From NCBI RefSeq assembly GCF_037975245.1, contig NC_092574.1:26520713-26584712 (forward strand): a stretch of DNA of 64,000 nucleotides, read 5' to 3'. This document shows positions 1-64,000 of the stretch, one piece after another. Numbering within the stretch: position 1 is the stretch's first letter; each line of letters begins with the position of its first letter. The stretch comes from Apostichopus japonicus (taxonomy: Eukaryota > Echinodermata > Holothuroidea > Aspidochirotida > Stichopodidae). The translations under genes and the position numbers were made by a program. Below the pieces are notes generated by a model, which saw only the letters and a program-made list of their open reading frames with translations, did not search any database and was not told the DNA's origin.

Positions 1-930
1 TATATGCATCTCGCTGCTGTACTGCAGCAAGGGTATGAAGGCTACGTGAAATTACACTCTAGTTCTATATGCATCTCGCTGCTGTACTGCAGCAAGGGTA
101 TGAAGGCTGCATGAAATTACACTCTAGTTCTATATGCATCTCGCTGCTGTACTGCAGCAAGGGTATGAAGGCTGCTTGAAATTACACTCTAGTTTTATAT
201 GCATCTCGCTGCTGTACTGCAGCAAGGGTATGAAGGCTACGTGAAATTACACTCTGGTTCTATATGCATCTCGCTGCTGTACTGCAGCAAGGGTATGAAG
301 GCTGCATGATATTACACTCTGGTTCTATATGCATCTCGCTGCTGTACTGCAGCAAGGGTATGAAGGCTGCTTGAAATTACACTCTAGTTTTATATGCATC
401 TCGCTGCTGTACTGCAGCAAGGGTATGAAGGCTGCATGATATTACACTCTGGTTCTATATGCATCTCGCTGCTGTACTGCAGCAAGGGTATGAAGGCTAC
501 GTGAAATTACACTCTAGTTCTATATGCATCTCGCTGCTGTACTGCAGCAAGGGTATGAAGGCTGCATGATATTACACTCTGGTTCTATATGCATCTCGCT
601 GCTGTACTGCAGCAAGGGTATGAAGGCTACGTGAAATTACACTCTAGTTCTATATGCATCTCGCTGCTGTACTGCAGCAAGGGTATGAAGGCTGCATGAT
701 ATTACACTCTGGTTCTATATGCATCTCGCTGCTGTACTGCAGCAAGGGTATGAAGGCTACGTGAAATTACACTCTAGTTCTATATGCATCTCGCTGCTGT
801 ACTGCAGCAAGGGTATGAAGGCTGCTTGAAATTACACTCTAGTTCTATATGCATCTCGCTGCTGTACTGCAGCAAGGGTATGAAGGCTGCATGAAATTAC
901 ACTCTAGTTCTATGCATCTCGCTGCTGTTC
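1..930. repeat. 65-bp satellite array, about 14 copies
   Basis: The 65-bp unit begins TATATGCATCTCGCTGCTG and repeats head to tail from the window edge, so the array probably continues to the left. It ends in a truncated unit near 930. Copies differ mainly at a three-base spot (ACG, GCA or GCT before TGA) and at CTAG/CTGG. Each unit contains a small hairpin, GCTGC-TGTACT-GCAGC. Units 7 to 12 alternate two variants, giving a 130-bp dimer period. An open frame running out of the last unit (849-1130) is a by-product of the array. Confidence 0.97.
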
Positions 931-3170
931 TTTTCAAATGTTACATTTCGCTTGGAACATACCCTGAGGCGGTACACCGCATCTTCGTGAGTTTCAGATT
1001 GAAGATAGTGTGCTTCAAGAAATGTCATAATTTGAGCAAATGGATATACTGTGTATACTTGTTACAGTACAATGCTTTGACATTTACAGAGGGTCGTACC
1101 GTTCAATTAGGAACACTTAATTCACATTAAACCTTCAAGATTTATTCCAGTCAATTCTAGATCTAGCTTTTTTTAGTTTGCATGTACAACAGAATAGTGA
1201 TAGACTAAAAATTATGCAAATCAGACAGGCGAAGAGAAATTTGTTGGAGGAATGCAAGATCTCAAAAAGTCAAAAATACTTTGTTTATAAGTAATTTATC
1301 CTAATTTTAACTTGCTCGGTTTGGATGATTCACCAGGGACAAACATACCTGTCTCCTGACAGCACTGAGCAGCTATCCCTATAAACGGGTCTACAGAGTG
1401 ACCTGGTAACCATTCGAAACTGACTTTCCATGGTAACTGGTGATCACTCCAGTCAATTCAAAATATTGTGTGTTTAGTGTATACAGTACAGACAGAGCTA
1501 AAGGAGGTATAGAACAGTGTAGGTGATTTTATATATTTATATCACTCTGCAAATGCAAACAGCTTGCTGCAAACAAATTCAACATTTCAATTTCGGAAAA
1601 CGAAACGACACTTGACGATACTAAAATTACACAAATACCTACATGAGTACATTATACACTTGTGAGACCAGTGACATCAATCCACATTTTTCATGGCCAT
1701 GATTTCTTGCATTATACACTTCCATAGTAGGCAGTTAGCCCACATTTCTAATAATAATTCCATGACTTTCCAACTAAAAATAAACAACATTTGAAACTAA
1801 CATGCCATATGTCCACTTCAAGTAACACATTGATTTAATGTTACGGTAGTCAGCGATGCCTATTCATAGTTTGCAGCACATACACTATTTTGCATTCCTG
1901 TACAATGTATAGTAACGGATATTTACAGTGTTAATATAAAGTTCTGTATTAAAGATATGCTAAGGGCAAGGCTGCAATCATCTTGAAAGTACATTGACCC
2001 AGGACTCCCCCTCCCCCTTTTAGTTTTTTTAGAACATGGAACTAAAACCTTGTAGTTGTTGTCGTTGAGACTTTTGTTTGTAAAATTTTACAAATATGGT
2101 TTGTGCTGTAAGGCAATGTACAAAGTCTATTGTCTTCTTTTACCAAGACAATTATTGTCTTAAAGATTCTTCTCAATGTGTTCAAACAACAAAAATCGAG
2201 AAACTTTTCAAAAATTCTGATCACACCATTGGATAAATCAAGTGAAATAGTGGATTTTCTCTAGCTCTGGATATGCCACAATTAATACATCCCAACGTCT
2301 CTGTAAAATGACTACCCTCTTGTCCCTCCTGCATAAAACCTATCCCATTAACTTAGGATAAGTTCTTCCTGATGTATTTATATAGCTGTGATTTTGTTCC
2401 TAAATATTTAACAAGGCATCAAAAAATCAACATGATCTCGATACAATTTGCTGATGATGCAAATTTATATGTAAAACGTGTCTCCTATTTTGATATCGAG
2501 CTAGCTTAGAGTGTGTTATGAAGATGAATGTGTACATAAGTAATCTCAGACTATGATCTGTGTTATTTTGGTAGTGGGATTAAAGTCATAGTAACACAAA
2601 GCATGTATTAGCTAGGTTAGATTATTTTGCCCTTTAATCATAGAAACGGGGAAAAAACTACAATGACAAAAGCAATACAATTCCTTTAAGGATATGAGCA
2701 AACATCTAACTTCCTCGTTTCACTATAAGCTGTTCATTTTGAGAAGCTAAATATAGATCACACCAGCATCAAATTAGGGAGAGAAGGCTAAATATAGATA
2801 CAAGGATGTTAAAATGCAAAGTGATTTATTGTTAAAGCCATCGCAAACACTTTCGTCCAATCTAACAGTGCTATTTCAAGTTTTACAACTTAGCAAGTTT
2901 CTATTTAAAGCTGAAGGATCAGGAATAATGAGGATCGACATTTTATCTGGAAAATAGTGTTATAATGCACTTTCAAAGATTGCAATTTAGTAAATCTCTC
3001 TTCTTTATGTGTGGAATTCATGGCCAATCATATTAGGCCTACCACATATGATTATTTCCCAGGTGGGGGGGGTGGGGGAAGGAGGAGATGGGGAAGAGGG
3101 AAATCCCCATCAGAAAATTAAACATCCCACATATTTAATGTTAGGTTTGTATCATCTTTCTTGTAAAACA
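931..3170. other. non-genic AT-rich stretch
   Basis: No gene, RNA or convincing element was recognised. Only short open frames with no familiar protein features are present. Confidence 0.6.
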
Positions 3171-3174
3171 GATA

Positions 3175-4215
3175 TAGTCAGTTGGGGTAAAAAAAAACAA
3201 GGGGGTAGTTGGGGTAAAAAAAAAAAAACCCTTTTAATAGAAGTGGAATATTTAGCCAAAGTTCCAATTTATTTTGGCTGATAGTCCTATATGTCTAGTT
3301 TATTATTATATAATTTCTGGAACTCTATGTCACTTCGCTGCCAATCACCGCTTCATCGAATCAAGCGAATGCTAAACTAGCAAAATTTTAAGCTGGTACC
3401 ACATATATCCGAAACTTTCTCCTGCATACCCAGCTTATATGATGTGGAGATTATTCCAGCAGTTACAGCATAGCAGTTAGTGATATTACACTCCCCCATG
3501 GTAGAATTACTCCAACTTCATTCACGCTTCATGGGGGGGCCTTGTTTTTTTTTACCCCCAAAAAATGATGCGAATGGGGTAAAAAAAACAAGTACTTTCC
3601 GGCTCCAATGTACTCCCTATTTTGCCCGAATGGATGAATTTTTCCATAATGTTGATTTTTAGAGGTTAGGCAAATAGTTTTCATGTCTGTCATGTGTCAA
3701 AAATGTTAAATAATTGGGCAGAAGTAACTGAAATTGGCTCAACTCTAATGTTTCTACTATATTACACCACATTTATGTAGCATCATATACACACTGTACA
3801 GTATGAATATGGCTGAGCATGACATATGACACGAGCCATCCATAATTACGAATTAAGACAATTTCACAATTGTTTTCCTTTTGCATGTAAAGGTAGTAGC
3901 TCATACTTAGATGTAATTATATGCAAACATGATTTTAAGATACATTCATGAAGAAAATAGCTGTTTTCTAGCAATGTTTTTTTTTATCCCGGCATTGTTT
4001 TACTTTACCCCGAATTAAGCAAATTTTTGGGATAAAAAAAACAACAACATTTTTCGCAAAACACGACACTTTCCATTTACAAAAAAGTTATTTTTGTTAG
4101 ATTCTCTTTAAGAGAATCCCACTCCACACACTTGAACATTGGAACGAAACAATACCTCTTACTCATCAATTTTTAGAGCAAACTTTAGGTAAATTGTTTT
4201 TTTTTACCCCACTTG
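3175..4215. repeat. cluster of T-run/CCC motifs in both orientations
   Basis: The motif TTGTTTTTTTTACCCC, or its complement GGGGTAAAAAAAACAA, occurs several times here: about 3182, 3215, 3540, 3577, 3975, 4029 and 4192. Two pairs face each other (about 3538 with 3578, and 3973 with 4030) and look like ends of small inverted-repeat elements. No gene is present. Element identity is unknown. Confidence 0.55.
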
Positions 4216-6690
4216 ACTATAATAAGGTTTCCATAGATCAAATGCAATGCTGCTTTAAAGTCATTTGCGACACAATTATAAAGCCAATGATTGACCGTTG
4301 CATGACCATCCAAAATAAACTCTTGACCTCTCTCTATAATTGGATTTGACAAAGATTGCCCAGTTAAGAAGCCAAGCAATACACTTATCGTTAATAACAT
4401 AATCTGGTGGAATATAAGGACAAACATGTATAAATAGAAATGATCAGAGAAATTGGCACAATGCTATCTTTTTGCAAAATCTTTTAGTCAGTTTTCCATT
4501 CAAGAGGGAGGAACCCCCAAGTTAACAATTAAGTGAGAAATTGAGATTATATGGATGTTTCTATATGGCTGCGGTATTATCAATTTCATGCCACAGTGCA
4601 CTCCTTTGCAATATAGTTGCATGTTACATAGATTTGTATATCACATGTAGCTTCTCATGTCTATAAAGTAAAGGCAATTCATTCTTTTTTTCTCCTTTTG
4701 CCGAACTCCAATTGCTAGCTATGGCAATATGGCAATGTATGTAAATTCCATTTTAACCCTATTTTAACTTAAGTTCACAATAATCACATTTACATATATT
4801 TTTCCCCTTGAGATCCAGCTGTGAATGAAGCCTTTGGAAAACCTGACGGTTGCAATGTTACTGTTTGGCATGTTACGTGGGCCAGTTAGCCCTTCAATCT
4901 CCCTCATATTCACCAATCCACACATGTCAAAAGAAACTTATATGCCAATAGTAAATTGTGTAACAAGTGCTGAAATGCATGACAAGGATCAACTAGCCTA
5001 TTAAACACCATCGAATCATACAAATAAATCAAGTCTTATTACTTTAAAACCAAACTTTATATGATCAGGATGAGACATATTTTTGCTGGAACTTATTTAA
5101 TTGATCCCTTGTGAAGTACCTTCAATGTCTATAATTTATACTATATTTACATTGAGATACATAGAAGTGTTTAAACAGAACTATAAAAGCGATCATTTGT
5201 TAGGATCCCCCTCCTCCCCCTCCCCCCCTACCTTCCTTTCCCGATCCCCAATCCTCATTTCCGACCACTATTAATGGTTATAATTTTGTTCAACTTATGA
5301 CAGAACAGCCAACCCAACGTTTGTCGTGCTTTTCATTTGATACAAATTACTGTTGGATCGAGGCACTTGCTCATCACAAACCAACCACAAACAACTTTAC
5401 TGGATTCATGGCTTGGATACGTGAAGAGCAAATATTTCCTTCTCACGTACAAAACTGTTTCGATCTTTTTTCGTATATTGGAGAAGATAAAAAAAAAAAA
5501 AACAGGGCTTGTGGCATTTAACAATGCAAATTTATTTCATTCTTACCACCCACGCTGCTGACAAGCGGGATGCTTTATGCATTCGCATACAGATCGGTAA
5601 ACTATATATTGTATGCAGTAGGCCGGGGCATGTGTGTCTTCGATAAATACTTTGCACTGTGAATCTACATAGATCTGTTCCTTCGGAGGCTTACAAAATT
5701 TATCTTCTCAAAATTGATTGATATAGTCAGTTGTGTTCCCGTCGGCAATTTAGCCTAAAATATCTTACCGAAGGAGAAGATAGGAAAAAGGAAGAAAAAA
5801 CTTTCATAAGATAAATATTAATGACCAGGCACCATTCTGCATTTCAGATGATGAATTAAGTGAAGTGAATCTAAATTACTTCTTTTTTTCTTTAATTTAA
5901 AATGAATCAAGTTTGAAATCCTCTCACATGTTATGCCACATACTGTAGCTGTTGGGCTATCATGGCATTTTCTTATGAGCTGATATATGGGATTGGGTAA
6001 AGTATATAAGCAGACTCTTCAGTAGGAATTTGTTTTTGGTTTATTCAAGGTTTTCTGTCTTGTTATATCCACCGAGAGATAATGCGTCAAAAATTCACCG
6101 TAACAAGTATAGTCACGAATCGGGCCATGGTAATCAAGCTTCAATATGTAAGTAACTTTACGGTTACTTTGTTCACTCTTGACACAGAACCAAGTAAAGT
6201 TTACTAAAGTTGTGAGGAACACTAGGTATTAAAGGGAGGAGATGATTTATTCTAACCACCATTGTGTGGAGGAGTACACTGCTGCTCTTTCACAACAAGT
6301 TAAGTACCTTGAAGAGGAAACTGTTGCTCATTGGAAACCGATAGAAAATCTTAAGAGCAGAATATCACCTGGGATCTGCATGCAGACCAATCATGGCTAG
6401 AGGGAGGTTTTGTGAACAAGTTGGAAAACCTTTTCAAATCACAGGAAATGATGAGCGACTATATTGCCTCTTATTCTTGTCGACTGTCTTACCAGTTCAT
6501 CAGAATTACAGCATCCAATTACAGAAAATTTACATAAGTTTTCTATTGTAAGTTAGTACAAGTTTGCTCCTTCCTTTTCTCAACAGCACACTTGCCATCA
6601 GCATCACTCACAAATACTACTCCTATCTTGACAGAGCACACTGCTGCTAGATGCTGTTATCGTAAGGATTATGGAAGGATTCTTCTCTCT
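4216..6690. other. non-genic stretch
   Basis: Overlapping short open frames occur on both strands near 5300-5560, but none resembles a known protein or shows paired splice sites. C-rich and A-rich tracts occur near 5207-5230 and 5489-5502. Nothing else was recognised. Confidence 0.55.
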
Positions 6691-6696
6691 TTACAT

Positions 6697-6865
6697 CTGC
6701 CGAAAACTGACCACTAGCTGCCAAAAAATGAACACAGTTAGCTGCCGAAAAATGAACACTTTCTGCCGAAAAATTACCACTAGCTGCCGAATGCCGAAAA
6801 AATAACCACTAGCTGCCAAAAACTGAACCCTACTGTAGCTCTGCTGAAAACTGATGCTGCAATCA
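6697..6865. repeat. degenerate 20-25 bp minisatellite
   Basis: About seven imperfect copies of a unit like CTAGCTGCCGAAAAATGAAC occur in a row. The copies vary in length and share the GCYGAAAA core. The 68-residue open frame across it on the minus strand is a repeat artefact. Confidence 0.8.
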
Positions 6866-9453
6866 AACACAAAATGCTGCTTTAATGTTAACAGCAAACT
6901 GGCTTTCTTTTCACTTCTGATTATTTGTTCTGACAGCAGATTGTTTCTCCAATATAAATACCTGTGTTTGAATTGCCAAACAAGCTTTTATGTTATAAAA
7001 AGATATTAGTCAGAACATACTTTGGAATATAAAATTGCATCATACAGCAGACCAGCAAAGTACAGGTTTGATTAGATCATGCACAGGATATATGTATTGT
7101 TTCAATCACAAAGGGGAGGAATCGAGGTAGGACAACAATATTTGAAAAACCTAGTCAATATAACGAAGTTGAGGGTCTTGTTGCTTGTAAAACCCAAAGA
7201 ACAAACAAAAGTAATTTTTGTTGTCACCCACAGATGCCCTTGATCCTATGGGTATAGTGGTAGGGGCAGGGGGAGAGGGATGGACAGTAGATTAATTTCT
7301 TTGTAGATTGTAATGAAATACCCTATGGAATCTGATCTTCATACCGGGAGGGGGTAAGGGAGGGGTCAAGGGTCAACTTGGGAACATTGCTACAATGTCA
7401 CCAGTTAATAGGCTTCATAAAAGGGAAAGTGCAATAGAAGCATCAAGACAGGTAATCGGGTAGCGTACAGTGTATACATAATAGACCTGTCAAACAGATT
7501 GCATTGATAGCAATTTTATATGGATAAATATGAATCTGGAAAGTGAAATATTGACTTCAGCAATCATGTAAGTGTTTTAAGGGAGGAAAGAGTGTAAAAA
7601 GAATGAACTGAAAACAGATTCCTTCTTTCAACTATTGATTGCATGGTGGAATATGACTGCCGTTCAGAAAAAAATTGTCACAATTATATCGTCATTTTGC
7701 GATAAATTACTTTAATCAATAGACAAGGAAGATCTGTGCTGTAATGTTCAGATGCAGAACACAACGCTATACTAACTTTATATAGTTGATTCAGTTTATT
7801 CAAATCCCAACCTTTAAACAGCCTCTTTTTCAATGCTTTCTAAAACAAAAACTATAGGCCTCACAGTTCAGGTTTCTCTTGCAAATAAATGCTGTTGGCT
7901 TTTTTTCTCTCTTTCCTCCCCCCCCCCCCCTTCTTTTTTTCCTGTTTCTGCACAGTACACTAATGGATGCACTGAACTACAGCTGACAAGACACATGTAA
8001 ATGCTTCAATTTTATGACAAGCACTTTACAGCGAGAGTTTATTCACTGAAATATCGCAAAAACCTTGTACAACTGGCTGGCTGGCTGGCTGGATAGATAG
8101 CAAATAAGCAGGCAGGCCTGGAAGAGACTGTAGAGGAATACGAATAAGAAGCTAAAGCAATCATTTTCACTGTCTCTCTATCTCTCTCTCTGCATACTAC
8201 ACAAGTTTGCACAATGACTATAGCAGAACACCTCTGCAAACTCTGTCTGAATCAAAGGTCAATCTATTTATAGCCTGCATTTTACAGGGGGTGATGCTTT
8301 TATTAAATGCATGAGCTGGAGAGTGAACAGGGGAAAAAAGAAATTATTCCAAGACAGAGAGAATTGTAAGGAGAGGGAATCATCATGTAATCAACTCCTG
8401 AATTGTGTTAGGCAGCAGGCAATTAGTAAGTAATGGATTTAAAGTTGTCACGAGATTAGGCAATTTAAAACAACAACCTTGCACTTGCTTCTTCTTTTTT
8501 TCTTTCATTTCTCAGTTTCTTTCTTTTTCCTCCATTTTTTTGAGGTTGTTAAAGTTACAGTTACATTCTTGTCATTCTTTGATGATAGTTTTAAACCATT
8601 AAAGTAAATCCTGATGACAAGGATATTTATGATGATTAAAGTTAACTGAACAATACAAAAAGCTACCCCTGTATTAACAAACTTTCTGTTACATGTTCTG
8701 CAAATGTTAGGTGAAAAAATTCATCCTGAACAGCTTGGTTATATTTTGAAGATATTTTAAATTTTATAATTTGATGAAGATTTATGAATGTAGACCTGAC
8801 AATAGCAGGGCAACTAAACTGAAAATGTTGTTTATTTTTAATTCTCGTGTTCAAATCACTTATCAAAAAAAAAGAAGAAAATAGTATCCTTGTAGACATG
8901 GTATCTGTAATTAGATGCTTTTACATGAGCATGGACAACTAATCATTCTAATCCTATGCTCTCACCACCACACGGTTGTTGTACATACAAAACAACAAGG
9001 GAGCCTGGGCATGACATCATCAGCCACTGGCATATTCCTTTCTGCGCCTTTCGCAGTAATTTTATAACAATATTCCTTAAATCTCGAGTACTACCCAGAA
9101 GAAGATACAAGCCATCAAATCAAGACAGCATCTGAGATATTTTTTATACTTATTGCCATATGAGATTTAATTATACTTCAGTTTACCAAGATGGATCATC
9201 CATTTGGTGTTACAAATTTTGACTTCCAACTTTTGTATTAATCTATCACGTACCAAATGGGACTCCAATTGTTCCTAATTCTTCGATTTTTTTTCTAGTA
9301 CTCATGAATGTTATGAAAACTTTATTATATCCAAGCTACTGATATTAACTGCACTATTTTAGGATTTTGGAATTTGTGTTTTATTATAGCAAATTAACCC
9401 CAAATCAGCAGAAATATGGCTGCGCTTGAAACTCATCATCCACACCCAATTGA
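6866..9453. other. non-genic stretch with simple repeats
   Basis: No gene was recognised. It holds a poly-C run (about 7918-7930), a (CTGG)n run (about 8070-8091), a CT-rich run (about 8170-8192) and a weak CAGGTAA-containing repeat match near 7448. Confidence 0.55.
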
Positions 9454-10104
9454 GAGGTGAAGAGTTCCTTAAGATGACACCCCACTAGAGAGGAGGTGAA
9501 GAGTTCCTCAGGTCTACACCCCACTAGAGAGGTGAAGAGTTCCTCAGGTCGACACCCCACTAGAGAGGTGAAGAGTTCCTCAGGTCAACACCCCACTAAA
9601 GAGGTGAAGATTTCCTCAGGTCGACACCCCACTATAGAGGTGAAAAGTTCCTCAGGTCTACACCCCAGTAGAGAGGTGAAGAGTTCCTCAGGTTGACACC
9701 CCACTAGAGAGGTGAAGAGTTCCTCAGGTCGACACCCCAGTAGAGAAGTGAAGAGTTCCTCAGGTCGACACCCCACTAGAGAGGTGAAGAGTTCCTCAGG
9801 TCGACACCCCACTATAGAGGTGAAGAGTTCCTCGGGTCGACACCCCAGTAGAGAGGTGAAGAGTTCCTCAGGTCGACACCCCAGTAGAGAGGTGAAGAGT
9901 TCCTCAGGTCGACACCCCACTATAGAGGTGAAGAGTTCCTCAGGTCGACACCCCACTACAGAGGTGAAGTGTTCCTCAGGTTGACACCCCAGTAGAGAGG
10001 TGAAGAGTTCCTCAGGTCGACACCCCACTATAGAGGTGAAGAGTTCCTCAGGTTGGCACCCTACTATAGAGGTGAAGAGTTCCTCAGGTCGACACCCCAC
10101 TATC
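9454..10104. repeat. 36-bp minisatellite, about 18 copies, one open frame on each strand
   Basis: The unit runs GAGGTGAAGAGTTCCTCAGG, then TCGACACCCCACTAGA. Because 36 is a multiple of three, one frame on each strand stays open through many units: EVKSSSGRHPTR on plus, and GCRPEELFTSLV on minus (171 residues, 9585-10100). The frames break where the GTCGAC core has changed to GTTGAC (9693, 9979) or GTCAAC (9583), which makes TGA codons. I see no splice sites or non-repeat flanks that would make this a gene, so I call it a non-coding array. Confidence 0.93.
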
Positions 10105-10371
10105 TGCCAATTTTATCAAATCACAAGATTTTTACATTATGTAAAAGTGTCACTGCGCAGCTATTAACATTGCATACATGCACTAAGAGAAACGAATCAT
10201 TCTTTCTTCTTAGCCATGAGTGTATTACATAACAACTTCATATCGATTCATATCGTCATCATTCAATTGTCAATGAAACAACCGTTCATCCAAGACTTGA
10301 GACGTTCTGAAATTCTTTTCGAAGGAATAGCACGGGCAACCTTTTTCTTGTCAAACCCATCTAAAACACAT

Positions 10372-10397
10372 TCATTACATTACATTACATTACATTA
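10372..10397. repeat. (CATTA)n microsatellite
   Basis: About five perfect copies of CATTA occur in a row. They lie about 270 bp after the 36-bp array. Confidence 0.85.
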
Positions 10398-10982
10398 AAG
10401 GGAGAAACAAACTCACCACAGGGAATAACAAATTATCAAATCAAAAGATACAGTACAGTAGGTGCTTCCAATTGTCCCATGCGTCTTGATTTATGGCAAT
10501 ACTAATGCATAAGCACTATAGCTGGGAATGTGATGTCTATCCCCCCTTCACCTCCCCCCCCCCTTATTATCTTTTTCCCTACTGCAATGATAGAACTTAA
10601 AAGTTAGCAGCAAGGGAGTATGCCTGAGGACTAAGTCTGAGGATATGTCGAATATTTCAACTGATTGTACAGGTACTGAGTTGTGAGTAATTTGCATGCA
10701 AATAGCCACTTTGTGGTTTTGCACATTTTTGCAGCTCACAGAAAATTAGAAGCCTCAACAGATCATCCTGAGATCTGGTTTCATGTTTACATATATACAG
10801 GGCACTAACCACAGAGCGAATTACATATAAACACTTAATGCAACGAGACGAGACGAGGTGATAGAATTCTGGCAGAACTTCATATATTAACGGTGCTGTA
10901 GACAGAGAGTAATTCTGAATTATGGTGATGTGTACCATGATATAATGTACACAGAAACTACAAAACATATGGTTTGTATATA

Positions 10983-11276
10983 TATGGGATGTACATGGGA
11001 TGTACATGGGATGTACGTGGGATGTAAATGGGATGTATATATGGAATGATGTGGGATATATATGGGATGTACATGGGATGTATATGGGATGTTCATGGAA
11101 TGTACATGGGATGTGCATGGAATGTATGTGGGATGTACATGGGATGTATGAATTATGGGATGTACATGTGAGATTTATGGGATGTACATGTATATGGGAT
11201 TTATGGGATGTATATGGGATTTATGGGATGTACATGGGATGTATGTGGGATGTACATGGAATGTATATGGGATGTA
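10983..11276. repeat. short-period GGGATGTACAT minisatellite
   Basis: The array has repeating units of roughly 10-12 bp around TGGGATGTACATGGGATGTA, with interspersed TTTATGGGATG variants. Open frames of 102 residues (plus) and 153 residues (minus, extending to 10657) cross it. They are Met/Gly/Trp- or His/Pro-rich repeat translations, not recognisable proteins. Confidence 0.9.
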
Positions 11277-12522
11277 TATATTCACTGTATGATTTGCATA
11301 TTCCTTAAATTCTGCATATCATGATATGTACAGTAGAAGGCCTTTTGGAGGCATGCTGTAGGTTTAGACAGACTTATGTCACACTCAAGTTATACAGTTT
11401 GCATTGCCTTCCATAGATCCAGGACTTCACACACCTTCTAGTCTGAAATCGAATGACATTTAAATCCATCGACTTGTGGCTGAAATTACTGTAGGTTCTA
11501 AATATAAACTGTATATGAAATTAATCTGTAGATGCCAACACAACAAGTTGAATCAAGAACCTGACCTACAGTATGTACAGTAGTGGAAAATTAGGTTAGT
11601 AATTATATCATTTAAGGTCTATTGGCAATTTTCACTTCTTCAGCACCATCCACAAGAAACAAAATCAATATTGCATTTTCTTACTCTCGATAATGAACTG
11701 CAGCTGTCAGGCGTCTTGTTCACTGTATAAAGATTTATGGTAAGTATGTATGTAGGCTTTACAAAACGAAAAACCTTGTCTGATTCAACTAGAGCACTTC
11801 AAACAAAAATCAGTAAATATTTGTGCAACTGAAATGTCTGGGAGACATATATCACTTGAAAGTTTATAAGAATATATATGCCAGTTTACATTAAAGCAAA
11901 ACAATAACACTAGTTTTCCTCAATAACTGTTGTAGGACTTAGATAATACTGCGACTTTATTTACATTATGCCCAACTCAGTTAATACAAAAACAGTCCTT
12001 CAAAAACATTTCCAGGGATTTAACTGACTACACAAAGGCATCCCATCAACTTTGCCAAAGAATTGGGAAACTTCTTCAAAAAGCAAAGGAAGTTTTTGGT
12101 TAAAAGAGAATTCAAATGAAAAACATCACCTACAAACAAGTCCACACTATGTTAAAATCAATGAACTATGATATTCAGCTCAAGATTCAAAATGACCTAG
12201 TGAATGAGGACCACACCCCTCCCTCATCCCTTCCCTTCTTTTCTCCTCCCCTTTCCCTCCCCTCCCTCCACAAAGGCAAGAAATGGGACCTCAAAGGCAA
12301 CCAAGCATTGAAGTAAATGTATATTACGAGAACTAACATGGACAGTGACTTAAAACTTACACTTCCAACAAGGACATGCTTCATAAAGGATCCATACCAC
12401 ATTGAGTACAGAGTACTGTCTACAACACATCATGGGCATTGTACTCCTGACGTCAGCTGGATTGTGTCTCAAGCTAATCACAAATTTCTCTCCATAATTC
12501 ATAGACACTAATGTAAATACAC

Positions 12523-12604
12523 ATGTCTGTAGAAGACCCAACTAGGATCGAAACATCACTCATATATATTTTACTTACACAGGCTATTATTTGCAGTTTG
12601 TTAA
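12523..12604 (+). repeat. dispersed repeat with GAAGA-stem-GAAAC module (copy A)
   Basis: This stretch matches, in inverse orientation, the copy at 27310-27408. Shared blocks in order are GAAGA, a short stem-loop, CTAGGATCGAAACRTCA, TTACTTACACAGGCT (TTACACAGGCT in copy B) and GCAGTTTG. In this copy the stem has one mismatch (GACCC/GGATC). Similar modules recur near the ends of invertebrate retroelements; I suspect a Penelope-like element remnant but cannot prove it. Confidence 0.55.
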
Positions 12605-14414
12605 ATTTCTTTTTTTTCTCTTACATTTTAAGCTCTCATATTCCTGTTTCTCATAGCTCTGCAACAACCATGTTGTCCTCTTGGAGACTAACCTTCACTG
12701 CAGTTTATTACTTCATCAATGGCCCACATTACTTTGGTTTATATGCTCTACCCCAATTAGCTCTAAATCAACATCTGTTCAAAATTCAAAATACAAAAAG
12801 GGTTGTACATAAAGATCAAAGGGTAAGAACTTTGAAATATATCGTTCAAACACATCTCAAAACTTCTTTCTTTTTTAATAAACCCTACTTGCAGTAAAGG
12901 AAATGTCACCGAATCATTCAGAGAAAATGAAACTGGGAAACTAGAGAATGGATGCCTTGAAGCATCGACCCGTTACAAAGTTGTAAATAAACGGGGGACG
13001 GGCTACATACTTGACAGATTTGAATGCATGTCAGCAGTCACTTTGGAAAATGAAAGAAGTGTGTTACCCCATTTAAGCCCACGCAATAAATTAAAGACTA
13101 TGGTACTATCCACCACTTTGATTCATTGGTTTATATATATACATACCACCCACACAGTCAGGCTTAGGAATGAGACAGTGAGAGAGAGAGAATGAGAGAG
13201 AGAAAGGCAGAGAAGTTATTTGGGCAAGCTGCAAATTTATCCCCCCCAACCTCCCCCCCCAGAAAAAAAAGGGTGGAAGGGAATGATTCTTGCAGAGTGG
13301 TATTAATTCAACAGTACTGTATGTTTAAACATAAATTACAAGCACCTTAAAATAGATATCAGCTGTACTGCCAAGCAAGCATTCAGTATGCATTTCAGGC
13401 TTCTTATTTTCTAGCCAAAAATAAATCTGGTCCGTAAAGTAAAGAGGAAATTAAAGGTCTAGAAAGCCATCATTGGATTCAAGTTTGGAAACTTTTCTTT
13501 TACCAACATTTGTTATTGAAAGCAGATAGTTGCTTTTGAGTTTGTACAGTAACTCTGCTCACCGTCTAACATGGCTTGACCATGCAGTAATTGCAGTTTG
13601 TTTGAATACGTTCATATTTCACATACTTCAGAAATGTTGATGTAACTTTTAAAAATTATTGATGACTTTGCCTTGACTTTCTTGGAAAAAGCGATAACTT
13701 CATAGAGTTTGTATATGAGCATAGCACTAAGATCATCAGTGAATATCTGTTCATGGGCAGTAGAAAATGGCAACCTGCTACTTAAATCGTTAAAGACTAT
13801 AGTGTTACACACATATCAAGAGCACTATAATAATAGTGCTGCGTGGAGATTTCACAAAAGTGCCTCCTTCCTATTCTTATTCCTTCCTCCCATTGTAGCG
13901 ATAACCTGTCACATTCGGGATATTAATTCATGCCAAGAACAAACCCCGCAATGATACATTACTAGGTAGAAAGGAGTACTTAGAAAACCTGTACCGGTAA
14001 GAAAAGGTGAATGTTAACATCTCCATCCATAACAGAGCTACCATGTAAAACTTGAAGTAGGCGATTACCTGCCATACTGTATAGTCACGTTTACACACTG
14101 TGTTGCCTGTCATGCAGAAAACTCCCTAGACATATGCTCATCTCACTCAACATTTCCAGTCGCAAGTTTTCCCCCCACTAAGAGGGTAAGGGGTACAAAA
14201 AAGGAATCTGACTTAATTTTCCCTACGGTTCTTGTAGTACGTTGGGTTGAAATGATCATGTACAGGGAAGGACAACTGAGTAGTATCAGAGGAACTAACA
14301 GTGAATCAAAAAAAGGCTCAGATGAGAATTTCAATCAATTCATTTTTATCAATATGTACACATTACTTTCAAACTCAACACATCTCATTCTCTAGGGCAA
14401 AATTCCTTTCACCA

Positions 14415-14531
14415 CATCCCCCTGCCATCCTCCCCCACCTGCACTCCTTTTTCCTTCCTGCAATATCTCCACCTTCGCCTGCCATTCCCACCCACCTGCA
14501 CATCTTCCCACCTGCACCACTCCTCCCTCTA
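14415..14531. repeat. pyrimidine-rich minisatellite with CCCACCTGCA core
   Basis: CCACCTGCA recurs four times between TCC-rich spacers, with related CCTGCCAT blocks. The strand is almost purely pyrimidine. No coding role is evident. Confidence 0.65.
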
Positions 14532-15744
14532 TAAGCTATAACTCTATGTTTTAATTAACATTCCAAATTACATTACCACAAAACTACCACACTAGCTCTT
14601 CTGCTGGTTGAGAAAAAACTATTGCAGGTATTCATCTGCTGAATCTACTGAAGATCTTAGTGTATTGCACAACTACTATTTATAGACTTTCCTATCTCGG
14701 TGGAACATTCTACTTCATCAAACAATTTTCTCTTATCAGTGAACCAGCAAACCAATAAAGTTGACAACTGATTAATCATGGAAACTGAAACAAAGCAACA
14801 CTTGCCAATTTGGTGAGGGGTGGGGGCAGGGGGGGGGTAAGAGGATACCAGAAGAGGAGAATTACATACTGTATGTATGTTCATGCAGTACATAGGTGGT
14901 GAGGAGACAGGTAAGTTTGCAGGGATGTTAACTAACTAAGTAATTCACTCCAAGATGAAATACCTACACGGAGAGAGTGATGTGATGCTTCTGGCTCTGC
15001 TAATTGGAGACATTTCAGTTTTGGTTTGGTCACTATCTTATAAGGAGGTGAAGGAGACTTCTAGTATACAAGAGCAGTGTTAGCAGTCAGACATATGTAG
15101 ACAAACTGACTGGATAGAAAACCAGAGAAGATGAATGTCCAACAGTTGTCATTAAAAGCATTATACAGAACGCTATCCAAATAAACCTATAAACCAAAGT
15201 AAAACAATGTATGTGTGGCCCAACTGAACCGTGAACACACAAAAAGCAAGACAACTCTTCAGAAATGAGCTATATATGAGAAATGGTCACCAAAAATAAC
15301 CAAAGTTGATAAAGCAGCTTGTGACAATTCAATACTGAAAACAAAAATAACATAAAAAAATGCAGTTCATGAGCTTTTCAAGTTGTATATAATCAGGTAT
15401 TCCTAAGGCTAAAATAAAAAAGTATAAATGCCAAGTCAATGGAAAAGGCACAGGAAATCTACCCAGCTGAAATAACCACACCCCCCCCCACCTCATAACA
15501 AAAATAAATGATACTTATCATGGGGCTCTTGAGCCATTCTCTGCTGGATTTCTGACTTCTGAAGCAGCAAAATGTAGAAAGTTGGTTACCGACAGCCAAG
15601 ATAAACTGTAGAAATCTTAAGTTAACTGCTCTATAGACTACACGGCTAGGCAGTTTGGGTGGTAGAATAAGGAGGTATGTTGACCAGGGTCAACAGGGGA
15701 GATTAGTGTCAAAGGTTACCAGGTCATTCTTCACAAGGTATCTA

Positions 15745-15800
15745 AACGAGTGAGCAGTTGTGAGTAGACAGGTAAGTGAGAGGAGTTATATTAAATCAAG
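15745..15800 (+). repeat. dispersed repeat carrying AGACAGGTAAG (copy 1)
   Basis: This stretch contains GTAGACAGGTAAGTGAGAGG and aligns loosely with copies near 20340, 23990, 24345 and 29540. A weaker match with GGAGACAGGTAAG lies near 14903. The core is a textbook CAG|GTAAG 5' splice site on the plus strand. Confidence 0.45.
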
Positions 15801-18319
15801 CATGATCAGCTCGGCTTGAAGCCAGCAATCAATTCAGCCATCCTACTGGAGGATGGCTGGACATTTGGCAAATAATAAAAAAAGACTAAATTATGTAAAA
15901 ACAGAAAATGAATAAATAGGCTGGAGAGAGGAACAAAGTAAATTCAAACAATTGAAGAAATATAATACAAACAAACATGATTAAGTATCCTACATTTTGA
16001 CCAGTATTGGACCTTGGAAACACTCAACAAACTTGAGATCATGTGACTACATAAATGTACTGTATGCTGTATGCATAGCATATTTGATGGACATTCATTT
16101 TAAATGATCTTGGAAGGGGGAAGAGAAATTCCAAGTTTGTGGGTAGCTGCCTATAAACTAATATATACTTATAAATATACTTTTCTACAAACATCTCATA
16201 AAATGAGTAGTTCACAATAGAGAAAATTTATAAAATTTGTAAAAGATACACCAACAATCAGTATAGATGTTAAATAGATGTTAAATATAGATTGCTACAA
16301 ACATATACTGCAAATTCCTCCCTGGAAGAAGGCCAATCTCAGATGATTTTCAACCTCTTAAAATTGCAGGAGCTTGTTACCTCTGATTTGACTGCACCTT
16401 CACTATAGCTGTATTATAGATTTCATTAGTACCAAGTAATAAACATGCAAAGGTGCAACAATACTAATCAATTTTAAAATGAAGAAGAATATATTCCAGG
16501 GGAGCTTTTTCCAGGCATTCTTAAACTTTGCCATTTGTAACTCCTGCCTCATTTGTGTAGAACTTTCAATGAATGTTTTTAATTTCCTGTTTCATTTTTT
16601 TTTAAATGATTAAAAATGCTAGGATGGATTTTCATTTCAATCTATAAATTTATTGTACTAATTAATACTCATGTTTTTCAGCTGTTATTAGTAGTGTTTA
16701 TCACAAAAAAGAAGCCTGAAGCATCCAGCAAAAGGAGAAACTTACACCCACGACAAAAAAAAAAAAAATCCAGCTGCCTCAATTAGAAAGAAAAACAGAA
16801 TGCATGAAACTTCTAATGAAAGCTTGATCTATTCTAGTAATAACTGTCATTTGTATGTGTGTTACAGTAACACTGAGTTTTACGATTCCCTCCCCCCCCC
16901 CCCCTCTTTTTCCTTTTACCTCTGCAGTTTAGTAATAGCTCTCTAGTCACACAAGGCCGCTGGGATTAAAATGTGAGCAAATTCATGAAGGCAGCTCCAT
17001 ATAAACACATCCAATGTATTAGCAATTGACTACCTTTAGAGTGTTAATAATTTAAAGTGTTACACATAATTTCAAATGGATATAAATACTGTAGAACTAA
17101 GTTGTACACGGAATATTAGGTTTATTTGGTGGCTAAAGCAAACCCAACATCTTCAACAGTCATGACCTGTGGCCTGTTTATTGGATTAATGTGCACTGTA
17201 GTCCACAGAGTTATGTGTAGCATGCATCTGGGTACTGTAGAAAGATATATAGTAAATTATTTGTTGCACACATTTGCTCTGTATGCTGACTGGCCCAAAA
17301 TATATGACATCATTCTATTTTCAAGTCTTTTGCCAAGTAAATCATGATTTGGTTTCAGCATTACTGTCACAATGAACAACGTAATTATTATGGCTTTTGT
17401 GCAAGTCAAATCTTACCCAAAGTACACACAATTAAATTTTGCCATTCATATTCAACTATTAATATTCATATTGTTGAACTGTAAGATTTGAAGTACAGTG
17501 TACAAATATTGTTTCATAACCTCACAAAGTGTAATGTCTGACGTTGGTTTGTATCACAGTAGGCTAATCAGGGTGGACACAGAATATATCTATACTGATA
17601 CTAAAGAACACCTGTAATGCTGGTCACTGCTGAGTTTTACCTAGAGAGATGTTAATTGGAAAATTTTGGTTGTGTAAGTTTTGTTACCTGTTGAGTATAA
17701 ATTGCAATTCATTAGATTCAGATAATCTGTAAGCTTCTAGTACTTGTGAATCTGTTTTTTTTTCAGAGGACAATTTACTCTATGCCAATTAGCATATAAT
17801 AGATTTAACTAAAGACTGAAAACGCTCATCTCTAATATCACCTCAAAATTCCCACTGGCCAACAAGGAAGTAACTTATCAGGAATTCAAAAATCTAAGCA
17901 AGAAAAGCTGCAATATTCACAAATATGCAAAGTGTTCTTTTTTCTGACAGCTCCTATTATTTTCATAATTATTATAATTTTACTGTCATCAAGACCTACA
18001 AACATCAACAGTGCTATGCAATATTAAAACAAGATTAAATTATTCCCTATTTAAGCTCTAAGTTGACTGTGAAATTTAACATCGTCTTAAGAACAACAAA
18101 TATGCAATTTCTGTTCGCTGTGTAGGGGGCGGAAAGAAAATTACAAATAATATCATATTTTCTACTTGTTAGTTTAACAAAATTCTGCACTCAGGTGCAC
18201 ATCTTTCTTGGTCTAAATTTAACAAATTATATTTTAAGGTAAACCTGTACGAGCCCCCGAAAATTCCCTGCCAAACTTCAAACAACAAACTCATTACCAC
18301 ACTATATTTGCCAATCACT

Positions 18320-18860
18320 TGCAACATGTCCGCCGCCACCAGCCACCTTCTCAAAATTCCTTAAGCGCGGATTATTGATTCCTCTTAGCCAATTCACGTG
18401 TCATTCTAAAGAGACCGTGAAGCGTTAGGTTTTTGAGGACGGCCATTTTCACTTTACCCAAATCACCGAGAGGAATAAATTGATCCACAAATTAATGTCA
18501 GATTTAGAAGTACCTCAGTCGTGAGGAAGGTCAGATTCAATGTCAAGCCTGCAATCTGACAGAGCAGCCTGTGCATATAATCAAACCGGAGAACGCTGGA
18601 CAGACGAGAGAGTAGCTATGCCTCCGGGGGGGAAATACAGAAAATTAATTCCTTCGCAGACCTGTTGGTAAAGTGTCCACATGGCTTACGTAAGCTGCAC
18701 ACGGATCTCTCCAAACGAAACCTTTCGTGAAAGTTGCGAGAGGCTGGTAGAAGACCAACACAGCCGAATCTATACATATCCTCGGGGGTGTGTTGACGAT
18801 GGAAAGGCGATCTTGGTTACGTCTGGTTCATTCTTTACACTGTGCAAATGAAACCAAAAT
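18320..18860. promoter_or_regulatory. CpG-enriched patch, possible promoter
   Basis: CpG is clearly denser here than in neighbouring DNA (roughly 25-30 CpGs in 540 bp by eye). It includes CCGCCGCC near 18330, CCAATTCACGTG (CCAAT plus E-box) near 18391 and GGACGGCCATTTTC near 18437, a YY1-like site on the minus strand. On the minus strand an ATG at 18327 follows GGCGGCGGAC and opens 52 codons, with a possible CAG|GTTTAC donor near 18240. No protein family was recognised. Promoter status is inferred from composition only. Confidence 0.35.
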
Positions 18861-19639
18861 TGCGCTGGGGGGATGGGGGGGAGGAAATTGACCCCAGTCT
18901 AGACGGGTTCATACTGCATGCCCTCAGTTAACTGGCAAAAATGAGTCCCAATCCATGATACACCACAATTAAAGCCACAAATTTCTACTGTAGCTTCTTC
19001 ATCTTCATTTTCTCAATGGTCTTGAGGAAACCTTTCGACAGAGGAACTAAATTTACTCAATTTGTGGTGTTGGTTTTATTTCATTACTGGTTCCATGATA
19101 CATCCAGAGTACAAAGGCAAGATGAACCCAACTTAGACTGTAAGTACATAGCATACTGGAAGTACTTGTGTTATTCACCACTACCTTGCCAATGGTTGGA
19201 GATGTGACAACAGAAGCAACAACCATGTAAGGAAAATACCAAAGACAGGACAACTAAACAGGGCTCATCACTGACTTCATAATGACGTTATAAAACCATG
19301 TCAGAGTCAAAGAAATAAATCTCTAGGAAGCTTTCTAAAAATCAAACATACAGAATTTACTGGATTGGTGAGACATGGTCTAGTCATCAATTTCCTTAGT
19401 ACGTTTTCGTTTTACTATGATCAGCTCGATACATTCGAAGTGATGTTTCTTCAACTTCTGGAACGCATTGTGTGGACAGCTGGGAGCTGTCATGGGTGAC
19501 AGCTGCCTAATGGAGATCTATGGATGCATGTAAGTACCATATTACAGGAAAGAGCTTGACAATTTACAGAAAGAATAGTCACGGCAATGAGTACCTGCCA
19601 ACAAAAGTGACCAGAGGAATGTTGCTGGAATATATTAAA

Positions 19640-20070
19640 CTTATTCTTACAAACATCACCAAGGGAGATCTACTGTATATACCCATTCTTGAGATACTAG
19701 TGTTACAAGGTTTTCACAATTTGACCTCTGGTGACCTCAAATGACCATTGAACTCCACCTTTTCCATTAGGTGCTTGTACTCACTAGGGAGATCCACATA
19801 CTGTATGTATCTGACCTTCAAGGTTAGGCTTCTGGAGATAAAGTGTTTACAAGGTTTACAGTTTGGCATCTGGTGATCTCAAATAACTTTTGACCCCCAT
19901 AAAATAAAAAAGGGACCATATACTCACCAAGGGCAATCTACAGTACATAGCAAGTTTGACGTTCATCCAAATTGCACTTTTAGAGTTATAACATTTACAA
20001 GCGGATGTCACATGTACACAGTGTCACAGACATACACACATGACATCACCATTGCATACATTCCTTCAGC
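19640..20070. repeat. degenerate tandem repeat, about three copies
   Basis: Three diverged blocks of roughly 110-150 bp share the order AGGGAGATCTAC, then GTGTTACAAGG or GTGTTTACAAGG, then ACCTCTGGTGACCTCAAATGACC (or the related GCATCTGGTGATCTCAAATA). The last block ends in CACATGTACACAGTGTCACAGAC. It is a dispersed family type and no gene is seen. Confidence 0.55.
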
Positions 20071-20339
20071 ATTTGGCAAGAAATCCCCCAACATGCAATC
20101 AGAAATTGTACATAATTAAAAGGATACTTATGAGTGCTTCTTGGTACAGCGACGAAGGAAGGTCTCAGTAGTCGAATTATCCAAAGATGAATTCCAAAAA
20201 CGCAAAAATAGTTGTATAATCACAAGCAAAATTTTTGTGGAAAAACACGTCTAGTAACTTCCGGGTGGTAGATACGGAAGGAGGAATTAGTGTACCTGGC
20301 CCAGGGAGCGAGGGCGCAGTGCTAAAACGTTCCCAAATA

Positions 20340-20412
20340 TGAAGTTAGGTTGATAGGAAAGTGCAATTGTGGAGTGGGAGACAGGTAAGAGAGGAGCGAA
20401 ATAAATCAATCA
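20340..20412 (+). repeat. dispersed repeat carrying GGGAGACAGGTAAG (copy 2)
   Basis: The segment GTGGGAGACAGGTAAGAGAG, followed by GAGCGAAATAAAT, matches the copies at 24345 and 29540 closely. Homology probably extends some way upstream but is weak there. Confidence 0.55.
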
Positions 20413-20749
20413 AACCAGACAACGTTTGACCATACCTGACCAATATGAGTCTTACCAGTATATTTGGAAGCGATACAGGTCACCTTAAGGTCAAATATGA
20501 TTGACATTCATCAGTCCTGTTTTGATGATCCATATAAACATCAAACCTGAATATATTAAATGTCATTGAAGTGAGTTAAAAACGTTACTGTACAACATAA
20601 ACGATAAGAGGGAAAACACAATTACTTAACAACCTCCTGACATGCATACACTTGAGTACAAGATACAAAACTGTAAGTTTGTTTACTTTAATGCCACAAA
20701 AGTTCATACATCTTAAAGGAAAGCGTCATACTTTTCAAAACCAGCCCCG

Positions 20750-20835
20750 ATAGCTGTACTGTAAACTATCGCTGTAGCACAGTACTGTAGTACACTATGC
20801 AGTAGTACAGTAGTTGTACATGTACTCTTATTACA
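20750..20835. repeat. cluster of GTACTGTA/TACAGTAC palindromic words
   Basis: TACTGTA, TACAGTA and AGTACAGTAG recur about every 10-20 bp here. The same words are scattered through roughly 10-34 kb. No function is apparent. Confidence 0.5.
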
Positions 20836-21778
20836 GCCAGAAGGGAATCTGAACTCAAAATCATTGATTTGTGCTCAAACTCAAACTTGAAGAAGTTTGA
20901 AAATCCAGTTAGACATCTAGATGTATTAAAGTAAGATTAGGTCCCTGTACTCCCACATAAAGCTTTGCACAGTTTGTGGTCCTGACAGACTGACAGTAAC
21001 AAGGGGAATTTTACTTGTACTTAAGTCCTCATGATAATGTACCTTCACAACAAATTTGTGATACAGTGTCAAGGCAAATTAGCCATCAAACTGTATCTAA
21101 GTTACAGTATCTGTGAAAGAAGCTGAATGCTTCAGTAGTACTGAACACTGCATATTCTACATACCTACTACAGTTTAACTATATTAATTAGTAAAATCGC
21201 AGAAAGTCTGTGCAAGAAAAACTTACTATTTAAGCAACATGTTACTGTGAATTGTTATTAATTTGACAACTTTGAGGTTGCTGGTAGAGCACAGTAGTTG
21301 GTTTAAAGTGCCATTCCTCAACTACATGTACAGTTAAGGGAGCTAGATCTATCTCTCGGCTTCCAATGTGTGTCATAAGTAAGAAAAGGTTTGATGGGTA
21401 AAAAAAAAAATAGTGCAAGAAAAGATATAATGTACATCTTCTGAAGATAGGTAGTTTGTCTATTAAGTCCTTAATTAAAAATGTTGCTCCCTAATTTCAT
21501 GGAGAACAATGTTCTCACACAACAATAAATGTTTCCACAAATAACTGGAGCCCTTGTAAAGTTATCTATGAATGGAGTAATTGACTTCTGATGAATCACG
21601 GTGGTATCCACTAATGAACTGAAATCAGTAATCTTAGAAGCTAATGAGTGCTGATGACAAATGAAAAGACAATCAAGAGAACAGTTCAAAACAGAGAAAT
21701 ATGGCAAAAAAGAAGCACATGCAGGACTACACAAAATTCAAAATAAGTTTAAAATTAAAAATTAAAATTCATATTTAC

Positions 21779-23276
21779 CAAGCAGGAGGGGTCTTTTTTC
21801 AGCTGGGCTCTCCTCCAGCAGAAACTGGTCTCCCAGGAACTTTGCAGTCTCAGCAGATACGTGGACCTTTCCCGGTTCACCAGAAGCCTCCATCTTGTTT
21901 GCGATAGTGACATCATTTGACCAGACATCAAACTTGAAACGCCTGTTACCGATGATACCACAGAGGACGGTCCCTGTATGCACGCCTACTCTCATATTCA
22001 CCTTTTCTCCTTTGGCTTTGCAGAAATCTTTGATCGCATCAATCATTGTCAGACCCATCTTCACGCAGCATACCGCATGGTCCGTCCTGGACAATGGGCA
22101 TCCCGAAACGCAGTAGTAGCAGTCACCTAAGGTGCAAATCTTCTCGCACTTGTTCTTGACGCAGAGAATGTCAAATCGGCCAAAGAGGTCGTTCAATAAA
22201 CCCACCAGAGTCTCGGCACTTTTGTTGGCGCTCATCTGCGTGAAGCCGGCGATATCGGCGAACAGGATGCTGACATCCTCCATACGGTTCATGTAAAATG
22301 GCCGAAAGATAGTCTGCTTCCTTCCCCCTTCAGTCTCTGACCGGCTGAGCAATTCTTTTGCGATGGTGGTGGGCATAAGCGCATGAATGGTCAACTCCTT
22401 GACCTGCTTTTCTTTCTTATGTTGACGTCTCGCCACGATGGCCTCGCCTATCTTCATGAAAGTACTCCTCGTGCGTACTTGCGACATGAAGAATATATGG
22501 GTGCCCATGACGTGCACGCAGATGTGTAGTAACAGCTTGGTGATGATCTTCCCTGCCAGCATGTCTGTGTATTCCCTGACAGAGTAAAAGTACAAGACCT
22601 CGTAGACTACCGAGAAGACGATCATAAACAGAGCGGTCAACAAGAATGATATCGGCATGACTGTGTAGGTCATGAGAATCGTCTCCACGGCTAGCGCAAA
22701 CGTGGCGATGTTGCTCATGACTTGTCCATTGCATTGAGCACCTTTCGGATCATTCATGCTGAACACGGTAAACATCACTAACAGGCTGCATAGAATAAAC
22801 GCCAGGACAAAGGACAGGAATATAACACATTTCTCATAGTACTTAGTTGCTGTAAGCGCTAGTAATAACACACAGAAAGCTAACAAGCATCCCAGCGCGA
22901 TCTCGTAGTGAATCCAACGGCATTCTTTTAATGCCGGATCAAAGATCGGGTGCAAGGGTATGTATATAATCCAGAGAACGGTCACAAGTATAAAGTAAAC
23001 AAGCGAAGTTTGAAACCGCCTTCGAACCTGTGAAAAGCAGTTCTTCAGAAATTGTTGTTCTATGATCGGGGAATTAAACTTGGGATTCCACCAGGATCCC
23101 GAAGCTCTCTCAAATAACTTTGGACAGCATCCTGTCTTTCTATTTTTGCTCGCCTCTGAACTCCGTCTTCTTTGGCTCCTTGAAGACTCGGTTCTGTTTA
23201 GTCGCAGTGTGACGGCATCGTCAGCCGGCTTTTTGGACGGGTCAAAATGAACCTCTGTATCTGTTGCAGAATCCAT
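21779..23276 (-). CDS. ADCY9: ADCY9-type adenylyl cyclase, large N-terminal coding exon
   Basis: The product makes cAMP from ATP at the plasma membrane. Translating from the ATG at 23276 gives 499 codons plus one base. Residues 1-50 are a basic Ser/Arg-rich tail. PKLFERASGSWWNPKF (52-67) is characteristic of type 9 cyclases. Six hydrophobic segments lie within about 90-265. The C1a catalytic domain follows from about 330, with the metal-binding aspartates Asp341 (FADIAGFT) and Asp385 (LGDCYYC) and the conserved FKFDVWSNDV at 447-456. The exon ends with CTGCTTG|GTAAAT; reading past this donor gives only a few residues and a stop. A start further upstream was rejected because it would cross the splice acceptor at 23318-23319. 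C1b, the second membrane bundle and C2 were not found and probably lie beyond the left edge. The type 9 assignment is by remembered family sequence; cyclase identity is certain. Confidence 0.93.
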
Positions 23277-23319
23277 GATGCTGAATAAGCGGTATGGGTC
23301 AAATATCCTCGACAATTCT
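23277..23319 (-). other. ADCY9: 5' UTR segment and splice acceptor of the cyclase exon
   Basis: On the minus strand a pyrimidine tract ending TCTCTTTTGCAG (AG at 23319-23318) precedes 41 bp of untranslated sequence and then the ATG. So the large exon is internal and at least one upstream non-coding exon exists. Confidence 0.75.
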
Positions 23320-23984
23320 GCAAAAGAGACAAAAACCAAAACTGAAAAGGTTATTCTACATTCAAATAAAAAAGTTTATAAAGTTTATTTGATAAATTGT
23401 TTAAACGTACCCAAAGAATATATGTGGTGTGCAACAGTTGATGAGAATTCATCACATACAATAACTACAAACTGTGTGGTAATGTAAATTTAAGAACAAA
23501 AAAAAAAGCGACATAAATAATTAATAACACTTGATTGCCGATCTCATTGTTCACATGACCTTCCAGCTTTCTGTCTGAGTAAATTCATATAAATTAGCAA
23601 GTGATGGGTTAATTTGATTGGCTCCTTCGTGACACATGTACATCATCAAAGGGCAAGTTTTTCACATCAGGTTTACTCACATACAGTACAAACAGAAACT
23701 TGAAAAAAAATGAAACGTTTTAAATTTTCCTAATTAATTGCAGAGAAACTTGACCACTCACGCAATAAATTTGTATTATTGCTCAGCACCTTGGAGTTTA
23801 CTTTACTCGATGCAAAAATCCACTAACAATGCAATACAAAGCACAGTTCGAACTGATGGGAATTTTTTTCTAAATTCACGGCTGTCTGGCTTCTGAATTG
23901 TACCGTAGGTTCGCATGGAAGAGTGCCGGTGGGACCTTAGAGAGGGTCAACTGGGGTGCAATGCAAGAATATGGCCAGTTCCTA

Positions 23985-24055
23985 GGGAAGGGTAACTCGG
24001 AGTGCATAGGCATAGGAAACAGGTAAGGGAGGAATGAAGTAAACAGGTAGGCTTA
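23985..24055 (+). repeat. dispersed repeat carrying AACAGGTAAG (copy 3)
   Basis: The segment ATAGGAAACAGGTAAGGGAG, followed by GAATGAAGTAAACAGG, resembles the other copies. The CAG|GTAAG core is retained. Confidence 0.5.
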
Positions 24056-24344
24056 GAAAACTCATTATGACAATTGAATGCTGACAATTATGTCTTCTCA
24101 ATTGCACTCCAACTTCTATGCAAGAAACAGGTAAAACTACCATCTTGTACTTAGAATATAACAGATGAAGACTGGCTAGGCTGATCTGGTAGTAAGTACT
24201 GCCAAATATTGAAGCAAGATGCAGCATTCTATATTTTACTGCTCAGTGCAACAAGTGGTTTTCAAGCATTGCTGAGGGAACTGATATCCAATCCAGGTAC
24301 AAATTCCAACCTCACTGGTTTGGATATTTACGAGTGACAAGCTA

Positions 24345-24412
24345 ACCCCACAATGAGAGTGATACGGTTGTGGGGAGACAGGTAAGCGAGGAGTGAAGTA
24401 AATACAATTAGT
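24345..24412 (+). repeat. dispersed repeat carrying GGGAGACAGGTAAG (copy 4)
   Basis: GTTGTGGGGAGACAGGTAAG, followed by CGAGGAG, is identical to the copy at 29540-29605. AATGAG upstream and AAGTAAAT downstream also match. Confidence 0.65.
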
Positions 24413-26119
24413 ACGGTAGTACAGTCAACCTTTACTGACCAGACTTAGCTACAGTATGATAGTGTAATGATCTCTTTCTAATATCTAGAAGATATAGTCA
24501 TGTAGAAATAACAATTAGAAAAATACCCAATAAATTCCAACTACTTTAAGCAGTTCCAAAGGTCAAATTTGCATCATTCATCTTGAATCATAACAGTGTC
24601 ACTATGTTTTGATATATTTGTTGTATATGGTACAAGTGTATGTTGTCAGTACTTAAGTTTGCATGTAGGTCTACACTATACTGTCGCATAGATATTGATT
24701 GTACAGGTTGTATAATACTTTTAATTTTATAGAGCTATATATAGCACTGTACATATATGGTATATATAGATATCACTACATTCCTTTGTTGCTGGTACTT
24801 GGTATGCACACACACAGATTTATGAATTTTCTGCCTTATGAATGTTGTAAAATTAATACACTTAGATATATTCACATACATGTACACATCTGTGCATTTT
24901 CAAATCATAACAGTATATTACGTAAAATGAAGCACTCCTTTGCTACTTCATAATGAACTATTCCCTCATCAAGTTCAAAGAAGTTTAATGTACATTTTCT
25001 TTACTGGGTTTCACTATTCTGCAAAATCACAGGGCACGATGGATGGGTGTTCGGCAAACTATTTAAAAAACAAATCATTGCTGGATCCAAGGCAGGATAT
25101 GTTTGCTAGTACTGAGTTAGTAAATTAATTTCAGCACTCATCAACGTTGTAACATACTATAACATGTATTTATCCATGTACTGCAATTAGTACTCATTCA
25201 TTAAGACAGCTTCAGTATTATTAAATCATATTGTTAAATATTTAAGCAACTTCAAGCTAGGGTCTGGTCATTAGTATTAGCATTACAAGAGTGAGACTGC
25301 AATTGAGCACACTTTTAAGAAGACCATTCTAGATTTCTTTTTCACCAAATGAGAGTTAATTTCTAAGTAATTACTGAATTTGGTTCTATCCTCCGCAATC
25401 CATGATCTGGACACTGTTGTACAGGAAAGATGGTATAGTAGGCATCTCATATTTTATGAATAAAAAATAAAAAACTGTTCAGCATTTGAAGAAAAATACT
25501 TTATTTACTTACAATAAGAAATTGTAGAGAGAAAATACCGACACTCTATGCTCAAAGGAAGTTTTGTCAGAAGACAGCTGACAGTTACAAAGCAGTTAAA
25601 ATGCAAAACCCAGTAACTGTAGAAGAAACCATGAATGTTATTGTATTTGTATGTTTGATTGCTTTTGGCCAATACTGGATGCTATATATATATTCACAGC
25701 AATTCCAAATGTCTGGGGAATCTAGGCACCGGCACTAGAATGCCTTGCAACTCTTCCTGTTGTGCTGTCATGCACATACAACACCATTAACATTCCCCTT
25801 CTGGCCATTACTCTGTATCGTACAAGACATGTAGTACAGTAAAAGTATTTATGTATGCACACTAGCTCAAGCTATAAATTAAATCGGGAAGATGTTGTAA
25901 AACAAACGATGAAACTCTAGTAGATGCGGTATAACTTTCTTTCCTTTTCCGTTTTAGTCTAAACTCTACAACTAGTATATACTGATTTATAATTTGCTTA
26001 AGTTTCAAACTGATATCATACCAGCCATATGTAACATAATCTAACAAAGTATATAGACATTTCAAAGGAGTTTGCTAAAAACATTTTCCAAGTTACCTAG
26101 GTAATGTACAGTAGTGATT

Positions 26120-27105
26120 CTTAAAATAGATTATAAATTGACATCATACCAGCCATAGGAAACCAACTTAAATAAGGCAGCTTAATTTCCAATAATATTT
26201 GCATAGTTACAGGGTACTCAATATAAGATCAAAACTTATATCATGCCATAGTACTGTACCTAATGGTTACCTATGGTTCTCAAAATAAGATCATAAACTG
26301 ATATCATGCATTAGTGTACCTAATGGTTACCTATGGTTCTCAAAAGAACATTGAAAACTTATATCATGCCATACTGTACCTAATGGTTACCTACATGGTC
26401 ATCAAAATAAGATCATAAACTGATATCTTGCCATACTATACCTAATTGTTACCTTTGATTTTCAAAATATGATCATAAACTGATATCATGCCATATATAC
26501 TGTACCTAATGGTTACCTATGGTTCTCAAAATAAGATCATAAACTGATATCATGCCATAATGTACGTAATGGTTATCTACTGTACATGGTTATCAAAATA
26601 AGATCATAAACTGATATCATGCCATAGTACTGTACCTAATAGTTACCTTCATGGTTATCAAAATAAGATCATAAACTGATATCATGCCATAATGTACGTA
26701 ATGGTTATCTACTGTACATGGTTATCAAAATAAGATCATAAACTGATATCATGCCATATATACTGTACCTAATAGTTACCTTCATGGTTATCAAAATAAG
26801 ATCATAAACTGATATCATGCCATAATGTACGTAATGGTTATCTACTGTACATGGTTATCAAAATAAGATCATAAACTGATATCATGCCATATATACTGTA
26901 CCTAATGGTTACCTTCATGGTTATCAAAATAAGATCATAAACTGATATCATGCCATAATGTACGTAATGGTTATCTACATGGTTATCAAAATAAGATTAT
27001 AAACTGATATCATGCCATACTGTATCTAATTGTTATCTACATGGTTATCAAAATAAGATTATAAACTGATATCATGCCATACTATATCTAATTGTTACCT
27101 ACTGT
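26120..27105. repeat. 61-68 bp minisatellite with dimeric higher-order structure
   Basis: About 15 copies share AAATAAGATCATAAACTGAT followed by ATCATGCCAT, then a variable tail around TGTACCTAATGGTTACC. Between about 26530 and 26990 two tail types alternate (ATACTGTACCTAAT and AATGTACGTAATGG), so the effective period is about 132 bp. Single degenerate units lie at the edges, for example near 25995 and 26130. Confidence 0.93.
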
Positions 27106-27309
27106 ATGGAAGAGAAACCAAACAAAGATCATACTGTACACCAATACCATAGGTGTTACCTAATGAAGCAAAGTATAGCAACTTAAACTTTCAAGTTTAA
27201 CTTTTGTATTGTTAGCGAACTAGTGTAAACTAAATATAAGATTATAAGGGATTATAATAAGAAAACAATCCTATTGTTTAACACTTTAGAATTCAAAATA
27301 AAATAAAAC

Positions 27310-27408
27310 TGTTAGCAAACTGCTTATCCACTAGAGAGCCTGTGTAAGAGAATGTGTAAAAGTAAGTTGGCCTGACGTTTCGATCCTAGCAGGATCTTCT
27401 TCAAAGGC
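27310..27408 (-). repeat. dispersed repeat with GAAGA-stem-GAAAC module (copy B)
   Basis: On the minus strand TTTGAAGAAGATCC, TGCTA, GGATCGAAACGTCAGGCC forms a perfect 5-bp stem with a 5-base loop. TTACTTTTACAC, TTACACAGGCT and GCAGTTTGCTAA follow. Order and spacing match copy A at 12523-12604. It is a likely retroelement remnant. Confidence 0.55.
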
Positions 27409-29539
27409 TAAATGACAAATCCTTGCACTTTAGAATTCAAACTTAAATAACAAATATTTAAAAGATTCTGTTTGCATTTGTAAATCAATAAAATATGTAT
27501 ACTGTAAGTGACATGTACATGTAAGTGAAATGGAACATGGAGAAACCAACTTATTCTGTGCTTTGTTACCAAGGTTACGACATCTTCTGGCTGAAGATTA
27601 CATGTGGAAAAATTTACCAACATCGATTATAAATAGTATTAACAGATGAAAATGCACAATCCAATCCAATCCAATCCACTAGCAAAAACTATTGAACTAT
27701 ATTTAAATGTTCACATAAATTAACAACATGTGCAATGAATTGCAAAAGACTTAAGAGGAAGACCTTGTATGACTGAACAATATTTTAATACAAAACGTAC
27801 TTTGAAGGGAAAAGCCACTCCTTCCATAACAGACCTTGTTATGACTAGTCACCTACAGTCTTAATGTGTATACCTAATATAGTAATATTATCACCCAATA
27901 GAACACTTCCCAAGAACCTTTAATATCAAATCATGTATAATCTATAATGACATGCCAACTTGAATTTCTGTGTACTGTACATATGATCTGCTGACATACA
28001 GTGTATGTGCACTGAAGGGATTTGTCACAACCAATCCTTGCATACAGCAGTGTACAGGTATTAATTGTAATATATTAAAATTATCTCTTAAGCCATGTTG
28101 ATGCTTGATCTATAAGATATTTTACTGAGCTATATCAAATTATGAATTAACATGAAGAATAAAATGTGGAACTCAAAATTTGTAAAATCTTGGTAAAATA
28201 GGGCTTACAGCCTACAGGCTCTCAGCATCCTATTACATTCAGTTAATCGTGCTAAGGCAGTGGATTTTGGGAAAAGAGTAGTTGTTGCACAATAATCTGA
28301 ACAATTCCATTTTGCCATTGCATAATGTAACTTATTAGTTATTTCCCCCCAAAAAAGGTCTTGGGAAAGGTCAATGGATCTAAAGAGAGGAAGAGAATAA
28401 ATGAGGGAGTGAAAGAAGGGGCTATGGACATTGGAGAGGGTACAAAAGGAGAGGGGGAAGAATCGGCCACTCACTTGTTTGCAAATGTTCATTGCAGATG
28501 GGATTGGTCATTGGTGGTGTTTCAAGGTATGATATTGCATTTCCAGTGTACACATACAGTCCTGTACAGTATCTATCTAAACTGAACTTTTTACAGATCT
28601 GATACAGAAATACCCAAAATGTTCTTCCTTCCAAAGGGACTAAATATTTGTACATATATTTTTCCAAGTTAGTGTGATTTTATGTATATAGTGCTATCAT
28701 AGATTATGAAATATATATGTGGTATAAATTTAGACCCTTCCTTCCCGTTAGCCTTAGGACCTCCATACACGTAATCTGAGCTTGGTGAGATGCAATGAAT
28801 GTGCAAATAGGTTTTTAGTTTAAAACCAAGAATATTCCAGTGGATTGCAATCACACTGGAATTTAAGATGTTAGCCTTTCAGAATGGTAGATTTGAAAAA
28901 GATCGAGGAAGTTGATGTTGACCCTGAAGTAGTGTAGGTCAGTGCAAGGTACAATGCCAAACTTTTGTAGGCTAGGTAGAACTAGCGAGTGCATATATGT
29001 AGAATCTTAAATAATATAATACCAAGATGAAAAATTCTGCCTAAATTAAAGTCATCCCTGTAAAACCTGTAAATCACTAAAGATTAATTCCACCTTTAAG
29101 TCTCAATAGGTGATTGCTGATGAATTTACGAAAACAAACTTCCGAAGCAGATTCAATGTTTCTTATTCTAAATGCACTCTTGACCAGGTGGGTGTAATTG
29201 AGAAAAGCTGTCGAAATCAAAAGAAAGAAGTTTTTTTCTGCTGCCCTTATGGCGCGAACGATTTACCGTAAAATTACTTCGACCGCCCATATCAACATGT
29301 TCATTACACAAATGTAACCTATATATACTCGTACCGTCCACCTTTTTGACCCAATTCCATGGAGGAAGCGTCTGAAAACACCTGTTTATTCATTGCAATG
29401 GAAGGAAATCACACAATTTCTCAAGCAACATTGATAAGACCAAAAGAAAGATAATATTCAAGAGAAGTCGTAAACAAAACAGAGTTATTTGATTGGTGCA
29501 TTTGACTAATTTAACAGGTAACCAGGACATTCTAGGCAC

Positions 29540-29605
29540 GGTAGAATGAGGATGCTAAGGTTGTGGGGAGACAGGTAAGCGAGGAGCAAAGTAAATGATA
29601 CAACA
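29540..29605 (+). repeat. dispersed repeat carrying GGGAGACAGGTAAG (copy 5)
   Basis: AATGAGGATGCTAAG is followed by GTTGTGGGGAGACAGGTAAG, CGAGGAG and AAAGTAAAT. This is nearly identical over about 50 bp to the copy at 24345-24412. Confidence 0.65.
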
Positions 29606-30452
29606 TTTCAAACATGTGTATCCCAACATTTTCCTTAATACCATCCAAAAAAAGCCACCATTGTGCTACTATGAATACAAGTTTCCATTGCAACATCTTT
29701 GTATGTATGAATACCATTCACTTTTCTAAATATGAATATTTATGAGCTCAGTAATGGAAGGAGTTAAAACGGACAAGGGTTTTCACCTTAACTCTGGTTT
29801 TGCATAAACTCTGTGAAGTTAATAAGGTTATTTGTTTTAAAGTTATTAAATGCAATCCTTTGAGTTAAAGCTACACTATACTACTTTCCATTGAAAATAC
29901 CCATTTCGTATGCATAAATATAATTATTTTAGTCAGTTAATAATCGGTAGAAGGATGGTAACAGAAGGACAAAAGGTTTACTCAATATAAACTGCAAAAG
30001 CAACATTTGTGCTTTTACATTAATGATACAGCAAGAAAGCCTGCAAAGTACAATAAAATGTAAAAGTCAAGAATATATAGAGCTAGTATAAACTCATTAT
30101 ATATATTGAAGAAAATGTTTCATTTCAAAATAAATAATGTCAGCACTTGATGATATTTTAAATTTAAAAAAAATAAACTTACATGTAAGAAGTTGACATA
30201 AAACCCACCATCCCAAATTTAAAACTGAATATTAAAATAAGTGCAATATTTGAACAAGAATCCAGGTTATACTGTACATATATAAAGATCTATACACTGC
30301 AAACATAGTGATACATACAATACTGTACAGTCAACAGCTTTACAGTTTGTGACAGAACCATTTTGTAGCAGAAATAAGTGTTGACTGTACAGCACACAAA
30401 GTATCTGATGATGACACAATCTGAGAAAGTTGTTGTCTTCAGACTAGTGACT

Positions 30453-30484
30453 GGGGGTGGGGTGGGGTGGGATGGGTGGGGGGG
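30453..30484 (+). other. G-rich tract with quadruplex pattern
   Basis: The tract GGGGGTGGGGTGGGGTGGGA, then TGGGTGGGGGGG, gives at least five G-runs of three or more with one- or two-base loops. It matches the usual G-quadruplex pattern. Function is unknown. Confidence 0.6.
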
Positions 30485-31524
30485 CCTGATCAAGATGTGG
30501 AAGCAGAGCTCCTGCAAGTAAGCCAAAATAATAATAAAGTAGACTAGTATCATATATGACAGAGGATGGAGTAGGAGTAAATTAAGACAAGCAAATCATT
30601 TGTCAGACTGGAAGCATATTAACAAAGAATAGACAAAGGTACAGTAAAACTATTGTCAGCCAGAGGAGGTGGAGGGGGGGAGCTGACTTTACTGGGGGAT
30701 ATCCCAGCCCTGGACATACCACCCATCCCAGGAGTACCTAGCCATAAAATAAAATTAAAATCCCTTCCCAGTAGCTGGACTGTTCCCTGGAAGTAAACGT
30801 TTCTTCTGGAGTTTGATTAACAATCCCTCTAGCTAGTACCTGGTTCCTTAACAGTCTTCAGATGTAATGTTTATTGCTTGTACACAGTATATACTGTGCT
30901 GTGTTTCTGTGTTACTACCTGTAAGTTAAATGGGAAGTGGAGTATTGATCTTGGAAACTTAATCTGGGATATATCAATAAAAGGCTTATATTGTTACAGC
31001 ATTAGCACACTTTACAATGCTGGAGGTCTAGTTCATGATAATAAAGAGGTTCATTAGCATAATAATTACACTCAAAGAAGCATCAAACAATGCACTTAGC
31101 AATCACTCTGTATACATGCAATCGTTTCCATTCCTTCAAGTTTGACCACAAAAGAGGCATATAATTTGATCCAAACAAAATTTGTCCTTCTATAGCTGCC
31201 CTTCGGTTGCCAATATAGAAATGGAAGGACATATTTTAATCAATTATTTATATACAACCAAAGAGTAAGTACGTCTTTTTATTGTTGGTCTACTTAAGTT
31301 TGCTACAAAATAAATACTTTCATAACACTTAAACTAAATGTTTTAGTGATAAAAAAAAATTCTTTTTAAGTAACGGAAGGATATAGGCTGATTTTTTACA
31401 TATCACTGAAACAAGACAAAACATGCAAAATGAAACAAATATTCTGCAACCAGTTTTTCATGACCTAAGCTCTCAAATAACAGGATATTGATGCCATATG
31501 CATGTATCTTTCATGTTTCAATAG

Positions 31525-31805
31525 AAGATTACTGCACTGGCATTTGAAGCAATGAAGCTTAGCAATCAGAAGGTTTAAGGTTCGATCCCCAGCCGGGTCA
31601 TAGTAAGGTGGGTTTTACATCCTAAGAGCTTTCTATGGTTTACCCATCTGAAATGACTTTCTAACTTGAAAAGATTCCAAATTTGAGCTAGAATGTTGAA
31701 TTGGAAGCCACCCGAAGTGAAAGTTGTAATCCATATAAGCCCTTCGGGCTTCTCCCACATTCGTGATCGTAAAAATAGCTGCCTGATTATGATTACGATT
31801 ATCTA
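31525..31805 (+). mobile_element. tRNA-derived SINE
   Basis: GGTTCGATCCC at 31579-31589 is a near-perfect pol III B box. It follows AGCAATCAGAAGG, typical of a tRNA-like SINE head. The body contains the small hairpin AAGCCC-TTC-GGGCTT near 31738, and the element ends in an ATTATGATTACGATTATC-type tail near 31800. The A box is degraded and I could not define a target duplication. Confidence 0.6.
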
Positions 31806-34702
31806 TCACAATAAATCACATTTCTGAGACGAAAATGTTTATTACTTAATCCTAATTTTTGGTACCAAAATACAAACCAAAAAAGGTTGAAATTAAATCT
31901 TAAAATATAGACTTTACATATTCATTTGAAATACCAAATTTGTTTCAGTTGCATGCATTTAAATGTATTGGTCCATAGATGTCCACTTTTGTGTGGAATT
32001 GCCCTTTAAAACCAAAAAGACTTTACAAACCAAACAAAGGTTTATAAAACATAAATGAGAGTTTTGGTATCACCAAAAGATCGACCCAAGTAATATCAAT
32101 GAAAAACAACACATATATGTGAAGAAAATGACCTTAGAACAATTTATGTGATGTTTAAATGCAATGTGCAACTTATGCCTTTAAATAGCTACTGTAGTAA
32201 TCCCCAGTATGACTTGAAGTGTACAGTACTGTCCCATTATTAACAATTTATACAGTCCTTGATACCAAAGTGTATGTCCATTCAACCAATTAAAGTTCAG
32301 TTACTATCATAGGTACACAGTTGGTCATCCTCCGTGAAGTACCCCAACTTAATAATACTAGCCCTTTTACACAGGTAAGCCCATTTCAAGTAATTGCTCG
32401 GACTTCCAATGACAAGTTAACAAATCTATCTTTGAACACTTGGATACATCTTATCCAAGTCAGAGTACTTTTGGTACATGCTGTAGTATACTGTATATAG
32501 TGTACTGTAGCTTGGGTCATCTGAGCTAGACTACCTATCACATAAAGAACAACTTTTTGAGTTGATTTTGATAAAATATTTGGTCACAACTGTTTTCTAT
32601 CGTTAATTAACTACTGTAGCATTCATTCCTTTCAAATACTGGACTTCAAAAAGTCCAAAGTTTTAAAACTTCATACATATAGTTTTTCACTGTGTTTTCT
32701 ATGCTACTACAAAAAATGTCCAGACGACCAAAAATGGTTGAGGATTGAATTAATTACTTATTCACTGAACTTCATTTCGGTGAAAAACTCTCGATGAGCA
32801 TCTCTGTCTGATTAATTACAGTCTGATTTTCAGTAATACTTGGTAGAAATAGGAAAACAAGTGCAGACAAAACTCAATAGCTGTTGTACAGCTTTGTAAG
32901 TTCTGTAGTTATTAGTAGGTTACTCATAGAAATATTATCCTGATTGGTAAGTGTTGGCATTTCCCTAGTTATAATATTTATCAAGGCCTAAGCTACTGGT
33001 AATGTATTAGTATCACTATGTATTCCACAGTGTACAGAGTTTAGCAGGTCTACAGTAGATGGTCCAAATTAGTTAATTCAGGTATGAAATTCATTCAATT
33101 TTAAAAACACATGTACATGTACGTATGAGGCTTCAAAAGTTGGGCATATTTAAATAAATTCAAACCAGTCAAACTTTAAGCACACTGTAAAAACAATAAG
33201 TACATAAAAACAGAGGGAATACCATGGACACAATTAAGACACCAGGTGCTACTACTGCATACACAGCATAATTTACTGTATCAATCCCTTGCATGTTGGT
33301 TTGGGTATTTATGAACAACGATTTCAGGAGATTGTAAAGACAATATGGTTTTCTTTTGCTTCGAGATTAGGTAACTATATATTTAAGCCAACCTACATTA
33401 AATTTTCATTATTTAAGCAAACTATACCTTCTGCACCTAAAGGTAACGTGCTGATTAAGTGAGCCATATATATGTTTCCTTGTCTATGCAATGTTTGTCA
33501 TAACTGCAAATTTTGTAGAAAGTAGCATTGCGATTTAAATAGACCAAACCTTACTGATTGCATTTGTTTCAATTGTTCTCACATTACTGAAAAGAAAACC
33601 ACAAAGACATCTATCCTACCCTGACAAATGAAGGCAGCAACTTACTCTGTACAGCCATCAAAAGCAATAACGGTAACATTTGATATCTTTGATTTTGCTC
33701 TGAAGTTAAATCCTGTTACTAAGGGTAGTTTGTCCAATTGGTCTTTAGTAAAAAATCAGTTGAAGCAGGGAAATTTCCCTAACTTTATGCATGCATTAAA
33801 TTTTATTACAGTATCATTATTGTAAACTGATGAAAAAATAGTGAAAGTGCCTCAGCATAATTCCTCCTTGCAAGTTTAGTTGGTTTTTGTGGAGAATCAA
33901 TCAAAATTGAATTCAAAGCAGTGTTTACACTTTGCTTTTCAGACACCTATGCCACAGTTAACATACCACAATATATGTGGTGTGAAAGGACATGTAAAGT
34001 TTTCATACACCACAATACCATATTTTTATGATCTATCAAAGTAATTGTGATGATTTTATAACACATGCTTTTACTAACAAGTATCCATTCACCATTGCTG
34101 TCATGTACAGTTTTACACCAACAAACCGAACTTCATTGCCAGGTTTCGTTACGTTCGTAAGCAGTTTCAAATGTTGTAATATAACCTGGCCCGAACATTA
34201 TCAGGGTATTATGTATCTGGTATTGCATCGCTAAATGCTATGCAAAGTGGTCAAACTGCTATGTATACACCAACCATAGTATTTTGTATGGGAACGTTAA
34301 GTCACTTAAAAACTGCTCTAAAAAAATTGAGCACTAATTTATTCCCTGATTATGATTAGGCCCTCGCCTAAAAAAGTTAGGCCTAGCTATGCCTGACCCA
34401 TCAGCATTATTCTAAATATTATTCAACGCTCAGGTAAGTTAAAACTAACGTCGTCAAGGCTTCCTACAATTTATTTTTAAGACAGAAAGTTGATGCAAAA
34501 GAGTCTAGGCTAGGTCTAACTAGTAACAACTACAAAAGTAGTACACCTAGGGCTATTCCTACATAAGCCTATGCTACCCTGCATTGAATAAGGTACAGTA
34601 CCCGTTGCTAATTAACTATGGCTCAGCCTAGGCCTAACTAGGCCTAGGCTAATACAAACTTAGTCTTCGCCTCAAGATAAGTTATCAACAGCAACAACTT
34701 AC

Positions 34703-35150
34703 GTTTTCAGTCTAAGTTAGCCTATAGTCAAACGTCGGAGTGGAAAAGCAACAGCCGCCATTGGACTTTCAGACCATTCGCCGTGTCTAACAGAACTGAA
34801 GTCGATAGGTGATTTCAGTTAAGGGTATGCTGGTGCGGACATAATTATTACTGAAGTCACCCTCGGTTTGTAACGTTCCGCCTGGTCAACCCATACGGTA
34901 CCACTAAACGACGATTAGCTACCGTCCTCGACTCGAGCATACTTTTGCACACAAACACACACCATACAATACGACGTTATATGTGCATAGCTATATACAT
35001 GCATTACAAAGCTGCAGCAGTAGCACAGTTTAGGGAGCGCTAGTTCTATTCTTAGAATCGCAGTAGTCATAGTCAGGTCACATCGAGGTCAAACTAGTTG
35101 ACGCTTTCTTCACCAATTTGACTAACCCATCCACTGCCTACATCGTTTGT
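34703..35150 (-). promoter_or_regulatory. CpG-enriched patch, candidate promoter and non-coding first exon of the cyclase gene
   Basis: CpG density rises sharply between about 34730 and 35100. On the minus strand GTCCAATGGCGGC (CCAAT box overlapping a YY1-like site) lies near 34758-34770. A GAAAAC|GTAAGT donor, perfect at the intron side, ends the candidate exon at 34703. It lies 11.4 kb upstream of the cyclase acceptor on the same strand, which is why I link them. No transcript evidence is available. Confidence 0.4.
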
Positions 35151-35339
35151 GGGTAAGTATAAATGAACGACGGATGATTTTCATAGGAAGGATTGCAATG
35201 TTTGATTTCAAACAAACAGCTTAAAAAATAGTGTCGCAGATTGTGAAAACATTAATTAGATGAAATCTATTTGCGTCTAGCACTGTACGAATTCCGATTG
35301 TGCCATTTTATAATGTTGGAATGTCCATCACGAGAATCA

Positions 35340-35800
35340 CTCCGTCACGAAATGTTGACTTCTCTGTACGGAATTTTCGACTATGGTTTTACTTAGCAAA
35401 AACTTTTACCATCATTTGGAAATTTTGACTTTACATCGACATTTCGCACTATTCCCTGAAATTCAACTTTATACCTCAATTTCGACTGTTTCGTTTCCTT
35501 GACAATGATCTGAACTTCTTTAAATTAACTTCTTTTATTTTTCGGTTTAAAAAAGTCGAATTTGCCGTCGAGAAAAAACTCGAAATTTCGATCTTTCCTA
35601 AAACGTTCCTTAACAGTACGATCCTTAACTATCGAAAATTTAACGTTTTGCAGCAAAATTTCGACTACATATCCCCAAAATATTCCCAACGTTCGACTAG
35701 TTGATCTAATTATATCAACTTTATCTAAAATGTCGATGTTGTGTTTCGATATTGGCCGCCGGGATGTTTTAATCTCGAAATTTCGACTGTTTATCCTAAC
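35340..35800. repeat. loose cluster of AATTTCGACT motifs
   Basis: AATTTCGACT or one-base variants recur about a dozen times in 450 bp, for example near 35368, 35416, 35472, 35581, 35656 and 35778. CpG is unusually common for such AT-rich DNA. A 117-codon open frame (35562-35915, plus) crosses it but has no recognisable domain and begins at a non-ATG codon. Confidence 0.45.
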
Positions 35801-35881
35801 ATTTGTACCTATTTATGACCATTTTTTTATTATTATGTTAATTTGCCTGTTTATTAGGAAATTCTACAAATTCATTAAAAA

Positions 35882-35948
35882 CAATTGTCATTGTTTCATC
35901 AAGCTTTCGACGTAAAAAGCCATAATGTGGATGAAACAATGACAATTG
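35882..35948. repeat. perfect 19-bp inverted repeat
   Basis: The arms CAATTGTCATTGTTTCATC (35882-35900) and GATGAAACAATGACAATTG (35930-35948) are exactly complementary across a 29-base loop. Pairing does not extend well beyond the arms. Confidence 0.9.
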
Positions 35949-35999
35949 ACTGTTTGTTCAAATTTCGAGGAAAGAAACAGAGAATTCGATTAACTTATA

Positions 36000-37890
36000 G
36001 CCTTCTTTAAGTTTGGTATCAAAGAGTTGCTACCCATCCCATCCTTCTTCTTCCCTCGCCCCTTCCCCCTCCTTACCTTCCTCCGCCCCATACACTTTTC
36101 CCCTGCTGCAGGCCCTCTGCAGACGACCTCATATCACTAGTCTTACAGATCCACACGCAGTTGGATGATACTGTGATGATATCATTGTGAACACGAGTTA
36201 TTTAACTCACGTCAGTGCTCTTATAGGATATTACCTTAACTATAGCCTGGAAACAGCATAAATGTAATTCAACTCGAGTGGTGGATGCGGCTACTGGAAC
36301 TCCACAACGTAATCGCTCTTTCCCCACCACACACCGTCTGAATTACGTCAGTGTGTTAACCTTGTACTGGTCCAACCCCCTCATCAGAGCAAAAAGTCAC
36401 ACAGACCTTTCATGGAATGGAATATCTAAACTTGTCAGAAATTGTGATGATATCACGTGATGCGTATACTTATTTCAGTTTGCTTTCAAAGTAAGGGCGC
36501 AATGTTATATCCTGACACACATGCACATGGTATTTGAATTGAAGAATGCTTGTCCACAGTGGTTGCTAAGTCTATAGTGATGACATACATGAAGCATGTA
36601 GTTATTGTAGTATATATCCCTATTATTAATGCAACAGTAAGCTGATCTTCAGTGACGTCCGCAAACGGGGTAGGGTTTGGGAGAGTGGGATGGACACATT
36701 TCACCCACCTCGTTAGTCGTGGGAAAAACGTTCAGTCGAAGAATAGTTGGCACATTCAGTCAGGGAACTTTATTCTACTCCTTTAGGAACAGGACGTCCC
36801 CCCCCCCTGCCCGAACAAATCCAGGGGGTTTTCAACCGTCATACTTACATTTTAGAAGAATACGATATCACAACCTTGCATGTAGACTTAATTATAAACT
36901 TAAATTTATAGTCTAGATATGCCTCAAAATGCACCATTTTTATACCTAAACTTACAATTGTTGTTGTTTTTGTTGAGGGGGGGGGGGCGGAAGGGCGGGG
37001 AGACGCCAGATCACCCTACATGGAAGGTCGCCCCAGGGTCGCACCCTTCTTTTATAATATTCTCGGTCTGCCTTAAAGGTTCATTAGCTACCTAAACCAG
37101 TCCGGGCAAATTAAGAATATGTGCCCCATCCACTCCACACCATTGAAATACTGTGCACATTTGGCGTTACTGCTAATACTACAATAGCCAGAGAAAGAAT
37201 TTGCTGGTGTGGAGTTAGCATCATAACTTTGTAACAATGATATTCTTCTTAAATATTTTAATAGAAAATTCTTCTGTTTGATGGTAGTGATTTTATCATA
37301 TTTTTTAATAAATTACGATATAAAATATTTCAAAATATGGAAATAAATAGAAATGAAACTTCCTATCATGGATATACATTTTACAAGAATACCCATTCTT
37401 TTACTGAAGAAAAAGTATATAAGTATACAAGATATTATTATATGCATTATTTACAATTTTGGAGAAAAATAGAAGAACACATTGTTTTTCATTTTATTGT
37501 TTCTTTTAATGTCAGTTTCATTGTACAAAACAGTTCAAACTGTACAATATATACAAATTTATACAACATATATATACAACATTTTGTGGAAATTAATAGG
37601 AAAACAAGTTTAACGTTAGTTATTTACTAGACACCACTCAAAAATAACTGTGTGCACCAAGAAGCAACTTTCTTTCAGTTTTCTTCATAATTTCATTGTA
37701 AAAAAAAAAAAATTAAATAAACAAATTTTACAAATTATTATACCGTTTTTAATTTACAGCTTGGAAATAAATAAACACAATTCTACATAATATACAACAT
37801 AAACAACATTTTTTTATTCACACATATGGTACATCGTGTATAGGACACTCACACACTTATACCCTATCAACCGATGAAAAAGGGAAGAAA
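36000..37890. other. non-genic stretch
   Basis: No gene was recognised. It contains a pyrimidine-rich block (about 36030-36120), a C-run near 36798, a G-run near 36977 and AT-rich DNA with short open frames (37337-37630) lacking any known feature. Confidence 0.5.
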
Positions 37891-37891
37891 A
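37888..37891 (-). terminator. pol III TTTT terminator of tRNA-iMet
   Basis: On the minus strand four T residues follow the tRNA 3' end after about seven bases. Confidence 0.7.
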
Positions 37892-37898
37892 GTTTAAC

Positions 37899-37970
37899 TA
37901 GCAGAGCGAGGTTTCGATCCTCGGACCTCTGGGTTATGGGCCCAGCACGCTACCGCTGCGCCACTCTGCT
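37899..37970 (-). tRNA. tRNA-iMet-CAT: initiator tRNA-Met (CAT)
   Basis: The 72-base gene on the minus strand starts AGCAGAGTGGCGCAGCGG and ends CCTCGCTCTGCTA. The acceptor stem AGCAGAG/CTCTGCT pairs fully and has the initiator-type A1-T72 pair. The anticodon arm CTGGG-CCCATAA-CCCAG carries anticodon CAT at 37938-37936 and the three G-C pairs typical of initiators. The T arm CGAGG-ATCGAAA-CCTCG has A at position 54, another initiator feature, and doubles as the B box. There is no intron. A TTTT pol III terminator lies at 37891-37888, about 8 bases downstream. All arms are intact, so it is probably functional. Confidence 0.97.
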
Positions 37971-38366
37971 TATAGAGGAAGTATAAGAGTAAATATACAT
38001 GTGGTCAACGCGGCTGACGCAATCACAATATTTCAAATTTCCCGCTTATTGGGGGCGTGCTTTTGTATTACAAAAAATTCTGTAACTGTCACTTGTTGTC
38101 TGAGGTTAAAAGGATTGTCTGGTGGCCCAAAGAAGTTATCTTAAAAAATAGTAAATAATTTTCCAAACATGTTGTCAAAGTATGAGAACGCTAATGTTGC
38201 GTTTGACAGAGAAACGATTTTTTAATCGTTAAGGATAGACATTTCAAATATGATTTGAACAGTACAGAACGTGACGTCAGCTATGCTAATGCAGATTGCG
38301 ACATACCCCACCCTCCGCACAGTACCTATACGGTAATCACAACAAAAACCGCGTTTGTATACAGAT

Positions 38367-38921
38367 AAATTTCTTCCTTAATTTCCGGTGAAATTTCTTA
38401 GAAATTAGATATGTTTTCTAAAACTCCTTAAGCCGCCATGTACTAGATCGGTGGTTCTGTGGTCTTTGTGTAACACAAGGTAAATTTTAACAGCAGACTC
38501 TTCGTTGTTTTGGCTATACATCGCGCTATCCAGCTCCAACGCGAGGAATTTTCGCATGTAGGCTTTACTCAAACGTTGACAATTGGTCAGCTCTGCGAAG
38601 CCTAAGCTTCTCAGTGCTACATTCTGCTCTGACAACGATTCCGACAAATTTCTTCCATAATTTCCGGTGAAATTTCTTAAAAATTAGATATGATTTAAAA
38701 AACTCCTTAAGCCGCCATATATGTAGTAGATCAGTGGTTTCGTGGTATTTGTGTAACACAAGATAAGTTTTAACAGCAGACTCTTCGTTGTTTATGCATC
38801 GCGCTATCCAGCTCCAGTGCGAAGAATGTTCGCGTGTATATGCTACTCTAACGTTTACAATCGGACAGTTCTGCGAAGCCTAAGCTTCTAGGTGACACAT
38901 TCTGCTCTGACGTCGATTCCG
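38367..38921. repeat. direct tandem duplication, two units of about 278 bp
   Basis: Copy 1 spans 38367-38644 and copy 2 spans 38645-38921. Shared landmarks include ATTTCCGGTGAAATTTCTTA, AACTCCTTAAGCCGCCAT, AACAGCAGACTCTTCGTTGT, CGCGCTATCCAGCTCCA, GCGAAGCCTAAGCTTCT and ATTCTGCTCTGAC. Similarity is high (by eye roughly 85%). Reading frames across it are short and not conserved between copies, so I do not call it coding. Confidence 0.9.
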
Positions 38922-39327
38922 CCAACTTTTCAAGTTTCTTTTTACTGTTAATTTGATCCGTGAAGTTTATTTCAGCGATTTCGAAGAACAGTTTATGAAC
39001 TGTGGTTTGAGCGTGAGTGTGCTATGTGCAACGCTATGCAAGTACACCAACTGGGCATCGTAGGATATACGTTCGCGGGTTTGTACGTTATATATATTAG
39101 GCAATCCAATGTGCTTACACGTGAGAGTGTATTTGTTGCGGAAATGGGAGTGCTATCTTCAAGTCGCCTGTTTTGCCTATTTGCAAGCACTACGTCAATC
39201 ACCATAATGATGCGTTCGAACAAAACGGTACTTTTGGTGAGAAACTGGTGAATTTGAAAACCAGATTTCTACAAGAAGAAAACGTCGAATGGTTAGAAAG
39301 AGAAAAATAATAACTACAAGTATAGTC

Positions 39328-39805
39328 AGTATTGCGAAGTTCGCCATACTGCGAAGTTCGGGCACCCTAAGAAATACACGATTTTCACCATGAAAACCTA
39401 CAGGAAGAGCCAAATTTCACCAAAAAGTACGAAGCTACAGTTATTTTCTCTCCAAAATGACCCGTGTGCAAGAAATTACTTACATATTTGTCAATAAAAT
39501 GACGAAGATCTATGAAGTCTGTTATAATTACTGAAAGAGCAACTGCGCCCCCAATTTTATCACCATCGCCACACTGTGGGTTGCGCGTCCGAACTTCGCA
39601 ATACTCTAGCAAGAAATACCAGTTCCACAATCACGAAGAATCTTCTTGGAAAACAACGTGGAAACAGTTTGCAGGAAAGAAAGTTTGGCCGTGTATCGTA
39701 CTATAACAAAATTCTCCCACCATATGAAGTATATTTTCAAATGATTTATACCAGAAGATTTAGTTTTGGGGTGTTTTAAGTCTTAAGTGGCCGAACTTCG
39801 AAGTC
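39328..39805. repeat. inverted and repeated GCGAAGTTCG motifs
   Basis: AGTATTGCGAAGTTCG (39328-39343) is exactly complementary to CGAACTTCGCAATACT (39590-39605). Further copies of the core lie at 39350-39359 (GCGAAGTTCG) and near 39786 (CCGAACTTCG). This may be a decayed inverted-repeat element of about 280 bp. No gene was recognised. Confidence 0.6.
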
Positions 39806-40364
39806 ACCATCCTACAATGTATCAAAATCTTCCACCAGACAATTCCTGTAAACAAAAAATGAATCCGTGAGCTCTGCGACGCTCTGCTATTCGAAACACG
39901 TAAATCGTAAATGTATGTACATCCATGTTGAGATTTACAACGGTAAAAGAAGAGAAAATGTCTATATTGCAACATATATGTTATGAAAATGTGTGAAACG
40001 TAAAAAATAATAATTACTTAAGTAATCAAAACTCAATAAAATGGTCACATTCAACTGTTATACGGTAAACCGTATACTTACAAATAACCAAAGGAATGAT
40101 ATGCAATGTGAACGACTGAAACATTAACTACCAAATTGAATGTATGACATTTAAACAAACCCTATTGTTTGTACAAAAGTTAACTTGCAGAGGCGTGAGG
40201 TGGCCTCGGCAGCACAGCGAAATGATTTCAGTTGATACTACGAAACACACGTGTAAAAAAAACTGACATATCATGCGTAAAATGAAATTCATAAGTCGCG
40301 TGTACGTAAAATCCAGGAAACATTTTACCTCTACTTAGCAGAGCGATGTTTCGATCCTAGGACC

Positions 40365-41041
40365 CATAGTCGTAGGAGGCAGGCGCGTAGCCAAGGGGGG
40401 GGGGGCGAAGGGGGCAGCCGCCCCCCCCCCCTTGAGCATATTTTTAAAAAAAATTTGTAATGCTTTTATGATATCGCTAGTATTTTCAAAAGAGAAAATG
40501 CTAAGATGCAACTAACAAGGCCTGGGAAGTGCCATTTCCAGCGATCTGGGAGGCATTTTTAGCCAAAATTTTCTTGTACGCTTCGCGCCAATCATGGTGG
40601 CGCTACGCTTAGATAGTTTGCAATGCTGAATCTACAGTTTCGCCCCTCCCTTGGCAAATTCCTGGCTACGCGCCTGGTAGGAGGCGGGAGGGGGGGGGCT
40701 GGGGCTGCAGCCCCCAACCAGATATTTTTGTGAAAATTCGGGCAATATGCTGAGAATTATTCGGGCACCTACTGAAAGAAAAATAAATTGCAATGATGCA
40801 GCTAAAGGAAATCAATATTTAAAAAAATTATTGTAATGACTTACCCAAAAATTCGAATCAATATGGAAGGGTAATAACACGGCAAATGATTGTATGTAAT
40901 TGGCATGCGATGTAATAACAGATGCATGCATATGATATATACAATAATATGTTGAACGCGTGCGCAAGATGCTGCTTACATTTTTCGGGCAAGTCGTTAC
41001 AGCCCCCCCCCCCCCAATCAAATTGGGCTCCTACGCCTATG
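40365..41041. mobile_element. outer hAT-like miniature element in the tRNA pseudogene
   Basis: The ends CATAGTCGTAGGAG and CTCCTACGCCTATG are inverted repeats with one mismatch. They are flanked by the 8-bp direct repeat CTAGGACC (40357-40364 and 41042-41049). An 8-bp target duplication with short CA-starting inverted ends is typical of the hAT superfamily. No transposase is encoded. The element is 677 bp including the inner insertion, or about 372 bp without it and its duplication. It carries a C-run near its right end. Confidence 0.88.
40380..40676. mobile_element. inner hAT-like miniature element nested in the outer one
   Basis: The 14-bp ends CAGGCGCGTAGCCA and TGGCTACGCGCCTG are perfect inverted repeats. 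The flanking 8-bp direct repeat GTAGGAGG occurs at 40372-40379 and 40677-40684. Length is 297 bp with no coding capacity. G-runs and C-runs lie just inside the left end. It inserted into the left terminal repeat of the outer element. Confidence 0.9.
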
Positions 41042-41392
41042 CTAGGACCTGTAGGTTATTTGACCAGCACGCTTCTGCTGCACCACTATGCTTATTTACA
41101 TACGAATTATAAGATGCATCACTTTTTGTGTATAGCTGCATGAACAACTTAGCTTTCTTGACTGGTATACAACCGCAAATGGGTTTGAATTTTATTTTAA
41201 AATGAAAGCAAAGATCAAGTGTTCTCTGCTGGAACCGCTTGCAACAAAATTTTATATTATGAAAAGGAATGAAACATGACGAAATCTCGATATTTGTGCA
41301 TTATAACTTTTAAGGAGATCTCATCACTGAGTAAAATAATCACTGCTTACATTGTAAATGGCACGTACGAGAAAAGAAGAAAGGATTGCTTA

Positions 41393-41467
41393 TAGCAGAG
41401 CGCATTTCCAATCATGGGGCCCGAGTTGGGTTATGGGCCCAGCACGCTTCCTCTGCGCCACTTTCCT
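41393..41467 (-). pseudogene. tRNA-iMet pseudogene with intact anticodon arm
   Basis: The anticodon arm GCTGGGCCCATAACCCA and most of the D arm match the intact gene. The acceptor stem (AGGAAAG against CTCTGCT) no longer pairs and the T arm/B box is scrambled. About 130 bp of 5' flanking DNA also resembles the flank of the intact gene, so it arose by segmental duplication and not by retroposition. Confidence 0.85.
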
Positions 41468-44400
41468 GATAAAATAATTGTGAACATAAGTGTAATTGAA
41501 ATCGAAGATCAACTTGTGTGATGTAATCACAGCTTTTAACATTTCCCCGCTAAATTAGGGCGTGCTTTCGTATAACATTGCAACACTCTACTACCATTAA
41601 ATTATCAGAATATACATGTTATTATTATCTTTAATATTTTCATCTTTTCAATTAATGTAACAATTATATTATTTAATAAAATTATTACTTGCAATCGATA
41701 CACTATGTACACAACTTTTCAAATTTTAGATACAAATAAACAAACTATTATGGTGATTTCTTTAATTTACGGAAGCCAAATGCACAACCCATACGGACAA
41801 ATCGACTGGGAGGTTTTAATCAGGGTAAGGAGATTAGCACCAGAGCTTTCCTGATGATTCTCTATCGGAAACGTTACTTTTCATGGCCGTCTTTTTCTCC
41901 CTCTTGTATGTTTAATATTTGAGAGAATGGCAGGTTCCGGTGAAGTGGTACATCATCGCTTACAGCATGATAGTGCGTTGACTAATTCCTGGCGTTAATA
42001 GGAATTCAATAAGCAGGAACCAAATATATAGGGCAAACAAATTAAATGGGATCTTATAGTCCGAATTTAACCATCGTCTATTTTCACGCTATTTGAATCT
42101 ATAGAACTAATAAGGTAATATCTGGCAAAGGCCAGGCCCTACGTAGTGGGACTGTGTAAAGACGAGGAGGTGGTTTTGGTGATGCATGGTATATGAGAGG
42201 GCAGGGGGGGGGGCGGCAGGGTTTACTTATCGAAGTCATGTAAGCTTCAGAACTTAGTTTATATATTACTTCAGGTCTATATTTTACACTGGATTCGTGA
42301 GTTATTGAGAAATTTAAGGTTGCCTCTATAAAGTAGCCTAATTTATTCCAACTTTGATCCAAAAGATGATGTGAAAAACATGATGACTATGGTCAAATTT
42401 TATCAAATTTGGCAAGGCGTCAATACTAGGCCTGTCCTGGTTCCGAGCTCTTTGTTAGTTGTTACGAACAATTCTAAACCATTGATCGACTAACATACTT
42501 GTTCGGCGAATTGACGATTATTTTATCTTACGAATTATTCGTTACAGTTATTTCATCGAAATGCCTCTACGCTATGTGACAAGCACTGCAGTACCATCGT
42601 GACGTCAATGGTCACACAAAGTTTTGGTCAAAGGTCATCGTGATGATATTGAAAACAACGTCACTAGGCAGTATGTCATAGGGTCACTGTAGCCTTGTGT
42701 TTTGTACTTGTAGACCAGATATTCCGATTTTTTTCAGCTCATCTAGCTGGATACATTCTTCTTACATTTTCCCAACACACAATGAAAGGATAGAAATCGT
42801 TCGCTGAACTGAAGAGTACTATCGTTGTAAGGCCGTTTCTTGATATTCTACGTCAGGTGGATGGAAACATTTGTCTCATCCTTCTCAAAGTAGAAATTCT
42901 TTGATGTTTCGGTGAGTGTTTTGGTAGACTACGTGTTGTGTTTGTAACAATAACATACGTACTGGAAAATCGTTCGACTCTCTTCAGTGTTTGCGGCACA
43001 TTATTCGTCTTACTCTCTTGTACATATAGTATTGGTACCAGTTCAGCGAGTACATTCACGGAATCGTTAAGACGATGATAGATTGCCCAAAAAAAGTGAC
43101 AATTTTTTTATCAGAGTACTAATGTTACACATATTCAACAACCGTAACCATCCATTGCTTTCAAAGTATATGCAATTGTATTTTCGTACCCGTTTCAGAA
43201 AATTTCCTGTTTTGTGCTCGGTTTTAGCATGTAACTTGTAAAAACTATGACTGATTATGAATGGATGATAGCCAACCATATTGAAGAGAATGGAAAGCTG
43301 GATCTTTTGTTCAAGATAGTTGGCGTGACGGCCTACACCATTTAATGAATTTGAATCACTTTGCCCATAGTTTTATCAAAGTATTAAGGTCTTTAGTCTT
43401 CATTGAATATTCTCATTAAGCTAGGCCCTAGGAGTACATTAGGCCTACTATAAACCAAGGCCACAAATGCAGCAAATTTCCATCATTTGCAATCTTTATT
43501 TAGTGATGATAATACTATATAATGTACCCTCTACCTAAAAAGCCCATTTACTTGCATAGTATACTCTGAACGTCAAAGAACGTATTTGAAACAACCTGTA
43601 ATAGGTATGACTTGAGACAAACTTTGGACAAGCCAAGGGTTACAAAGATTAAGCTAAGCACAGTGACTCTAGTTTGCTCCAAACATTTGTGGTTAAAACA
43701 GGAAAAAAGTGATTAATCAAATTGTAGGAGAATCTAAGAACAATTAATTGCAATTTATTTGAACTGCTAATTCTCTGATTACAACCTTATTGTCTGGTGT
43801 TGTGCTATTGAATGCCATCCAAATCAAGAGAATGAAGTCAAAAAGAAAAATACTTATTCTCTTCTGGACCCTTCAGCCATCGCAAAATTTCTAAGAATTG
43901 AAATGACTTAGTCAATATCCTTGTATAGAGGAAAACATGCATGCCTTAGTATTTTAAAACTACTGGAATTACTTTGATGGTCAGTCAAGCCATACAGTAT
44001 AGTTTTCATGCTCTAGTCATCAGACCAGCCCAGTGACAATGGCTGCAGATTGGATAAGACAGGATTTTTTTTGTATATAACCCTTCTGTTCACATCATGA
44101 ATATATAAGTATGCAACCTCACATACTGGCCTGGTTAATGTTAGGTGAAATCATCAAATGTTACACCAAGATTATGAGCAGCTCCTACAGTACGATCAAT
44201 TAAAAACCTCTCCAAATAATACAATTCTCTAAATCTGTGCTGCTGGTGTATTTTGATCCTCCAGCAGTTGCTTCTTCTCACACATTTCAATATGATACGG
44301 AACCACTGCCAGTTCACCATTTGTGGAGATGTGAATAAATACTGGTCATGTTTGCTAGCTCAATATCAGCAATATATGCATCTGGTATAATATCTATTAT

Positions 44401-44980
44401 ATATTTCATAAAAGCATTGAAAGAACAATAGAACTTGTTCTCAAGTTTTTATGTTTTTTCGCAAGGTTAGAGATTTATATACTCTGTGTATCCTTATCGT
44501 GTAGGGGAGGGGAGCATTGTCAACAGATTGAAAGACCTATACTACCAAAAACAAGGACAGGTACTGGGTACCATAAAGTTGAACACTTAGTCCTTTCAAA
44601 GTCAGTTTTTTTATGACATAGTTATTTATGACATATTAAGCATCACTGATTACATTGGCCATAAATGGTATAAGATCATTGCTTAACCTGACATTCTCTG
44701 CCCAGCAAAATTGACAGCATTTCTTATCATTCACCTGGTTGGGACAATCTTGTTATATTTACTATACTTCATCTCAGTAAGAATGAAGCATCATAAGAGT
44801 CCTAACAGTTTAAAGTGCTGCTACAGTAGTATTTATTAAACAACATGTCTTTTGGCTCTTTTCGTTTCACTTCTATTTTGCATAGCAAGCAAATTCAACT
44901 TAAATTGTTATCTATATAGATAAATCCAGCAGTCAGTATCTTGATTTTGAAACCTTTACCTTGTTTCCTCTTTAAAACAG
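41468..44980. other. non-genic stretch upstream of FBXO8
   Basis: No exon was recognised. It presumably holds the FBXO8 promoter and 5' UTR exon, which I could not place. A G-run lies near 42205. A TGACGTCA (CRE) word lies at 42600-42607, but isolated matches of this length are expected by chance. Confidence 0.5.
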
Positions 44981-44988
44981 CTTGCAGA

Positions 44989-45209
44989 ATGGGTCATGCG
45001 CTGAGGAGGTTCCGCCATGATTCCCCTCACTTGCCGAGATTCAATCCAAGGAGGAGTGGGTTGACGGAGAAATTCCCCGACCTGAATGAACTTCCACCAG
45101 AATTAGCTATTTTAATTCTATCAAACCTAAATGCAACTGATCTATGCCTCGCCATGTGCGTCAATGATTTCTGGAGGCAGCTTGCCATGGATGACCTACT
45201 TTGGCAAGG
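44989..45209 (+). CDS. FBXO8: FBXO8 coding exon 1 (start codon, F-box)
   Basis: It encodes residues 1-73 plus two bases of Gly74. It ends TGGCAAGG|GTTGGT. An acceptor (TTTCCTCTTTAAAACAG, ending 44980) just upstream shows that a non-coding 5' exon exists. The alternative donor at TTG|GTGTTA is rejected because only the chosen one restores WQGLC across the junction. Confidence 0.93.
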
Positions 45210-48200
45210 GTTGGTGTTATTGCTGATATCAATGAATCATTTATTGTTTTACATGTTGCATAGTAATTCTGACTTGTCTTGATTTTCTTAGTACTGTAGA
45301 AATAAAAACAAAACAATGGTTTTGTGTACATATTTAGTCTGTTGTACATCTTGAATCAATTCAGTCATATTCAGGGCATAATTTATCCAGCATTGCATCA
45401 TAAAATGCTATTAAAAATGGTGAAGTTGCCATACAAGAATAAAGATTTATAGCAGTTTTTCTAACATAGGATCTACAGTATTAAATGAGAGAAAAAAATC
45501 AGAGCATTCAAAAAAGCTACACAAAATTTGAACACTAAATTATTCCCTCGTATTTGCATATATTTTGCGATGTGATTCCGAATGAATCAGTCCGAGACTT
45601 CTGATACAATACTTATTCTTGGTTACATGATTACATTTGAAACAAAGGTATTTAGAGGTAGAAATCTCACTAAAATGATACAAGTGAATCATTTTCCGAT
45701 TTAAGTCTAATATTGGAAGTAATTCAATGACTTCTAGATTAATTGAAAGTAATATTTAATGGACAGTGTTGCTGAGTATCAAGATGTTAATGTTCAATGT
45801 TTTGATACACTCGCTTGTTAAATTTGCAGTTTGAATTGTAGAGCTCTGTGAGTTTTCACTGATCACTTGCTAAGTCCTCGAAAGAGTTTCACTTTGATAG
45901 AGGTGTCGTTTCATTGGTTCTTTTTATTGGTTTTGAAAGGATTCTTGAAAAGTACAGATCGAGGAATAATTTTAATAATTTGTAGTTTTATTCAAAGTCA
46001 TGAAATGCATTTGTTTTCTTTTTCTTGGCTATTTTGAGAGGTCCTGATAAAGAGTTTATATTCTTCTCCTCTCCCAACCCCATACTTATTTAGTTTGTGC
46101 TATGCTACGTGGGGTTCAGTTTCGGCGTACCACAAAAAGAAGGATGCAAACTTTTCCTACAGAGAACTTTATCAGAGACTTGATGACCACTCCCTCCTCT
46201 TCAACTGGAATGCAGAACTGGTAAGCACTATATCCCTGAGAATCACTATTCCTTTCCTCATCACCCTCAATATGAACATAATATAGGCATTTGTAGTCAT
46301 GAACCGCAGGTCATTGCACGGTCGGTTGGCTTCGACTGCTAGTTGAGAAATTGCTACATTTCGTGGTTGGTTCCCCGACCGAAGTCCACCCGACTTGATA
46401 CTCGGACGTAGCCCTAAAACGATGCGCACACAGTTGATTGTGGACCATGTTCCATGTTACAACTGTCGAGTTGAGTCTGACCATGTTAGTTGAGCAGTGT
46501 GCAAACAGGTATTAATAGTCTCGATGATTTCATTCAAAAGTGTTTCCCAATGTTAAAGAAAAAGAAGTAGTAAGACCTGATTATTTGAGTAAAGAAGCTT
46601 AACATTGTTTTGGAGGGACTGAAGGAATTGCATGACTAATAAAAGGTTCTAATTACACAACAATCACATCTGTGCCTTATTGTTGGGACATTAAAATCTG
46701 CATTGTTCTAAAGAGAATGACATTTCTTTGGGGAAATTAATTGTGTTTGTGTGTGAAGAATGTCATTGAAAAAAATAATTGGATCTGTGCTGTTAAGTTG
46801 GAACTTCCAATTCCACAATGGTTATAAAGAATGACATTTCTTTGGGAAAATTTAAGTTGGCAAATATGTCTTTTTATCAATTGAAAGAAATGTAATCGAA
46901 CAATAATTGAATCTGTACCTTTTCAGGGCATTGAGTATTTGCTTCGTGACGGGATCCTCAACAATGACCCAAAGGCCATCGCATATTTCATCAATTCAAC
47001 AAACCGTCTTGACAGGTCACAGGTCAGACGGTTTGTAACAGGAAGGTAGGTGGTGTAAATTTGACTTTACTAATTATTATTTATTGATTAAGAATTGATT
47101 AAAGAAGCATATTGGGTGTAGTTTGTAGAACAAATCAAATTTGAAATGTCCCCCTTTATATGACACTGTGATAAAAGCCTATTTAATGCTGTTAGTATTT
47201 GTAGTTTTCCCTAGTATGATTTATTAATCCTCATCTGTCCATTATTCTTTACGTTTAAAGCAGCTTTTTGTGGAGAAAGTCTCAAACTGTAGAAACTTCT
47301 TTATGACAAAACCAAAACCAAATCTTTTGCTGAGAATTTGCGAATGCATGTAGGCATCGTGGGCACTCATTCTCTATTCAAGCAGTGACACAATCATAAA
47401 AGCACTGAGACATAGTCAATTGTCTTCTTTACCTGGATGAGAAAAGTTTACCTGGGAGAACAGAACAATGACCAATTTGTTTCCTTATTGTCTGTGGCAT
47501 CAAGTGTAGTTTTCTGCATTGCATTGTGGAACTTAAGGAAGGAAATGATCGTGTTAGCTGATGAGATAAGTATTCTTTAAGATAATCTTTTAAACTTCAT
47601 ATCTGATGTCATTTCTTTCTCAGAGAAATTCAATGTTTAAAGCAAGATTAAGCATTCCGTTTCTAAAATTTGTTTTTTAGACAAGAAGTTCTGGATGAAT
47701 TAATAAAGTTAGATAACTACACGGACAAGATGTTACCCATTGCCCTACGTTCTTTTTTCGCTAACGTGGAGTCTCCGTTCCTCCACGGTAACCGGCTGCA
47801 AGTGCTGCTGGAGAAGTTTGCCGAACGGTACCTTGCGTGCAATCCACAATGCAGATTGACTAAAGGTACTTTTATTACGTCGTCATAGGCTAAAGCCTGA
47901 TATTATTTAACAGCAAAAAAAAAAAACGTTATTATTTATCATATTGAAATGATGCTCACTGACCTTTATATTGTGTGTGTAATATCTAAATGTTTACACT
48001 GTTGCTTCTAGAAAGAGTTTAGGATTTCAGGAGTCTAACGATTAATGAAAATATGTCAAATCATCAGGTATTAAATTAATCACTGATCACAAAAGCAACA
48101 GTTGATTGCAGGACAGACATGCAAATCACAACTGGCTTATGCATGTTTGCTGTCTAAATTGTAAGTTAGGCTTTGATGAAATAAATCTAAGCAGAAACAT

Positions 48201-49308
48201 CTGTATGGCAAACTTCAACTGAATTCCATGAGGGTAAGTGATCGCCCAGAACCTTAGCAACCATTCTGGATGACAAAATGCAATTTTTATTTGTAAACCA
48301 GGAAGTTTCCAAATATGTGATATCAAAAGTCTGGATTGATTTGACTATCTTTCAGTTTTAAGTATCAGTTACAATACTGTCACAGGCCCCAAAATTGAGG
48401 CTATTTAATGAGTAAATGCCAGTGGGTTTCACTGTTTTACACCAGTAAAAGGAAAAACACTTGTGTTTTACTGTTAGTGCCAAATTAATATTGCTTTTGT
48501 ATCAATTTAGGGAAAATGCTAGTGAGAATTTGAGTTTAGCCAGTATATCTTTTTTGCACTGAATTCTTTTAGCAAGTGGTTAAAATTGGGAAAATTCAAG
48601 GCCTGTGTCCCAGGAAAGATATCTTATTATAGTTGTTGTTGTCATATCATTGAGTTGAGCCCAACAGACCTGTAGTTTTTGCTGCCATAGTCAAGTTCCT
48701 TTCCTTTCTTGATTACAGACGGTATCTGTGTCCCAGGAAGGATATGTTATTATAGTGTTTTTTGTTGTTGTTGTTATCATATCACTGAGTTGAGCCCAAC
48801 AGACCTGTAGTTTTTGCTGCCATAGTCAAGTTCCTTTCCTTTCTTGATTACAGACGGTATCTGTGTCCCAGGAAGGATATGTTATTATAGTGTTTTTTGT
48901 TGTTGTTGTTATCATTGAGTTGAGTTGAGCCCGACAGACCTGTAGTTATTGCTGCCATAGTCAAGTTCCTTTCCTGTCTTGATTACAGACGGTATCTGTG
49001 TCCCAGGAAAGATATCTTATTATAGTTGTTGTTGTCATATCATTGAGTTGAGCGCAACAGACCTGTTGTTATTGCTGCTATAGTCAAGTTCCTTTCCTTT
49101 CTTGATTACAGACGGTATCTGTATTCTCTGCTATTCATTGATATTACTGTCTATTGATCTGACCAGTCCTCACGTCAAGAATAAAATGTCCAAGAGGGAG
49201 TTCATCAGGAATGTTCGGCAGGCCACGGCCGAGGCGGATGATGAGCTCTCTGGCCACATGTTTGATAACATCTACCTGGTGGGCCACATTGCACCACAGA
49301 AATGGTGA
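44989..49308 (+). CDS. FBXO8: FBXO8: F-box and Sec7-domain protein, whole coding span
   Basis: Five coding exons, 44989-45209, 46094-46220, 46927-47045, 47681-47865 and 49112-49308, join in phase with GT-AG junctions to give 282 residues. Residues 32-75 form the F-box (ELPPELAILILSNLNATDLC), which binds SKP1 in SCF ubiquitin ligases. Residues from about 100 to the end form a Sec7-like domain; its last exon contains DLTSPHVKNKMSKREFIRN, near-identical to vertebrate FBXO8 as I recall it. The human protein is somewhat longer (about 319) at the N terminus. Vertebrate FBXO8 is reported to restrain ARF6 by ubiquitination. The residue at the usual catalytic glutamate of Sec7 exchange factors is His191, so nucleotide exchange activity is doubtful. 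The start is chosen because MGHALRR aligns with the family start and follows an acceptor (CTCTTTAAAACAG). A promoter was not located. Confidence 0.95.
46094..46220 (+). CDS. FBXO8: FBXO8 coding exon 2
   Basis: It encodes the end of the F-box region and the linker (LCYATWGSVSAY through LLFNWNAEL), residues 75-116. Acceptor TTATTTAG; donor CTG|GTAAGC. Phase 0 at the end. Confidence 0.93.
46661..46926 (+). repeat. degenerate threefold duplication at the 3' end of FBXO8 intron 2
   Basis: Blocks ATCTGTGCC, ATCTGTGCT and ATCTGTACC lie at 46668, 46783 and 46911. GAATGACATTTCTTTGGG occurs at 46715 and 46829. The period is therefore about 114-128 bp. Only the last copy keeps a good acceptor (CCTTTTCAG). 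Confidence 0.65.
46927..47045 (+). CDS. FBXO8: FBXO8 coding exon 3
   Basis: It encodes residues 117-155 plus two bases of Arg156 (GIEYLLRDGILNNDPKAIAY onward), the start of the Sec7-like domain. Donor GGAAG|GTAGGT. Confidence 0.92.
47681..47865 (+). CDS. FBXO8: FBXO8 coding exon 4 (Sec7 core)
   Basis: It encodes residues 157-217 plus one base of Asp218. EKFAERYLACNP (200-211) aligns with the conserved Sec7 helix after the glutamate-finger loop. The loop itself reads ESPFLHGNRLQ, without the usual glutamate. Acceptor TGTTTTTTAG; donor TAAAG|GTACTT. Confidence 0.93.
48601..49122 (+). repeat. tandem array of four copies of the FBXO8 intron-4 3' splice site
   Basis: Each unit (135, 135 and 123 bp apart) ends TTCCTTTCTTGATTACAG followed by ACGGTATCTGT, which is the first 11 bases of the last exon. 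The third copy reads TTCCTGTCTT. Acceptor AGs are at 48717-48718, 48852-48853, 48987-48988 and the authentic 49110-49111. Joined to exon 4, the three upstream sites would reach in-frame stops at 48808, 48916 and 49081. Confidence 0.95.
49112..49308 (+). CDS. FBXO8: FBXO8 last coding exon with stop
   Basis: It encodes residues 218-282 (DGICILCYSLILLSIDLT onward) ending HIAPQKW and TGA at 49306-49308. An ATG-like open frame starting at 49102 lies in the intron and is not the start. The authentic acceptor is the last of four near-identical ones. Confidence 0.94.
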
Positions 49309-50035
49309 TAAAAAGCTTGTGTTTTCAGAAACTAATTTCCGTCAGTATTCTTTCTTTGATTGTATCAATTTATTTGGCCACATGTACAGTAAAACAATTC
49401 AGTAGTCTGTGTGGCATACCCATGAACATAGGAGATGTGATTAGAGGGGAGGGGAAGGGGGAGGGGGAGGGGAGGATATCGGAGTGGAGTTGAAATTTGT
49501 GACTGGTGTCAAGTAGAGAAAGGAGATTAGAGGATACAGATTTTAAGATTGTGTGCTTCCCTCTTACTCAAGGCAAGAGACCGTGGTGCTCGGTCGATTG
49601 TGGTTTTTGACATTAGACAATACTTCCTCAAACCCCTCCCCCACCCCTCTCTACAAAGACAGTCGAAAATTGCTTTGCTATGTGCATGGGTACAACTTTA
49701 CGGACACAGCTTATGTTTCAATGCTTACTTTGTAATTAGTCATTGTACAGAACAACCCCTATTCATCATCTCCAAACAATGCAACCAGGTTTACAGAACC
49801 AACGACATCCTTGAAAGTATCACAAATACATTAATTGTGAAACCAATACATGCTGGATATATTCCTATAAAGACACATAACTGCCAAAATGATCCTAAAA
49901 GAGGCTTGCAACTTGCATTCAAAAGAAAATCGTCAGAGTATATTTTAAAGTGCTTTAATCCCAATCAAAAGAGGTGATGAAAAAATCTATTACCCTTTTA
50001 AGAGGCAAATTGATATATATACTTAAGGTCTTTAG
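49309..50035 (+). other. probable FBXO8 3' UTR with G-rich tract
   Basis: A run of GGGGAGGGGAAGGGGGAGGG continuing to about 49476 (from 49447) could form an RNA quadruplex if transcribed. A 142-codon open frame (49549-49977) has no recognisable domain, begins at a non-ATG codon, and I found no splice link to FBXO8. No clear AATAAA was found close to the stop. Confidence 0.45.
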
Positions 50036-50046
50036 GTTTATATCAG

Positions 50047-50172
50047 ACTTCTGAAAGAGGACTTGAACAGGTCTGTGATGTTGCCAGCAATGCCACACAC
50101 GGAGGAATTCTTCCTCATGATCAACAGGTTACGTTCAAGTTTAAAACCAATCATACTTTAAGGATTGGGGAG
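50047..50172 (+). CDS. candidate exon of an unidentified gene
   Basis: This is an open 42-codon block (TSERGLEQVCDVASNATHGG, then ILPHDQQVTFKFKTNHTLRI and GE) between a possible acceptor (TTTATATCAG) and a perfect donor GAG|GTAAGT. Both ends are phase 0. Codon choice looks protein-like compared with surrounding DNA, but I do not recognise the protein and no start exon was found. An earlier acceptor, AG at 50034-50035, would add LYQ in the same frame. Confidence 0.4.
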
Positions 50173-51201
50173 GTAAGTTTATTGTTTTAGGAAGAATCTA
50201 AGTCTTATTTTGCCAATTTTGATAATTACTTGTACATAGCCATTGTTATAACAGAGTAATTATGTTATCAGTTGATCACTAGAGCCGTCTGTTGGCCTGC
50301 TGACATATTATTTGATTATTACAAACTTCTTGAAGTGAAACCTTGAAAATTGTTTGGAAGTGTTTGTGGTGGGCAACAAAGAACATTAAAAAATAATTAA
50401 AAACATTGATTTAAGTGTTAAGTTTCTTAAATTACCTTTAGGATTGTCTTTGTTGAAGTAATTAGGTATTCAGTTTAAAATGAGATTTAATTGGTTAGTA
50501 ATGAGGAATCATTTAGACAAGAATCTCACCAATTAGATTTCTGCTTTGTTTTGAGCTTATCAAAACAGCTTGTACTTGAAATGATTTCAAAAAGTTTCTG
50601 TTATTTCTCATATTTTAGTAAATATGGCTTCAGAACAAGAAATTGATGGACTGTATTTTTTCATAAAATTATAATTAATATCAATTATTATCTGTGTTGT
50701 CCTAAAGTTAAAATTGGGTGTCATTTGGATAACCCTGAATGCCACTTTCAGCAGTTTTCCATTTTGTTCCCCAGCTTCTTTTTTTTTTGGGGGGGAGGGG
50801 GGTGGGGGAGGGTGGCTGGTAGAAGTTGCAATGTATTTTAAAAGTACGTTTAAATTATTTGGCAGGAAATTGTTATTAGCCTCAACATTGTTTTTAGCCA
50901 TCATAAAATGTTGGCTCCTTTTTTTATTCTTTACATCAATATTTTAATCAAATCTGTTAAGTTAATTTATTCATTATGTGCATTGCATTGCCAAGATTTT
51001 GTTGTTAATTCATGAAATGAAAAACGTTCAGATTTTAGTTTATTTGACAAGCAGTCAGATGGAGATTTTGCAACTTTACATTAGACTAAAACTCCAGTCA
51101 AAGTCTTCTGATTTTATACCTTTCAGGGGTTCTAAAAGTTTGAAATGTAGCTAATTGTAAGTTGATAATTTTTTATATTTTTTATTTTTTCTGAGGGACA
51201 G

Positions 51202-51267
51202 ATGTCAGACATGGCTAAGCTTCTCCGACATGCCCTTAATTGTCTTTGTGATTGTCAAAGATGGTAG
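51202..51267 (+). CDS. candidate terminal exon of the same unidentified gene
   Basis: After a T-rich tract and GGGACAG acceptor, MSDMAKLLRHALNCLCDCQR and W are followed by TAG at 51265-51267. The frame continues phase 0 from the donor at 50172. The stop overlaps a possible donor ATG|GTAGAT, so the exon might not be terminal. Confidence 0.35.
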   Translation: MSDMAKLLRHALNCLCDCQRW

Positions 51268-52089
51268 ATTTAATTCTCTTCATCTTTTTGTATCCACTAA
51301 GAACAGACACGATTTGATCATGTGAATGAGGTGGTTTCTTTTTTGCTTGTTTGGGTTTTTGTTGCTTGCTTGGTTTCTGTTGCGTGTTCGGATGATGTTA
51401 CATTTTGACTTGCTTTACACAATAAGTTGTAAACCATTTTATCAACTGCTGTGATTCAACTTGGTATTTTTTAATTTTTTTCCTTTTTTCCTTGTTTTAT
51501 TTCTGAATGCTATGCATGAGAATGTTGTGTCTTATTTTGAATATTATTGAGTGTGTTATAGTTTTCAGTGTGTATATATTCATCAGTTTTGTACATAGAA
51601 ATCCAGAGAAATTGTGAAATTTTATATGCATAGAAGAGTAGACAGATGAAAATCAAAATCAAATTTATGGCTTATGCTAGAGAAAGCATGAAATAAGAGG
51701 AGATATGTTATGTTTTGTTGTAGTACAGCTAAAAAATATCTGTATTATATATTTTAAGTAGAGTAAGTGGGAGTCTAATCTGTGTTTTGTATGTAAAGAT
51801 TATTAACTCCTTTATCAATATTTAATTGCTTGTGCAAGTTCCAACTGAGAAAGGAATATGGTTTTCAAATAAGACAGCATTCTGGATTTGAGCCTTGAGA
51901 ATCATACACTGAGAGGCAGTCAGTGACATTAATCAACATTTGTCACATGAGAGAAGAATGTTATGTTTTATGTTCCAATCAGAGGACTCCGTTGAGAGCT
52001 AGGGTTAGCCCCTAGAACAATTATGTCATTGTGCCCCGCCCCCCCCCCCCCTGTTTGTACCCTTCATTTTTCCTTAAAGTGTGTTCTGG

Positions 52090-52215
52090 AAATTATAATA
52101 CATTGTTCCATATCCCATATTTCCTTGGCCCTCCTAATTTACCCGGGCCTTGGTGCTAAAGCCTTCTGACCCCTTTTTCTGGTTGCAATAACTGCATTTC
52201 CAGGAAATAAATGAA
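52090..52215 (+). repeat. dispersed repeat (pair with 55600-55740), copy 1
   Basis: TTCCATATCCCATATTTCCT and TTGGCCCTCCTAATTTACCC, followed by GGGCCTTGGTGCTAAAGCC and TTCTGACCCCTTTTTCTGG, align with the second copy at roughly 70% by eye. Confidence 0.55.
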
Positions 52216-53264
52216 AAATTTTATGTAAATCCTGGTGAGATGTAACAGTTGATTACTGTATTTTTACTCAAGTAGGTTCAGCAAGAAATTAAAAAGTCAA
52301 TTTTTTATTCCTTAATTCTCTCACAGATTAAAGAATGAAAAGACATGAAGGTCATTAATGATTAATGTAAGAAACAAGAAAAGGAAAATCTGGTAGAGGA
52401 GGGAGAGATGAGTGGGGGGGGGTATGGTTTTTAATATATTTAAATATTTATGAAAAAGGTGGTTCTTCTTTTTAAAATTCTTATAATAATGGAGAAAACT
52501 TTCATTCTCAAGTTAGGAATGAATATTGTAACTGTATTGTGCAATTAAACTCTGGGCTCTGTTGTGAGCTTAAAAGAATATGGTAGGTTGGGCCATCTGA
52601 TGTATACATTTAGGTACAGTGTCGACATAATCTAGCAGGAGTTCTTGAAATTAACTTTAGTCTATCAAAGGACCTGGTGTGGTTTACATAACCTCAGTTT
52701 AATTAATAACAATGGATGTTTATTGGTATGAAGTAACTGAAACAATTACTTTTGATTGTTTTATCCACCAGTGGGGTCACAAGAGGTGGACAGGGAGGGC
52801 TGTGCCTCATCTTAATTCTTAAACCTATGTTTCTGAATGTAAGCTCATATGATATGCCAAACTGCTGGATCATATTTACTCTGTATGATTGAGATCAATG
52901 TGTTCGAACATCTTGGTTCACACTTTCACACACAATTGTCTCTGTCATAACGATAACATGTTACCAGTTGATTTATATCCTCTGTAAGTGACAATGCTTG
53001 TCAGTACAGTAAAATCACACCCCCCAAACTCCATCCCCACCCTGAGTGGTGGAGTGGATCATACATTGCTCCACCTCAGTGATCCAGCTGGTGGCATTGG
53101 GGCCTTGAAACAAACAGTCCTGTCTTGTGCTTCGTACACAACTAACACTTTTATTAACCTAGAGGAAAAGTGGTCCCTCTGGTGGCTCAACCTTGTGGTG
53201 TACAAGCTTCATTTCTGTATGCTGGCATTGGGGGCGGAAGTATCATTCTGCCCCCCCCCCTCGC

Positions 53265-53545
53265 TCCGCAAGTCAGAAAACCCCTTTTTCATTTCCAAAT
53301 GAGAAAAAAATCTCATTTGGAGCACCAAAATGCATCTAAGGCCAGGTGAAAATGCAAAATTATTTTAAAAATGGAGTGGGTGTTGAAGTGTGCTGCTATA
53401 TTGCACCAAATTGCATCTGAGGCCACCTGGAAATGCAAAAAAGTTCCAAAGGGGAGGGGGACACCCCTCCCCTTAGACCCCTCCCCCAGGCCGACCATCA
53501 GTCTTCAGCCCCCCCACTCAAAAGTACCTTCCTACGCCACTGCCC
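53265..53545. mobile_element. transposon fragment ending CCTACGCCACTG
   Basis: The right end CCTTCCTACGCCACTG resembles the CGTAG-containing ends of the hAT-like elements at 40.4 kb. Inside are a perfect 11-bp hairpin (TCCAAATGAGA and TCTCATTTGGA, around 53299-53327) and two copies of a block containing GCATCTRAGGCCA and GAAATGCAAAA or GAAAATGCAAAA. A matching left end was not found. Confidence 0.45.
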
Positions 53546-54659
53546 CTCCCCCCTCCCTCCCTCCCTCCCTCCATCTTTTAGTCCAGAAATTAGGGGGTGA
53601 CATTTGAGCAGATTCCCAACAATGGGCAAATGTATTCATTAAGAAATTCTTTTTGGAATTTGCAAACCGTTGCTTATTTTGCTTACCTTTTGCTCCGATT
53701 TTATCATTTAATAGAATGACATAAAGATGGCAGCTGAATTCAAAGAATATTTTGTAGTTGTAACAATAAGGATAGAATAGTGTACCACAGGTGCAGAAAG
53801 CTTTATGTTTTAGATGAACAAGGATTTCAATGATAAAATATTTTAAGTAACTAAACAATGTCAACATTTCTTTTTCATATTTTAAATTGTGTGTTTTGTC
53901 ATGGATCTGAGATATGGATCCATAAATGAAGTTATTTGCAGTACATAATTCATAGTACTCTGAAGGATATCAAATAGAAAAACATTTAGCCATGAAAGAT
54001 TATTTGTTTGTTGTTTTTCCTGTATACTTTCTCTAAATCTGTGATTTTGATCAATAGGATTTTGGGTAAGAATTCGTTGTGTTGCATGCATGATTTTGAA
54101 CTCCTTTCTTAAATTTCTTTGTCTTGAAACTCAAAACATTTTGATGACTTTAGACAGAATTCAGTCTTGATATGTTATAGTTCAAGAAAAAAACAAATTA
54201 ATTACCGCTAGTAATGTTTCTACAGGTGCTGAGGGTCTCAACATATTCACCTTTAAAATATGCCTAAACTCTGGCATTCTCTTTCCAAGCTTCAGAAATG
54301 ATAATGTTGGTTCTTCAGTGCATTCCTAAGTGTTAATTTTTGTTTTAATTCTAATAACCGAACCCAAACATGTTCTTTTAACTTCATCGATACAATACAG
54401 CATCCTTGAAGTGACATTCAACACCAGACCATATAAGTCCCTTGTTTTCCAATAAAGTTTTGTGGTGCATCTGAGGAACTGACCTAATGATCTGTGTATT
54501 AGACTTAATTGTCCAGTCACTTTAATTGATAAACCATCACTTGTTTAAAGGGTCAGTTCTCAACAATTAAAAGTGTGTTTAAGGAATCCAGAGTTCCATA
54601 TTAGACTGATAGCAGTTGAATGATCTAAAACATCTCAAATCTGATTGTATGCCTATACA

Positions 54660-55050
54660 GTCATCCGTTATAACTGCAAACCAATCAACTCAGTAACCCA
54701 ATTTTCCTGTCGCACGCGTATTGTTGAATACCGCCATCATTTAGCCACCGCGGTCGCACAATCATTACAAAAAGTATGGATAGTGGACATCGACAAAAGA
54801 AACGGGGCGCGACCCAAAAATGTATCGTGAATGTTTTTAGTTGGTTCGCGGGAATTCTCAACACATGAGATAATTTATCTACAGTTTTCAGATTTTGCCG
54901 ACGGCGTTCGATTGATAGTTTTAAAACTAGTATCAAGTCCATTACCCAAGCTGTCTTTTAAGTATTGTGAGCATCTACTATACGCGGTGGGTCGTGGTTC
55001 ATTCCTCATGCAAACTCGAAGATCGTGGGCCTAAAAGTTTGCGGACTGTC
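54660..55050. promoter_or_regulatory. CpG-enriched patch, possible promoter or exon
   Basis: CpG is frequent here (GTCGCACGCG, CACCGCGGTCGCAC, GGGGCGCGACCC, CCGACGGCGTTCG, TACGCGGTGGGTCGTGG), with CCAAT words near 54680 and 54698. Open frames exist on both strands (61-85 codons) but none is recognisable. Confidence 0.3.
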
Positions 55051-55599
55051 GGTGAACATTACATTGAAATAAGATTGGGTGACAAACGCTCATTAATTTT
55101 GAGTTGACTATAGCACAAAGCTGTTGAACTATTGTGACCTCCCAAGCCATGTGTAAACGGCAAAGAAAACAAGACCCTCGAAAAATGACATAAATGGAGA
55201 TAGCATAGCTTAGACCTATAGGAGCCATAAGCAATGGTTCCAGTCTATGTGTTACAACATGGCAGTAAGTGTTTAGGCGCTACCCACTATAATGAAATAT
55301 CAGCAGAGCCATAGGAAGGGATCTCTGGTGGTAAGGAGGGGGGGTGGGTGGGATATAAGAGGTCGCCCACATGTGGTGGAGGCGCAGTACGGTCCAGCGG
55401 GAGAATATGACCATGAGACTTTCATATAGTTTGATTCTCTCGTAGGGAATGTTAGAAAGAGAAAATACTCTGTTATTTAGCAATTATTGATTGAGGGGGA
55501 GGGGAGGGGGGGGGTTCATAGCTTCTCCCTGCTCCTATGCTCCTTGTGTGTTGTGCTAAAACAATTCCATAAACTGTTACTTTAAGCTTTTCCTTGATT

Positions 55600-55740
55600 A
55601 TAATAGATATAAGAATCAGAATACGTTATTCTTTGTTCCCTATTTCTCCGGCCCCTAATTGACCTCGGGTCCGGTGGCTGCATCCTCCTGGCCCTTTCCG
55701 CCCTTCTTATCTGGTCGGTGTAATGGAGTAAACCCTAGGT
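55600..55740 (+). repeat. dispersed repeat (pair with 52090-52215), copy 2
   Basis: TTGTTCCCTATTTCTCCGGC is followed by CCCTAATTGACCTCGGGTCC, GGTGGCTGCATCCTCCTGG and CCCTTTCCG. Order and spacing are as in copy 1. Confidence 0.55.
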
Positions 55741-56967
55741 ACCTCACTAATTAGAAGTAATCAAATATACGTAATGGACACTACCTCTTATTAATAAAGA
55801 ACCATCCAATTGTGTGACACACAGCAAAGTACATGCACAAGGAAAAATACAAATTTACAGGAATATGTTCCTCTCTCATCAATCAAATATAATTGTATCT
55901 CTGGACTATCCATTTAGCCAACACAAACTTTTCCAAGCATAAATCCGTCTTTTTCTTTTTGGCGTCTGAAGTTTTAACCAAAGAATTTGCATGAAGTTTA
56001 CCTCCTGTAGTATAGGCAGTCTTTGAGTTCGTTTTATGAGAGAAAGACAAGTTTGTTGCACTATTTTTAAAATATAGTTCCATCTTTGTGGAAACAATAA
56101 AATGTCATATAAGTTTTGAAGAGGAAGGCAAATGTGAAAACTATAATTGACAACAAAGACGATCGCTATGTTACCCTATTTGCCCCCTTTACGATTGGAA
56201 CGTGAGGTAAAACCTACTTCTTCCTTTAAATTTCTTTTCAAAACATTTTCGGACACGATCGTAGAAAATTCGTGGTTTCTATTGTCGGATAAATCTGTTG
56301 GTAAAGTCACGACGTGGAAACATTATCACGTTAAAATAACACGCAGGTGAAGTTTGAGGGGTTCTCATTATTCTACCTTGAATAGGTGGGTGGTTTATAG
56401 ATCGAAAAATATCACATTTAAAATATCGAGAGAATACGTACTATTACACGAATATCTGTACATAATGAAATTATCATTGAAATACTAATAATGGAGCGGT
56501 TAACTTTTCCAGGTTGTTGTAAGATATTTGTTGTAACCTAAAAGATGAGTTTCTGGCTGAGAAATAATGTATTAAATATGCATGCCAGATGAATCGGGGC
56601 TGGTAGCAATTCATGTCCGCAGTCCGCCACGGTACCGGACCATTACTCACAGCTAATATAGGCTATACTGTTATAAATAGGTGTAGTTAGCTACATTACA
56701 TTATCACTTTGATGTTTACAAGAGACCTTACCCCAAAGAGCATTGTAACGATAGTTGCTGGCGTTGCTGGTTTTCTATACATGCTCTCATGTATGTTGCA
56801 AACAAAGACAAGACTCTGGAAATACCAGCTAACAACTATATTTCGTATTATTGATAATAATTGATTATAATTGATAATTTGATTATTTTAGCCGATCCTA
56901 CTGTTTCCCTGAGTCGCTTGTCTTAAATAAACACGCGGGATGTGCTTGCCAATATCAGGACTACACA

Positions 56968-57180
56968 CAGGGACGTCGCTAGAGGTGGTGTGTGTGTGGG
57001 GGGGGGGGGGGGTGTCTCACCCCCTAATCTTGGTAAAACTGACGATAGTTGGAAACTTTGAGTGCGACAGTCGGAATTTCCGACTGTCGCAGTCGGAATT
57101 TCCTGGCTCCAAACCCATCCAGTTTGAATTTCAGCCACTACCCCCCCCCCCCCAATCATCAGGCCTTATCTACGTCCCTG
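56968..57180. mobile_element. hAT-like miniature element, 213 bp
   Basis: It starts CAGGGACGTCGCTAG and ends TATCTACGTCCCTG. The outer nine bases are perfect inverted repeats. Flanking 8-mers ACTACACA (56960-56967) and ACTACACC (57181-57188) fit an 8-bp target duplication with one change. A G-run (about 56998-57012) and a C-run (about 57141-57153) lie symmetrically inside. At 57064-57090 there is a perfect 13-bp palindrome with a one-base centre (GCGACAGTCGGAA). No transposase. Confidence 0.82.
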
Positions 57181-57640
57181 ACTACACCGATGATAGGGAC
57201 CAAAGACGGTATCTCTTTAAAAATGGCTACACCAACGATGCAGGTAATAGGCTACGGATGGAAGCCGTTGCCAACATGATAATTGTTTCGATATTCTCGT
57301 GTTTAGTACTAAGTGTCATAAAAACATTACTCAACAGTGAAAAGACGGCGACTTAGAAAACCAAAATGGTCTCTTGAATGAAGATGAGGAATCCCATATG
57401 TTTGAAATAAAGAGAAGAGTTCAAAATTATTCCTGTTATACCGACTAGTTGTCATAACGGAGGGATCGACGGTGCCGAGCTGGCCAAGTTGGACATCATT
57501 AAGAGACTCGCCACGTCAACCATGATACCTACAAATTCGTCAGTGTTCTCAGAGGAGAGGTTGGTAGCATCCCCAAAGATGAAAGGAAGCTTAGCAATGA
57601 ACACAATAAGTTACAGTGTTATCAATAAGGAATAACACGA
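57181..57640 (+). other. coding-like remnant, unidentified
   Basis: Two protein-like reading segments occur in different frames: YTDDRDQRRYLFKNGYTNDA onward (to TAG at 57353-57355) and, from about 57473, AELAKLDIIKRLATSTMIPT onward to about 57630. The second faintly resembles hAT transposase C-terminal regions. The frame changes and stops suggest decay. Identity is not established. Confidence 0.2.
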
Positions 57641-57839
57641 CGTCAAAACAGGTTTAATTTCATTCAGATAAAACCATGGATGAAGACTGCAGGTACCGTT
57701 AAATTATACATAACTGGCTCTTGCATTGTCAACCTAAGCTATAGGCTCAACGCTACGTATGTCAGAGTTATGTCGGCTGCATTACTAAGGCTAGGTTATA
57801 TACCAATGCTAATGTTTTCCTGGCATTCATCGATTATCT

Positions 57840-57975
57840 TTAGCTGCTGCCATTTGGAGGGATTGTCTCTGTTTGACAGGTTATCATTGACCGGGGTAAT
57901 ATTGTGGTTGTAAAGCGCATTAAAATGCATTTGCATATAGTTGCGCTATATAAATGAATATATTATTATTATGAT
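57840..57975 (+). mobile_element. retroelement 3' tail (L2/CR1-like LINE or its SINE partner)
   Basis: TTGTAAAGCGCATTAAAATG, then GCGCTATATAAATGAATA and a TATTATTATTATG repeat, match the widely shared tail of L2/CR1-type elements and their dependent SINEs. Upstream homology is faint and no reverse transcriptase is present. Confidence 0.6.
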
Positions 57976-60900
57976 TATGCATATAACCTTGGAATTTCTT
58001 CTTCAAGAAAGAAAAGTATTTTAATGTCTGACATCTTTCTTTGGTTGATCGGTGTGGAAAGCGGGCATGGGCGGGGGGGGGGGGGGAGGACGGGTTAGCA
58101 ACGAGGTAGTACTTATTGCGATATTTTGGGACTGTTCTTAATATTGGTCATCTGCCGCCCGGAGATCAGCGTTAGAATCAATGAAGTTTGTCAGGTTACG
58201 TGGTGAATGTTGGCAACACTTAGTAGTAGCACACAGTCGTTTTAAAGCTGATGCACAAAATGAATCCTCGTGCACATCCTTTCCACAAATTTCATTCTTT
58301 GTTTAATGCTACCTCACAATCACACCTCTGCACCACCCCCCCCCCCACCCCTGCCCTTCTCGCCCCTGACCAAGCGTATATCATCTCAAGTATAGCACAT
58401 GTATATATATGCTTTTCACAAAGAGTCTTTCAGGACAGAGAGGGAACCAGGAAGCAAACAAACTAATCACATCAAAAGATAGATGACACACAGTGTTGAA
58501 TTACCATATTTGAATATTCATAAACGTATTGCCCATGCCCTGTACACACTTTCAAACAGTCATTAATCTTGTGGGAGCAGTTGTTTGTTTAAATTTTGAC
58601 ACGCACCGACTCCATTACACCAAAGTTAAAAGCTATACCAATTGTTAAATACCCTCATTAAAAAATTATAGGCATAGCATACATCATTTTTTTGTTTCAA
58701 TTACGCTTCGCAACAGCTGGTTAACAACTTATGTTTAATTTATTCATGGTTCAGTGAAAATTTCATTCGCATTCATCAAACTTAATAAGAAAGAAAGAAA
58801 TAAACTCCAAACAGACCGTGATGTGTAATTATTTCCACCTTGTCTGTGTTCCATATAGACGTATGTAGGTGTTTATAGTATACAAGCGGCATAGCTTTAT
58901 ACCTTGATATAAAGTCAATCGAAGATGGCTCTTGAAAACGTGTCTTCGTCACAGTTGTCGCAAAGTGCATAGTCAGTTTTTAACGACAGGATCGCACGCT
59001 TCGATGCTTGCGATACGTCGTTGTGCAGGTACGGAAGAGAGATCAGCTTCTGTGTTGATAGACGATGATTCTATGGAGCATGTGGGATTCGGTTTTACTT
59101 TCAAACCTTTGTGATAAAAGGACACTCTGATAAAACCCACTGGTATCATAATATATAAATTACCCGAAATGTAAGCGTTCCACTGGCAACAATCTAGAAC
59201 GAGTAGTCAGTTTTTTTAACACTAAAATATATTAAAAATCATCTAAAGTGTGGGTAAGTTGTACAATAGTATAGACTTCTTTATATAACAAATAAATGAA
59301 TAAATAAATAAAAGTAGAAATTTGAACTGTCTTGTTTTAATTTTGTGACTAGAAAACACATATATATGTTGAGTAACACACTACTCATTTTGTGCGAGTT
59401 TCCTTTCACTTTCCATTAAGTGTTGCCTCATTTATATTCAGTGATGGAATAGATATCTTTACAGAGTTTTATGTCTATGTTTATGAATATTCAGAAGGTG
59501 GGCGTTACTTGTTATAAATTCAGTATATCATTTGGTGCTGTTTGTTACGATATCTTCGTCCTCTACAATTTTATACCCGGTTTAAGAAGAACGAACTTCA
59601 TCAATCAATTTCCCGAAATATTTATGTTTACAAATGATCAAGGAATCAATCCCAAGCACCCCTCCCCTTACTCATTCCCCTGTCCCCCCCCCTCACCCCC
59701 ATTGAGTGTCGTTTAATTTTGCGTCCTGCAACAAAAGAGTATACATAGTTAATAAAGAAATGAATTATAATAGAGTTTACAAGAAAGATTTAGACTACAA
59801 AAAATTCACTGTTATCAAGACACATATCATTTAAGTTGTTCTTTGGATATGAAAGGTGATACATTGGTGAGGGTCGGGTTAGAGTGAGGGGGGGGGGGGG
59901 TGACTGACGTTGAATGACGATAACTTCCAACATTATTCTGATACATCTGACAATATATGTTCTACTGTTTTATAAATATTTCTGGTGGTTGGGGGTCAAA
60001 GCAATAGATTTTATTTCTCTATAAAGATAAGGAAATTTTTTGTTTGTTTCATAAAAGTCATGCTGCGATCATTCGTGCGAACAGAAATAATTCATTCAAC
60101 CATGATACATTCTGGCCTGTTCTGAAATGTTTCCGTAACGTCAGCCTGTATCTTATCAAGATCAGCTAATCTTAATTGTTTTTGGGAGAGAGAAGTTGTC
60201 GTTAAAACTCTTCCGGGATTATTCTTTCATTTTCTCACTATCTCTGAAGAATATTGAAAACATCCATAAACGTGTCCGGGACACGTTAGGCGGATATTTT
60301 GTTGCGAGTTTTATGTGTATTGAATAGTCCGTGCCAAGCCACCAAACATCCCGTAGTTTTAAACAGCCGTTGTGTATAACGCCTAGCTTAATTTAATGAA
60401 CAACGTTACCTACTTTAGTAGGCAAGATTGAAAAGATACACATCATTGGTTCTAGTTTTCATTTGATATCTGGATAATCTCAAAAATGATTCTTTTGAAA
60501 TTAAAAATTATTTTAATGTTTATTTGAAAACCAGAATGGTGTAAGATTCATGGATTCGTTTACACTGGTACTAGGCCGGTAGTGAAAGGGTCGGTAGTGT
60601 CCCGTCGGACTACGCATGCCCAACAAACAACTTCAGCTTAACGTTTGGTTTATTTCGCGGGAAATTAAACTGTAAGCTATCTTTTTCACGAGACACGGTT
60701 GACCTTCAGAATTTTTTTAAAGAAATTCATGAATAAAACCTAAACAAACTGCATTATTAAGTAGACCTCATTTAGGTTATTCCGTGAAGACGTCGAGTAG
60801 GGTTGCCAGTTATACTCGCATAAATCGCATACATTTTTTCGGCTAAATTTAAATCAAATTTCAGAAGAAGACTAATGAAACCCTCATCTCTGCTTTAAGA

Positions 60901-61209
60901 GAAAAAGTAATAAATGGCATTATGAATTAACAACAACTACAGCAACAAAATCTTGAAATTGACAACATAATTTTCAAATTCTAAGTACTGCTTGGAAAAT
61001 TGTATATTTCTAAACTTAAATTATCCTAAGCATTACTTCCTTTGCCAGGGGTTCTCAAAAGAGAAGGCCACAAGAAAGGCGGTGGGGGGGGGGGGGGTGG
61101 GGTTGGCAGTGAGAATCAACATCTTTCTAAACCTAGGGTTGAGTATAATGTGCAGAGAAGATCAGAGGGGTGCTCGAGTCTATATAAGAGGCCGCATAGT
61201 GTGCATGAT
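57976..61209. other. non-genic stretch
   Basis: No gene was recognised. It holds G/C-runs (58070-58087, 58338-58349, 59684-59692, 59889-59900, 61084-61098). A CpG-containing block near 58940-59110 carries a short protein-like open frame ending at 59114. Confidence 0.45.
60653..60664. promoter_or_regulatory. E2F-like site
   Basis: TTTCGCGGGAAA is a canonical E2F word. It sits in a small CpG-containing patch (about 60570-60670) including GACTACGCATGCCC. Target gene and activity are unknown. Confidence 0.3.
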
Positions 61210-61213
61210 AGAT

Positions 61214-61430
61214 TGTTAATATATACGTAAGACCTTAATATATACGTAAGACCTTAATATATATACGTAAGACCTTAATATATACGTAAGACCTTAATAT
61301 ACCTTAGACCTTAAGATAAACGTAAAACCTATATACATAAGACCTTAATATATACGTAAGACCTTAATATATACGTTAGACCTTCATATATACGTAAGAC
61401 CTTAAGATATACGTAAGACCTTAATATATT
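61214..61430. repeat. 19-bp minisatellite, about 11 copies
   Basis: The unit is ATATACGTAAGACCTTAAT, with small length changes in the TA stretch and a few point variants (TTAGACC, AAAACC). Confidence 0.95.
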
Positions 61431-62376
61431 CCCGCGCAAACAACGTGGCACATTATTTGGAAACGAAAAAAACAATTCAACAAGGTTAGTTGAAAACCCA
61501 ATCTCAATATGTTGTCCCTAGCTCAGTATATGATTGATTCAAAAGGAGCTATTCTGGCTGGCTAAACTCTCGATTCTTCCCTGGAGTAGTTCACAGTTGA
61601 TGGTCTGTGATGTCAAAACAGCGAATGTTATTGAAAAGCTTTAGTTTCGTAATATTATAGTCGTCGTGTTAATTTATCCTGGAAAACCTGACATGCTATA
61701 GTTGGAACGTTCGCTTAGCTGTCAAGGTTCTCAGCCTTGAGAATTTCGTTTAAAGGTCACGTTCTTTGATTATAGCAATATTATTTTTCTGTGTGAAAAA
61801 CTGAGTTAAATATTATAGAAAAAAACAATAACATTGTCAGTTGAATTACCAACATGACATTATTCACTCTATTGTTGCCAGATACAAAATACCACCAAAT
61901 TAAAAAAATATACATCTTCGCTGCACAAAATGTTATAACGATGTGGTATTGACCTTTAAATTCAGAAAACCATCAACTTCATCCATCGGAGTTACCTTTT
62001 AAGGGTCCGCATATCCCGCAAAGTGCAATAGTGTGACGGCCGATTTTTTTTCTCGGTCCGGATTGAAATCTTTATAGGACCGCATTTGGCCCGCATTCGG
62101 ACTATCATGAGATACCCTGGCTCAAAGCATTCGGTCTCTTTCTCCATACTGAGCTTTGTTCATAATGTTGGAGCACCCTTGATCCTTCAAATTAAATATT
62201 TAAATTATAGCTTTATCAGCCAATCAATTAGCGCCGTATGAATTGAAATACGGCTGAGAAGAGGTATACACTTTTAGCAAATATTACTACAGAATTGTTG
62301 TATTAAGTTATCAAGAATTGTTCCACAACAGATGACAATTTTTTTTTATTCGGTTGTGACTGTCCATTATAGTCAG
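61431..62376. other. non-genic stretch
   Basis: No gene or element was recognised, apart from a short inverted repeat GGTTCTCAGCCTTGAGAA near 61726 and a CpG-containing block near 62005-62100. Confidence 0.5.
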
Positions 62377-62612
62377 TCTATTCAATTACACTCTCAATTA
62401 AACTCATGTCTTTGCTTGCTTGAAGATTAAAACAAATAAACTTTAAATATTCCTTTAACCTCCTATTCAATTTCACTCTCAATTAAACTCATGTCTTTGC
62501 TTGCTTGAAGATTAAAACAAGTAATCTTTAAATATTCCTTTAGTTGGTCTATTCAATTACACTCTCAATTAAACACATGCTTGAAGATTAAAACAAATAA
62601 ACTTGAAATATT
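62377..62612. repeat. 86-bp direct repeat, three copies
   Basis: Copies start CTATTCAATT(A/T)CACTCTC at 62378, 62463 and 62549. They share TTGAAGATTAAAACAA and AAATATTC. The third copy lacks a 15-base segment containing TCTTTGC. Confidence 0.92.
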
Positions 62613-63713
62613 CATTTCCCATTTCTCTCACAACCCACGTAGTTTTTGTTCGCCAATTAATGATGCAGGCAATACCATGACATGCTGTTTACATGGCTCT
62701 ATCCAAATGTACATCAAAGCCTTTTCGACATTGCGCCCTCTTCAATGTTTATCTATGGTATAGCTGTTAAAAGCTGCAGAATCCAGGGGAAACCAATGTT
62801 TCCAATAGTTACTCTGTCTTTTGTTCTGTGCCAAACGTTTAACAAAATTGCTGAAACTATTTCTAAAACACTTTTTTTCTCTGAAACATTCTGACCTTCC
62901 AAAGTATTAGCTAAGAAACATACAGCAAATTTAGACAATTAAAACCCAGGGAAGGAAAATAGTTTGAGGATTCTTAGAGAAATGTTTGTTGAATTATGAA
63001 CCTTAGTGGTATTTACTTCCTTTTTCTTGTTTCATTTATTTATTTATTTTGTAAGGGTTTAGGTGGGGGTAGGGGGAGTTCTGACCTCTAATTTAATAAA
63101 TGCTAATTTCATACAATAATAAAATATTTTCAAAAGAGAGATATGTTATGAAAACAAAACGAACATTAAAAAAAAAGCATTGTTCAAGTATATCTAGGCA
63201 CAGCACAATGTAACATGACCAACCTTTTGACATGTTATCTTTCATAACATATTCTATAACATCTCATATATTTAGTTTTTGAGTTTTCATATTTCATTTC
63301 GAAAATATAGTGAACAAAACCTATACCGTATACAGATATGTACAGAGTCAATCCAATTGTATGTGCACCCGTATACATGAAACTTATCACGGAATTAAAC
63401 GTAAAGTATTGGATTGTTATACTTGTCCCTGAGTATCAGTGTAGAGTAAGACTCTGTCCCACTGCTCAAAGTGAAATAGAGAGCTCTCTGCTTGGCAGAA
63501 AGAAAGAGAGTCAGTTTATTCACTTTTGATCTCGACTTTTTCATAGTTTGTGCATGGCCAGCGCGACATCGAAAAAGAGAAAAAATCCAAACTGTGCTAA
63601 CAACGTAGCATTATATCTACAAATACCTTACTGATTTGATTAAAATTTTATATTTCCAATTTGTTTCATTTATTGTACTTGACTTGTGCCATTATGCACG
63701 TGATATATACATA

Positions 63714-63715
<2 letters not shown>
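62613..63715. other. non-genic stretch
   Basis: Only short open frames on both strands; nothing recognisable. A G-rich tract lies near 63061-63080. Confidence 0.5.

Positions 63716-63772
<57 letters not shown>
63716..63772. repeat. (TA)n microsatellite
   Basis: About 28 uninterrupted TA dinucleotides. The Tyr/Ile open frames across it are artefacts. Confidence 0.98.
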
Positions 63773-63774
<2 letters not shown>

Positions 63775-64000
63775 CCGACACATATATCAATTGGCAAAAC
63801 CAAATATTCAAACCATGACTTTGGCTTTTACTCAACAAGCACTTCTTGACGCTCCGCACATAAAAGTCGCCGCAATTTCGATTGCGTTAATTAAAGACCA
63901 TTACCAGATTGATTTAAAGAGCTATTGTTTCATGCCTCTGGAGGATAATAATTCTTCCAACCATTGATCACGGGTGACAGCATAACTCACGTCTAACGAC

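Follow-up and report, generated by a model that had tools for sequence, protein, structure and literature searches.

The last intron of an FBXO8-like gene, in the 64,000-nucleotide stretch of DNA analysed here (the window), ends in four head-to-tail copies of its own splice acceptor (48603–49122). We think it likely that this array is a 'mirage', a minisatellite lying across an intron–exon boundary, which would be near-neutral and would leave the distal acceptor as the one mainly used. The array consists of four units, each carrying the acceptor and 11 exon bases, and it matches the description of lancelet mirages in every feature that can be tested here. That the acceptor had been amplified into four tandem copies was first claimed in a sequence-only reading, which placed the array at 48601–49122; the end of that span stands and the true start is 48603. 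The features are collected in Table 1.

Table 1. Positions of the FBXO8-like gene model, the acceptor array and neighbouring features in the window
Feature	Position	Strand	Comment
FBXO8-like gene model	44989..49308	+	Predicted coding exons joined; F-box-like and Sec7 matches
Coding exons	44989-45209, 46094-46220, 46927-47045, 47681-47865, 49112-49308	+	FBXO8-like model
Exon 4	47681..47865	+	Donor AAG/GTACTT at 47866, common to all four acceptors
Dispersed element, old, ~220 bp	48383..48605	+	Right end adjoins array; 39 of the 43 genome matches listed fall here
Array copy 1	48603..48729	+	Decoy acceptor 48719
Array copy 2	48726..48864	+	Decoy acceptor 48854; type B, 12 extra bases
Array copy 3	48861..48999	+	Decoy acceptor 48989; type B; one T>G in pyrimidine tract
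Array copy 4	48996..49122	+	True acceptor 49112; the only copy that then runs into Sec7-coding sequence
Donor-like GTATCT	48722..48727; also 48857, 48992, 49115	+	Three bases past decoy 48719; score -0.36
In-frame stop TAG	48808..48810	+	After decoy 48719
In-frame stop TGA	48916..48918	+	After decoy 48854
In-frame stop TAG	49081..49083	+	After decoy 48989

Results

Gene model and predicted product

The five-exon model, predicted from the genomic sequence, ends in a TGA codon at 49306–49308 and encodes a protein of 282 aa with profile matches to an F-box-like domain (3.2e-12) and then to Sec7 (1.5e-33), the combination in a single protein that marks FBXO8. FBXO8 is described as one among six Sec7 families of mammals (PMC1950683), and ARF6 has been reported as a ubiquitination target of FBX8 (PMC3694991). 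A protein search of the genome (671,581,487 bases in 35 contigs; 12 candidates scored) recovered all five exons of the present gene and, besides them, one weak Sec7 match on C9 (5.1e-4). Neither a second FBXO8 copy nor an mRNA retrocopy, the latter sought as a record of splicing, was found in this search, which does not prove their absence.

The first ATTAAA after the stop codon lies at 50385, and the normal 3′ UTR is probably already long. Splice sites were scored with a matrix built from human frequencies. By this measure there is a donor-like site at 49279 within the last coding exon (2.15) and a strong one at 50173 in the presumed 3′ UTR (7.72), so that a 3′ UTR intron starting from one of these is possible. 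The top donor-like site among the 134 GTs at 47600–49400 is 48234 (GAGG/GTAAGT, 6.39, against 1.68 for the exon 4 donor); it lies in the last intron and could mark a cryptic upstream exon.

Anatomy of the array

The + strand of the whole window has four occurrences of the intronic sequence TTGATTACAG, ending at 48718, 48853, 48988 and 49111, and the − strand has none; the spacings between the acceptors are 123/135/135. Tandem Repeats Finder reports a repeat at 48632–49122 (period 135, 3.7 copies, 91% matches, score 798), a signal well beyond chance. Copy borders were set in the register of the junctions, with neighbouring copies overlapping by the 4-base CTGT, and this gives units of 127–139 bases, each of which closes with the last acceptor and 11 exon bases (ACGGTATCTGT). 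The final four of these exon bases are CTGT, which is also present at the left flank. The amplified unit thus includes the pyrimidine tract and the first 11 exon bases in every copy, as the sequence-only reading had it. It had also called the decoys almost identical to the true site, and indeed copies 1, 2 and 4 are identical across the final 43 columns of the alignment, of which 32 are intronic and 11 exonic, so that 48719 and 48854 match 49112 over 43 bases, while copy 3 differs from the others in those columns by a single T>G. Over the 127–139 aligned bases the copies differ pairwise at 4–12 positions, and they are mosaics, their 5′ halves being typed A-B-B-A (copies 1 and 4 vs copies 2 and 3).

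The 12 extra bases of type B form a U-rich insertion (48755–48766 in copy 2 and 48890–48901 in copy 3) that lies about 36 nt past decoys 48719 and 48854 and is missing past 48989. It might, as a guess, be a binding place of U-rich splicing repressors.

Origin and genomic setting

The left flank reads GGC-CTGT-GTCCC and the right flank TAT-CTGT-ATTC, and all three internal junctions are the hybrid TAT-CTGT-GTCC; these junctions fit the signature of a tandem duplication over the 4-base microhomology CTGT. In the history that we propose, a segment of about 125–135 bp, starting at the right edge of the dispersed element and extending 11 bases into the last exon, would have been tandemly duplicated via CTGT and later expanded to four copies, the acceptor being carried along by accident. 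At least two expansion steps would be needed, because copies 1 and 4 differ in type from copies 2 and 3 with their 12 extra bases. The left end of the array falls within about 3 bases of the right end of the element; among 15 fetched copies of the element the match ends at 48601–48609 in eight and earlier, at 48579–48593, in seven. The element is unclassified, is present at 39 places among the matches listed and has inverted ends like CAGGCC...GGCCTG. Inspection by eye of 15 copies out of the 39 listed gave no convincing target-site duplications.

The window is rich in arrays, minisatellites of period 30 or more making up 5.3% of it compared with 1.1% of 110,616 bases in other gene regions sampled, a density nearly five times higher. 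The base-rate sample held 71 exon matches from 18 regions (11 of the 15 listed for Sec7, 10 of 134 for kinase and 50 of 69 for HSP70). An array covering an exon start was seen in none of the 71 (95% upper bound 4.1%), it being noted that several of these exons come from duplicated gene pairs and are not independent, and that their starts are the starts of model matches, so that some arrays were possibly missed. Two of the 71 were preceded, within 150 nt, by an array, and those arrays stop about 80–100 bases short of the apparent acceptor. A near miss of the FBXO8 case is found in an HSP70-family gene (− strand; region L021, 2367–2847), where a 99-bp minisatellite of 3.7 copies ends about 80 bases upstream of the apparent acceptor, which stays outside the array.

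Further arrays in the window are at 1–928, 26218–27106, 61216–61429 and 62378–62579, with periods of 65, 62/133, 19/91/110 and 85, and at 9445–10102 there is a 36-bp minisatellite of 18 copies. The latter overlaps an ORF on the − strand (9585–10112) that is open over 175 codons and encodes a repeat of 12 residues resembling GCRPEELFTSLL; the Pfam matches of this frame look like repeat artefacts, with no stretch passing alone. A 537-codon open frame on the − strand (21762–23375) matches an adenylate/guanylate cyclase domain (6e-59) and, weakly, an adenylyl cyclase N-terminal profile, which makes it a probable membrane adenylyl cyclase exon.

Strength of the competing splice sites

The four array acceptors take ranks 1–4 among the 94 AGs at 47880–49300, three of them scoring 8.77 and one 6.98, with the next candidate at 4.99. 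As three sites are equal in strength, the order of the sites and the sequence downstream of them must decide between them. Donors in this gene score low (exon 4 as given above, predicted exon 1 -0.42), and a low score is compatible with use, since the predicted exon 1 donor itself reaches only that value and the matrix is human. Within the array the best donor motif is ACG/GTATCT (-0.36) and the next scores -3.3. A cassette exon inside the array was considered and is unlikely with donors as weak as these, and the weakness of the motif means that use of a decoy would most simply give a terminal exon extension.

Sequence beyond the acceptors was scored with a 4-mer model for which 71 exon matches and 65 non-exon stretches from the same genome served as training data, the FBXO8 exons not being among them. 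In the reference sets exons have a mean of 0.207 (sd 0.162, n=71; these are also the training exons) and intron pieces a mean of -0.235 (sd 0.187, n=681). The first 100 nt past the true site score 0.054, above 94% of the 681 intron pieces and low for an exon, just 14% of exons scoring less. The values past the decoys are -0.349, -0.285 and -0.208, at or under the lowest 1% of exons. The sequence is thus intron-like after the decoys and exon-like after the true site.

Normal mRNA would on this account be made from the distal acceptor, and the upstream three, of equal or near-equal strength and with intron-like sequence beyond them, would be used rarely. This expectation follows from the fact that 49112 alone leads into exon-like sequence, and from the lancelet precedent. 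Some leaky decoy use is possible because human 3′ sites show some upstream preference. This preference holds overall for 3′ sites at least 20 nt apart, as described for internal exons, and between near-equal sites it is strong in short introns and significantly reduced, without vanishing, in long ones (PMC9225289). The decoys bear no sign of selection: of 11 variable events, one lies within the 43 columns on the splice side (P = 0.10, a test of low power), the events having been hand-counted from the copy alignment, with the 12-base indel counted as a single event and a block of 5 columns as another.

Predicted products of decoy use

Joined translations bear out the earlier statement that transcripts spliced from exon 4 to the decoys would read DGICV... 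and stop in frame at the three codons listed in Table 1. These stops lie 225–498 bases ahead of the normal stop, and the predicted proteins have 247, 238 and 248 aa, of which 221 residues are native (217 before the junction, then DGIC) and the final 61 native residues are lost. In the first decoy product the F-box is intact and the Sec7 match is cut from profile positions 7–178 to 7–125 (of 183), its score falling from 116.4 to 62.9 bits. In an alignment with BIG1 (3ltl), the missing part falls on a stretch that we take to be Sec7 motif 2.

All four acceptors lead into the last coding exon, and the gene model has no exon junction downstream of the decoy stops (the donor-like sites at 49279 and 50173 lie there), and classical nonsense-mediated decay of decoy mRNAs is therefore unexpected. 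Under the last-exon rule, stops in the last exon predict escape from decay, although the junction model is described as accurate for only about half of human escape (PMC10534055), and decay via long 3′ UTRs also exists (PMC2689704). Decoy mRNAs would then give C-terminally truncated proteins of 238–248 aa rather than classical decay targets.

Discussion

Alternative readings of the array

If the decoys were used at real levels, their frames could give stable F-box proteins without the Sec7 end, possibly dominant-negative. The retained F-box and the partial Sec7 match are in keeping with such isoforms, but the novel tails are Cys/Leu-rich, unlike between copies and unconserved, and we regard alternative C-terminal isoforms as improbable. 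No better placed is the proposal that the upstream acceptors win outright, so that little full-length FBXO8 is made and the array is a hypomorphic mutation segregating in the species: proximity and the weak exon 4 donor point that way, whereas the long-intron effect, the exon-like context of the distal site and the lancelet precedent all favour 49112.

The sequence-only reading had suggested a poison array, in which splicing to the decoys yields unproductive mRNA and thereby lowers or tunes FBXO8 output. The decoys match the true site in strength and are followed by in-frame stops, which would suit this, since in poison exons and unproductive splicing the use of an alternative site leads to an early stop, and early stops are what the decoy products have. 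Classical tests, as quoted in PMC9225289, show a preference for the nearest acceptor, decay through a long 3′ UTR would be available (PMC2689704), and the strong donor-like site at 50173, if used, could supply a junction downstream. A 3′ UTR intron there would, however, place the normal stop ahead of a junction too, and the decoy stops lie within the last coding exon, where the last-exon rule applies (PMC10534055). With intron-like sequence after the decoys, no selection signal on them and lancelet mirages that reportedly leave splicing undisturbed (PMC3087553, PMC3902484), the claim of poison sites finds no support and we rate it a little below the two preceding readings, low-level regulation through the decoys being possible. 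The other function offered for the array, that it enforces strict use of the distal acceptor, gains nothing from it, as the array gives no explanation for such strictness.

A decoy acceptor with the following ACG/GTATCT could in principle act as a frame-preserving 3-nt microexon, misuse being re-spliced stepwise to the true exon. GTATCT is the best in-array donor and scores close to the predicted exon 1 donor, and insertion of ACG would keep the frame at a cost of one Asp per step (K-D-D-G-I-C). If true, this would produce FBXO8 forms with 0–3 extra Asp just ahead of Sec7 motif 2, the truncated forms being leakage, and minisatellite copy number would set the isoform mix, which would explain the tolerance of such arrays. 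The donor is weak, though, and known ratchet points have the AG directly on the donor and also make use of a cryptic exon that carries a donor itself (PMC8605326), while the array reads CAG-ACG-GTATCT rather than AG/GT, which makes this recursive ratchet very unlikely. Least probable of all is an assembly artefact, for although tandem arrays are classical trouble spots and a single assembly was used, the copies differ by 3–9% with private variants, and the A. japonicus assembly, if it is that one, rests on HiFi reads with 64x coverage (PMC10344927).

Comparison with known systems

The neutral mirage reading is strengthened by the lancelet cases, which are reported as harmless to normal splicing (PMC3902484); RT-PCR of a lancelet globin gene and data on Adh3 likewise suggest that regular splicing is unaffected (PMC3087553), though results from lancelets may not transfer to this lineage. 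The lancelet minisatellites lie across intron–exon boundaries in genes that include Adh and globin and are unstable in length (PMC3087553), with further cases in Adh, troponin C and PGBD5 (PMC3902484). According to the sections cited they share with the present array a similar unit size (150–160 bp in BflGb6), coverage of the intron 3′ end and the exon start, several copies with preserved acceptors, 81–100% identity and interior copies more alike than those at the edges. The present array differs in lying in another lineage, probably an echinoderm, in another gene and in the last intron, in holding just 11 exon bases per unit and in its visible 4-base microhomology. A search of the open-licence literature, covering 15 of 66 matching papers, turned up no mirages from outside lancelets, which is no proof that none exist, and in the sections of PMC12783039 that describe intronic minisatellites we found none spanning a boundary. 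If the genome is that of an echinoderm, boundary-spanning minisatellites are not confined to lancelets, and this bears on intron gain.

In the potato RdRp gene, where an intron was gained by tandem duplication (PMC4974935), the duplicated segment included the branch region, the pyrimidine tract, the 3′ splice site and the start of the exon, as here. In potato it also took along a GTAAG donor and two putative enhancers, and a new exon and intron resulted, whereas the present unit took in only 11 exon bases and its sole donor motif is weak. Multi-copy duplications of this kind are mentioned for fission yeast in the same paper (PMC4974935). Recursive ratchet points resemble the array in having a donor-like motif close behind an acceptor (PMC8605326), and differ from it in that three bases intervene here, the donor is weak and the intron is 1.2 kb. 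As for poison exons, decoy use resembles them in leading to an early stop and departs from them in that the stop lies in the last coding exon.

Competing splice sites are usually unequal in strength, which masks the effects of order and exon content. In the array three acceptors share the same 43 bases, leaving position and downstream sequence as the only differences, so that it is a natural test of the choice among identical splice sites, at the terminal exon of a gene that gave no second copy in the protein search. An experimental counterpart is the 1986 competition of Reed and Maniatis, in which the upstream 3′ site was chosen (quoted in PMC9225289): there too proximity and exon sequence served as the cues in a contest between rival 3′ sites, whereas here the competition is natural, has four sites and a terminal exon, and the distal site alone is productive.
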